Source: Hysterangium stoloniferum
Lineage: Eukaryota; Basidiomycota; Agaricomycetes; Hysterangiales; Hysterangiaceae
Assembly (NCBI GenBank): GCA_015178975.1
Contig: WHVD01000038.1
Coordinates: 434,001-498,000, forward strand
Direction: 5' to 3'
DNA: 64,000 nt
Below the pieces are notes generated by a model that saw only the letters and a list, made by a program, of their open reading frames with translations, ran no database searches and was not told the origin of the DNA. A program made the position numbers and the translations under genes. Of this stretch, positions 1-64,000 are shown in pieces. The stretch's first letter is position 1; every line of letters starts with the position of its first letter.

Positions 1-620
1 AGACCCGCCATGACGAACAGGCAGAGAGTAGAAGCTGTGGAGAGATGTCTTTGCCCCCAAAAAATACCGGAAATCATAGATGACGATGGCGCAGTGGTCT
101 TCTGATGCCCGTGTTTTCGCAGCGATGTCTTAGATCGTATTGGGCCCTTTCATATCCGCAGTTTATCTGAATCCATGGTCTAAGAGCGCGGATTTGGGAG
201 ATTAGTATATTATGGGCAGATATTCAGCAAAGCTTTTCTGCATGTCCAATAAGATGCCATGCATGTCTTGCTACGTAGATACGACGGGTCCATCGATCAT
301 GCCTAGTTGACCTCGAGCGTGAAGCGTACTTTGTGTGCTGCCGTATGATTGTATATATTCAATATGTTAGTAGGAGCCGGCGAGATACCTGTATTTCTCA
401 AGTTATATATATGGAGATCACCTGCGATGCCGGACAAGGTTAGAACGTAGTACATATCCTCAACTCATCACACCACAGAATTTAGTCTAAGTAGATATAA
501 TATATTACCCTACGCCTACACGATATGATAAACAACAGGCAAGATTAAGAGTCACGACACAAAGAAACAAAGAACAGAAGGGAAAATGAACCAGCACTAA
601 AATGAAGTCTACAAGGCCCT
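1..620. other. Intergenic, no gene recognised
   Basis: I see no convincing coding exon here. The stretch lies downstream of the elongation factor 3 stop codon and is AT-rich, with runs such as tatatatatgg. A minus-strand ATG at about 9-11 could be the start of a gene running off the left edge, but nothing else supports it. Confidence 0.5.
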
Positions 621-3600
621 TCATAGCTCCTCGTCAGTAAACACTTCTTCGCCACGTTTACGACGGGCCATGCGGTCTTTCTTCGCCTTCCGTGCATCAG
701 ACGCGGTCATCTTTTTCTTCTTCTTGTTGTCAATCTTGTTTCCCATTGCGTCGTATTGGACCTCTTCCTCACCATCGGCCTTGTCAATACGAGGACCTGA
801 CCCTTGGCCTTCAACCCAGTTGTGGCCAGAGGCTTCAAGGTGACCGTCACGCATGGCCCACACTCTGTGATGACATGTTAAGAACAAACAAAATAGAAAC
901 AAAGAATTATATTCACTCTTTGCAAAGCGACTCCGAGAAGTCACGGTTGTGGGTGATCACAAGCACACCGCCCTGGAAGTCCTTCAAGGCCTCAATAAGA
1001 GCAGCGAGCGACTCACGATCCAAGTAGTCTGAAAAGTTACAAGCCGTTTAGTAAAAACTTACAAAAAAACGAGGTAATAAACACTTACTAGTGGGCTCGT
1101 CCATGCAAACAACGTGAGGACGACGCCATGTCGCAGCGCCGAGGACAATTTTGACCTTTTGTCCTCCAGAGAGACCCCTCATGGTGTTATGTGATACGAA
1201 TTCCGGCTCAAGACCGAAGTCGGCAAAGTGTTTTTCAATCTCACGACGCACAAGGGGACGCATCAAACCAAGACGCTGTGCCTCACGGGTGTCGACCTCG
1301 ATGACCTTCTTCTCGAAACCACGCTTGATAAGTTCGTCTCGCGGGAGCCAGATGTTCTCGGACGAGCTGAGTGCTTTGAACGAAACCTCGTACTCGTACG
1401 ATTGCTTGAGCTTCTTACGCGAGATGATCTCATCAATAAGACGCTTCTGGCCCTCAATGACGATGAGCGCGCCGTCCTTCATCTTTTGTTGTTCCTCCTC
1501 ACTGATCTGGCGATTGGCCTTGCTCATCTCCTCAAGATCCTCACCGGTCTGGTAACGCCAAAGCATGTACTCAAGGGGGGTCTTGTCGAGATGGTGATCA
1601 ATGTGGTGGAAGGCGTGTTGAGCGATGTAACCTATGACCAAGTTAGGGTGTTTCCAGATCTCACCACCCTTATTTGGTTCCATATCACCGATGAGCAGCT
1701 TGACAAGAGTCGACTTGCCGGATCCGTTGGGGCCGAGGACGGCAACACGCGATGAGAGTGAGACTTGAAGCGTAATATCGTACAGTTGCTGGACGGGTTG
1801 TGAAGGGTATTGGTAGCCGACCTTGCGCATCTTGAGCAAACTCTTTTCCTTGGTCTTGACACCCTCAAGGAGTGGTGGGTCGGGGAGCTTAAACTTGTAG
1901 TCTTCGGCGGCCTCGAGCGTGTAGTACGACTTGGCTTCAGGAACAGCCTTAACAAAGGCCTCGAGGTTACCGCGGTAACGCCTGACCTTGAAACGGTTGA
2001 GGTGGAGAACGTCGGTGATGGTGTTATTCAAGAAACCAGAGTCGTGTGATACAATGATGGAAGTGCAGTTCTTGAGACCGGTCAAATAGCTTTCGAGCCA
2101 CGCTACGTTGACAACATCAAGATGGTTAGTGGGCTCATCGAGCAAGAGGATGTCGGCCTTGAACAACATCGCTCTAGCGAGAGCCAACTTCATCTTCCAA
2201 CCACCAGAAAGGGAGCCGATTGAGTGTTGTTGCCTCTCCTCACTGAAACCAACAGATGCAAGTGTCTCGCGAATCTCCTTCTCGTCGGCGAGGATACGTT
2301 TGTCAGAAATGATAAAGGAGACGATGGAGGTCTCAGCCTCGCTTCCGTCAATGTCGTGCTCGACATAGAAAGTACGGACCTCGTCAGGCGATGGGAAGCC
2401 CTCAACTTGACCATTCGTGATGGCACGCATGAGGGTGGACTTTCCGGTACCATTTTTACCACAGAGACCGTATCGGTGACCACGCTTGAGACGGAGGGTG
2501 GCAGTGTTGAGGAGAATCTTGGCACCGTAGGCGAGCGAGAATGTGCAGTTGCAAAGATCTTCACCCTCCTCTTCATCTTCCTGGGCGGCACCGTCGTCTT
2601 CACCTTCAGTGGCGGACTTGATGAGCCACTCTTTGACAATCTCCTTGGGCTCGGGTTGGGGTGCGACAAGGGTGACATAAGGAACGAGGTTGTCCCATTC
2701 AACATTCTCGAAGTTTTTGGCGAGCACGAGAGCAGTAGCCAACTTGGAGAGATAGGCAATAGCCGGGGTAGAAGTGGACACCTGAGCACCTGCCTTCTTG
2801 TAAACAGCGGCAAGGGAGCCGGTAAGAGTTGAAGGCTCGAGTGTCCTGGGGGAAGGGACGTCGGAACCATCGCTGGAGTCAGGAATCTTGCCAACTTGAC
2901 GGAGGGTGGTAATGGCCTTGGCGACAACACCACGAGCTTCAGGGTCGCCGATGGTGTTCTCAATCTTGATAAGACCGGGGAGTAGCTTGGGGATGAAGGG
3001 ACGGACAGTCTCTTCAGAATCAACGAGTTTAGCCATATTGTCGGTGATGCTGAAATGGAGATGAGATGCTTAAAGTGGGCTTAACGTGATAAGAATACGT
3101 ACACAGCGACTTTACGCTTAGTAGCGGTCAACTTCTCGTTGAGACCACGAGACAAAAGAGGTACCATTAGTGATAGGGTAGGGGCATCTACTTCTGAAAC
3201 GAAAGTGGTAGCCGATAGGAGTTGGATGGTGGTAGGCACCTCCTCGACGGGATTAATTAAGGCAGATATAAGTGCGGGAATAAATCGTTCAATATCCTTG
3301 TTGGAAACCAGAGCAGTCGCCTTTGTGAGAGTATCACGGGCAGCCTTCTTCACTTCAGCCTTGGTGTCCCAAATGACTTCAGCGAGGACGGGAACGATGT
3401 CAGGCATGGCACGAGCGGTTTGTACTGGGGCAGACTTGACCAATTGGTTGAGGATGTCAAGAGAACCGGTCTTGATTTGCCACTTGCCGGCGGTTTTGAT
3501 CTGGTGAAGAAGGAAAGGGAGTACGAGAGAGGTAGCCCAGGGGCTCTGAGCCTTGATTACGTCGCGGACGGCACCGATGGCAACTGTCCTGACTGCGGGA

Positions 3601-3980
3601 GTCTTGTCTGCAAAAGTCTCGAGGAGAGCGGGAAGGAGACCCGACTCGACGAACAGGACCTCGAGGGCGATGGACGAAGCGCCCTTTGCGAGAGTCTTGA
3701 CTGCGGTGGCAGCGCCCTCGCGAGCTGCGGGGGATTTTTTATCGCCTAGAGCCTTGACGATGGCTTCGGCGAGACCGAGGTTGATGAGAGCGAGAGGACC
3801 CTCCTTTTCGGCGAAAGAGACAAGAGACTCGATAGCGGTGTCACGGGCAGCCTTGTCGGCGACGAAGAGCTGAGTAACGTCAAAGTCATTTTTAGGAGCG
3901 ACGGTTGGAGCGGCGTTGGCAGCTTTGAGCATGATGGGATCTACGTGTACGGGGGCAGAAGCAGTAGCAGCGGGGGCCAT
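621..3980 (-). CDS. TEF3: Translation elongation factor 3 (ABC-F ATPase)
   Basis: Fungal elongation factor 3 binds the ribosome and uses ATP to help release E-site tRNA during each elongation cycle in the cytosol. I read four exons: 3103-3980, 1089-3049, 917-1028 and 621-864. All introns are GT-AG, and the exons total 3195 nt, giving 1064 residues against about 1044 in yeast. The N-terminal third is HEAT-repeat-like and rich in alanine and leucine. Two ABC cassettes follow: Walker [10 protein letters not shown] with [10 protein letters not shown] and [11 protein letters not shown] in the first, and GPNGSGKST with LSGGQKVKI and MDEPTN in the second. The last junction restores the [11 protein letters not shown] block. 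The tail is lysine-rich (KKKKK), as expected for ribosome binding. I chose the ATG at 3978-3980 ([10 protein letters not shown]); an in-frame ATG at 4091 would add a hydrophobic leader that does not fit the family. Confidence 0.96.
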
Positions 3981-4521
3981 TTGCGAAGAGTTTGTTATAT
4001 TTTCTACTGAAGATCGTGATAAGAAATTTTTGATAAGGGGAGAGATGAGGGGAAAAAAGACACCTATTAAGATAGGAAGTTTGTTGATCACAAAGCCAAT
4101 GAAATCAAAATATTGCGGATAGAAGGGACTCTAAAAATCTATACGGATTAGAGGGAGGGACGAGAGGGTAGTTGGAAGAGAAGAAAAGAAAGCGGGGTCT
4201 GATGTGGGGAAGCCTTTTTAGCTAACAATGCGCTGGGACCCCGGATACGGTCAATTTTCACAGCCATGGGGTAGCATAGGTTTTAATCAATCTTCTGCTA
4301 GCTGACCAGACTCACGGATTCATAGGATCCATAGCGATTTAAAATAGAGCGACGAATAGCGCTTTCGCCGCGATTAATACTGAGATAGAGCGGCCTGAAC
4401 TCAGTAAGACTCATAGCGGACCCGCACAGCCTGAGTCGATTTCTTCTAACACCGGTCGGTGCGTGTCACTGTGCCGATCAACCACCTCATGCAATTAATT
4501 CAGTGACTATATCCTGCAGCC
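3981..4521. promoter_or_regulatory. Divergent promoter region between TEF3 and VPS23
   Basis: This 541-bp gap separates the two divergent start codons and must carry both promoters. I see purine-rich tracts near 4140-4190 but no clear TATA box for either gene. There may be a 5'-UTR intron for TEF3, but I cannot place it. Confidence 0.5.
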
Positions 4522-6504
4522 ATGCAATCAGAGAACCTCTCCTTGACCCAACGATGGCTTCGTCAAAATATCCAGGCTTATCTCAACAGAGACATCGTAT
4601 ACTCGCATGTTGACGCCGTCCTTGCTGCCCATCCAACTCTCCGTCCGAAAACAGACATCTACAGTACGCCTCATTTCTCATTTTAATCCTTCCATTGTCT
4701 CACTGTGATCACTTAGCATACGACGATGGCAGATCACAGCTTATGCTCTGTGTCCACGGCCTTCTCCCAATCACCTTTCGTCGCGCATCCTACAACATCC
4801 CCATTGCAGTGTGGCTCACTCATGACTATCCCAGAGAGCCCCCCCTAGTTTATGTTGTTCCTACTAGTGACATGCTCATCAAGGCCAGCAAGCATGTCGA
4901 TATTAGCGGTCGTTGCGATCCACCTTATAATCATGGCTGGCGGAAGAAGAGCGAGGTAAGCTGCTGCATTTATTGCCACGATATAATATTGTCCGGGCTT
5001 ATGAATCATAGGGCTGCAATCTCAGTTCGCTCGTCGAAGTCCTCGCTGATCAATTCTCTCGCGAACCACCTGTCTATGCACGTCCGCGTGCAATCTCTCC
5101 GCCGCTCGGTCGGCCGGACTATGTGCCAACACCTCCTTCCCAGTCACAAGACCCAACAACAACAGCAAAGCCCAAGTCGCACAATGCAACGAGGCCCCCT
5201 TCTCAACCTGACTATGCAACAAGACCTCCGCCTCAGCCAGGTAGTCCCCAACCAACAGCCGCTTCAGCATCAAAACAACTCACACAGTCGCCTCCAAAAC
5301 AGCAAGTAAGTATCTCATCCAGTAGTTTTATAAATGCTGTAAACTTAACCGTGATTTATAGCTATCTCATGTCCAGGAACCCCCTGTTTACAGGAATTCT
5401 CCATTACTCAGTTCATCTGCTACGTACCATCCCCCCCCGCCTGTTCCTCCGCCGCACCCACAGTCTCTCCCGTCACAGCGGTGGTCCCTCCCACTGCACC
5501 CCCCCCAGCAGGATGGATCGCCCCCGCCTCAGCGACACTATGCCTCTCCGCAATCTCCTGCTCCGCAACCTCGGCAATATACCCCTCCTCCATCTCAACA
5601 CTACGCCACTCAACAATTTGCTTCTCCCCACCCTCAACAGTACGCCCCTCAGCAATATACATCCTCCCCCCTTCACCAATATGGCCCCCCTCCGGCTCCA
5701 CCTCAGCCCAACTTCCCGCCTCAGCCCAGCATCCCGCCGCCTCAGCCCATCGTCCCGTCTCAGCCCAGCATCCCGCCGTCTCAGCCCAACATTCCTCCTC
5801 CCCTCCCTACCCCTAACTTCCTCGACGAAGAAGACCCCCTTTCACCTCCTTCTCTCCCCATCCCACCCCCTTCTGCTGCCCCTCCCCGTCCACCAAATCC
5901 AGAAATCCTCCGCCTCCACTCTACCATCCACGCCAACTTGACTCAATCTCTCAATCACCTCGCCACTTCCCTTGCCTCCGATACTACCCGCCTCCAGGCG
6001 GCACAAGCTGATCTCCTCGCGGGCGAGCCCGCCATACGCGATGAGATGGCGAGATTAGAGGCGGTCAGGGATATTTGCAGAGTTGTTGGTGCAAAGATCG
6101 GGGAGACGGTGCACAGAGCGGAGGCGGCGCTTGACGAGATAAGGCGAAAGGGTGATCCAGAGGTGGATGAGCTGATTTGTGGAACGACCATTGTGTATAA
6201 TCAGTAAGCTTTCGGTCTACAATTTGCGTCATTTTTATTGATTGTGGTGATAGGCTCATTGACCTTGTTGCGGAGGATAATGCCATCGAGGATACAATAT
6301 ATCATTTACATCGCGCCCTTAATGCTGGGAGGATAGATTTGGACAAGTTTTTGCGAGTACGTCCCGCCTGTCAGACCATATTACGCATTTTTTACATGCC
6401 CCTCTCAATAGACAACTCGTTCCCTTGCGGAAGAACAGTTTATGAAACGTGCATTAGCAGAAAAAGTCGTTGCCTCTATTCCATGGGAGCATGGACCTAA
6501 CTAA
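4522..6504 (+). CDS. VPS23: ESCRT-I subunit Vps23/TSG101
   Basis: Vps23 is the ubiquitin-binding subunit of ESCRT-I, which sorts ubiquitinated membrane proteins into multivesicular endosomes. I read six exons: 4522-4663, 4717-4955, 5012-5305, 5362-6203, 6254-6356 and 6412-6504. They total 1713 nt and give 570 residues, with every junction in frame. The first about 150 residues form the UEV domain, a catalytically dead E2 fold; the HGLLPITFRRASYNIPI, WLTHDYPREPP and GRCDPPYNHGW blocks are visible. A long proline/glutamine-rich linker follows (about residues 170-380). Then comes a coiled coil (LARLEAV-type heptads, with QAAQADLLAGE) and a C-terminal steadiness box (NAIEDTIYHLHRAL, LDKFLR, RSLAEEQFMKRAL). 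The length is above the yeast protein because of the linker. Confidence 0.95.
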
Positions 6505-6657
6505 AGAGACACTAAGGAGAGCCCCATTTAAAACGCTCAACATACAAGATGCTATTGCAATAATATAACTACAATACGTACACAGCTACTAGCCAAAAAA
6601 AAAACTTAATACTCAGGCTTACACCTGAAACGCCACTGCCTTTACATCGGATCGATT

Positions 6658-9261
6658 CTATGGCGACCGAATCGCACTCGTTGCACCTCCGACCCATCTC
6701 CATACCCTCCCTTCGTCTCCCCCGGCCAGCTCTTCCATACTCGCCCTCACATTCGTATTTCCCTCTACGACCCTTTCCACCTTATCCCATAACCGCCTCC
6801 TCACCGGAATCGAATGCTCATCCTGCAGCACCAGATCGCGCAAATGGATTGATGAAAGGTACGCGTGCGGGCTCGTCACGGGGTCAGTATGGTGCAGCAG
6901 TTCCTGATTTCGCAGCGTGTCGAGTGCGATCTGGACAAGGTCAGACACGCGTCGATTTTCATGACTGCGTGCAGCTATCTTGTTGCGCGCCCAAAGAGCG
7001 GAGATAATGAGGAACGCAATTCCTGGAAGGCACACAGGGAACATCATGAACATCAGGATAACGGGCGTGCAGAAGACAGCCTTACCAAGCACATAGCCTT
7101 TCCATTCATTCCACCTGTTCCTGGCTGCGACGCGTATGTTGCATGGGAAATCCAAGACGCTGCGAGACGCAGTTGCTATGTATTTGGTACCACTGAGGAA
7201 ACAAATCAGTAATAGCAAGACAGCCTAACCGAAACAGCCACTTGCCTTGACTCAGTATCCATAATTATGAGTCCCGCGTTTTGCAAGTCCGTAATAGCTT
7301 CTTCGAAAAGTTCCTCAAATTGCTCTGGCCTTACCGCCTTTTTCTGGTAGTAGAAAGCACATCAATAAATAGATATGGTGCATTAGATTAATGAATTACC
7401 TGTGACACAGCAAGTTTCCTGAAATGATCGTGAACCGAATGGAGTGCTTCACCCCATTGTACTGCGTTACTGTCTGCTGCACTATTGCCAAGGCACAATT
7501 TTCGTCCACGAGTTTTAGCGAGATAATGCTCAAGCACAGAACTGAGCAGTCCGATATTTTTCTGCCGCAGTTCATCCTCTACGCATCTCGGTGGGAATGC
7601 AACAGGGCCGAAGCCAGGCAGCCCATTAAGGAGGCCGGGAATGATCGGGATTTGAGTCAGGGGATGCAGCTGTAATACAAATGATTGCTCGCAGATAGCC
7701 GTATCAATAGTGCAATATGCATGCACAGGACAGGGTGTACACTTAGTAGGTTCGAAGTAGGACAGTAAAGAGGGAGGTTGACAGGTTACGTCGGGAGCAC
7801 TTTCAGAGTGGTTATGGCTCTCGAGTTGACGTGCGCATTCCTCTGCAATACGACGGTCTGCGATGATTTCCTCTCGTCTGGGATTCGTGTCGGTTCCGGC
7901 GGCGCAATATCCAATTTGCACAGATTTTTCTTTATACCATTTCAGCACTGATCCGACCAAAACGAGTAATATAACCGTCAGGACTCGAGTCCATCCAGTC
8001 TTCTGTGCACTATATTGACGTCTGACTATGCGGCCAGATCCGCCATGCGCAAGTGCTCGGGACACCTCCGCCGTAAATTGTTCAGGTGTATGTTTAAATT
8101 CTGCTTCATGTGGCCAATCCACTCGTGCCTCAACCTGAATTTCCTCTGGAATTGGGGAAGAAGAGAGAGGCTCAAATTTAATAAACCCTCCGAGATCGTC
8201 TTCTTCCTTCGGAGGTACAGACAATCTGTTGCAACGAGGCATTTCCATGCCTGGAGACAACCGAGGTTGAAACGTGGCAGACGATGGCGCAGCAAAAGGA
8301 GACGATGAAGGCATTTGAGGTGGAGCAGATAAAGACGTTCGACCACGTCGCGTAGGACGACGGGATATCGCAGGTGCTTTGATATTCGGGGATGGCCTTG
8401 CAGGAGACGACGATTCAGCGCCTGATTGGAAGACGTTGTTATCCGACCATCCTTCAATTTCATCCTATAGAATGATATGATAAATTAGACAAGTGGACTG
8501 AAGCAAGAGAATTGTACTGACAGGGTGCACCACCCTACGAGCCTGTACACCAGCAGCCAGAACCTTGAAGAAGAGTAATGAGCACATTAATAAATAAAAA
8601 GACCAATGTAGTTATCTTACGCTTTTTCTCGGTCTGCCCACCTTCTTGGCTGGCTCCTCTTCTGGTTCGCTTTCTTCTATTAATGTCGGCTGTTGGGGCT
8701 CTACTACTCTCGCTGAAGGAGCCCTTGATAAAGAAGGTCCTGCAGACGATCGCCTACGCTTTGGCTAGAAAAGGCTACATCACAACAACCTCCGTCATGA
8801 AGATGCAATACTCACTGGAGTGGTCTTGTTTGGCGGTGGATCTTCGGGGACCAACGAAGGAGGCCTTGAAAGTCGTCGAGATGATCGTCTAGGGGCAGGC
8901 TGCTTCTGTGGGACTGGGCCGTCCTCCTAGCAATTTAGATTAATCAAAGGGCTGCTCATACTCCCAGCCACTTATGACATACCTCACTCACGGGTTGTCC
9001 CGTTAATCCATCTGTGATGTCGCGTGAACTAGCAATCGAGCCCGCTCTCTCCAATCTCTCTTTCTTAAGCATTGCCGCACGAGGTTTGATCTGTTCATTG
9101 AATGTTTGTACCAATTTCGACTTGTTGTAAGGGGTTGGATATTTAGAACCATGGAGAGTCAGTATGGAGAGTAGGTATGGCATTGTAAGGGTGTTTGCGT
9201 CGAAGTCAGCTTCCAGATAATCGCCCCGATCGATTACTTGTGTGGCAGTTAGACGCGACAT
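6658..9261 (-). CDS. Inner nuclear membrane protein, Src1/Heh/Man1 family
   Basis: Members span the inner nuclear membrane twice and tether chromatin; they also help nuclear-pore quality control with ESCRT. The start at 9259-9261 (MSRLTATQVIDRGDY) opens a HeH/LEM-like helix pair with MPYLLSILTLHG and YNKSKLVQTFNEQIKP. A basic, serine/proline-rich linker follows, carrying an AT-hook-like KKVGRPRKS. The first membrane segment is VLTVILLVLVGSVLKW. A cysteine-bearing lumenal domain follows, with CTPCPVHAYC and LCLGNSAAD. The second membrane segment is FCTPVILMFMMFPVCLPG. A Man1-Src1p C-terminal domain (WNEWKGYVLG and RRRLWDKVERVVEGNTNVR) ends the protein. I see at least six exons; clear introns include one of about 52 nt near 8765-8817 and others near 8470-8515, 7340-7400 and 7210-7260. 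I cannot tell which paralogue it is (Heh1/Heh2, Lem2/Man1). Confidence 0.9.
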
Positions 9262-10011
9262 GACGTGCAATACGAATATATATCTCGCAGCTGATCTCGA
9301 TTCTAAGGCCAAAAACGAGAGACAGCCAAAAAAAATACAAGAAGTGGGTGGGCAAAAGTTGAGGTGTGGTCACGTGGTAGAAAACCAAAACACGTTGTCA
9401 CCGTCACGTGGTGGAAACTTGCCAAAGTTGCAAGTTAACAGTGGCACTTGGCTTTGGTTTTGCGCATCCCTGGTGGGTTTGTCTTATGTTTATCTGTCAA
9501 ATTGCTGAGAATTGGGTTGCTTATGTGAAACAACAGTCAGTTAGATCACCTCGTAGCCTGATGTAGCTTGGAAGTAACTAAAATCTTCTACATAATGTCT
9601 CCCACGAGTAACGCTATAAAACGTGCAATTATTAATGGACGTACCCGGAGGCAATTTTATCAAAAAGTGTTAGACTGCAAGCAAGACCCAGAAAGCATCC
9701 CGCTCTTGCTATCTGGGTGAGAGACTAATTCCGGTTCCTCGGCTCGTGGCCATGTTGAGCCACTGCAAACCGGATTAATTCAGCAGAAGAGTTTTTCAGG
9801 CGCCGCCCCTCATAATTAAACTTGCAACCATGTAGTGAATCGGGATTCAGGTGCGGCCCCAGAACATGGCGTACGACTTGAGCGTAATGGAATGTAATCG
9901 AGCCATTCAATTGAACTGGCCTGTTCAAGGTCTGCAGTCAAGTGTAAAGCTGTGTAATTTCATTACAGGTTTGAACGTAAACAATTCTCTTCTACTTCAG
10001 TAAGTATACAT
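9262..10011. other. Intergenic, one weak small-exon candidate
   Basis: The gap holds an exon-like plus-strand stretch from an ATG at about 9596 (MSPTSNAIKRAIINGRTRR...) that meets a GTGAGA donor-like site near 9716. I find no convincing second exon. A minus-strand reading frame at 9725-9928 starts MNRPVQLNGSITFHY but resembles nothing I know. Neither is strong enough to call as a gene. Confidence 0.3.
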
Positions 10012-11827
10012 TTACAGGTCTGGACGACGGAAGCCATGTGGACCATACCACTTTCCAGTCACGAAATATTGGAAGTACACCCAAGAGAACAAAGACTAAA
10101 CCAGTGTTAAGATTTTTAATTCGCTGTAACACGACATTACTCACCCTTTTCATCTCGAAGAACACCCTGAACATCAAATTAGACAATCTGTCGCCGTTCT
10201 GACACAGGTGAGTGGACTAACCGTCTTGGTTTGCCTTGATCAATCCCAAACCACTTGTTGAATGTTTCTTTAGGCTTAGCACCGTACGTAAACTCGGCCA
10301 ATAAAAGAGCATCATAGGAGGTAATGAGCTGGATACAGGATAACGTCAGGCCAACACATAAAAAAATAATATATAAATCGCCTACGGGGCAGCTTGTATA
10401 TCCATCATAGGCGGCTCCGCTAACTTTTCCTGAATCCAAGAAAGTGAACACATTTTCGGCGACAATAGGAGCCTGTGCGGTGATAGCGGCTGCGGTTTTG
10501 GAGGTCGGCAAGCTAGAGCAATCCCCCAATGCAAAGATATTGCTATAATCGGGGTTCTTGTGCTGTAAGGTCGCGTCATTTACGTCCACCCAGCCAGCAG
10601 CATCGGCAATGGGGGAATCCTTGATGAAGGTAGGAGGCCCCATTGGAGGCGTGACGTGTAGGAGAGAATAGTCGGTTTGAACAGTCGACCCATCCGCTTT
10701 CTTAAATGTAGCTATCCGTTCAGTTGAATCGATAGAAACAAGATTGTGACCAAATTCGCCACGAATTCCACGCTCAATTCGTAATGCATTTAGTATCTCC
10801 GAATATTTCGGCACACTTGAAGCAAAGATACATGAGATCATGAAACTCAAAAAACACACTTTTATGTAATATGAACACTATACCTGAACATAGTGGGCAT
10901 TCCTGTCCAGAATTCACACTTTACGTTGTTCCCTCTATTAGTCTGACGATACCGATCCCAGGCCATCCACATAATCTTCTGGGGGGCTATGGGAAATGAC
11001 TAAATTCGATGATTAACTGCTAAGATCTATCTCACCTCCTGCGCATTTAACAGGTCCAGCGGGCTGGGTAAAAATGGCTTTACCAGTGCGCATTGACTCG
11101 ATATCATTCCATGTTTTATCGCAGGTTTCATAGGAATATATCGATGAGACGCCTGAAGACGGGTCAGCAAGTGCGCGACGAAGACCACCGTTGATGCTAT
11201 CCCAGTTGATCTGGATGCCAGCCGCGACCACTAACACATCGTACGATATAGAGTTGCCTGAAGTAGTTGTGACAGAAGAGGTTTTGGGTGAAAAAGAGAC
11301 TACATTTTCCGGGATCAAGGTTATATGATCAGGTACGATATCAGCGAGACGACGCCGTAACTGTTGAGATGACTTGTCTTTCAGGCCGCCGCCTACGAGT
11401 GTCCATCCTGGCTGAAAGGTATAACACATTAGAGGGGACTATTTATTGTTATCAACCAAAATGTTGGATTAATCGCACCTGATAATAATGATACTACAAG
11501 TGTACAAGATTTAAGCAGGAGACTCGTCAAACGATTGAAACAGAAACTCACATGCGCACTGTCTAATATCACGACATCGCCTTCACCCAAGGACTTTCCA
11601 GCTTTCGCAAATCGATTGTATATTTGATTGGCAGCCGTCAAACCACCGGTACCTACAAAGTTGGCCCGTCAGCTGAGGACACAGCAATCACCTAATGGAG
11701 AACAACCTCCGCCAACAACAAGTATCTTGGGCCTTTGAGGCACAGCTGTACTGGACAAGCGTGTGGAAACGGCGACTGCACGGTGACGAGCCAAAGCCGC
11801 TATTGACGTTTTCACGAGCAAGGACAT
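10012..11827 (-). CDS. hmt2: Mitochondrial sulfide:quinone oxidoreductase
   Basis: This flavoprotein oxidises sulfide to bound polysulfide and passes the electrons to ubiquinone at the mitochondrial inner membrane. The start at 11825-11827 gives an arginine- and serine-rich presequence (MSLLVKTSIAALARHRAVA). The FAD-binding ILVVGGG motif follows, split by an intron from GTGGLTAANQIY. Further blocks are YQPGWTLVGGG, the cysteine-bearing GPVKCAGG, HVTPPMGPP and IFALGDCSSLPTSKTAAAI, which is the second FAD motif. The tail, WYGPHGFRRPDL, matches the family's C-terminal membrane-associated end. I count about eight exons with short introns; the penultimate coding exon is only about 20 nt (VFFEMKR). 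The two cysteines in the KCAGG and GDCSS blocks are conserved in the family. Orthology to Hmt2/SQOR is confident. Confidence 0.93.
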
Positions 11828-12980
11828 GGTGCATAGATCAGTTATGTAATCGAAACGCAATGCGACAAGTCGGTTCCGACGATAACGAACTAGGCTATAA
11901 GCCAGCGGCCTACTTTCATAATTACCGCTCCTCCTGCATTAATTTCGATAAACCCAGGGCGGAATCGAAAAATACAGCACCATAGGCCCGGGGTTCAGGA
12001 AAACTGTCGGACTGGTAAAAGCTCGGTAGCTAAAGCCATTTATTCGTGTGTGGATCTGCAGACAGCACACTCTCATTCTTCATGTGAATATATTGTGTAT
12101 GGAGTCAGATGTAAATTGTCTTGAAGAATCGATTGGGGAAGGGGACACCCGGACGCCACACTAAAATTTCTACTATTCCGTGTGTGCATTTCCACCTTGT
12201 ATGCGGTCAAATATAATCCACTATGATTATAGAATAACTATTCTGGATGAAAAGATGTTGGATATTTTTGGGGTCTTAATGTATAAGGGCAAAGCACACT
12301 ATTGTATAACGACGAGCTGAGAGAGAAATCTAGTGAGTCATAGCTAGTTACAGTGTAGTGTCATATATATAGGCCGAGTGGAAATTAAATTGAGTGCATA
12401 ATGTAGTTTCAGGGAACCCGACAGTTCTGCAATTGTGCCACCCAGAGTATTACTACTAGTAGTTTGCGAGATCATTGTATAGTATCGCATTAGCTCTTGA
12501 AACTACCGGAAAAAAGTCTTTAAACTCAAAAGATTTTTGGATTCTTTGTTCTATCCTTAAACGAGTTACATAATGTTGGTCACTGGAGAAAGTGCCGGAT
12601 CCAAAAACTCTCAGAGTCCTGTGAACTTTTGAACTTGGGGGAATTTTTCTGAACTCTAATGAGCTGGGAGAAAGAGAACATTCAAATTTTCCAAAACGAG
12701 TCTGTGGCTGTGGGAAATAAAAGTAGTGAACCATACTCCTCCTGCATAAGAAACGAAACGAAACATCTTACGGTGTATGACAATGGCCGAAGCGGCATCT
12801 CTCTCAGTAATATTATTGGGTGATCATTTTAGCAATCTCAATGATCACAAGCGGCCAAGCTGTCGGGCATAAAGGTCCAACACTCACTTGAAGCCCACCA
12901 CGTCTAGCAGTCTTGTATACTTGTTACTTACGAACAGCCTTTCTCGAATCATCAGTATATAATATTTGACTTATTAAATC
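11828..12980. other. Intergenic, no gene recognised
   Basis: About 1.15 kb without a convincing gene. A 92-codon minus-strand frame at 12456-12734 has no recognisable motif and no exon partners. The last 100 bp before 12981 should hold the promoter of the next gene; an AT-rich tatataatattt lies about 20 bp upstream of its ATG. Confidence 0.5.
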
Positions 12981-14034
12981 ATGTCTGCTCGTTCCTTTCC
13001 AACACAACCAGTTTCCAGACCTCGTTCACGATCACGAGGACCTACACGAGAAGTTGACGGTCGATCGCGACTACCTGCTTCACCAGCACGTCCACAAGGC
13101 CCACCCTCTGCTGTTCGACGTAGGCCCCCTGATGATTCACGGGCAACTTCTGCATCTATACAGTCCTCGTCTTCGGGTGGCTCTTCACTGCTTGATCGCA
13201 TGAAAGCGCCTTCATCTCGAACCAGCTTGGAGGACGATCGTGACCCCCCTCGCAGGAGTCGTGGGCGCGAGGGAGCAATACACAATGCACGAGATGTAAG
13301 GGGCGGCAGGGATGGCGAAGAAGAACTTGAGCCAACTGATCAAGGTGCGCTCACTTCCTATCGTCTAATGTATGACGGCTGGAGTTGCTGTAGGATCAAT
13401 TTCGGGACATGGATACGACCTATGGGGTCGCGTTACCTCGGTGGCAAGCAAGCTGACAGTGAATGTAAATCAGGCGTGGCAAAAATCAGTTCGTCTGGCG
13501 GATGGTGAAGGTCTGCACTACATCACTATCTATTGCTCTCAGAGTGGTTTCATTGCTCTATGTCTAGAGACACCCCCCGGAGGGGAATCACGGCTTACGA
13601 AGGCCATGAAATCATATCATTTGGAACGGGCACGGTCGCCGGCCGATCTTCCTGCCTGGTTGTTTGAAGATCACGAGCGAGGTGTAGGATCGAGGACATG
13701 GAATGAGAAGCAGGAAAACTACGAGGATCGATTCTTACCAGAACGTCAGGCACAGCCAACTCAGCGAGGAGGTCTGCGTGATGTCTATGATCGAGCTGCG
13801 AGCTCACCCGCTTTGTCTGCATCAAATAGACGGGAGGGTGATGGTGGTAACACCCGGGCGACGGATCGTCTGAGGGCGATCAGGGATGCGAAACGTTTGG
13901 CTGCACAAAGTGGTTCTAAGCAGAATGTGCCAAATGAAGGTCGCAGTAGCATAGAAGCGAAAGAAACGGACAGACCAGCTATTCCTACACGCATTGGACT
14001 TCCTTCTGGTCCCGGACGAATGAGACGAAGTTAA
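12981..14034 (+). CDS. Hypothetical protein, possibly Mso1-like (exocytosis)
   Basis: Exons 12981-13344, 13394-13510 and 13568-14034 join with GT-AG introns of 49 and 57 nt to 948 nt, 315 residues. The first about 120 residues are disordered and rich in Arg, Ser and Pro (SRPRSRSRGPTREVD). A compact block follows: GHGYDLWGRVTSVASKLTV, NVNQAWQK and, after the second intron, ETPPGGESRLTKAMKSYHL and PADLPAWLFEDHERG. The rest is again charged and disordered, ending GPGRMRRS. The block of tryptophans around a short helix, followed by a Tyr-His-Leu and a Pro-Ala-Trp-Leu motif, reminds me of the Sec1-binding region of yeast Mso1, which acts in vesicle fusion. That likeness is from memory and is weak. 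A basidiomycete protein of unknown function is the safe call. Confidence 0.8.
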
Positions 14035-14949
14035 GAGGTGATCGTGGTTGGTTTGTTACATAATGGTTTATTACTTAAATTCAGGATGGATATGTAATGG
14101 TTGTGCGTGTATCATTACGAAAAGCTCGGCTTAGCTCTCATTGGGGAACTTTAAATGTTGTTTGTAAGTATATAGTGTTACCTAGGAATCGCTCGGTCCT
14201 CTCGGTCATTCTATACTTGTCTACGGCCTATATATATATGATTTATCTTTAGACGGATTATATAGTTCACTGATGTCTCTCCCTACTAATGTTGGTATTG
14301 GTTCCCTCCTCGTGTTTCAGCTGCACATACGCCGTCGATAATTACCATATATCTAATCTATTGGTGGCTCTGGGGCGACGACGATGGCACTAATACATAC
14401 ATATGGAGCATCATGCATCACCCGCCAGATGATAGGCGACAACTCAGAAACCTGTACTCACTGTGCCCCCGTTAGTTCATTCCTCTGATTCAACCAGTCA
14501 AATAATTCCAAATATGTTATGTGCGCTGTATCCGAGTATATCTGATACTATCTGTCATAGTAAACTTGACTATCCTAGGATATATTTGTAGCTTTGATTG
14601 CGGAGTTTGAAACACTTGACGACCCTGTCCCACATAAAAGTCGTTGTCTCGTAAACCGCCCGCACCCCTTTGTCCTCCCCACCTTTCGTCTTCTTTTCGC
14701 TTTACGGTCAGTTGCCCCAGTTTATCTTATATATATTGTCCTTCATGTGCCATTCTAACTCTAATTCTCTCTTCCTCTAGTTACCGAGCTTAGCCTCGTT
14801 TTTTCCCTTTCTGTCATCCCGGGATCCTACTCTTTGATAGAGACCTCGATTCGCCAGCCTCAGCGAGGAATTTTCATTCAAGCGCAACCACAAACTCCGT
14901 CCTCTTCTGACGATCTCTCTTTTCGTACCTTTTGCATATAATATTCACA
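14035..14949. promoter_or_regulatory. Intergenic with pyrimidine-rich promoter of the cupredoxin gene
   Basis: No coding exon is visible. From about 14650 to 14940 the plus strand is strongly CT-rich (for example tctcttcctctag). This is typical of strong filamentous-fungal promoters just upstream of transcription starts. The tatatatt at about 14731 is a possible TATA element. A 5'-UTR intron may end near 14780. Confidence 0.5.
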
Positions 14950-16642
14950 ATGGTTCACTTCCTTCGTCTAATCTCCGCTGCGGCTATCGTGTCCGTCTCA
15001 TCTGCAGGTACGTATCCGTGCCGTATTGTCTTTCTTTGACTCATTCGTGCAGCCCCAATGCTCCGTCGCGAAGATAGTGCAATTGGTGCCGAAGTTCCCG
15101 TCTCGGCTCCCAACGGTATCCCCATGTCCGACCCCCCGACGTCCGATGCGACGTCCAGTGTTGAACAACCACCCTCTACAACCTGGAGTAGCAGTTCGAC
15201 TGCCTGGGCCAGCAGCTCTGTGACCTCGAGCAGCGAAAGCAGCTATCAGACCAGCTCTACTTACGGTGGCTCTTCCTACGGTGGCTCTTCAAGCAGCTAT
15301 GGAGGCAGCTACGGAAGCAGCTCCTACCAACCCCCAAGCGGTGGTTCGTACGAGCCTCCCAGCTCCACAGAGACATCTTCTGCTGCTTGGTCCGAGACTA
15401 CTTATGGTTCAGGTAGTTCTTCTTACGGCGGCTCATACGGCGGTGGCTACAATGATTGCGTGCAACGTGATTATCAGACTTTTTCCTTGAGAGTTCAGCC
15501 ACCTGATTGATTTCACAATGTAGAATGTGCTGCGAGCTACTCAATGCCTGCTGCGACTTGGACGCCCCCCACTGCTACCGAGTCTAGCTCCCTCAACATC
15601 GGCGGCCCTGTAGGTAGCAATGGCGTGACCCACACCATCATTGTTGCGCCAACCCAGGGGTGAGAACATCTTACCTAAGAATGGAATTGGGTTGTTAATT
15701 TTTTGAAGTGTCTTGCGATTTGTGCCTTTCTCCACCAATGCCACAGTTGGTGATACTCTCGAGTTCCACTGGGGTGCCAACACACACACCGTCACCCAAT
15801 CCTCTGCTCTCGAAGTATGCAACAAGACCGACAGTCCCACTGCCTTTGCATCAGGAACACACGACAAAGGCACAGTCTGTAAGCTCATCATAAATAGTAT
15901 TTATATGGACACTCGTTAATTGAGATATCTGGCACACAGACAGCCAAGTTGTCAATGACACTAAGCCCATCTGGTTCTACTGCGGAACTCCCACACACTG
16001 CGAGAAGGGAATGTTTGGTGGTGTCAACATTGGCGCTAACTCTGAAACTGGCACGACCACGAGCTACACTCCTTTAAGCCAATACGTTTCGAACATCACG
16101 TCTTCGGTAAGTTTATTAGCCAAAGCGCGCTGAAATCACCACTTAATGACATTGAAGAATCCCGACATGATGGCCACATGGATGTACACCAAGAACCAAA
16201 CTAGTGGCAATGCATTCGCTTCAGGCTGGGGAATGGGCACTGATTGTTCAAACATGAACGATGAGCAACGTGCAAACACTCTGGAAAACGTCTTGTAAGT
16301 TTTCACTGTATCTACCTCATCAACATGGTATTGAATTGTTTTTAAAGGTACAACCAGATCGCCATTCACATGAACCCTAGCAGCGTCCAGGGCAATGTCT
16401 TCAAAGCTAACAATGCAATGACATTCCCTGGCGATCTCACTGCACTCCTCGCTAACGCAAATGCTACATCACCATCTAACATGACCACTCCCTCCGGTAG
16501 TGCTAGCGGATCCGCAGCCCCGGCCGCTTCCAGTGGTGCTTCTACTGCCGGTACAACTACCAAGAACGGTGCTGGCGCGCTCGTATCCCCGAGCATTGTT
16601 GTTGGATTCGTCGCCATTGCAGCTACATTCTTCTCGCTCTAA
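14950..16642 (+). CDS. Secreted serine-rich cupredoxin-like, GPI-anchored protein
   Basis: Extracellular cupredoxin-fold proteins of this sort are common at fungal surfaces; their substrates are unknown. The first exon (14950-15007) encodes a clean signal peptide (MVHFLRLISAAAIVSVSSA). A long Ser/Gly/Tyr-rich spacer follows (SSYGGSYGSSSY-type repeats, about residues 60-160). The cupredoxin domain has HTIIVAPTQG, GDTLEFHWGANTHTVTQSS and KPIWFYCGTPTHCEKGM. The His of TVTQ, the Cys of YCG and the His and Met of HCEKGM are plausible type 1 copper ligands. A second conserved part has WGMGTDC and MTFPGDLTALLANA. The C-terminus is a Ser/Ala/Thr-rich stretch, then a hydrophobic end (IVVGFVAIAATFFSL) suited to GPI attachment. 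I count six or seven exons; one donor after VQ at about 15467 is my best guess. Confidence 0.9.
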
Positions 16643-17142
16643 ATTTAAGCTATCGTCGGTTCATGCACTTTTGTCGACATTTGCATCTGATGCGACAGTT
16701 TGATTTGATTTTTTGGTTCAATTGCGCTTTATTCAAATGGACATTTATCTACTCTGCTTATATCTGGCATATACTCGAGGAATCCCACGCCCGTTTACCT
16801 ACTTGAATAATGGTGTTGCGTTAGTCTGTAGTGAATCGAATGCAATTGCCTCAAAATAAAACATTGACGCGTTTGAAGGGATGTTTGAGACTAACGGTGT
16901 CTTAGAGTAAATCAAAAGTTTCCCCGAATATTTTCTCTAGTTCAACATTTAAATCATGCATGTAGTGATAGGAATATATGGTTGAATCTACACCGTGCAC
17001 GACCGTACTGCAAGTGGCAAAAATCATTCCTACGTTTACTGCCCTTCCTCAACTTCCATTCATAGTCTACACAATTGCTCACAGCCCTAGGCATCCAACG
17101 CCGTGAGTTATGACCTGGGTGGAGTGGTTTTGGGATTTCATA
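16643..17142. other. Intergenic between convergent genes
   Basis: The 500 bp between the stops of the cupredoxin (+) and methyltransferase (-) genes hold no gene. They should contain both 3' ends. An aataaa-like signal lies at about 16854-16859 on the plus strand. Confidence 0.5.
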
Positions 17143-18092
17143 TTACAACCGAATGGCATATATAAAGCCATCGTAGCCCTTCTCCCCTACGGTCGATATA
17201 GTTGTCGCATCAACTGTACGGTCGTCTTTCAAGTACTCCAATAAACGTCGCACGCCTTCAACTGGAGGATTAGTCACTTCGGGATCAGACACCAATCCGT
17301 TTCGCACAACATTGTCCACTATATGAATAATCAGGCTGTCAGGATCCAGTCACAGGCGTGAGTGGCACCGATGCCCCTGAGTCCGGACTCACCAATGATC
17401 ACGCCGCCCGGGCGAATCAAGCGCTTCGCCTCAATAAAGTAGTCGAGATTGCTCTGCTTGTCCGCATCGATGAACACAAAGTCGAAGGGGGGGTCGGGCT
17501 GCATCGCCGTGAGAGAGTGGATGGCGGGCCCAAGGACGACGGCGACTTTGGACTCGAGCCCGGCAAGTCGGATGCTCTCGCGCGCGGTCTGGTCATATCA
17601 GGGGAGTGAGTGAGTGAGTACGTGCGCGCGCGCTGGGCAGTATCAAGGTTCGCGCGCTGGCCGCGGGCGCACCTGGGCATGGTTCTCGTCCAGCTCCAAG
17701 GACACCAGCCGTCCGTTGTCCGGGAGCGCTCGTCCGAGCCAGATGGTGGAGTACCTGGGCCGAGTCAGCCTATGTGGAGCCTTGATTGTCGAGAAGGGGC
17801 GACGACGCACCCGGCAAGCGTGCCTACTTCCAGGATTCTTACCGCGTTGATTGATCTTGCGACGAGCTGGAGAAATTTGCCCTGGAGGTGGAGGTCAATA
17901 TATGATGCCGACATGGGAATTGGGAGGAGACGAGCTTGCCTGGGCTTCACTGACAGAAGCCTTCGGGACATCTGCATTCAAGGCGTGGAGGAGAACGGGG
18001 TCGGGAGGGCCAATCAAACGATCATTGTGATAGCGGTCAGACCTCGTCCAAGCCGCTAGATCAGTCGAGAGGTGCTCTTGTGGGTTGGTCAT
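17143..18092 (-). CDS. Class I SAM-dependent O-methyltransferase (CCoAOMT type)
   Basis: These enzymes move a methyl group from S-adenosylmethionine to a hydroxyl of a small, often aromatic, molecule. The start at 18090-18092 gives MTNPQEHLSTDLAAWTRSD. Motif I is VRILEVGTLAG followed by YSTIWLGRALP in the next exon, then VSLELDENHAQ. The metal/substrate segment is FDFVFIDADKQSNLDYF, with the Asp residues expected for the divalent-cation-dependent family, then RLIRPGGVIIG and DNVVRNGLV. The C-terminus is GYDGFIYAIRL. I see about five exons. The exon at about 17400-17720 is GC-rich compared with its neighbours, and a donor-like GTGAGT sits near a tgagtgagtgag run. The natural substrate cannot be read from sequence. 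Confidence 0.9.
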
Positions 18093-19292
18093 AAATCTAG
18101 GTGCTGAAAAGTTATTCAAAATATATGCGCGCTAATGTCGAAGTTAAAATATAAACTATGAACATCTAGCTAACCAAATAATCAAGTCTCTGATAAATGA
18201 AATACTAACCTCGGTCTCTCTGAATCAGTGAGAAAACTAAGGTTCTACTGTCAAAAACTAACAACTTAAATAGCAAAAGTTTACATAATCATTAACGGCG
18301 AGTGACATCCCGAGTCAGCTAAGAGCGCCCTACGGAATGCAAATAGCTGTACGTCAGCAGTCTGGTTATTGCGGCAAATCGTGTGGACCGACCGCAAATC
18401 GTGTGGACCGACCGCAAATCGTGTGGACCGACCGCAAATCGTGTGGACCGACCGCAAAGCGGGAAATAGCACCCACCGCAGCGCATACCATATAGCAATG
18501 TAGCCATCACATCGGCCATAATTGCATAATTGGACCACGCGTGTCTACAACACAAGATATGATACTATCTGGCAGCCGGCACACCCCACCGATTGGCATC
18601 TTGCTCATTGTTGAAGCTGCAGATAACACTACTATATAAAGCGATTCCGTTAGTCCGGTAGAGAACTTGGAATCCGGTTTTCATTTTTGGGTGTCACGTT
18701 TGCCGTATCCTGCCGTAGCGGAGCTTCAACTTCGTGGCAGGTGGATATCCGGGGAATGCTAGTCTATGCATACAGCCATGTACTTTACAATGGACTGTAG
18801 GGCATGGTTCACTATAAATTCGTTTTTTTTTTAACCATTCGTCCTCACTCATTCTTTGACTAAGTAGCATGTTCTCTAAGCATGTAGAGTCGACCCGGCG
18901 ATCAGATCACATCCCACGCCACTCTTTCCGGGTTCAAAATCTTACTCAAACATTTTCCGGTATTTAGGCGAGAGACAAAATCTCTAAGTAATGTCTGAAA
19001 CTTGCACCGAAATTTAGTGTTGTATATTTGAACGTCTATAACGTTGATATTAGTATCTTAAGAGTTATAGACAATTCGCTGATTTTCAGGAAACTTTCTG
19101 TCATACTTTGGATCAAGTAATTCTGAATTTGAATTATTGTCCGGTTTACAGTGGTACAGACATTTGATAATGAAGTCTAGGCTAAGATATAGTAATCAAA
19201 TTCCAAATCGGGCAAGGCATATGTCGTTCTTATTCAGAAAATATGGCATTTTGTCAAGGGCCATGACATAATGACCGAGATTAGATATTAGC
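18093..19292. other. Intergenic, only a short tandem repeat
   Basis: About 1.2 kb with no gene that I can support. It holds the 20-bp tandem repeat listed separately and an AT-rich stretch. Two minus-strand frames at 18281-18555 are readings through the repeat. Confidence 0.5.
18374..18463. repeat. 20-bp tandem repeat, four full copies
   Basis: The unit gcaaatcgtgtggaccgacc is repeated four times without any change I can see, followed by a half unit. Units abut directly with no spacer. Confidence 0.95.
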
Positions 19293-20569
19293 TCAAATCC
19301 CAAATATATCATCAATCTCGTCTCGCGTATTAGTTGGTATGGTCTTTGCCAGCTTCCGTTTCTTTGTCTTCCTGGATACCCCTGCATCCCGAGCCACAGC
19401 CGAATAAACAACGCACGGTTTGGTGTCTTCTGTGACGTTGCCACATTCTGGCAACTGAGAAGGCTTGTGGATAGTGTCTCCGTTGGTCGATTCGAGGGCA
19501 TTGGCTTCGTTTCGCTTTCCGCAGAGGACCGGGTCGGAAGACGTCTCCACCTGAACGATGTCAGCTTCGTCCGTAGTTTGTGTGATCGATGCACGGTGTG
19601 GTAGATCTGAACAGCGACGTATCTTGTTACCGAAGTCTTCCCAGTTGTTGTCCGGCAGACCAGCCTCCCTTTTCCGCTTCTTGGGAGGGTTGCTCTTTAA
19701 GGCATGGAAAGGATTCGATTGGAAAGAGAGGCTACGATTTACTTTGGTGTCGGAATCCTGCATGTACAATGAGCAGATAGAAATCCGGTGGAAACTGTAG
19801 CAAACCGGCAAAATATATAAAATCCGTTGTAAAGCTTGCCATTGCATGCCAAAAATACCATGAAGCTCAGCTACTACAAAATCCAAACGAGATAGGATAG
19901 ATATCAAAGCTAAGCCAAGCGGTAAGAAGCTAGCGGTTTGGATTTGCTGGGTAAATGATCTATTGCAATTTGAGTGAAGTTTCATTTATGGCAAAAAAGT
20001 ATATGCACTGATGCGCCAGACGGAAACACGACCGTGTCTAGATATTCTGTCAATAAAGGAATAATACCACAGTAGTCAAATATTCCTTCCTACTTGATTA
20101 ACAAGTTGACTCGTGGTAGATAGCCAGTCCATAAAAAATGTGCATGACGCTATACTTGGCACCCGATTCCACGGACGCCTCAATATCTTCGGGCTGGACG
20201 TCATCGGTCATCGAGGTACTGTCATTCCATAATAAAACCATACGTTATTGGATCTGGAGTATCATAAAACGTGTAACGCAATTCTTCCACCACTCCAATT
20301 GCTCCTAGGCAACTAATCCTGGTACATATTCTGCGTACTTCAATCACCTTTCGCCAAAAAAGAGCTGCTCTGTGTTGATTTTTGCCTTTGTAGTATATCC
20401 GTTCAAGAAGCCGCAGTTCACTGGAAAGCGCTGTTATATTCTCTTCGAGGCGCTGGTGGACGATTTTCAGATCTTTTAATGATTCATCGACGGTGGTGTG
20501 CAGAGAGACGTCTAATGATCCTCGTGGAATGGTGGTATGGACGAGATGACCAGGATGGTTGCTTGACAT
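19293..20569 (-). CDS. NEPRO-like (nucleolus and neural progenitor protein) homologue
   Basis: NEPRO-family proteins are nucleolar and related to RNase MRP subunit Rmp1. The first exon starts at 20567-20569 (MSSNHPGHLVHTTIPRGSL) and holds the diagnostic segment LRLLERIYYKGKNQHR followed by LFWRKVIEVRR. A further exon reads DVQPEDIEASVESGAKYS and VMHIFYGLAIYHES. Another, near 19870-19960, reads FLPLGLALISILSRLDFVV, typical of the domain's second half. The last exon is lysine/arginine-rich (PPKKRKREAG, KTKKRKLAKT), as in a nucleolar signal, and ends DEIDDIFGI. The first junction is unclear: the frame fits either a 25-nt intron starting at a good GTATGG, or a 52-nt one starting at a poor GTTTTA donor. 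Family assignment is from remembered motifs. Confidence 0.75.
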
Positions 20570-20628
20570 AAATGTCTGCGTGACCTGTCCTTTGTCACTT
20601 GTTCATGTCACGCAGCACAAGTTAGGGT
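20570..20628. promoter_or_regulatory. 59-bp divergent promoter, NEPRO-like / AP-1 beta
   Basis: Only 59 bp separate the two divergent start codons. Both 5' UTRs and promoters must overlap each other or the opposite first exon, so the genes are probably co-regulated or mutually interfering. Confidence 0.6.
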
Positions 20629-23247
20629 ATGGCTTCGCAAGGTCAGGATGCCAAATTCTTTCAACGGGGAAAGATCCAAGTATGTGGCTCATTACGTTCT
20701 TGGGGATATTTATCGGTATTGTCCTTATGTATCTTCAGGAATTTCGTAAGGAGCTGCAAGATGCCGAATTAAAGGACAAGAAGTATGTGAAACGGAAGAC
20801 CGTATTAAAGAAAATTGTCGCAAATATTACGATGGGAAATGATAGTGAGTGGGAGAGTATAACATGTCTTGTCTGGATACAGAGACTACGAACGTAGTGT
20901 CGCCCTTGTTCGGTGACGTGGTTGCATTGTTGGGCGCACCATTGCTTGAAATCAAGAAAAGTTTGTCCTACGCCATATGAACTATTTGTCCTGGCTGACC
21001 CAATTTAATGTAGTGGTCTACCTATTTCTTGTCAGCTATGGACGGTCGAAACCTGACCAAATATTAAAGGCCGTCGAGTACTTCAAGGAGGTTTGTAGTG
21101 ACCTCATTATCTGCTCATTATTGATATCTTTTTCAAGGACTGCAACGATCACAATCCTTTAATCAGAGCTCTGGCTATCCGTACCATGTCTTATATCCCT
21201 TTACCAAGTATCATTGCGGCCCTTTTGGACCCTCTTCGCCACTGTCTCAAGGACAAGGATCCCTATGTTCGAAAAACCGCTGCTATTTGTGTGGCCAAAC
21301 TTTATGTTCAAGATCCCAAGACTGTGGAGCGTCACGGATTTGTCAATATGCTAACTGATTTACTCGCTGATCCCAACCCGACCGTTGTGGCCAATGCTGT
21401 TGCTGCCCTAATGGAGCTTAGCGAACGGAGTGATACAATAGTACTCCATCTTAATCTTACGTTGGCCAATAGATTAATATCTGCACTTGAGGAATCATCA
21501 GAGTATATATGTGCTGATTCCCTCATATATTTGGTTTTATTGACGTTTATGATGTAGGTGGGCCCAAGTCTATATCCTCGATTGCCTTCTATTCTTTGTC
21601 CCTGCAACTACCCAGGATGCAGAAGTAGTTGCGGAACGGATCGTTGTACGGCTGCAACATGCGAATTCCGCAGTTGTGCTGACCGCGATCAAAGTACTAC
21701 TATATGTGATGAACTATATGGATAACAAGCGAATAACAGATTATCTCTGTAAGAAGATGGGACCGCCTCTAGGTATGTGGCTCAATTATACTCGCTCCCC
21801 TAACTTATCTTGATATGGTATACGAGTTACCTTGCTATCATCAGGGCCAGAAGTTCAGTATGTCGCACTACGGAATATTCTCCTGATCATTCAACGACGC
21901 CCAGCCGTCTTGAAGAATGATGTGAAAGTTTTTTTTTGCAAGTACAATGATCCTATCTACGTCAAGTTGGCCAAACTAGAGATTATGTACCGCCTTGCTA
22001 GGGAGGAAAACTCTAATGAGGTCCTGGCTGAACTACACGAGTAAGTTAGATCCATGGTTGTGATCAAGATACATCGAGGATGCTAAAGACTACGCTCTTT
22101 AGATACGCCAACGAAGTAGACATCGATTTTGTCCGTAAAGCTGTACGGTCCATTGGCCGCCTTGCCATTAAAGTGGAGGCTGCTGCAGACAGATCTATCA
22201 AAGTTTTACTATCGCTCATCGATAGAGGGGTTTCGTATGTTGTACAGGAGGCTGTTATTGTCATCAAGGACATATTCCGCCGTTATCCGGGACAATACGA
22301 AGGCATTTTACCCACTCTTTGTCAGAATTTGGATGTCTTAGATGAACCCGAGGCTAAAGCCGCGATGATCTGGGTTATTGGGCAATACGCTTATCGTATT
22401 GACAATTCAGACGAGCTCCTGGACGATCTGCTCTATACATTTCTGGAAGATCCCGTAGAGGCGAGTCTGACTCCGGAAAAGAAATGCTTCCTACTGAATG
22501 GGCCATTAGGTTCAGCTCGCCCTGTTAACAGCCGCTGTGAAACTATTCGTCTATAAGTCGCAATCCAATACCGCGAAAGAGCTTGTGCACAAAGTTCTTA
22601 AGTGGGCCACTGAAGAAGTTGACAATCCAGATCTTCGAGACCGAGGCTTCATGTACTGGCGTTTACTTGTGCAAAATCCAGCCGGAGCAGGCGAAATTGT
22701 TCTGGCTGAGAAACCTACTATTTCTACGGATACGGATCGTATGGAGAGGGGGGCTCTGGATCAATTACTTCTGCATACAGGAACGTTGGGATCGATATAT
22801 CACAAAAATCCAGAGGTATGTGTCACCATGCGCTGTGATATAGTTTCTTATTAGATACTCTAGACATTCATCCGAAATGCAAGAGGGAAAGCATTGACTG
22901 ATAGCCCTGCTTTGAATCCAAACTCACGCAGAGTGTTGATCCCTTTGCAACACGACCTGTCAGCAGCGTTGCCCGTTGTTCTCCCTCCTCCAAAAGTCAA
23001 TCACCCAACGTCTGAGCCTGATGTGGCCGCTCAAGATCCGCCCCCCTCTGGCCTTTTAGTGCCACCAACTCTGGACAATACCTCCCAGAATAGTCTTGAT
23101 GTAGAGGAATCACCGACAGAGGCCGGACCTGTTGACAACGATCCATATTCTAACTTGGACGGCGCGTTTGGAAAATACGTTACCGATGAACCGCGACCTG
23201 TTCAAAACGTACGACAGCCTGGTATCGATGATGATCTTCTCTTATAG
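20629..23247 (+). CDS. apl2: AP-1 clathrin adaptor large subunit beta (beta-adaptin)
   Basis: Beta-adaptin is a trunk subunit of the AP-1 complex that packs cargo into clathrin vesicles between trans-Golgi and endosomes. The first exon is [17 protein letters not shown], joined over a 60-nt intron to [20 protein letters not shown]. The alpha-solenoid follows: [110 protein letters not shown] and [14 protein letters not shown]. The C-terminal part is a proline-rich hinge ending GIDDDLLL. I see about ten exons and roughly 720 residues, the usual length of fungal beta-adaptins that lack a long ear. One intron is GC-AG (listed separately). AP-1 versus AP-2 beta is inferred from overall likeness. 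Confidence 0.93.
22461..22509 (+). other. GC-AG intron in the AP-1 beta gene
   Basis: The junction DPVE / [13 protein letters not shown] is conserved in beta-adaptins. It is restored only if the intron starts at gcgagt (22461) and ends at ttag (22509), 49 nt. There is no GT donor in the right place. Confidence 0.8.
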
Positions 23248-23408
23248 CACTGCTACATACAATTGTCTAACTTTGTATAAGACTATATGACATTCCGAAG
23301 GACTATGCAGTATATTAGTCATGTTGAAGATTTGTGGAATGCTGTTGCGACAAAAAAAAAAAGGTCCTGAGACTGGGATGGTAACGGTAATTGTTGGACT
23401 TCGAGAAG

Positions 23409-24415
23409 CTATATCTTTGGCCGTAGAGAGTTATAATGCTACAAAGCGTTAGCAACCTATTGAGATGCCTTTGAAAGCACTGACCTCTCCTAGCCCGTAC
23501 ATATAACGGTGATAACTGAGACGTATGACTGGCGTAGCGACATGACGACCATCCATTTCGGTACCATGAGGGTGATGCACCACTACTGGCGGGGACCCCC
23601 CTTGGAAAACGTGAATTGGGACGTTGTAAGCCCGTGCCAAAGCTAAAATTTCAGGCTCCCCGCCCCAAGCCCCTGTACCTCGAATTGTTGCGCAATAACT
23701 TTCTAGTCCTTTTCGTGTCATGGGCTCATCGCTGTTCCTCTTCGCATCATCTTCGTCATTTAGGGCAACAAGAAAGGGAAGAAAATCATCAGGGTGTGCC
23801 GCGATGTAGTCCGCAGCTGCTTGACGCGTTGTGTGATAGGTTGCATCTTGAGCGGGCAGTAATGACAGCATGGCTAACTGGTCTGCTACAGCTGCAAATA
23901 AGCAGTGGCCATCAGGCGTAATCTGATGACAACATAAGTCATACTAGATGCGATAAGCTGAATACGAACCTCATGCATCTGTAGTCCTTGTTGATCACAC
24001 AAGAGCCTGATTTGCGTTTCCTCCGCCTCCGTTTCGAGCTTAATTTTTTCGTTTGCAGCTTCATTGACAGGCGGTTGTTCTGCAAGGCGGGAAGCTGCCT
24101 TGCGCAACTGTGATTTATTTGATTTTAAAATGTATTATACAAGAGTTGATTGTACCCTAAGCTCACCTCCCTTTCTTTGAACCGATTTCTGCCGTCCTTC
24201 TTTGTTTTCGTGGATTGTGTCTGGGTGTCTTGGTTAGCTAATACTTCTTGGGTAACTTGAGCTATCTCTTGCTGATCACGCGCATCTAACTGCGCTAACA
24301 AGTCATCCACCAGTCCATCGTCAAGTCCATCGTCAAGTCCATCATCTAGAACTGTGAGTGGAAGACGGGGAGAAGGTAGCAATTTCTTGATCTTATTTTT
24401 TTTCCCAGTACCCAT
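23409..24415 (-). CDS. OTU-domain deubiquitinase, OTUD6 type
   Basis: OTUD6-type cysteine proteases remove ubiquitin and are linked to translation control. The start at 24413-24415 gives MGTGKKNKIKKLLPSP. An acidic repeat DDGLDDGLDDGL (12-bp DNA repeat) and a coiled-coil region follow, with RNRFKERE and RKAASRLAEQPP. The OTU domain opens ITPDGHCLFAAVADQL, with Asp and the nucleophile Cys in place. It continues through RGTGAWGGEPEILALARAY and VIRLSYHRYMYGLGE, with the catalytic His. The open frame then runs into an intron: a 46-nt GT-AG intron leads to a 30-nt last exon at 23409-23438 that encodes HYNSLRPKI and the stop, exactly the family's ending. The start is the second in-frame Met; MPAPKWLSSFNSL upstream is possible but less likely. 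Confidence 0.9.
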
Positions 24416-24543
24416 GTGTAGCGAGTTGAAAGAGCTCAGCCACTTGGGCGCTGGCACGTGTCACCAGTTGCCACAGTCCACCGACACTCAATTAGCCTTC
24501 CAAGTTGTATATCTGATACACATAATATACAGACATTTCTATT
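24416..24543. promoter_or_regulatory. 128-bp divergent promoter, OTUD6 / AKR7
   Basis: The two genes start 128 bp apart on opposite strands, so this stretch must serve both. No clear TATA element is seen. Confidence 0.5.
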
Positions 24544-26022
<1,479 letters not shown>

Positions 26023-26329
26023 CACTTGGGTGGTGAACGATGTTATGCCGTCTTTTTTTTTATTTAATTTTTTTATGTATAAGCGGAGTGTATTTTCAAA
26101 GTAAAATACACTTAAATTTATTACAATATATATGTTTGTTCAAACACTTCGACCGACAAACATTGTACGATCCATTGTGTGGTTAGCACGACGCGCAAGT
26201 AGAGCTTTATTACATAAGAAGCGTCTAATCTGACTCGCGGAGTCAAAATGGTATGATTGCAGATGTGGCTGTTGTTACTGAACTTTGCTTCTCATCCTCC
26301 TCTAAGGTTGGGCCTTGCTGACCTTTATT
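26023..26329. other. Intergenic between AKR7 and SmgGDS-like genes
   Basis: This AT-rich 307 bp stretch holds poly-T runs at about 26043-26075 and the 3' end of the reductase gene. The promoter of the downstream gene should lie in its right half. I see no other feature. Confidence 0.4.
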
Positions 26330-28937
26330 ATGGCTTCGACCAGTGAACCTAGAAGCTTGAGATTTGCTTCAGAGTTACTTGACCTATCCGCACGTCAAGA
26401 CCTTGTCGCTGATGATCGTTGGACTCAGGTAGCTACTTCAGCCAGGAATTTAGCTGATCTCCTGCGCATCAGGGAGAGTGGCCGTAAGCCAATATATGAA
26501 GTCTCTTTTCTATTTAATGACCTTTTATAGTGGTTGAGCAATCGGCCCTAGGGCAAACACCTCTACCAAGAACTCTTACCTCGTTGATGAACGAGGCCGT
26601 CGCAGGTCCTTCAGTCCCTCTAGGGCCAGCACTGTCAGCCATCTATGAACTCCTTCGGACAAGTGCTAATTTCTGCATGGATCATGGTACGGATGAATTT
26701 ACTGTATGGATCAAGACGTATTAATATTTTATTCAAGATGGGAATCGACAGCTCTTGTTAACCGCAGGATTCCCGCATGCAGTGATATCATTATTACAGC
26801 GTTATGTCGCGGCACCGAACGATATATCACAACGACTACACTTATCACTTATGGAATTAAAGGCTCTAAAAGTCTCTGCAGGAGTTTTGCTCAATATGAG
26901 CTTGCATTTTGGTTGGCATATAATCGTGCTTTCGACTATCATTGACTTAGTGATTAACAGAACCTGTCCGAGATTATTTAACATCCGTGAACGCTGCTCA
27001 GATTATTCTACTGCTCCGAAGTCGCATTTACCCACCATGCTCGTGGGCCGTAGCTCAACCCAACAACGTTGCAATATCTGCTGTCACTGAGGAATGGACA
27101 TGGCGAAGTGGCTTCTCAGATTGGGCATCCTTAGTCCTTGTAGAATTGTTGCGTGATGCTCGTGAGTTATCAGTGGACCGATACCGTTTTGACCATAACG
27201 AACCTTGCTCCAGCCATCTACCGTCTACTGACGATCAAATCGCTAGTACCTCTGGTGGAAATATTAGCCAGATTCACACCGCCATATCATTCCAATCTTG
27301 GTCCACTTTTGAATGAACCTACGATTCGCTTGACATTAATCAACACCGATCTCGAGATCCTTTCTGAGACATGCAGTTATTTAGAGTCGTTGGCCATCGA
27401 TTCGGAAGATGTACAGGATTTCTTTGCACGCTCAACGGATCGTTCATCGGAGAGCGATCCAGGACCTCTACTGAGGCAGATCGTCGACTTTGTAGAGTTT
27501 GGCGACTATCCGCCGACATGGAAGGAGGAAAGCCCCATAGAAAGAGATAAATTATCTAAAGCGTTTGACATGTGCAAAGCAGCTGTGATCAAAACAGTTG
27601 TGGAAGTGAGCGGAGCTCCAGCATGCATTGATGCCCTATGGGACCTTGACCGCCCAGATGGCTGGTTTATTTCCCGAATGATTGGTTGGGTCAAAAGCAA
27701 TGCCAATGGTGCTAGGGACGATCTCGTGATTTGCGGTGCGTTATCGTTGGGAAATCTCGCTCGTAAAGGTAAGTCTAAGTGATCTCCCTCTTTTCTTCCC
27801 ACAATCTCAGCTTGCTTATATTCTCTACGCTTTTCCCCATCATGGCCGCTCCTACAGAACCATATTGTGCAGCCTTGGTTCAACCCTCTTTTGGTTTGGT
27901 ACCGATTCTTGCATCCTTACTGGAATTGCATACAGATGTCAAGCTAAAACATGCGGCACTCGGTTTACTTAAGCACCTGGCCCAAACTGCGATTAGTCAG
28001 GTGGCATTGAGTAATGCTGACATTGTAGCAAAACTTGTTGAATCCGAAATTTGGTCTGAAAAGCTTGATATGGCCGAGAGTGTCCAACTTTTGGCTGTGG
28101 GCACAGCAAAACATCTTTGCACGAACAACGGTGCGCCAGTCATCCAATGCTTTGTCACAACTTTCCTTTCTCATTGTTACTTCAGTCTCCAACGCCGTCC
28201 AGCTTGCAGTAACGAGGAGTACAGGGACTGACGCACGTTCTGGTGTGGACCAGGTGCTAGCCCTCTTGAAACGATCTGATACCATTGCTGTCAAGAGTGA
28301 GAGCACTCGTGCCATTTTTCAGGTTATTCGAGCTGTCTGTAAGCAACGGCACAGTAATGATTCGGTAATAAAAGAAGAGGCACAGCACAAGGCTATTGAG
28401 GCCTTAACGGTTCCTGCAACTACAACCGCCCTTGTGGAACTGGCCAATCAAGGTCGAATTAAACCGTATTTCATACTGATCAATGAAAGTGTTCTCGGAT
28501 TGATTCTGTTGAGTTGTCAACCATCTGGATGTAAGTACCATTGGCTATATGGGAGTATACGGCAATGAACTTGTTTATTAGCACGATTAGTAGCCGAAGC
28601 TTCGCTCGCACCGTTATCTGCGTTGCCCGTACCACAATCTTCTCTCTCGACCTCTCAGTCAAGCCAATCATCCCCGATATCATCGCCGTCTAGTTTTCTT
28701 GAGCTATTGCTCGATATCATAGTACATGATACTTTATCCCGGGCGAAAATTCCACTGGAACTTAAAAGCAATGCATGTTCATTATTGACACTGGTAGGAA
28801 AGGATACGGAGAGTTACGCACAGCAAATTCAGGAGAGTAGTGAGCAGGTCTTGAGATCGTTGGTAGACAACCAATCGCCCAATGTTAATGACAAGGTTAG
28901 AATTGCCGTTCAAAGTGTGCTGGATGCATGGAATTAG
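26330..28937 (+). CDS. ARM-repeat protein, SmgGDS/RAP1GDS1-like
   Basis: SmgGDS proteins are armadillo-repeat chaperones and exchange factors for small GTPases with basic tails. The start at 26330 gives MASTSEPRSLRFASELLDL. The product is an all-helical leucine-rich solenoid: LSAIYELLRTSANFCMD, LLLTAGFPHAVISLLQRY, LKALKVSAGVLLNMSLHFE, ICGALSLGNLARK, LVPILASLLELHTDVKLKH, AALGLLKHLAQTAIS and STRAIFQVIRAVCK. The end is LLLDIIVHDTL, a hydrophilic stretch and IAVQSVLDAWN. The LSLGNLAR and LKHLA blocks are the most SmgGDS-like. About nine exons and roughly 700 residues. In an upstream AT-rich gap of about 300 bp I see no other gene. The family call rests on repeat pattern and remembered motifs, so another ARM protein is possible. 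Confidence 0.82.
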
Positions 28938-29599
28938 GATATGAGGGAGATTCAGGAAGGGTTTCGTAGTAATTGTTTCTTGAGTCTTGTAATAAATTTT
29001 CATTCAAATTATTTTGTGTAAATAACACCATTTTTTGGTGACCTGCGTTCAGTGCAAGAAATTCATTAATATATGTATGTACGATACGGAGGTCCGGGAG
29101 CTTGGGTATTTTGATGCATCAATACGGCAACCTTTCGTTTATCATAAGCCGAGCTGTATACTCGGATTAATAGTCTTTCAACATGATAACTCAATAGGCA
29201 TGTATGGTGATGTCTATTTTAATTTTTCTAGTTACATGAAGTCATTCGTGTAAGGTGCTGTCACTATTAGAGGCCGCCTAATTAAACTTGTGCAAATTTC
29301 CCTCGAGTGTGTTAACTATCAACAGTATCGGTCGGTGGTGGGCAGTATTGTAGGATCCCCGAGTCCTGTCCATGAGACGTGTTTGAAACAAATGGAGCGA
29401 TTGAAGGCCGAACAGATTGGGCCTGTTGTGGGGTTGAGTGTGAGGCGAGATATTGATAGACCTGTACATGCTTGTAGGTGTCATTGGTGCATTGTGGGAA
29501 TCATATTTGACCCAGTGAATGTATGGTTGGACAGTGACACTATAGCTGCTTGGGCTGTAACAAGTGGTGTATTCAGCACCTCCAACACTCTGTTATACC
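28938..29599. other. Boundary region, no gene recognised
   Basis: The stretch between the last host gene and the first repeat. A 128-codon plus frame at 29290-29676 runs into the left arm of the inverted repeat, and I cannot assign it. Confidence 0.4.
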
Positions 29600-30262
29600 T
29601 TTGTATAAAGTTCCTACCATGTATGCTACAGTTCTTTAGTTTGAAACTCAATCTAGATTACTCTCCTCTTGTTTAAGTCCTCTTTACATTACTCTTAATA
29701 CTCTTACTCTATGACTCTTAGTATTTTCAGCCCTCCAGTCAATTGAGCTAAATGTTGATCTTTATTCTTATCTTACTATCCACTCTGTTTGAAATACTGG
29801 AGCATTCTAACAGTTCATGTAAGGGTGTAACACATGTTGAAGCCAAGCTCCACTTTGCCTTATTGAATTGGACCTCCCAATTAGTATGATTCACCATTTT
29901 TGGACCTCCTGATTTGTACAATTCACTATTTTTGGACCTCCAAAATCATCCCCTTTTGCCTCCCTTGCTTAGATATTAACACTTGGCTTCAATTTATGTG
30001 TTGCACCCTCATATGAACAGTTATGGTGCTCCAGTATTTCAAACAGAGTGGATAGTACAATAGAGATGAAGTTCAACACTTAGCTCAATGGGCCAGGGGA
30101 CTGAAATACTAAGAGTTGTAAGGTAAGAGTTTGCGGCTTGCTGAAAATGCCTTCAAGGGTATTGAGAAGGGAGGCAATGGACTGAGAACTAATAGGGGGT
30201 AATCTAAGTCGATTTTCAAACTGAAGAACAGTAGCATACATGAAGAAGATTTTATACTACAA
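29600..30262. repeat. Foldback-like inverted repeat, about 300-bp arms
   Basis: The left arm (about 29600-29890) and right arm (about 29970-30262) are imperfect reverse complements. Examples are gtatgctac at 29621 with gtagcatac near 30231, and the sequence around tccactctgtttgaaatac with gtatttcaaacagagtgga. The loop carries three copies of a tandem unit of about 33 bp with the core tttttggacctcc (about 29865-29945). I see no transposase. It is consistent with a foldback element or MITE. Confidence 0.75.
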
Positions 30263-31170
30263 TGGGACAAATGACTGGAGGGCCAGTCAAGGAAGTGAAA
30301 GGTGAAACAGATCATAAGAAGTCGATGACAAGGTGGGAAGACTAAATGTAAGATACTAAACAATACTAAAAGAGTCTGAGGTGGCAAGTGAGATGTGTAA
30401 AGGGAGATGATGATGGGGGAGTGAACAGGATGGAGATGGAATGGAAAACTAAAAAGGTTAACTACTATAATGAAACAAGTGTCAGAGACACTATGAGTGG
30501 TGATACCTAGGGCAGAGGTTCTGACAGTGAGTTGATAGGGGGTTTTAAGTCTAAAACAGGTTGTGGATGTAAGGGCAACCCCTGCTACCAATAGTATTCA
30601 CACTAGGCTAGTGGGAGGGAATCTGAAGAGAAACAGTTTAAGAAATTCCTCCTGTGAGGTATGACCCATAGGCACCTAGTAGTCTAAAAATAACTCTACC
30701 TAATACAGAACAGGGGCCCTTCCCACAATGGAACACTAATGCTACAAGCTTCTGAAGTTAATCACCTACTCCTCAGAGGCATGTATTAGCCAGAGTAGTT
30801 GATATCCACAAGAAGAGGGAAAGTGATGAAAGGCATAGGGTTGGACTGTGGACTCAGGGACTTCAATAAGATGAGAAAATGGTGCTACCTGGGTCTGTGA
30901 CAGAGGGTCCCCTGACAGTGGGGGTCTGAAATGATTGGATTCTAACATGTAGCATATACATATAAAAGAACTTTATACTACAGGGAGATGAATGATCAGA
31001 AGGCCAATCAGAGAAGTGAGAGTGATGATGGGTTAAAAGGAAGTGGGGGAGGGAAATGGGGATGCAAGTGAGACTAAATACAATATAGCAAAGTATACTA
31101 AAAAGGTGTGAGATGGCAAATGGGATATATATGGAACAGTGATGGGGGAGCAAATGGAATGGAGATGAGA
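30232..31170. repeat. Degenerate direct repeat pair, about 230 bp
   Basis: The segment 30232-30470 is repeated in the same direction, with many changes, at about 30945-31170. Shared pieces include tagcata, actttatactaca, gatgatgatggg and a final ggaatggagatg. The first copy continues from the right arm of the inverted repeat. Confidence 0.65.
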
Positions 31171-32035
31171 CAGAAGGCTAAGGTACTAAGATACAAAGAA
31201 ACAAATGTTGGGGGTGCTATAGAGAGTTCCATCAGAAAGCAACTTATATGGCTATAGTTTCAAATCATGTCACAAGCACAAATTCCTATGTATACTTTGG
31301 CACTCAAGATGACTTCTACACAGCCAAATCAGTTTCATCCATCAGACAAACTAAAACTCCTCATCATGTTCAATACTGCATCATCATCCAAAGTAACCCT
31401 CAGTTCCTACTCAAAACTGACTCTTCACTCCCAAATAGAACTCCAGCCAATAATGTCTCACTTCTCCTCATCCTCAGAAATCATTCCCAAGCCCCAACCA
31501 GCCTACTCACACTCCTCCAAAGAACACCTTCATTTTCTCCATTGACAAGGTATTTGACCCCCATATGCTCCCAACAACCCTGTCTTCATTCCTGTATACG
31601 ATAACTCCCATGAAGTCTTCCACTATTGATTTGATCAAGTACTCCAGTGAGATTGTTCCCCGCCATCACAGAGAATCTTTTATGAGGCAATGTTCACTCC
31701 AGTAGGAGATCACAGGACCCTCATTGTTTTCAACCCCAGGAAGTCAAGTAGAGCCTCATCAAGGTCATCATCATTTTGTGTTCCTTGTATGGTTGAGGAC
31801 CATTTTCTCCACTGGTTCTAATGTAGATATCAGTTGCTCCTTCTTATACTACAAAATTAGGAACAGAGCATGTCCAATCTTGGTCATCAATTGATAATAT
31901 TGTCAAGATTTCAAAATTCAAGCATAGCATTTGAGGGTGGCATGTTGTCATGGGATTCTTATGTGTTTCTGACTTATTATCATCGATGTTTCATCAGCCA
32001 TCACTTCTATTCTTCATATTGCTCCATCTCTCCTA
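31171..32035. other. Repeat-derived filler, nothing assigned
   Basis: AT-rich sequence with short open frames rich in Ser and Pro at 31248-31604. It probably belongs to the old element downstream, but I cannot name a domain. Confidence 0.3.
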
Positions 32036-32634
32036 TTGTCTGACTCAGTTGCTATTGTTCTATTGGGTTTCCCTTCCATTAAAGAACTGCAGCAGAAGAT
32101 TGTTCAGATACAGCAGCTTCTGGAGAGTCTCTCATCATCACACACCTTATCAGCCAAAACTTTCAAAGTAGCCACTCCAGACTCCTTTGATGGTTCACAG
32201 CAGAGGATAGGCAATGAAGGCAAAGAAGAGCTAGTAAGAGAAATTTTGGCCTGCTCCCCAAGCTCCAAAAACCAGGGGTCTCCTTCAGACATTGGAATTT
32301 CATCTGCTTCTACTGCCTTGGTTGGCACAGCCCCTGTTGTGCCAATGAGTATGATATGTTCACCTGGTGGATAGCCAGAGTGTCACATTAAGGACCCCAC
32401 TCATGGCAAATAAGGAATCAACAGCAAATATTGCCCCCCCACCTCAGCAGAATAACCATCCTAATCCCTCCAGTCAAGCAGCCCAGAATGTCAAACAATC
32501 TGGAGGTTGACTTAAGTTGGAAGTCTGTTAAACCCATTGTTTGTTTCAAGTTTAGGAAACCAGGGCACAAGGCCAACCAGTGTAGGTCTAATATGGATAT
32601 TAACAGTATGGACTATGATGTCATCAAGGTGTAT
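32036..32634 (+). mobile_element. Ty3/Gypsy gag fossil
   Basis: Gag-like remnant with a helical start (IKELQQKIVQIQQLLESL), the typical ATPDSFDGS entry and a zinc-knuckle-like end (KPGHKANQC) near 32560. It is broken. It forms one arm of a large inverted repeat with the reverse copy at about 33585-34445. Confidence 0.75.
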
Positions 32635-33143
32635 TGTCACAACTGTCACAGTCACAAAATTGTCACAAAGTATTCAAGGTAACTTTCGACAACTCTTTGA
32701 CTCATTTTCAACATATCAATTTATCTTTGACAAAAATTCTGACAACATTCTATTCAACATCTTCAACACCTTCAAATTTATTTGATGAACATTCAACTTA
32801 TCTCATTTTGATGTCATATGTGATTTCATTCATGAGTCATAGTTTCATCATAGTTTAATGAAGAAAGGTATCAAATGGCAATCAGAAGAGCAAAGAACTT
32901 CAGTCAGAAAATCTCTCATTATATATTAGTTATCTGTATTATTAATCAAGCTCTCGATCTTATCTTACATGATTGTTGAAACTCTTCGACATTAATATCT
33001 GTGAGCCTTCACGACTAGTATTAGCCTCTCACTTCATTGACAGGGTGAATCTATACTTTGTTGAACGAGGTTTCTGTATTCAGTTTAGTAGAATAAATTA
33101 CAATTATTATTCGACTTAATTGAAGAAAGTTCAATTCATGTCA
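32635..33143 (-). mobile_element. Solo LTR, family Z, reverse
   Basis: About 509 bp, starting TGTCACAACTG. It is flanked by a 5-bp TSD, tgtat, at 32630-32634 and 33144-33148. It is the reverse complement, with many differences, of the forward copy next to it. Confidence 0.8.
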
Positions 33144-33149
33144 TGTATG

Positions 33150-33579
33150 TGTCACGAATTGATTATTCTTCGATAAAGTTGAATAATATTCTACTAATCG
33201 AACTCGAAAGCCTCATTCGATGAAGTATATATTCGCCCTGTCGATGAAGTAAGAGGCTATTACCAGTCACGAGAACTCATGGAAGTATTTGTCGAAGAAG
33301 TTACGACAAAGTAGATTACTAATATCACTAATATACAGATATTTCGACTGACTTCCCTCGCTCCTTTCATAGCCCTTTTATGCTTTTCATCGTATCGTTA
33401 TGACTATGTTATGAACTAATTATGAAATCATATATGACGTCAAAATGAGACATATCGAAAGAGATTCGATGGTGTCAATTAATGTTCGGTTTTGTCGAGT
33501 TGAATTCGATAGGTCAAAGAGTTGTCGAATATTACCTTTGAATGTTTGTGATGATATGTGACTTGTGACGGTTGTGACA
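33150..33579 (+). mobile_element. Solo LTR, family Z, forward
   Basis: 430 bp, TGTCACGAATTG to GGTTGTGACA, with inverted TGTCAC/GTGACA ends. The flanks gtatg and atatg are a one-mismatch TSD. It sits one base from the TSD of the reverse Z copy, at the centre of the larger inverted repeat. Confidence 0.85.
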
Positions 33580-34445
33580 ATATGAACCTACACTGATTGG
33601 CCTTGTGGCCTGGTTTCCTACACTTAAAAAAAACAAACAATGAGTTTAACAGACTTCCAACTTTAGTCAACTTCCATGGGTACAACCTCAAATTGTTTGA
33701 CATTCTGGGTTGCTTGACTGGAGAGATTAGGAAGGTTATTCTGCTGAGGTGGGGCTGGTTTTTGGGGCTTGGGGGAGTAGGCCAAAATTTCTCTTGCTAG
33801 CTTCTCTCTGCCTCCATTGCCTATCCTCTGCTGTGAACTATCAAAGGAGTTTGGAGTGGCTACTTTGAAAGTTTTGGCTGATAAGGTGTGTGATGATGGT
33901 GTTACAAATCAATTATTCTTCAATAAAGTCGAATAATATTCTACTGATCAAACTCGAAAGCCTCGTTTGATGAAGTATATATTCGCCCTGTCAATGAAGT
34001 AAGAGGCTATTACCAGTTGTGAGAACTCATGGAAGTATTTGTCGAAGAAGTTACAACAAGTTAGATTACTAGTATCACTAATTTACAAATATTTCGACTG
34101 ACTTCCCTCACTTCTTTCATGGCCCTTTTATGCTTTTCTTTGTATCGTTATGACTATATTATAAACTAATAATGAAATCATTTGTGATGTTGAAATGAGA
34201 CATGTCGAAAGAGATTCAATGTTGTTGAATAATGTTTGGGTTTATCGAGTCAAATTCGATGAGTCGAAGAGTTGTCGAATATTACCTTTGATTCTTTGTG
34301 ACAATGTTGTGACTTGTGACAGTTGTGACAGATGGGAGACTCTCCAGAAGCTGCTGTATCTGAATAACCTTCTGCTGCAGTTCTTTAATGGAAGGAGTAG
34401 GAAGTATGGAGATGATAGGTTGAATAGGGTAGGAGTATGGTTATC
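33580..34445 (-). mobile_element. Ty3/Gypsy gag fossil, reverse copy with Z insertion
   Basis: The minus strand carries the same gag remnant as 32036-32634, including the KCRKPGHKANQC zinc knuckle at about 33590-33630. The copy is split by a solo Z LTR at 33900-34330. It is broken. Confidence 0.75.
33900..34330 (+). mobile_element. Solo LTR, family Z, in gag fossil
   Basis: 431 bp, TGTTACAAATC to AGTTGTGACA, with a perfect 5-bp TSD, gatgg, at 33895-33899 and 34331-34335. Removing it restores the gag-like sequence of the inverted-repeat arm. Confidence 0.9.
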
Positions 34446-34594
34446 TATAGTATCTATAAATAAATAAAAAGGAGGTAGGGTCCAATAGAGTAGGATATGT
34501 ATTGATCTTCTCTGACACGAATCAGATTTTACTCAATAAAGTTGAATAAACAATCAAAGAATACTCAACAATATCAGGATACTTCCATCATATA

Positions 34595-35610
34595 TCAAAA
34601 GAGGGAACCTCCTGGAGGATACTCTAGTGTTGGGGTCTCAGTGCTGCATGTATTTGGCAAAATTGGGAGTCCTGACAGTGAAGAGCCTGTCAAGATCAGA
34701 TTGGACTACTGGAGCAGATTTATCCCTCATATCAGGAGAATTCTATCAGGAACTGAAGGATCAGCCTAAACTGAAACAGGAACTTAAGTTACAATTGATA
34801 CAACTCACTGGGAGTGCCAAAGTATTGGGATATATTAACATCCCTATTTATCTTCAAGACAATAAGGGAACCCTATTGTGATTCAATGCCAAAACCTACA
34901 TCATGAGAGGGATGACCATGCTGATCCTTTTAGGAGAGGGATTTCCACATTAACTATGAAATAGGGATGCTATGAGACCACCCCCTGGGATCTAGATTGA
35001 TCCTTCCAGGGAGGACAGGGTTCATCCCTGAAAACTCTTCAGGTGAACCAGTTCCCTTGACATTCTCAGTCAACAAGGTTCCTCTAGAAGATGAATTGGC
35101 TTCACCAACCATTCTAACATCTAAGCCCAACAAGGGGATGTGCACTGAAAGAGTCACAAGAGCCTTGGAGGACTGCACGATAGAACCTGAGTCCATTACA
35201 CTGATACCTCTTTTTACTGGGGATCTGGAAGACAAAGAATGGATAGTAGAAGGCATAGTCTTACAGAATGAGGATGGAACCATACTAGCTGCTCCTACTA
35301 CCACCATTTCCAGATAAAAGGGAATTGTACCTTTAGCTAATCTGACCCTCATTCCCTGGATCATAAGAAGAGGAGAAATTGTCAGTTTAATCCACAATGC
35401 TAAGATGTGGCCCAGAAACCTCAATCCTCAGTGGAAAAGGAATCGATGCAGTCAGCAAAGCACAAAAATTGCCCATTTTATAGAAAGTATCTCCAAATTA
35501 GAAGCAGATTGCATCTCTAACCTTGAGTCACCCCTAGTGTCCCAGGAACATGAGACAGCAGAAACTTCAACCCTGCAGGTTCTAAGACTTCAGAAGTCCC
35601 TTCCTTAGAA
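34595..35610 (+). mobile_element. Gypsy protease-region fossil (W-like family)
   Basis: The remnant has the REPPGGYSS block, a retropepsin-like TGADLSLIS and AKVLGYINIPIYL. The same blocks occur at about 45960-46480. It is broken by several changes and is old. Confidence 0.7.
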
Positions 35611-35721
35611 AAACTTTCCTCAGGGGACCTAGACAAGCTAGTCGATTTAGGACCCAACATACCCCCAGACATCTTGCCTCATCTTAGCTCAATATTGACT
35701 AAGAACATACTGTATGTATCA

Positions 35722-36060
35722 TTGTGTTGTACCTAAACAGTTGATATTCTTCATATATAGAATGGTTAGAACTTCCACAACTTTTCACAGTGGTAATCCA
35801 GGCTGGACCATTCTTTCCCTATGAAGAAAATGTTTTATTAAAAGTAAAGACTTCTACATTAGCTACACACCACAGGTAAGGAACAGCCTGTGAAACCTTC
35901 AGTGGGATTGAGTAGTTCCTTCCCACGATGATGACCTGCTAGTTTTGAACCACCTGGAAATGTTACAATGAGAAAGTCCTTGCTGACTTCCTAAAAACAA
36001 ACCTCTGTCAGAGGCTCCCCCTGAACTGAAGTTGAACCACTGACAGCCATCTTTCCCAAT
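35722..36060 (+). mobile_element. W-family LTR end plus gag-start fossil
   Basis: The stretch mirrors 36840-37120: the gttgtacctaaa and cttcatatatagaa LTR end, a tggtaatcc primer-site-like stretch, a cctatgaagaaaa leader and the start of gag. It is more decayed than its partner. Confidence 0.65.
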
Positions 36061-36107
36061 CAATTAGGACCACATTCAGCCTTGTTCAATGAAGTATTAA
36101 TTTGTCC

Positions 36108-36318
36108 TGTTGATAAATGAGGCAAAGATTGGACACAGAGGCTCACAAATAATTAAGTCAAATAAAGACTCGGAAAAGTTCAATGATTATATAATACAGT
36201 TAATAATATAATTATGGTACAGGTTTTCTGACTGAGGTCCTTCGCTCTTCTCATTGCCCTTTTATACTACATATATATTATTTATCTATGATGATACATA
36301 ATATGTATGATGTCAAAC
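36108..36318 (+). mobile_element. Z-like LTR fragment
   Basis: The middle part resembles family Z (cctatttata-type core with ctgactgag, cttttatac and tgatgtcaaa). It is truncated at its right end by the W LTR. Confidence 0.5.
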
Positions 36319-36902
36319 TGTGAGAGGTATGGCGAAATATACTCAGGAAATATAGTCTGGATGAGCTCATACTATATTTCCATTATTATTTCTACTTTCT
36401 CTCTATTTTATTATACACATATAATTAGTTCGATGACCTATGTATTCTAGCACCCATAGTTAGAACTCAGACACTTTTTACCCCACAACCATGACTTACC
36501 CAGACACCAGTTAGTGTCCTGTAAGTTGTGATTGGGGTATTGTCTTGACCGTCACAGATGGGCTTTAACTATCTATGCAATCAGAGTTTTGAACTATACT
36601 AGTTGAAACTCTACCTTTATCTCAATCTGTGTGGACTACATCTGTGCTACTCTGTTATTTGACTCTCTCGTTATTCTCTTCTACACTCGAGCAGTCATTC
36701 AGAATCGTACTTTACAGTCAATTCTCCTTATTTGTTTTAGCTCTCTATTCTACTTTAGATAGCTATTTCACTCGACCGTATTGAACTAAACAGTCAATAC
36801 GTGTTCGGTCTGTATTAGACTTAGATAGTCGATACATCTTCGTGTTGTACCTAAATGGTCGATATTCTTCATATATAGAACAGTTAGAACTTACTCTTCA
36901 CA
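36319..36902 (+). mobile_element. LTR, family W, with primer-binding-like site
   Basis: 584 bp from TGTGAGAGGTATGG to TCTTCACA. It is followed after one base by TGGCGATCTGAGCC, which has the TGG start of a tRNA primer-binding site, and then gag at 36979. This is the 5' LTR of an old Ty3/Gypsy copy. A reverse copy lies at 49716-50275. Confidence 0.75.
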
Positions 36903-36978
36903 GTGGCGATCTGAGCCGGACCGCTCTTTCCCTATGAAGAAAACATTACTCTATGACTATTAATTTCTAAGCATGTAA

Positions 36979-39661
36979 ATGACCACTGGCAAGAACCAAA
37001 CACCAAGATCTTCAACAACCCCGAGTAGTTCAAAACCTCGTCAAAGACCTGCTAGTCTGGAACCACCCTGTAACGTCACCATGAGGAAGTCTTCATTGAC
37101 TTTTCAAAGACCAGCCCCTCCTGGGGATTCCCCCAGAGCAGCAGCAGGACCGTCAACAGATACTCTCCCTGATCCACATGAGGAATGTCCATCAACTGGG
37201 CAGTTGAGCACCCCTGGAGCTAATGTTAAGCCTACCTGTGCAGCCGAGCCCGTTCTCACATTCCCACCAAGGCAGGTCATCCTCAAGCAGTTTCTTGGGG
37301 GTCATATGGTTTACACTGAGCCTATCAATGTGAAATGGGATATGTACTATGCCGATCAAATCTCTGCTGATCAGCTTACTCCTTTCATGGAGGAGTACGA
37401 AACAGATTACCCTTCTTTACCGGTGACTGTAGCAGTCTGGTTAGGTCATTATCAGGCCATCTTATTGGCACAGGACTTATTCACACGACTGTCACGAATC
37501 GATTATTCTTCAATAAAGTCAAATAATATTCTACTAATTGAACTCGAAAGCCTCGTTCGACGAAGTATATATTCGCCCTGTCGATGAAGTAAGAGGCTAT
37601 TACCAGTCTCAAGAACTCATGGAAGTATTTGTCGAAGAAGTTACAACAAGATAGATTACTAGTATCACTAATTTACAGATATTTCGACTGACTTCCCTCG
37701 CTCCTCTCATAGCCCTTTTATGCTTTTCTTCGTATCGTTATGACTATGTTATGAACTAATAATGAAATCATACATGACGTCGAAATGAGACATGTTGAAA
37801 GAGATTTGATGTTATTGAATAATGTTCGGGTTTGTCGAGTTGAATTCGATGTGTCAAAGAGTTGTCGAATATTATCTTTGATTGTTTGTGACAATGTTGT
37901 GACTTGTGACGGTTGTGAAAACAACCAGGAACCCTTGAGGATCTGACCCACTTGATTCCTGAATGGTCAAGTGATGTTACATCCGTTATGGAAGTGGGAA
38001 GGACAATTTTTAGGTGGGAAGTGTTCTCTTTATTCCTTGAAGTGCTTCGTGCACATGATGATGCGCTGCAAGTCCTTCACATCCTACTTGGTGGGGATCA
38101 TATTGTGCCCAAGGTTGACTACCAGTATATGTACATCCGAATGTTGGAGGAATCTCTTAACGGAGTCACGTGAAATGTATTGTTCGTGTACTTTACTCTA
38201 AGGGGCTAGTTGAAGTGAAATCAGAGGAGGCTTGATAAAATGGTTTTGGAGGTGCTTTACCCTTATAATAATAATTCGATTCAAGTACCTGATTTGCCCA
38301 TCTCCACAACTAATTCGTTTGTTCGTAACCTAAATGGGTCTCGTTTCCTCCATTCGCTCAATCATCCTGTCATTTTGCAAGACTTCCCATTGGATATGAG
38401 GATGCAAGTTGTAGATCATCTTCAGGAAAAGGGGATTGAAGTCTGCACTCTCTTCCATCAGCCTCAGCCGCATCAGCCTTGAATACAATCGAAATTGAGA
38501 GAGAAATCGCAATGGAACCCAGCCCTGCGCCCCATCAGGGGATTCATCGCTCTCACATTGCATTCAAAAGAATTTTGGATAATCCTAACTTCGGTGATGA
38601 ACCACCCACGATTAGGAATCAATCGGTCACCAACAGGGGTCGACCGTCCTTCTCTACCGCATTCACCGAGGGTATAGCTGGTCAGGTTGCTAGTCGAGGA
38701 TCGCTGAATCCAGATGATCCCCACCATTCCCTGCCGATCTCCTCAAATCCCTTTTTGCCACCAGGAGGACCCCCTAGCAGTTCATCCGGAAGTTCTAATA
38801 GTTCAGACTATGGAGGGAATTCAGGACATGGGGGGTGTCACGGTAGAGTACCTAACTCCCCCTTTTGAACTCTGATGCAGCCTCGAGCCAGCATACTTAT
38901 TGATGACTTACCTAAGGATAAAATGATCACTCTTAACACCAACGACATCAAGATAAAATGGTCTGACCTTCCCGAATACAATGGAACTCAATCCAAGGCT
39001 TTGGACTACATCATGGATATCATGAGTCTCTCGGAGATATCAGACTCCATGAACACGTTGTTAGGAGTCACTCTGCCAAGACGACTCACCGGCAATGTCA
39101 AGGTCTGGTGGAGCACCCTGGACCGTGAACATCATACTGAATTCAGTCGATTTCATGGATCGTTCCTTTGGGGCATCGCAGAGGGATTACTTGGAACTTG
39201 TTGGCGTGAATCCTTAGCCTTAGAATGGGAAGCCATGAAATTTCGACAAGCCGGCCACGATCATGAGACACCCATTCTCTACATTCAATGGAGAATTAAG
39301 CTTTATCGATTCTTGTATGGGTTCCACCAAAATTGAAAGGACGAAACATGCAAACTCATCCTTGTTAGAATACGTTGTATTGCAAGCCATTGATGCGTTT
39401 TACGCTCGGCTATTTTATACTTTACAGTAGCTTAGTCATCGTAAATAAAACCTTGTCCGTTTTCCTTACACTGTCATCGAACAATCCTGACACTGCCCAT
39501 GGAATGGCTTTACCTTCTACAAGGACAACCCATCAATGACATCATGAGCTTGCAGACTTATGCTAACAATCTACAAGAGGCTCTGATTAATGCTTGGGTC
39601 CAACACATTGAGAGTGTTATCGGTTTCAGAAGCCCAGAGTCATGATCGCCGAACAGGAAGA
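36979..39661 (+). mobile_element. W-family Gypsy gag fossil
   Basis: Gag leader with a basic, Ser/Pro-rich start (MTTGKNQTPRSSTTPSSSKP), then the capsid-like part near 38875-39340 (WSDLPEYNGTQSKALDYI and LTGNVKVWWSTL). It is broken, and interrupted by a solo Z LTR. It is cut at 39666 by a large composite insertion; the rest of gag continues at 45060. Confidence 0.8.
37490..37920 (+). mobile_element. Solo LTR, family Z, in gag fossil
   Basis: 431 bp, TGTCACGAATCG to the ggttgtga end. The flanks acgac (37485-37489) and acaac (37921-37925) are a TSD with one difference. It is close in sequence to the copies at 33150 and 33900. Confidence 0.85.
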
Positions 39662-39666
39662 GTCGG

Positions 39667-40683
39667 TGTGATGTATTAGCCTTATTTTAATACTATTTTC
39701 CAAAAAAGGAGTCCAATGCTCTATCAAAATGTGCAAATACTCAATTCACTGCAAGGTAAAATAATTTAAGTATTTGATATTAATCAGTGGCAGCCTGAAT
39801 AGACTTAAAACCCCTGAAGTCAAGAGTTTACTTGAATATATGCACCCTACTTCGCAAAAAAGGTTTTGAGAGCTGCTTGTGCAAGCTTGTTCTTTTTCTG
39901 TGAAAATATGTTCTTAAAATATGAATAACAATTCACTGATTCAGAATCTAGATTCAACTTTGATTCTAGATAGTTTATATATATTTTATACTATTTATCA
40001 AACAGTAAAAATATTTATAAACAGGTCAAAAGGTTAGATATAGAATAAAACACTATTTGGCTAATATATGCTTTATTTACACTAACCTACAAGGTCTACT
40101 GTGATACTAACTTATCAGGATCTTAATGTAGTCTTAAAGATCTTGCAAGGATATTCTCAGTATTTATTTATGTGAATATGCTTTACTGATTCATAATAAA
40201 TGAGCAATGGAATAGGGATTATTTGCAATGTAATAAACAGTCAAATTACTCAACTAGAGGTGACTGAAGTCTTAGAGTACAAATAACAATGTAGAGGGAT
40301 TATTTGCAATGTAATTAACAGTCAAATTACTCAACTAGAGGTGACTGAAGTTTTAGATTACAAATAACAATGTAAAGAAAACTAATAATCAGTACTCAAT
40401 TAAGAGGTGACTATAGTATAAAGGATTAATACCAGAAGCTCAACAAGAGGTGGCAGGAAATCCTGATTGGTCAGAAGAGTGACCAGGGGGTAAGATTATT
40501 GTCAGAAGCTCAACAAGAGGTGACAAAGGGATCCTGAGTTAACTTAGGTCAGCAGCTCAACTAGAGGTGACTAAGTGTTTGTATTTATTTGTCCAACAGC
40601 CCAACTAGGGGTGGAATATAACTGCTTGCTGCAGTGGCATACTGATGTGGCTGATAAAATGTAGTAAAGATGATATATTACAG
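39667..40683 (-). mobile_element. Partial LTR, family X, reverse
   Basis: About 1.0 kb equal to the right two thirds of LTR X read backwards. It stops near the poly-A-site region at about 40683. It has an internal tandem duplication of about 100 bp (40218-40380). Confidence 0.85.
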
Positions 40684-41300
40684 GAATATGAAGCTTTTCA
40701 ACAAAGGGGATTAAAATTAGTTGCTTGGATCGAGGAGGCAAAGAACCATTCTCAAGATTTCGAAAACATCAAAAGTTGGAATTGGCCCAAGGATCCACAA
40801 CCTCCATTGCCTTATGTCCTATGCCCTTATTGGGAGTTGAATCGACAAGAGTGTCCTGAAACATGGACTTTTGAAGATGTTTGGGGAATGCATAAACCAG
40901 TTATAACCCCACAGCCCCTTGGTATGTTCTCTTATCTTTGACTTATATGCACATTTTTCCTCATATATGTGCAATAAAACGTCTTGATATAATGAACAAA
41001 GCCCTCAAAAGGTTGTATAAAGATGCAAAAGAAGTCGGGAACTTCAAAGCTTTAGACAAGAAATCCATCAATTCTCCTTTCAACCTCCCTGTCAAAATAA
41101 ATCATGAAATGAAGTATCCCAATAGTGAAGATATAAGATTCAAATCAACTTCTCAATTTTTGATTGACTACAAAAAGAAGAATCAAACTGACTCTAATTC
41201 GGGATCAGAAGTCCCCATCCTTATCGATATCTCAGACGATTCCGAGAACTATGAGATGCAGGAAGATTCCAACAACAGTATTTTTGAAAGCAATATCTGA
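40684..41300 (+). mobile_element. Coding remnant between inverted X LTRs
   Basis: Two open pieces: QEYEAFQQRGLKLVAWIEE to VITPQPLG near 40684-40920, and from about 40990 a lysine-rich piece ending at 41300 with VPILIDISDDSE, which looks like a SUMO-interacting motif (hydrophobic core plus acidic tail). A GTATGT...AG intron-like spacer lies between them. It ends 22 bp before the X LTR with a purine tract between, so it is probably the 3' end of the X element's coding part. I recognise no domain. Confidence 0.5.
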
Positions 41301-41858
41301 ATCAAAAAAGAGAGGAGATTTTGTTATGTATTTTTAGGTTTTTTCCAATTTTTTAACCAATCTCCCCTAACAAATTGCGAGAAATAAGATTTAAATGTAT
41401 TTATATTGTGACGGTAAAATTGTACAATATTGTCTTGATTTATATTGAATTTATGCAATTTATATTGTATTTTTATCTTATAAATTGAGCAAGTTATTGA
41501 ATTTCTACCTTTTATTCTTTTTTGATTAATATGCCGGCAACTCAGCACTTATGCACAACGCGCGAAGAGATCACGTGATATTCACATGACATTTCAAACT
41601 CTGACAAGGACAAAATCCGATGTGAAATAATCATGTATATTCAAGGCAATATATATTTATATTATTATATTTATAGTTAACTAAAGTAAATATAATAATT
41701 ATATAATAATATAGAACTGGCCACCTGGTGCTTATTACACAGCGCATGGGAAAAAGCCATCACAACAAATGTCAGTTGTCACAAGGGCACGTGATGGTCA
41801 CAGAGGCACGCGATGGTCACAAAGGCATGTTAGAGTATGATACTACAGCTCTAACATA

Positions 41859-43449
41859 CAGTGAGGGACAAAACCCTTCCAATGATTTTTAGTTGTGCAA
41901 AGATTCTTGAATAACTCAAGAACCACTGTAGATACAGACCTGAAATTTGGTGGTTGGTTAGGTCTACATGTTATCTATATGCCCTTAAAATATTATGACA
42001 TAAGCATTAGTATTTCCCATGCTATAAATAAAATAATAATAAAATTACATTGGAAGGGTTTTGTCCCAGTCACATGATTAACACAAAACCTTATTGATTA
42101 TCAGCAAATAAGGTTTTGTTTAATCATGTGACCTGTCAAAATTAGATATATATATAGCTGTTCACTTTTTAGTTCAACAACATCCCCACAACTCAACATT
42201 CTACACCATGAAAGCTCTTACTCCTCCTCAGGTTCTCACATTCTCATTTTGCTCAATAAGGGCAAGTCTACTTCTCAGATCTCTGCAATCACTGGCAGAG
42301 ATCTGTTTACTATATCCAGAATTCACTTTACCCATTGCCCATCACTTGCCAAAGCACCTGGTGGCCATCCATGCAAGCTTTCTCCCTCAGATATTCATTA
42401 TTCCCTCTAACAAATCACTTCTCAGAAGGCAGAATATGCCACTGAGGTGACCAAAATCCTTCAAATTATGACTGGAGAGTCCATTTCAGTGAAGACTGTT
42501 TATAGAGCACTCAAGAAGGCTGGAATGAGGGCTGTGGTGGAGAGAAAAGGCCTTTACTCACTAAGAGGCATAGGAAGGCAAGGATGGACTCTGCTCTGGC
42601 ACATAAGGACTGGACTGTGGATGATTGGAAGAGGGCTGTTTGGTTAGATGAGACAAAAATCAATTGTTTGGAGTCAGATGGGAGGAAGTAGGTGTGGAAA
42701 AGGGCAGGAGAGAGGCTCAGTGATAGGGTGGCTGAGGGTACAATCAGGTTTGGAGGAGGAAATCTGATGTTGTGAGGCTGTATGTTGTGGGAAGGACCAG
42801 GATATTCCACCAAAATTGATGGAAGGATGGCTGTTGACCTTTATGTTATCATTATGGAAGATGAACTTCAAGAAATTATGGAGTATTATGACAAGAACAC
42901 AGGGAATGTGGTCTTTCAGCAAGACAATGACCCCAAACACAAGACCAAAAAGGCCACCAATTGGTTTAAAGACAATGGATTTGTGGTCATAGTATGGCCA
43001 CCTCAGTTTGCTGACCTTAATCCAATTGAACACCTCTGGTATTACCTCAAAAGGAGGCTGGGTGGCACCCAAGAGTATTCATGAGTTGTGGGAGAGGGTT
43101 CAGACAGAGTGGGAGAAGATCCCTGCCTCTACTTGTCAGAACTTGATGGAGAGTATGCCTAGAAGGGTTAAGGCTGTTTTGAAGGCCAAGGGAGGCTATA
43201 CCAAGTACTAGATTGTTTAATTTGTATTTTTTTAATACCAGGGACAAAATCCTTCCAATGTGATTTTATTAGTGTTTTATTTATAGCGTGGGAAATACTA
43301 ATGCTTGTGTCATAATATTTTAAGGGGATATAGATAACATATAGACCTAATTAACCTCCAAATTTCAGGTCTGTATCTACAGTAGTTCTTGAGTTATTCA
43401 AGAATCTTTGCACAACTAAAAATCATTGGAAGGGTTTTGTCCCTCACTG
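41859..43449 (+). mobile_element. Tc1-like DNA transposon with long inverted repeats
   Basis: 1591 bp, bounded by CAGTGAGGGACAAAACCC and its reverse complement, with a TA target duplication (41857-41858, 43450-43451). The terminal inverted repeats are about 207 bp and nearly identical, which suggests a fairly recent insertion. The inner end repeats the outer motif in inverted form (ttggaagggttttgtccc), so each terminal repeat is itself bounded by two copies of the tip. It encodes a broken transposase. Confidence 0.93.
42208..43211 (+). pseudogene. Tc1-like transposase pseudogene (DD34E)
   Basis: The N-terminal part has a helix-turn-helix (KSTSQISAITGRD, GGHPCKLSPSDIHY) and a second helix region (VKTVYRALKKAGM). 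The catalytic core has WLDETK (first Asp), QQDNDPKH (second Asp) and LNPIEHLWYYL (Glu), with 34 residues between the second Asp and the Glu, the Tc1 spacing. The end is RVKAVLKAKGGYTKY. The frame shifts near 42230 and again near the end (about 43070), and has in-frame stops at about 42410, 42688 and 42775, so it cannot make an active enzyme. The family normally makes one protein of about 340 residues that cuts and pastes by its terminal repeats. Confidence 0.9.
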
Positions 43450-45059
43450 TAGTCTATTATGATCTCCATATTTTTCTGATATTTGTAGTATTTTTCCCAG
43501 CACTGTAGGTGCAGTATTGAGTGAGTTACCTTAGGTCGGTACCTCCTGTATAGGTGCTTAGATAAGCACCTAGTAGTATAGTCCACTGTGGGTGTGGGAA
43601 AGTCTCCTTAGTGTTTACTTTCCAATCACACTCACAGGTATGTCTTTACAGTTGAATATACTTAGTGTTTACTTTCCAATCACACTCACAAGGGTGTTCT
43701 GCAAAGTGTTATTCAACTGTTTCAACAAGGCACGCGATAGTCACAAGACGCGAAGGGTGTCATACGCGTGCACAAGCGCGAGAGCATTATGTCATCATAT
43801 GCTACTACAGTAAAAACTGGAAACTCTCTGGAATATTCCAGTGGCTTCCAATGGAATAGTAGATAATAGGTACTAATAATAGATAGAATATTGTAGAATA
43901 TTCTATAAAATTCCAGAATGTTCTATTATACCAAGAATATTCTATAGTGTCTTAGAAAGTAGTTAGAACCTTCCACAATGCTCTAGAAAATTCTAGAAAA
44001 TTCTAAATGACATCATTCCTTCCAGAATGACATCATTCAATCTTCTAGAATCTTCTAAATGTCTCAGAGCAAAATGTATATAAGGAGCTCAGCTCCAGCC
44101 TTGTAATAAATAACATATCATCTTTACTACATTTTATCAGCCACATCAGTGTGCCACTGCAGCAAGCAGTTTATTCTACCCCTAGTTGGGCTGTTGGACA
44201 AATACATACATACACTTAGTCACCTCTAGTTGAGCTGCTGACCTAAGCTGTCTCAGGATCCTTTGTCACCTCTAGTTGAGCTTCTGACTATAATCCTACA
44301 ATCAGGATTCCCTGCCACCTCTTGTTGAGCTTCTGGTATTAATCCTTTATACTATAGTCACCTCTTAGTATTGATTATTAGTTTTCTTTACATTGCAAAT
44401 AATCCCTCTACATTGTTATTTGTACTCTAAGACTTCAGTCACCTCTAGTTGAGTAATTTGACTGTTTATTACATTGCAAATAATCCCTGTTCCATTGCTC
44501 ATTTATTGTGAATCAGTAAAGCATATTCACAATACATCTTAAGTGTTAAGCATCAATAAATACTGAGAATATCCTTGCAAGATCCTTAAGACTACATTAA
44601 GATCCTGATAAGTTAGTATCACAGTAGACCCTGTAGGTTAGTGTAAATAAAGTATATATTAGCCAAATAGTGTTTTATTCTATATCTAATCTTTTGACCT
44701 GTTTATAAATATTTTTACTGTTTGATAAATAGTATAAAATATATATAAACTAGCTAGAATTGAAGTCGAATCTAGTTTCAGAATCAGTGAATTGTTATTT
44801 ATATTTTAGTAGTGTTTTTACAGAAAAAGAACAAGCTTGCACAAGCAGCTCTCAAAACCTTCTTTGCGAAGTAGGGTGCATATATTCAAGTAAACTCTTG
44901 ACTTCAGGGGTTCTAAGTCTATTTAGGCTGTCACTGATTAATATCAAATACTTAAATTATTTTACCTTGCAGTGAATTGAGTATTTGCACATTTTGATAG
45001 AGCATTGGACTCCTTTTTCGGAAAATAGTATTAAAATAAGGCTAATACATCATAGTCGG

Positions 45060-46530
45060 ATCCCTGGCATGAGGAAGAACACTCTAGAGGAATCAACCCC
45101 ACTAATCATGGTGACATCCTTCTCAGCGAAGCCGAAGATATAACTGTCCCTAGGAGATCTAATGTAAACAGGGTAAGAAACACGGCAAGTTCTTTTTCAA
45201 ATAAAGTGACAATAAAAGCATCGCTAAACCCCTGAAGGAGTGCTGGATTTGTGGGAGTTTGGAGCATTTTAAGATTGACTGCCCTCATGTGGGAAGGATG
45301 TCACACTATGTCTCTATTAACAAATGCTCCACGCAGAACCCAACTGAGGAAGTGGAGGATCAGAGGGCTTATGAAATGGTTTATGGATTAAGCATACAGG
45401 GACAAGTACATAATGTTGATGAGGAATCGATTTTCATTTCTGTCTACCTTCCTCAATCAGAGGACGATGTTGTTTTAGATACAAGTTCACCTTCAAATGA
45501 GAGTGAAGCATCGCAAGTCTATGTTTCTATATCAGACTGTGATTTCCTCGAGAAAGGAGACTGGCTGGACACTCATTGTCAGAACCAGAAAGGTCTGACT
45601 GAGACGGGGGCCTCATTGTGATCTGAACCTCCTACCATTGAGGAAATCATTGATGAGGAAGTATTTGCAAACTGATCTAAGGAAATAAGTCAGACCTACG
45701 TTATAGAAGACCCCTCTGAGTTAGAGGGATCGGAGGAGGAGAACTTCCCCTTTGACCCAGGACAGTTACCCAACCTAATTCCTTGTGAGGAGTCAGACTC
45801 TGAAGTGGATGACTCCATTCCAAACGCTCTGCCCGAGGTACCTTACGGTAGAAGTGTCAGGAGGAACATCAAACTGGCCATAAGAAAGGAAAGCAAAAGA
45901 CCCAGGGTCCAATACCCTCAATCCAGTTGGCTTATGAAGGAGGATTCAACCATCATTTACTGCAGAAGGGATCCCCCAGGTGGATACTCCAGTATTGGGA
46001 TCTCAGCATTACATATCTACGGAGGCATAGGGAACTCAGAAGCCTCTAGTCCTATTAAAATCAGGCTGGAGGCTGGGGCCCTACTGGCAGGATCAACCAG
46101 GTAACTATCCATTTTGGTGGAGGGCAAGCAAAGTCACCCTCCACACGCACATCATGACCTCTCCTTAATTTTGGAGGATTTCTATAAGGAATTAGAGGAC
46201 CGCCTCAAGCTCAAGCAAGGACTCAAGTTGCACCTCATACAGCTTACCAGTAATGCTAAGGTCTTAGGATACATCAATGTCCCCATTTACTTTGAAGATG
46301 ACACCGGTATGCTCCTTAAATTTACTGCCAAAATGTATGTTGTCCGAGGCATGACCATCCCAATTCTTCTCAGGGAGGACTTTCATGTGAACTATGAGAT
46401 CGGGACACTACGAGACCAGCCATTGGGCTCTAGATTGATTCTACCAGGGGGGGTGGGGTCTATCCCAGCCAGTTCCTCCAAGGAGCCACAGCCTTTAGCC
46501 TTCTTGATTAGCAAGATCCCCCTTGAGGAA
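45060..46530 (+). mobile_element. W-family Gypsy gag-protease fossil, continued
   Basis: Continues the gag of 36979-39661 after the X composite. A zinc knuckle (CWICGSLEHFKIDC) lies at about 45240-45290. An acidic linker follows, then REPPGGYSS-like and protease-region blocks (AKVLGYINVPIYF, VVRGMTIPILL). It is broken by a few changes and less decayed than the copy at 34595-35610. No reverse transcriptase follows; the sequence runs into a minisatellite. Confidence 0.75.
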
Positions 46531-46537
46531 CTAGCCA

Positions 46538-46842
46538 ATGAAGAACACCAACACCAACAAGAACACCAACACCAACAAGAACACCAACACAACAAAACAC
46601 CAACACCAACAAGAACACCAACACCAACAAGAACACCAACACCAACAAGAACACCAACACCAACAAGAACACCAACACCAACAAGAACACCAACACCAAC
46701 AAGAACACCAACACCAACAAGAACACCAACACCAACAAGAACACCAACACCAACAAGAACACCAACACCAACAAGAACACCAACACCAACAAGAACACCA
46801 ACACCAACAAGAACACCAACACCAACAAGAACACCAACATGA
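46538..46842. repeat. 18-bp minisatellite, about 16 copies
   Basis: The unit caccaacaccaacaagaa repeats almost perfectly. As 18 is a multiple of three, several frames stay open: HQHQQE and TPTPTR on the plus strand, and VGVGVL on the minus strand. One copy near 46585-46600 is shortened. Confidence 0.95.
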
Positions 46843-47122
46843 TGCTTTCCATAAGACATAAGCACCACCTCACCCCCCTTGTCTATTCTCCCTGCCCCAG
46901 GCCCTTTCTCTGTCCTCCCTGTCTTCTCTCTGACTGCTATGTATCTTAGTTATGCGATGCAGTATATAAATGTAATAAATAAATACAAGTAACTTGTATG
47001 TGACAAGACCTGTTGCTCAATGCATCTTCATCACTCCCACCACAACTTATCTTATAAAATCTTTTGATCTCTGTTTTGTTTTTCATAGCACCTCATGCTC
47101 TTTACTCCCCTTTTCTTTTATC

Positions 47123-47741
47123 ATGTCTGATGGCATACAGCTGGTCCTACCCTCAATTTCCTTCTTTTGGAAAGACCAGTTGAACAAGGCCAGTATTCTT
47201 GATTCTTACTACAAAGGAAGAGTTCTCTGCTTCCTTGTACTATGGGTTGTTTGGATTGCCTTTTACTTGGCATTATACTTTCTTTTTTCTTATACCAAAA
47301 TAATGTCTTTGCTTCTGCTTGTCAGCTGTATTGTAGTTCCTCTCATAGCTCCCTTCATAGCATTTCATTTCAGGTACTTAGTAGGCCTCGACATCTCCCC
47401 TGGAATCCTACTGTTCCCTCTTCTTAACAATTATCTCATATTATCTTGTGAGTATTTTGCTAAATCCTTGGTTATTTATTTTTGACAAAAATAAAAAAGA
47501 TTTGGTTTTGAAGGGTCAGGATTTCCCTCTGGGCTTCATCATCTGCATCACCATGACATTTTTATGTCTATATTGTCTTAGAGCTATGTGGCTTATTAGT
47601 CTGGAATGCAAGTGGCAGAAGACTAGGACATCTGGGAGCTCAACAGGTCCCTTGCAGAGTGGGTCTAGCAACTATTTAGCAGATGAAAATGAGGGTGCAA
47701 TGGAACTCCAATCTATTGAACAAGAACATGAACATGAATGA
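47123..47741 (+). CDS. Hypothetical multi-pass membrane protein
   Basis: I do not recognise this gene. Exons 47123-47447 and 47500-47741 join over a 52-nt GTGAGT...AG intron to 567 nt, 188 residues. After a short hydrophilic start (MSDGIQLVLPSISFFWK) come hydrophobic segments: FLVLWVVWIAFYLALYFLF, LLLLVSCIVVPLIAPFI, a weaker ILLFPLLNNYLIL at the junction, and FIICITMTFLCLYCLRAMW. The tail is hydrophilic and ends EQEHEHE. A TATA-like tatataaatg lies near 46961. It stands alone among repeats, next to the large palindrome, so it may be a passenger gene of a mobile unit. The open frame and canonical intron suggest it was recently functional. Confidence in the structure is moderate and in function nil. 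Confidence 0.55.
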
Positions 47742-47930
47742 GAACACAGACAAGAATGCAAACCAGAATGCAGACAAGAACACAAGCCAGAATATGGACA
47801 AGAATGTGAACCAGAATGCAGACAACCAGAACACGGACAAGAGTGTGACCCAGAATGTGGATAAGAACATGAACCAGAATGTGAACCAGAACACCGACAA
47901 GAACATGGACAAGAATGCGAAATCTCAATA
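47711..47930 (+). repeat. 12-bp coding-like minisatellite (NQN/DKN), plus array
   Basis: Units of 12 bp such as gacaagaatgca and aaccagaatgtg alternate. One frame reads NQNADKN-type repeats. The same array occurs reversed at 49378-49712 and 50276-50450, with a short piece at 48148-48205. Confidence 0.9.
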
Positions 47931-48147
47931 AAGTCCTCCACTTAGCACAATTCAAAAATATCACCCACCAATTACCCAAAAAATGTGATTGTGATACTGG
48001 GATTACCACATGAGAGTCATCTGAACATTGTCCATTTGCATATTCTGGGTGTGGGTACCTGGTGCAGGCTATGTTGTGTCAGTGAAAAGACAATACCATC
48101 TCAAACCCATTACTTACCTGACACCACACGTGTGAGTACATGAACGC

Positions 48148-49433
48148 GAACCAGAATGTGGACAAGAATTTGAACCAGAATGCAAACCAGAATGTGAACT
48201 AGAACCAGGTCCTATTGTAAGCAAAACTTTTACTTATCTGTTCATTTTGACACTGTTTGCAGCATGAGCAATATCAGATCAAATCAGTTGTTTAAGGCAT
48301 AGTTTAAGGCATAGGACATTGAGAAAAAAGTTTAGGCAATACATAGACACTAGCAATTATTTTAGTTATACAGCAATCTACACACTATACCCCACTGAAC
48401 TCATAGTGTCCCTTACACTTGCCTCCTCCAACCCCAGTGCAAAAGTTAAACACTCCTATTCTCTATCACATTGATCAAGCTGCAGACTGTACTATGCAAA
48501 TGTTCCAGAGGTGTGTAAAACCTGTAGAGTATCTGTGAAAGAAAATGAGACATCTAAAAGGCCATGTTCATGCTTCATTAAGACAGGAAGAGAAATGGCA
48601 TTAGTCATTTAGTTATACCAGTCATCATGCCCTCTGCACAGTCCATGGCCCATTTTCCAATCCACCCCATCTGATGTCCCATATTTCGACAGCTGGACAG
48701 TCATCATTGCTCAATACAATCTGTTAAATCACTTAACAATGCAAAGTGGGATACAAGTGACCTCTTACAGAGACTTCTGTCTCGCATCCTGGACACCATC
48801 TCACACAGTTGTGGCAGACATTTGAAAAGACCACTTATAGTTTTGACTGAGGTAAACCTACCCAATATATCAGAACATCAGAACGATCCACCAATGAGCA
48901 TTGAACTTCCTACTGTTCTCGGATTGGAAAATGGGCCATGGACTGTGCAGAGGACATGATGACTGGTATGACTAAATGACCAATGCCATTTCTCTTCCTG
49001 TCTTAATGAAGCATGAACATAGCTTTTAGATGTCTCATTTTCTTCCATAGATACTCTACAGGTTTTACACACCTCTGGAACATTTGCACAGTACAGTCTG
49101 CAGCTTGGTCAATGTGATAGAAAACAGGAGTGTTTAACTTTTGCACTGGGATTGGAGGAGGCAAGTGTAAGGGACACTATGAGTTCAATGGGGTATAGTG
49201 TGTAGATTGCTGTATAACTAAAATAATTGCTAGTGTCTATGTGTTGCCTAAACTCTTTCCTCAATGTCCTATGCCTTAAACTATGCCTTAAACAACTGAT
49301 TTGGTCTGATATTGCTCATGCTGTAAATAGTGTCAAAATGAACAGATAAGTAAAAGTTTTGCTTACAATAGGACCTGGTTCTAGTTCACATTCTGGTTTG
49401 CATTCTGGTTTAAATTCTTGTCCACATTCTGGT
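48148..49433. repeat. Large palindrome, about 515-bp arms
   Basis: Arms 48148-48663 and 48919-49433 are close reverse complements around a loop of about 255 bp. Paired positions sum to about 97,581 throughout (for example the aggtcctatt of the left arm with its complement at 49364-49373). The outer ends of both arms are the 12-bp minisatellite. Indels are small and sequence identity looks high. Confidence 0.9.
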
Positions 49434-49712
49434 TTGCATTTGCATTCTGGTTCACATTCTCATCCATGTTCTGGTTTGCATTCTGGTTTGTATTCTCATC
49501 CATGTTCTGGTTCACATTCTGGTTTGTGTTCTCATCCGTGTTCTGGTTCACATTCTGGTTTGTGTTCTCATCCGTGTTCTGGTTCACATTCTGGTTTGTG
49601 TTCTTGTCCACATTCTGGTTTGCGTTCTTGTCCACATTCTTGTCGGTGTTCTGGTTCACATTCTGGTTCACATTCTTGTCCACATTCTGGTTTGCATTCA
49701 CATTCTGGTTCA
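49378..49712 (-). repeat. 12-bp minisatellite, minus array
   Basis: Units such as cacattctggtt; read on the minus strand it gives NQNVDKN/NQNTDEN repeats. It overlaps the right palindrome arm and is cut by the W LTR at 49716, beyond which it resumes at 50276. Confidence 0.9.
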
Positions 49713-49715
49713 CGA

Positions 49716-50275
49716 TGTATTGACTGTCTAAGTCTAATACAGACCGAACGCGTATTGACTACTTAGTTCAATACGGTAGAGAGAAGTAGCTATCTAAAGT
49801 AAGGTAGATAGCTAGAACGGATAAGCAGAATCGACTGGTTAAGTGCGATTCTGGACAACTGCTCGAATGCAAGTAGAGTAGCTAGAGAGTCGAATAATAG
49901 AGTAGCATGGATGTAGTCCACGCGAGTTGAGATAAGGATCGAGTTTCAAACTGATACAGTTCGAAACTCAGTTTGAATGAGTAGCTAAAGCCCGTCTGTG
50001 ACGGTCGAGACGATACACCAATCACAACTTACAGGACACTACGGGTGTCTGGGTAAGTCGTGGTTGCGGTGTAAAAAGTGTCTGAGTTCTAAACTACAGG
50101 CGCTAGAATATATAAGTCTGGCATGTGTGCGCCCACAAGAGTCGATGTACCGCATACATAGGTCGTCGAACTAATTATAGATATAATGAAAGAGAGAAAA
50201 TAGAAATAATAAAGGAAATATAGTAAGAGCTCATCCGACTATATTTCCTGAGTGTATTTCGCCATACCTCTCACA
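49716..50275 (-). mobile_element. LTR, family W, reverse, in minisatellite
   Basis: About 560 bp that reads, reversed, TGTGAGAGG to TCAATACA. It matches 36319-36836 but lacks the last about 65 bp of the full W LTR. It splits one 12-bp array into two parts. Confidence 0.8.
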
Positions 50276-50450
50276 CATTCTCATCCGTGTTCTGGTTTGT
50301 ATTCTGGTTTGTGTTCTGGTTTGTATTCTTTTCCGTGTTCTGGTTCATGTTCTGGTTTGTGTTCTCATCTGTGTTCTGGTTCACATTCTAGTTTGTGTTC
50401 TTGCCTGCATTCTGGTTTGCATTCTGGTCTGCATTCTGGTTTGTGGGGAG
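50276..50450 (-). repeat. 12-bp minisatellite, continuation
   Basis: The same array as 49378-49712 beyond the W LTR, with units such as gttctggtttgt. It ends about 20 bp before the X LTR. Confidence 0.85.
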
Positions 50451-51924
50451 CCAGGCTGTGTGCAGGTAAGTGTTATGTATTTCTAAGCCTTTTATATTTT
50501 TTAAACAATTTCCCCTAACAAATTGTGAAAAATAATATTTAAATGTAATTATATCGTGACAACAAAATTGTACAATATTGCCTTGATTTATCTTGAATTT
50601 ATACAATTTATTTTGTATTTTTATCTTATAAATTGAGCAAGTTATCGAATTTCTACCTTTTATTCTTTTTTGATTAATATGCTGGCAACTCAGCGCTTAT
50701 TCACAATGCGTGAAAAGATCACGTGATATTCACATGACATTTCAAACTCCGACAACGAAGAAATGCGATGTGAAATAATCATGCATTATCAAGGTAAAAT
50801 ATAATTTATATATTATTATAATAAAATTATTATATTTATAATTAACTAAAAGTAAATATAATAATTATATAATAATATAAAACTGGCCACTGGTGCTTAT
50901 TACATGGCACACGGGAAAATCGTCGCAATGAGTGACAGTTGTCACAAGGGTGCACGACGGTCACAGAGGTGTGTGACAGCCACAAAGGTGTGTGACAGTC
51001 ACAAAAGCGCGCAACAGTCACAAAGGCGCGCAACAGTCACAACATGTGACAGTCACAAGACGTGAAGGGTGTCATACGTGCACACAGGCGCGAGAGCATT
51101 ATGTCATCATATATACTACTACAGTAAAAACCGGAAATTCCCTGGAATATTCCAGTGGCTTCCAAAGGAATAGTAGATAGTAGGTACTAATAATAGATAG
51201 AATATTGTAGAATATTCTATAATATTCCAGAAAGTTTTATTATCCCAAGAATATTCTATAGTGTCTTAGAAGTAGTTAGAACCTTCCACAATGCTCTAGA
51301 AAATTCTAAATGACATCATTCCTTCCAGAATGACATCATTCAATCTTCTAGAATCTTCTAAATGTCTCAGACCAAAATGTATATAAGGAGCTCAGCTCCA
51401 GCCTTGAAAATCAATCAATCAATCTTTACTACATTTTATCAGCCACATCAGTGTGCCACTGCAGCAAGCAGTTTATTCCACCCCTTGTTGGGCTGTTGGA
51501 CAAATAAATACAAATACTTAGTCACCTCTAGTTGAGCTGCTGACCTAAGTTATCTCAGAATCCCTTTGTCACCTCTTGTTGAGCTTCTGACAATAATCCT
51601 ACCCCCTGGTCACTCTTCTGACCAATCAGGATTCCCTGCCACCTCTTGTTGAGCTTCTGGTATTAATCCTTTATACTATAGTCATCTCTTAATTGAGTAC
51701 CGATTATTAGTTTTCTTTACATTGTTATTTGTAGTCTAAAACTTCAGTCACCTCTAGTTGAGTAATTTGACTGTTTATTACATTGCAAATAATCCCATTC
51801 CTTTGTTCATTTATTGTGAATCAGTAAAGCATATTCATATAAATAAATACTGAGAATATCCTTGCAGAATCCTTAAGACTACATTAAGATCCTGATAAGT
51901 TAGTATCACAGTAGACCTTGTAGG

Positions 51925-52729
51925 TGTTACGACCGGACAAATCCCGCCGGACTCCGGGCACTAACTCGTACGCCCCCACACGCTACAAGCACCAATCGTC
52001 TGTTTATAGGATTTCCCGCCCGGACTCCGTTACGTTCGACCTCATTAAGACACATATCAGTCACCGGACTTCCCCCGGACCCCGTCTCTGTCTATGTCCG
52101 TCTTCGTCCCACGCATCAGTCACCGGAACCCGCTTAGAATCCTGTCACCGCTCTAATCGAGCCCCGTTCCCGTTTTAGTCAAATGACCTGTCACGATTTA
52201 GGACTCCGCTCCCGCTCCGTTTCCCGTTATGGGTTATGCTTTGTCACGATTCGGACTCCGCTCCGTTCCGTCCCGTTCCTAACACCAATTTGGTGTTTAC
52301 TATTCCCGTTTTATGTTTTGCTCGTTTCGTCTCATTATTACTGGATTCGGTATGTCATGCATTCCACGGTCTATATAAACTGGCAGATGTTGTACATACA
52401 ATCCAGTCAGAAAATTAGCTTAGATTCCCCCCAGTAATCTAATACATTTTCCTCTCTAAAAACCTACTCTTATCAGACCGCTCGCACTAGTCGGAGCCCA
52501 CGGGCTCCGGCGCATCTATCTCTCTCGACTATCTCGATTCACGACTCTCGACTCACGACCTACGACTCATGACCCACGAACCCCCGCCCGGACTCCCCGG
52601 GATTCCCGTCCGCCTGTCTGAAATTGGACAACACGATCTAGCGAGGGCGCAGCCTATAAGCTGAAGCCAAGTCCTACTGGATATCCCGCGGGTTTCTCCG
52701 GAAACCCGGCCTGAGTGTGTATCCTAACA
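51925..52729 (+). repeat. CV1 5' LTR
   Basis: 805 bp, TGTTACGACCGG to TATCCTAACA. A ctatataaac TATA box lies near 52370. It contains three CGG-N3-CCG sites (51948, 52021, 52252) plus cggaccccg at 52076, and a longer inverted pair around cggagccc/gggctccg near 52490. Confidence 0.95.
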
Positions 52730-52765
52730 GTATTTTCTGACTAATACTCGCAGATTGTTTTCATT

Positions 52766-54055
52766 ATGCCACCAAGAAGAAGTACACGCGCACAGTCATC
52801 AATGCCTGGACCGTCGACTCTTCATTCCCCGTTAACTCTGTATACCAGTCAGACGCTTGCGAACCAGTCGGAACCCATGGAAGAAGCCTGCATCGAAGAA
52901 ATCCCGGAAGACCTGGACGAATCCGAGCGCGAGGACGATTCCGTGGCCCCCGACAAGGGCAAAGGTGTCGAAATCCCTCCTGAAAATCCTCCGCCTTTTC
53001 AACGACCGAACACGAGGGATCCTACTTCTGAGTTTTTAGCAGGTACTATAGATAAATTCATGACGCACCTGCTAGAAGAACGAAAAAGAAAGGAACAAGA
53101 ACCTCCACGGTCAAAAGTCAATGCTCCGGAACCCTTCACGGGTTCCAACCCAAACAAACTCTCTACTTTCCTCATGCAATGTCACTTCAATTTCCGCGAT
53201 CGCGCCGCTGCATTCTCCACGGACTCCCGAAAAGTCAACTACGCACTTTCAAATTTGTCGGGATCCGCGTTGAAATGGTTCGAACCGGCTTTTAGCGGGA
53301 TTACCGAGGAAGAGCCGCTCTGGCTTGAAAATTGGGAAGCTTTTGTTGAGGAGCTTGAAACCAACTTCGGCCCGTATGACCCGACAGGAGAAGCTGAGAA
53401 TAGTCTCACAAATCTTGGTATGAAGGACACGCAGCGCATCACGGACTACATCGTCCAATTCAATAATCTTGCAGCTCGTTGTCAGTGGGGCGATCCCGCT
53501 CTCCGCCACCAATTCTACGCCGGTCTGCCGTCCCGCCTTAAAGACGAAGTCTCGAAAGGAGAAGATGGCAAGCCAAAAACCCTGTCCCGTATGCGCCTCA
53601 AAGCTCAAAACGCGGACGCACGTTATTGGGAACGTCGCGCGGAAGTTGCCCGCGAGACATCCGCGGACAAAATAAACAAGTCCAAGGACAAAAACAATAA
53701 CACCAATTCGTCAACCAGCAACCAGAACTCCACACAATCCGACAAGAAGAACAATAAAAAGTCTTCAAACAACAACAACAATAAGGACAATAAGGACAAC
53801 AACAAGGGTCAACAGTCCGGCAAGCAAGTCGGAAAACCCGACCTCTCAGGCAAACTCGGACCTGATGGCAAATTGACTCCACAAGAAAGACAACGTCGTA
53901 TGGACAACAACCTCTGTCTCTTGTGCGGGAAACCCGGTCATCGAGTCCCGGAATGTCCGCTGGCAAAAGCAAACTCTTCAAAGGGTCGATCAGCCAAGGC
54001 CTCCACGGATACCCCGTCGAAGGACAAACCGGCTGCCGATTCGAAAAAAGAGTAA
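52766..54055 (+). mobile_element. CV1 gag
   Basis: 429 codons. The capsid-like region holds APEPFTGSNPNKLSTFLMQ and LSGSALKWFEPAF, followed by the INDYI-like QRITDYIVQFNNLAARC. A Lys/Asn-rich low-complexity stretch comes before a CCHC zinc knuckle (CLLCGKPGHRVPEC). The end overlaps the start of the pol frame by about 130 nt in a different frame, which fits the frameshifting used by this family. Confidence 0.93.
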
Positions 54056-57000
54056 GCAACCCCGCGGGCTCCGCGCGGGTTAGGGGTTGCGTTGCCTCTC
54101 CGCGCATTCAAGAGTTCACTCGCCTCAACGCATCCACTCTTTCACATTCTGATTCATTTTTCGTTAAACTTATGTCTAATATGATCCCGAAATTCGTTTT
54201 TTCAGCTCTCATAGATTCCGGCTCGACTCATTGTTTTTTAGATACAAAATTCATGCAAAAAAATTCTTTGTCAACTTATTCGATAAATCCCATCGGTCTC
54301 CGCCTCTTCGATGGCACAAGTAATTCGGTTGTTACCCAAGCTTGTGATTTACCCATCAGTTTCCCTTGTGGAACATCCCAATTGGTCACTTTCTATGTGA
54401 CCCAGTTAGACTCAAGTTGCTCGGTGGTTCTAGGACATAACTGGCTTACCCGCTACAATCCGTTGATTGACTGGATAGCTAACAGTATAACATTCCGGAC
54501 TCCCGCGGCGACCGAGGAAACTGCGCCTGTCTCGGCCTCCATGGCACCCATGGCCTTCCCAGCACCTGCAGTCTCGAGGACTCCTGTGATCCCTACGGCA
54601 CCTACAGCTTCCCCGGAACCCACGGCACCTCCGTCCATTTCTCTGATTAATGCTGCAGCTTTTATTAGGGCTTCAAAAATGGATGGGTCCCAGGCGTTCA
54701 CTATCAACTTAAAAATTGATGAAGCAACTGGACGTTTCTCAACCCCAGTATCCGAATCTGAGCAAGCTGCTGACCTAGAAGGCGTCCCGGAGAAATACCA
54801 TGACTTCGCGGATGTTTTTAGCAAGCGAAAAGCTGACCGGCTTCCGCCTCACAGAGAATATGACTTAAAAATCGATCTTGAAGATGGCGCCCAGCCACCC
54901 CTAGGACATATTTACCCGCTTTCGTCCACGGAACTATCCGCAATCCGTGATTTCCTGGATGAACATTTGTCCATAGGTTTTATTCGACCCTCAAAGTCTC
55001 CTTTTGGAGCACCTGTTTTATTTGTCAGAAAAAAGGATGGATCCCTTCGACTATGTGTTGATTTTAGAGGACTCAATGCTGTCACCAAAAAGGACAAATA
55101 TCCACTCCCACTTATATCTGACCTGCTTGATGCTCCGCGGAATGCCCGGATTTACACCAAAATAGATCTCAAGCACGCCTATCATTTGGTCCGGATTGCC
55201 GCGGGCGACGAATGGAAAACCACTTTTAGAACCCGCTATGGGGCCTTCGAGTGGTTGGTCATCCCTTTTGGACTCACTAATGCCCCGTCTGTTTTTCAGC
55301 GTTTTATCAACGACATTTTCTCCGACATGCTCGATGTATGCGTCATTGTTTACTTGGACGACATTCTTATCTACTCCGAGAATCCCGCGGAACACGACAA
55401 ACAAGTCCGTGAGGTTCTCCGGAGGCTCAGACAACATGGTTTATTTGCAAATGGTAAAAAATGTACTTTTGACACGGACTCCGTGGAATACCTAGGTTTC
55501 ATGATGGGACCCAATGGACTCCGCATGGACGAAACTAAAGTACAAGTCATCAAAGATTGGCCCGAACCCCGAAAAGTTAAAGATATACAATCCTTCCTCG
55601 GCTTTGCCAATTTTTATAGACGTTTTATCCGTGGATATTCCGACATCACGGTACCCCTTACCCATCTTACGTGTAAGGGTACTCCGTGGAACTTTAACGA
55701 TAAGTGTCAAAAAGCTTTCAATCTTTTAAAAAATTCTTTTTCCACAGCTCCTATTCTGTCGCATTGGAAACCGGACTTCCCGCTCATTGTTGAAACGGAC
55801 GCCTCCGACTATGCACTTGGAGCCATTCTCTCTATCCAGGACTCCGACGGAGAAGTTCACCCCGTGGCTTTTCTGTCCCGGACTTTTACCGGAGCAGAGC
55901 TCAACTACGACGTTCATGATAAAGAACTTCTGGCAATCTTTTCAGCTTTCAAAGCGTGGCGACACTATTTGGAAGGTTCAGGAGCTCCTATTGACATTGT
56001 AACAGATCACAAAAACCTGGAATACTTTTCTACCACAAAACTCTTGACCCGCCGGCAGGCCCGCTGGTCTGAATATCTCTCCGCCTTCAACATGATTATC
56101 CGTTTTCGACCCGGCCGTCTCGGCGGCAAACCCGACGCTTTAACTAGACGATGGGACGTCTATCCTAAAGAGGGGAGCAACGACTATGCAACGGTAAATC
56201 CGCACAACCTGAAACCTATTTTCACGAATCAACAACTTACCGCATCGGTCCGCGCAACCTTCCTCGTCAATCCCATTGTCCGTGGAATTATCATTATGGA
56301 TATCGAGAAGTTACATCAAGATATTCTATCGGCAATTCCCCTAGACCCCATTACTAAAGCTCATCTAGACAATCCCGTGGACCCCGATCAACCTCAGTGG
56401 TCTCTTGATCAACATGGTTTCATTAGACTTGACGATCGTATCTATGTACCGGACTCCGACGGCCTCCGCCTCAGGATCCTTCAATACAAACATGATCATC
56501 CACTCTCAGGACATTTCGGGTACAACAAAACTCTATCATTAATAAGAAGAGAATATACTTGGCCCGGACTCCGTGGATTCGTTAAGCACTATTGTAAATC
56601 TTGCACTACTTGTCCCCGCTCGAAATCTCAGCGACACAAGCCATACGGCCTTTTGAAACAACTCCCGGTACCGGAACACCCGTGGAATTCTATATCTATG
56701 GATTTCATTGAACACCTACCGGATTCCGAAGGCTTTTCCGCTATTCTAGTCGTTGTTGACAGATTCTCAAAACAAGGTATATTCATCCCTACTTATGATA
56801 CAATTACGTCCGTGCAGTTAGCGGAACTTTTCATTATCCACGTATTTTCCAAGCACGGAGTTCCGTCCCACGTGACTTCCGATCGAGGATCAGAGTTCGT
56901 GTCTCACTTCTTTAGATCCCTCGGAAAATCCTTGGACATGACATTACATTTCACGTCTGGACATCACCCGGAAGGTGACGGACAAACCGAACGTGTCAAC

Positions 57001-57780
57001 CAGACATTGGAACAATACCTCCGCGTATATTGCAACTATCAACAGGACAATTGGAAAACCTTGTTACCACTTGCAGAGTTTGCTTACAACAATGCACCCT
57101 CGGCCACTACTGGTGTTTCCCTGTTCTTTGCAAATAAAGGATATAATCCAAATATTACAGTACATCCAGAACGAAATCTCGCCTCTGTTCGTGCTCAAGA
57201 GTTCACCACGGACCTCCACGAGCTCCACGAGGAACTCCGGACTGCAATATTGTCCGCCCAAGAGCAATACCAACATTCAGCAGACAAACACCAGATCCCG
57301 CCACCAAACTTCAAGATTGGCGACCGTGTTTATGTCAAAGCTCAATTCTTCCGGACTACCCGTCCATCAAAGAAGCTTGCTGAAAAATATTTAGGTCCCT
57401 TTGAAATTATCACACAAGTAGGTTCAGTTTCTTGGACTCTACGGCTTCCGGATAGCATGCGCGCGGTACACCCGGTATTTCATGTCTCTATGCTAGAACC
57501 TTGTACTGCTAACACTATCCCGGATCGCGTGCAATCTCCACCTCCTCCTGTCATCATTGACGGAGAACCCGAGTTTGAAATCTCTCAGATTTTAGATTCA
57601 AAAATTGACAAGCGTCGACGCACTTGTAAACTGCTTTACTTGGTCAAGTGGGCGGGTTACGAGGGCACCGATGAAGAAACCTCATGGATTTTGGCCACGG
57701 AACTCGGTAATGCCACGGAAATTGTTACTGACTTTCATACAGCTTACCCACTCAAACCTGGACCATTATCGTCTCTCTGA
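53923..57780 (+). mobile_element. CV1 pol with chromodomain
   Basis: Protease (ALIDSGSTHCFLD), reverse transcriptase (YLDDILIYS), RNase H (VETDASDYALGAIL), and an integrase zinc finger (HPLSGHFGYNKT... CKSCTTC) with the DDE core (MDFIEHLP, TSDRGSEF, PEGDGQTERVNQ). At the end is a chromodomain (LLYLVKWAGYEGTDEETSW), the mark of chromoviruses, thought to guide integration to chromatin marks. The open frame is longer upstream than the true pol; translation probably enters by frameshift. Confidence 0.95.
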
Positions 57781-57978
57781 CCGCACTCCGTGGACCCCGT
57801 GTTACGTTTGGACTCATTTTCATTATTCCCTGTCGCCCTATGTCTCTCTTTGCTTTTACAGGTTCTGACATGTCTGGTCAAGTCTTCAAGCGGACTCTCC
57901 GCGGACTTTGGCTTTGACTTTTATTTTTCTTTCACGCTTTACTTTATGTTCAATTACTTTCTATTTCTATGTTACTTT

Positions 57979-58963
57979 TCAGTCTACATTTATGGGACTG
58001 TTCTTTTTCCCTGCTTCCTCAGCTATCTCCTCTGGGAGCTCCGCGACCTCCGCGGCAACCCCGTCCTCATCCGATCCGGCATCCTCGGAACTCCCGACTT
58101 GTGGCTCCTTATATACATAGCCGCCATACTCCGCCAGGAACTTCCAAAACTCCTCGCGGAGTCCGGACAGCTCCTTGGCCACCACAATTTGGACCTTGTT
58201 GCTCTTCCGGAGCAACTCGTTTTGGGCCTCGATGCCCTCGGCGATCCGTCCAAGGACCTCGTCCAACCCGGACAACCCGTCCGTCCCGCTTATGTCTCGC
58301 GCCCCGGATCCCGTGGCCTGCTCGTGCACAAGCGAGCACCTCGCCTTGAGGTGCGCGCATTGATAACATCCCGGCCCCCGGCCGGCCTTTCGGTTGCATT
58401 CCGTGTTCCAGTCGTTGCAACCGGAACACCGCGGCTCGTTCTGCGTCAGAAGACGGACTGGCGCCGCTTTCCTTGCCTTCTGTTGATATGGTCAGTTTCC
58501 GCGGGTATTCCTTGGACATGAGGCCTACCTTTTGGGGGCTCTCTGGCTCCCCCTCGGACTCCGACTCCACCTCTGTCGCTTTGCGCTGAAAATCACAAGT
58601 CAGTAAAAAACCGACAAGTTGAATATTGGGACTTACCTTTCCCGCAACAATGGCGGCCCTCTCCGCGGCCAACCGGGCTTTCTCCGCAGCCACCCGGGCG
58701 TTCTCCGCGGCCACTCGTGCAGCCTCCTCCGCCTCACATTCCCTCTCCTTTGCGGCCTCTTCCTCCGCGGCCAATGCTTCCTGGTACTCTCTGTCCAGGG
58801 CCTCCTCAGCCTCCCTCGCCTCTCTCTCTGCTGCTTCACGAAGCTGGCGCTGCTCTTCTCGCCACGCCAACAATTGGGCCGCCGTCCACGGCGCCCGATA
58901 CGGAGTGCCCGTGGAGGGCCCTGCTGTCGGCATTGGCTTGCGTGGTGTTGGTTTTGGTCCCAT
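57979..58963 (-). CDS. CV1 antisense gene: coiled coil plus Zn2Cys6-like cluster
   Basis: On the strand opposite gag-pol, three exon-like blocks (58637-58963, 58529-58585, 57979-58479) are separated by spacers of about 50 nt with clean GTAAGT...TTCAG and GTAGGC...ACAG ends. Their lengths sum to a multiple of three. Block one starts MGPKPTPRKPMPTAG and has a long Ala/Glu-rich heptad region (about residues 30-105) that should form a coiled coil. Block three begins with six cysteines spaced C-X2-C-X6-C-X9-C-X2-C-X6-C, the Zn2Cys6 spacing, then a leucine-rich helical part (LDEVLGRIAEGIEAQNELL) and an acidic tail. The usual basic residues between cysteines two and three are absent (NDWNTE). A minus-strand TATATAAAA lies near 59013-59023, about 55 bp upstream of the ATG. 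I infer a regulator of the element; a fortuitous antisense frame is unlikely given the splice sites. Confidence 0.75.
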
Positions 58964-59012
58964 AGTGACGAAGATGGGGGTAATAAAGAAGAAGAAATTT
59001 CTATTTTTTCAA

Positions 59013-59023
59013 TTTTTTATATA
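59013..59023 (-). promoter_or_regulatory. TATA-like box for the CV1 antisense gene
   Basis: The minus strand reads cctatataaaaaat here, about 50-60 bp before the antisense start codon and about 150 bp inside the 3' LTR edge. Confidence 0.5.
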
Positions 59024-59173
59024 GGCTCGTCGCGTTTGAACCTTACCTTCCAGATCACATGACTCTTTGACACATACGTGTAACCGACATGACTTTTGAC
59101 ACATGCGCGTAGCCGACAAGAACCTTATTTAGGTCTAGAGCCTCTTTGGGACTTCGGCATAAAGGGAGGATAC

Positions 59174-59978
59174 TGTTACGACCGGACAAATCCCGCCGGA
59201 CTCCAGGCACTAACTTGTACGCCCCCACACGCTACAAGCACCAATCGTCTGTTTATAGGATTTCCCGCCCGAACTCCGTTACGTTCGACCTCATTAAGAC
59301 ACATATCAGTCACCAGACTTCCCCCGGACCCCGTCTCTGTCTATGTCCGTCTTCGTCCCACGCATCAGTCACCGGAACCCGCTTAGAATCCCGTCACCGC
59401 TCTAATCGAGCCCCGTTCCCATTTTAGTCAAATGACCTGTCACGATTTAGGACTCCGCTCCCGCTCCGTTTCCCGTTATGGGTTATGCTTTGTCATGATT
59501 CGGACTCCGCTCCGTTCCGTCCCGTTCCTAACACCAATTTGGTGTTTACTATTCCCGTTTTATGTTTTGCTCATTTCATCTCATTATTACTGGATTCGGT
59601 ATGTCATGCATTCCACGGTCTATATAAACTGGCAGATGTTGTACATACAATCCAGTCAGAAAATTAGCTTAGATTCCCCCCAGTAATCTAATACATTTTC
59701 CTCTCTAAAAACCTACTCTTATCAGACCGCTCGCACTAGTCGGAGCCCACGGGCTCCGGCGCATCTATCTCTCTCGACTATCTCGATTCACGACTCTCGA
59801 CTCACGACCTACGACTCACGACCCACGAACCCCCGCCCGGACTCCCCGGGATTCCCGTCCGCCTGTCTGAAATTGGACAACACGATCTAGCGAGGGCGCA
59901 GCCTATAAGCTGAAGCCAAGTCCTACTGGATATCCCGCGGGTTTCTCCGGAAACCCAGCCTGAGTGTGTATCCTAACA
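59174..59978 (+). repeat. CV1 3' LTR
   Basis: 805 bp, the same length and ends as the 5' LTR. It retains the CGGACTCCG site at 59501; two of the three sites of the 5' LTR are not preserved here. Confidence 0.95.
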
Positions 59979-60527
59979 GTAGGTTAGTGTAAATAAAGCA
60001 TATATTAGCCAAATAGTGTTTTATTCTATATCTAATCTTTTGACCTGTTTATTAATATTTTTACTGTTTAATGAATAGTATAAAATATATATAAACTAGC
60101 TAGCATTGAAGTTAAATCTAGCTTCGGAATCAGTAAATTGTTATTCTTGTTTTAGTAGTTGTTATCACAGAAAAAGAACAAGCTTGCACAAGCAGCTCTC
60201 AAAACCTTCTTTGCGAAGTAGGGTGCATATATTCAAGTAAACTCTTGACTTCAGGGGTTCTAAGTCTATTTAGGCTGCCACTGATTAATATCAAATACTT
60301 AAATTATTTTACCTTGTAGTGAATTGAGTATTTGCACACTTTGATAGAGCATTGGACTCCTTTTTCCAGAAAATAATATTAAAATAAGGCTAATACATCA
60401 CAGCTATTCGAGAATCCTCGGGAACTAGACCATAACGACAAGGAGTACAAAGTAGAAGCTATAGTAGGACACAAAAAGCATCGAAATCAACTCCTTTTCC
60501 AAGTTCGATGGAAAGGATATGGACTGG

Positions 60528-62503
60528 TGTCATGTATTTCTAAGGTTTTTTCAATTTTTCACAATTTCCCCAAAACAAAATTCTTAACAAAGGCTCTTAA
60601 AATGTACTTATATTGCTATGGTAAAATTGTACAGTATTCCTTTGATTTATCTCGAAATTATGCAAATTATTTTGTATTTTTATCTAAAAATCTGAGTAGA
60701 CTACAAAATTTCTACTTTTATTCTTTTTTAACTATATACATGTATCTTCAAACCGGCCACCTGGCACTTATTACACAATGCGCAGGAATATTTATCACAA
60801 CAAGTGACAGTCATCACAATGAGTGACAATCGTCACAAAAGCGTGTGATAGTCACAAGGTGCAACGGGTGTCATATGCGCACTAGCACGGGAATATTATG
60901 TCATATTATGTCATCATATATATGCTACAATAGAGAATGGCGGAAATGTCTAAAACATTCCAAGTAAAATAGCTAAAATAGGATAGAAATAAAATTCAAT
61001 ATGTCTCTAAATGTCTCAGAGTGTATATAAGGAGCTCTGCTCCAGCCATGAAATATAACCAATTTTATCAATCCATTTATCAACACATCAGTGTATCACT
61101 GCAGCTAGCAGTTTATTGCCACCTCTTGTTGAGCTTCTGGTACCAATCAGGATTCTCTGTCACCTCTTGTTGAGTAATTTGAGAATAATCCTACCAATCA
61201 GGATTCCCAGTTACCTCTTGTCAAGTAATTTGACTATAATCCTACAATCAGGATTCCCTGCCACCTCTTGTTGAGCTTCTGGTATTAATCCTATACTACA
61301 GTCACCTCTTAATTGAGTACTGATTATTAATTTTCTTTACATTGTTATTTATAGTCTAAGACTTCAGTCACCTCTAGTTGAGTAATTTGACTGTTTATTA
61401 CATTACAAATAATCCCTCTACATTGTTATTTGTAGTTAAAGACTTCAGTCACCTCTAGTTAAGTAATTTGACTGTTTATTACATTGCAAATAATCTCTGT
61501 TCCATTGTTCATCCATTGTGAATCAGTAAAGCATATTCACATAAATAAATACTGAGAATATCCTTGCAAGATCCTAAGACTACATTAAGATCCTGATAAG
61601 TTAGTATCACAGTAGACTGTCACAAACGTACAAACTCAATTTTCGATAATATTCAATTTAATATTTCTTCGACATTCCTTCGACTTTCTGACTCAATTTC
61701 TGACTTGACTTCCGACTTGACTATTCTTCGACAATATCTTTGACTTGTCTCAGGTTGATGTCATTGATGATTTCACTTTGATATTATATTATCATCATAG
61801 GTAAATGATATATAGTATATAAGGGCAATGATAGGAATGAAGGAAGTCAGTCAGAAAATCTGTACTATATTATATTATTTACTGTATTATATAATCGTTA
61901 AACTTTTTCTGAGCCTTTCTTCGACTTATTTATTCATGAGCCTCTGTGTCCTATCTTTGCCTCACACTTTATCAACAGGACGAATTAATACTTCATCGAA
62001 TGAGGCATCTTTACTCGATATTGTTGAATATTCTTCAATTGTTTATTTGACTTTATTGAGTAAAATTCGATTCATGACATAGACCCTGTAGGTTAGTGTA
62101 AATAAAGCATATATTAACCAAATAGTGTTTTATTCTATATCTAATCTTTTGACCTGTTTATAAATATTTTTACTGTTTGATAAATAGTATAAAATAAACT
62201 AACTAGAATTGAAGTTAAATCTAGCTTTGGAATCAGTAAATTCTTATTCTTATTTTAATAGTTGTTGTCACAGAAAAAGAACAAGCTTGCACAAGCAGCT
62301 CTCAAAACCTTCTTTGCGAAGTAGGGTGCATATATTCAAGTAAACTCTTGACCTCAGTGGTTCTAAGTCTACCAAGGCTGCCACTGATTAATATCAAATA
62401 CTTAAATTATTTTACCTTGCAGTGAATTGAGTATTTGCACATTTTGATAGAGCATTGGACTCCTTTTTCAGAAAATAGTATTAAAATAAGCTAATACATT
62501 ACA
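60528..62503 (+). mobile_element. Solo LTR, family X, TSD ACTGG
   Basis: TGTCATGTATTTC to AATACATTACA with a perfect TSD, actgg (60523-60527, 62504-62508). It proves that X is an LTR with 5-bp target duplications. It has the TATA box (about 61023) and repeated CACCTCTTGTTGAG motifs. A Z solo LTR is inserted at 61618. Confidence 0.92.
61618..62079 (-). mobile_element. Solo LTR, family Z variant, TSD TAGAC
   Basis: 462 bp, TGTCACAAACG to ATTCATGACA, with a perfect TSD, tagac (61613-61617, 62080-62084). It is clearly diverged from the Z copies at 33-38 kb. Confidence 0.9.
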
Positions 62504-62595
62504 ACTGGAAGAGGAAACCTGGTTAAATGGCAATGACCTTCGTAATGCCCCCACTCTTCTCAGAGCTTACAAAACTATTTATCAAATCTAATGAT

Positions 62596-63893
62596 CATTT
62601 TACCTTCTCACGATGACAACACTGTTTATTTACTTTTAACTCTACTCTTCACTATTCATCCCCCTTAGCCTTTCACCTCAATAACCAAGTGGAGCTTAAA
62701 ATTAATATAAAATACATAAATTCGCTAAAGAGAATTTTATCCCCCTGTCTCTTCCCTCCATGTCAACCTCACAAATCAGTACACTATGTCGCAGGAACAA
62801 CAACCCAAACCCAAGTTCCCCAACTTCAAAAGAATACTGTGACCCCAACCTATCAATACTTCCACCACGTCATCTTGTACTGAAAACATCAAGCACTGTA
62901 TGGGTAATTCTGGGATGCCATCGTTGATGCACCCCACTGCACAGGATAACACAGCAGGAACCTCCACCAACTCAAGGAGTGGAACCGCTTTCACTCCATA
63001 TACTCCTCCTCCCAGACCCCAACTTCCCAACTTTAAAAGGATACCTTGACCCCAAACAACGGTTCCTCCTTCCCCACCACCTTGAACAGAGATTGTCGAG
63101 TGCTTGGGGGAGGCCTCTTCATCCACATACCCTACACGGACGGACCCCGTTCCAAAAGCTGCACCCCTGTCCTCTGGTACTTGGGGGGCCCCCTCAGGAA
63201 CATGGAGCAAAACCCCCCCACCCCCTCATAGTATCTTCCTTTCCACTGAGGAGGAGATCAGGAAAAAACAGCAGTCTGAGGCTTTCTCCATGCAGATTCA
63301 GGAGGAATTAAAAACGCTTAAGAGGAAGAGGAGGGAGGAGTACTTAGAAGGACAGTGAAAGAGGGGTGCTAGGGATAATGTCCCCTCAAAGTGGACATGG
63401 CAGGAATGGAGGAGAATGGAAGGAAACAACAACCCATCAACCATCGCTCCCCCCCCCAGGCCATAAATGGATGGATTTCACTGAGATGGATTGCAGTAAT
63501 GGGGGCATGCCATGTGTTCAGAGTGTAGGACAGAAAAGCAGGAAAGGAAAAGACAGGGTCACCTTCTATGATTGGGACAGAGTACGGAGGATCAAACTAC
63601 AAAGCATTGCATTGCAACGCGGGGACGGAGTTGCACTACCTCCCAGACCTCCTTCCCAATGTGGGCCCCAGGAACAAACCTACTGGATGGGGGCCCATCG
63701 ATTTCTCATCTGATTCGGAGGATGACCGATCGCGCTACCCTGCCTACGACGACAAGTACCTTGGCACTGATTGCCATGAAGGTTTTTTACTTCCTGACAA
63801 CATTCACTTCTTCACAAGTGACCCTAACCAATGATGAAAACTGCCAACTTCCGTCAGAGTTTGGAGGGGGTATCGTCCAGCCGACCCTGTGAT
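62596..63893 (+). mobile_element. Unassigned coding-like remnant after chromodomain pol
   Basis: Coding-like pieces follow the pol tail: a proline-rich part with PNFKRI repeated (near 62815 and 63025), a charged helical part (EEEIRKKQQSEAF, KTLKRKRREEYLE near 63245-63355), and WAHKF-like C-terminal pieces (PTGWGPIDFSSDSEDD near 63680). It may be an extra 3' gene of the old element. No domain recognised; broken. Confidence 0.4.
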
Positions 63894-63894
63894 G

Positions 63895-64000
63895 CTGTCC
63901 AGCTCCACTCACCTCTCTCCAGCTCCACTCACCTCTCTCCACCCCACTCACCTCTCTCCAGCTCCACTCACCTCTCTCCACCTCCACTCACCTCTCTCCA
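63895..64000. repeat. 20-bp tandem repeat at the window edge
   Basis: The unit agctccactcacctctctcc occurs about five times with one 19-bp variant, and continues to the end of the window, so its true length is unknown. Confidence 0.9.

Follow-up and report, generated by a model that had tools for sequence, protein, structure and literature searches.

What would a retrotransposon do with a gene that runs against its own gag and pol, and which DNA would the product of such a gene recognise? This question is raised by a stretch of 64,000 nucleotides from the fungus Hysterangium stoloniferum (contig WHVD01000038.1, positions 434,001 to 498,000), hereafter the window, in which a first-pass annotation had pointed to a chromovirus carrying an antisense, intron-containing gene of the Zn2Cys6 type.

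The element and its antisense gene

The window contains a complete chromovirus, with both LTRs, gag, pol and, between pol and the 3' LTR, the antisense gene. On the plus strand the 5' LTR of 805 bp (51925..52729) is followed by gag (52769..54055; Retrotrans_gag over its cut-off, a CCHC-like knuckle under it) and by the open frame of pol (53866..57780), in which protease, RT, RNase H, integrase and chromodomain follow each other in this order, the chromodomain scoring 27.7 bits in Pfam (PF00385, cut-off 25.1). The 3' LTR (59174..59978, plus strand, again 805 bp) differs from the 5' LTR at 11 of 805 positions, and the target-site duplicate GTAGG is found at the 5' LTR and beyond the 3' LTR. With gag, the PR-RT-RH-IN order, the chromodomain and the LTRs present, the element is a chromovirus, that is, a Ty3/Gypsy element with a chromodomain. 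Related repeats flank it at 51373-51916 and 61017-61617, and it seems to have been inserted near or inside an older repeat. Just downstream, at 60383-60535, a chromodomain-like piece of another element was seen by eye, and a 418-bp inverted repeat (96%) adjoining arrays of 12-bp tandem units lies at 48143-49440 and 49371-50481.

The antisense gene runs on the minus strand from an ATG at 58963 to a stop at 57979, which is exactly the interval first annotated, and the exon-like blocks with GT-AG spacers described there turn out to be three exons that would give 294 aa after splicing of two introns, both in phase 0. Exon 1 (58637..58963) starts with the ATG and encodes a charged helix that looks coiled-coil-like by eye. 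Intron 1 (58586..58636, 51 bp, GTAAG...CAG) separates it from the short exon 2 (58529..58585), which reads RKATEVESESEGEPESPQK, and intron 2 (58480..58528, 49 bp, GTAGG...CAG) leads to exon 3 (57979..58479), with a cysteine cluster of the pattern C-X2-C-X6-C-X9-C-X2-C-X6-C, a long predicted helix, an acidic tail and the stop. The region upstream of the antisense ATG (58964..59173) is conserved; indeed, the p-distance among copies is 0.034 in these 210 bp vs 0.070 in the LTR, 0.078 in the gap between pol and the gene and 0.092 in the introns. By eye it contains the TATA-like box TATATAAAA on the minus strand at 59023-59015, which places it 52-60 bp upstream of the ATG, in line with the distance of about 55 bp given earlier. 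A tandem with a unit of about 30 bp (GTCGG.TAC...ATGTGTCAAA..GTCATG, by eye) occupies 58964-59110, and a similar stretch is found in one copy in the related group B described below. This tandem may hold antisense promoter elements, and the sense polypurine tract presumably also lies within 58964..59173.

Comparison of copies across the genome was used to follow the selection acting on the gene. A search with exon 3 gave 1362 candidates, of which 150 were scored; about 108 of these 150 (hand count) match exon 3 without a stop. For 50 copies, namely the window's own, 29 further top-scoring and 20 lower-scoring ones, the pooled dN/dS in the frame of the gene is 0.32 for exon 1 and 0.24 for exon 3. 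The other two frames of the antisense strand give 0.97-1.37 in the same copies and the sense-strand frames 1.11-1.64, except for one sense frame at 0.38 and 0.32, which we take to be the frame whose third positions pair with those of the gene. Diversity differs between the three codon positions of the gene (pi 0.030, 0.032 and 0.075), and in the 37 copies in which the gene model is fully open the mean intron distance of 0.084 is close to the dS of 0.094. For the 21 rows that include pol sequence, dN/dS is 0.19 in pol and 0.26 and 0.38 in the two exons, which puts the gene close to pol.

GT-AG is found at both introns in 48 of the 50 copies and intron loss in none. The introns that the first-pass annotation expected to be kept in an antisense gene are thus present in 50/50 copies, with matching sites in two sister groups, as expected if the genomic RNA keeps antisense introns unspliced. 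The dN/dS comparison that it had proposed supports a gene under purifying selection, with 0.24-0.32 in the frame of the gene and 37/50 copies fully open. A chance open reading frame is ruled out by the frame-specific dN/dS, the conserved introns and the homologues in two groups. A sense-strand gene at the same place was considered and rejected, as even the best sense frame (0.32-0.38) is constrained more weakly than that of the gene. Judged by its pattern of substitutions, the antisense gene is a protein gene of the spliced type under purifying selection.

The zinc cluster and its homologues

Further elements of the genome were sampled via RVT_1. Two groups have a pol that is 81-83% identical to that of the window's element (group A): group B, consisting of L051, L052, L056, L061 and L062, and group C, represented by L057. 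An antisense positional homologue with a Cys cluster is found in L056, L061, L062 and L057. In L056 and L057 both intron sites match those of the window's gene by eye, including the short exon 2 (RKA...SPK). Compared with the exon-3 protein of the window, those of groups B and C show 27-31% identity, and the long exon-3 frames of L056 and L061 part ways ahead of the acidic tail. The four aligned Zn regions have as invariant residues six Cys, one Gly and one Lys; the middle stretch of the Cys spacing is X9 in group A and X10 in groups B and C. The B and C proteins have many further relatives in the genome, with identities down to 66-72% within the 150 scored for each, and three of these loci were read.

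The elements L051 and L052 keep exon 1, with its helix, open and L052 also retains exon 2, but exon 3 with the Zn cluster is missing from both. This loss is not general in the group of L051, because other loci that share its RT score match exon 3 at a distance of about 2.4 kb. Elements of the L051/L052 type might rely on full copies in trans, or they might give rise to dominant-negative partners. The distant chromoviruses L053-L055 (pol 41-42%) have no such gene in the stretch that was read. No Cys cluster was seen in L063, which is less closely related (61% identity over the RT part), is partly overlain by a fragment of another element and has frequent 8-mers of its own, TTCGACAA and TCGAAGAA. 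Protein searches for distant relatives returned at most two Hysterangium proteins, and at the sensitivity used no relatives outside the species were found in protein searches, viral_contigs scans or tblastn of plasmids.

Conservation of this kind also bears on the idea that the antisense transcript acts as RNA by interfering with gag-pol, the protein being incidental. Regulatory antisense transcripts are discussed for retroelements (PMC7264820), yet constraint in a single frame (dN/dS 0.24-0.32), 37 fully open copies out of 50 and a Cys signature kept across groups though the exon-3 proteins are only about 30% identical all disfavour this explanation, which we already regard as scarcely credible.

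Which protein, then, does the gene encode? Zn2Cys6 clusters follow the spacing rule C-X2-C-X6-C-X5-12-C-X2-C-X6-8-C, and the antisense product and its B and C homologues obey this rule (PF00172). The Zn2Cys6 cluster of the first-pass annotation stands as far as this exact spacing is concerned. It is not a standard domain, however: the full exon 3 reaches 12.1 bits for the Pfam Zn_clus profile, under the gathering cut-off of 21, Pfam does not list Zn_clus for the full exons of L061, L062 and L057, and the halves of the cluster look swapped. In the best native alignments of the window, L061 and L057, the first half of the cluster matches the second half of the profile; the native L056 cluster aligns to the profile over its length in the ordinary order. 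When the four native clusters are cut out they score 10.6-16.7 bits, and exchanging their halves raises the score in 4/4 cases, from 16.7 to 23.3, 12.5 to 13.5, 12.4 to 13.9 and 10.6 to 15.9 bits. Only the swapped group-A cluster (23.3) passes the cut-off, the other swapped clusters remaining at 13.5-15.9 bits, and the gains in group B are small (1.0 and 1.5 bits). In the Gal4 control, the same exchange lowers the score from 48.3 to 34.6 bits.

The invariant Lys sits at +4 after a CX2C, like Lys18 in Gal4, and it is found in the second half-cluster, not in the first. Lys18 of Gal4 has a role in recognition (PMC5559640). AF2 gave one long helix for the antisense product at low confidence (mean pLDDT 46.5 and 56.8 in two models); Foldseek returned no match for these models (best mean pLDDT 56.8), and VIA was likewise empty. 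From the spacing and the profile scores we take the product to be a putative half-swapped Zn2Cys6 protein.

CGG pairs in the element groups

In the window's element, k-mer counting gave TCCGTGGA, TCCGCGGA, CGGACTCC(G) and CGG-N5-CCG. A pair scan then covered all triplets at spacings of 0-20, direct and inverted (2,688 tabulated combinations, about 2,000 of them distinct), against block dinucleotide shuffles. In group A the CGG pairs rank first, with 23 observed vs 2.5 in the shuffles for inverted N5 and 23 vs 2.6 for inverted N3. CGG inverted N3 ranks first in both sets of group B (24 vs 2.0, and 17 vs 2.0 in B2) and CGG direct N6 in group C (20 vs 3.3), the B and C counts being inflated by repeated LTR sites and overlapping palindromes. 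CGG pairs are absent from the top-ten lists of L053, L054, L063, L064 and 46 kb of host DNA. Group-specific CGG pairs accompany the gene, and the Cys/Lys signature of its product is conserved. The pairs also differ in their flanks: those of group A read CGGA-N-TCCG or CGGR-NNN-YCCG, those of group B TCGG-NNN-CCGA, with a spacer that is near random and with half-sites and flanking T/A fixed or strongly preferred. The direct N6 of group C is reminiscent of Hap1, and TCCGYGGA of the Pdr1/3 element.

The motifs of groups B and C had been discovered in the 3' halves, so that their 5' halves, obtained afterwards, could serve as a hold-out; the 5' LTR was removed because it repeats the 3' LTR used in discovery. 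In group B the inverted N3 pair is found 7 and 6 times vs 0.7 each (shuffle maximum 3); CCGATCGG (1 each) and TCGGCC (3 vs 1.3 and 1.5) stay within the shuffles and are not upheld. In group C, direct N6 gives 7 vs 0.8 (maximum 4), a class first noticed when both C halves were scanned together, and TTCCGA (10 vs 2.7, maximum 7), TTCCGAC (4 vs 0.4, maximum 2) and also inverted N5 (3 vs 0.4) are found in excess. Group A has no clean hold-out: gag was part of the first scan, and the 5' LTR lay outside it although the 3' LTR had been viewed earlier. Taken alone, this 5' LTR has 6 CGG-N3-CCG vs 0.6 (maximum 4) and 5 GGASTCC vs 0.2 (maximum 3). Additionally, it was predicted in advance that CGG pairs would come first, or loosely among the top three of the 2,688 combinations, at three further loci, none of which represents a new group. 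This held for 2/3 loosely and 0/3 strictly, as the CGG pair ranks 2 in L065 (group C, with the same direct N6), 3 in the rearranged L066 (CCG-N2-CGG) and 25 in the mostly truncated L067.

Could these motifs be real and still unrelated to the antisense protein, either as sites of a host factor or as a mutational or codon-pair habit? All three groups are rich in CGG overall, and the excess over synonymous-codon shuffles is modest in group-B pol, where the best 6-mer in L061, CCGAAG, gives 9 vs 2.6. In group-A pol, however, the same shuffles give 14 vs 1.8 for CGG-N5-CCG and 11 vs 1.6 for CGG-N3-CCG, and in group C TTCCGA is in clear excess (TCGGAA 15 vs 4.7). A codon-usage artefact as the source of the motifs was rejected on these grounds, clearly for group A and for TTCCGA of group C and weakly for group B; a hairpin or RNA origin was rejected as well, since everted N0 and direct N6 pairs do not fit it. 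The motif sites in pol fall in all three codon phases. Group A has 35 sites in pol when overlaps are counted separately; 15 of them encode residues that are identical in B, and at 13 of these 15 the motif is missing in B. At a few positions in pol the two groups have an inverted N3 site over the same codons, the spacers having changed; few as they are, these shared sites fit selection on the half-sites. Three groups of one genome with three geometries, pairs missing from the top ranks of four other LTR-element loci and of host DNA, the use of every codon phase and the pair types beyond hairpins together make an origin unrelated to the protein distinctly unlikely in our judgement.

The sites are dispersed over group A's element. 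Between 51925 and 58963 we counted 23 CGG-N5-CCG, 23 CGG-N3-CCG and 37 CCRCGG/CCGTGG, in classes that can overlap, and no tandem arrays are seen among the listed sites. Per kb there are 13.7 sites in the 5' LTR, 9.3 in gag, 10.5 in pol and 18.3 in the antisense gene; none of the three counted classes occurs in 58964..59173, upstream of the antisense ATG. This distribution bears on a more conventional explanation, in which the protein is a promoter regulator of the element, an activator or a repressor limiting copy number, that acts mainly at the LTR, like HBZ, the spliced bZIP protein with a coiled coil that acts against Tax. An antisense, 3'-located gene for a helical factor of nuclear type is indeed HBZ-like, and the 5' LTR is rich in sites, above the shuffles by itself for CGG-N3-CCG and GGASTCC. 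But the sites are dense in gag, pol and the gene as well, pol-wide sites would be needless for such a role and the gene's own upstream region has none, so that we consider a regulator of this kind unlikely. The earlier suggestion that the product may regulate the element is thereby supported in one part, as dispersed group-specific CGG pairs favour an action on the element; because they cover the whole element and not the LTR only, it is better read as self-recognition along the body of the element.

Candidate functions and known systems

Because the gene-bearing elements carry dispersed, group-specific pairs of the Zn2Cys6 type, the protein is most simply read as recognising the DNA of its own group. 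The product of the antisense gene would be a nuclear protein with a zinc cluster whose halves are swapped, and its long helices would serve oligomerisation. This protein would bind paired CGG half-sites, which have accumulated across LTRs, gag, pol and antisense gene and whose orientation and spacing are specific to each group of elements, and would mark, in trans, the DNA copies of its own group. We infer the binding of CGG pairs from the match between cluster type and motif type, and consider it probable on balance that a nuclear, half-swapped zinc-cluster protein binds the group-specific pairs and marks its own group's DNA. The elements L051 and L052, which are without exon 3, weigh against this reading.

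The purpose of such marking is a more tentative matter. Copies of the element show strong CpG decay, with singleton C-to-T changes at 0.357 per CpG site vs 0.077 elsewhere (55400-59982 and 20 copies). This decay may be the mark expected from cytosine methylation of repeats, and because of this CpG-to-TpG trace the copies may be silenced. Together with the parallel to VANC discussed below, the trace makes anti-silencing of family copies against CpG methylation a first guess and the likeliest purpose, though at well under even odds. Motif CpGs vary among A copies like other CpGs (shared at 103/194 vs 252/472), and non-CpG motif letters vary somewhat less, a weak signal.

Sites along the whole body would also be consistent with a protein that binds the element cDNA or the pre-integration complex along its length, for nuclear entry, for protection or for directing integration to marked copies; for plant antisense ORFs, a possible part in bringing the pre-integration complex into the nucleus is discussed (PMC7264820). 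The stretches read of the chromoviruses L053-L055 contain no such gene, however, and we regard this role as highly improbable. Self-recognition may reach further than this one element. Slightly short of an even chance, in our estimate, is the broader proposal that fungal LTR retrotransposons have evolved their own self-recognition, in which CGG pairs throughout the element, coding sequence included, would be bound by a half-swapped Zn2Cys6 protein that an antisense gene with introns encodes. Each family would have switched its pair geometry with its protein, the two coevolving; the DNA code may bend amino acids of pol, and the whole would be a counterpart of VANC anti-silencing. The proposal matters since the element's own DNA predicts the target of the protein, different for each sister group, and is testable by a binding assay.

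Antisense genes of this placement have precedents. The first-pass annotation held extra genes to be rare in Gypsy elements, which is not the case for antisense ones between pol and the 3' LTR in plants: Grande gene23, RIRE2 and Retand TRP28 all lie there, with nuclear or predicted DNA-binding products, and the Grande gene has its own promoter (PMC7264820, PMC11963269). The gene described here shares this position and differs in its zinc cluster and group-specific self-motif, which the parts of these two papers that we draw on do not mention for the plant genes (PMC7264820, PMC11963269). HBZ of HTLV-1 is nuclear and critical for the viral life cycle (PMC11963269), and the HTLV antisense promoter lies inside the 3' LTR (PMC7264820). 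Like HBZ, the Hysterangium gene is antisense and encodes a putative nuclear factor; unlike this bZIP protein with its 3' LTR promoter, it has a zinc cluster and a TATA-like box just outside the LTR. What antisense genes do in LTR retrotransposons is treated in the literature as an open question (PMC7264820, PMC11963269).

On the protein side, Zn2Cys6 factors bind inverted, direct or everted CGG pairs, typically as dimers via a helix after the cluster (PMC5559640, PMC12719309). The antisense product resembles the fungal regulators Gal4, Hap1, Leu3 and Pdr1/3 (PF00172) in its six-Cys spacing, the helix after the cluster and the CGG half-site pairs that go with it. It differs from them in that the half-clusters are apparently swapped, the score is below the Pfam cut-off and the gene is encoded by a retrotransposon. 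Searches of openly licensed PMC papers on antisense, zinc-cluster or chromovirus genes listed no fungal retroelement with an antisense gene for a zinc-cluster protein, nor the combination of such a gene with a CGG-pair code.

The closest parallel is VANC of the Arabidopsis VANDAL elements. Proteins of sister families have different targets there, and short family motifs, located in tandem repeats of non-coding regions, are multiplied in the family's own copies; binding and demethylation have been shown (PMC5735166). As in these Mutator-like DNA transposons, a fast-diverging protein encoded by the element is here accompanied by dispersed motifs that differ between groups, and three groups of one genome each have a short motif of their own, multiplied in their copies. 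Unlike VANDAL, the element is a retrotransposon with an antisense, spliced gene and with CGG pairs also in coding sequence; the binding is predicted only, and no homology is claimed. Should this reading prove true, fungal retrotransposons would have come independently to recognise themselves by multiplied motifs, would have extended these motifs into coding sequence and would have drawn on the Zn2Cys6 spacing code, which would offer DNA-targeting modules with definable spacing rules. Antisense genes at this place in plant Gypsy elements and multiplied-motif self-recognition in VANDAL DNA transposons are already known. What would be new is their combination in a chromovirus of a fungus, together with introns, a swapped zinc cluster and CGG pairs whose code extends into coding sequence.
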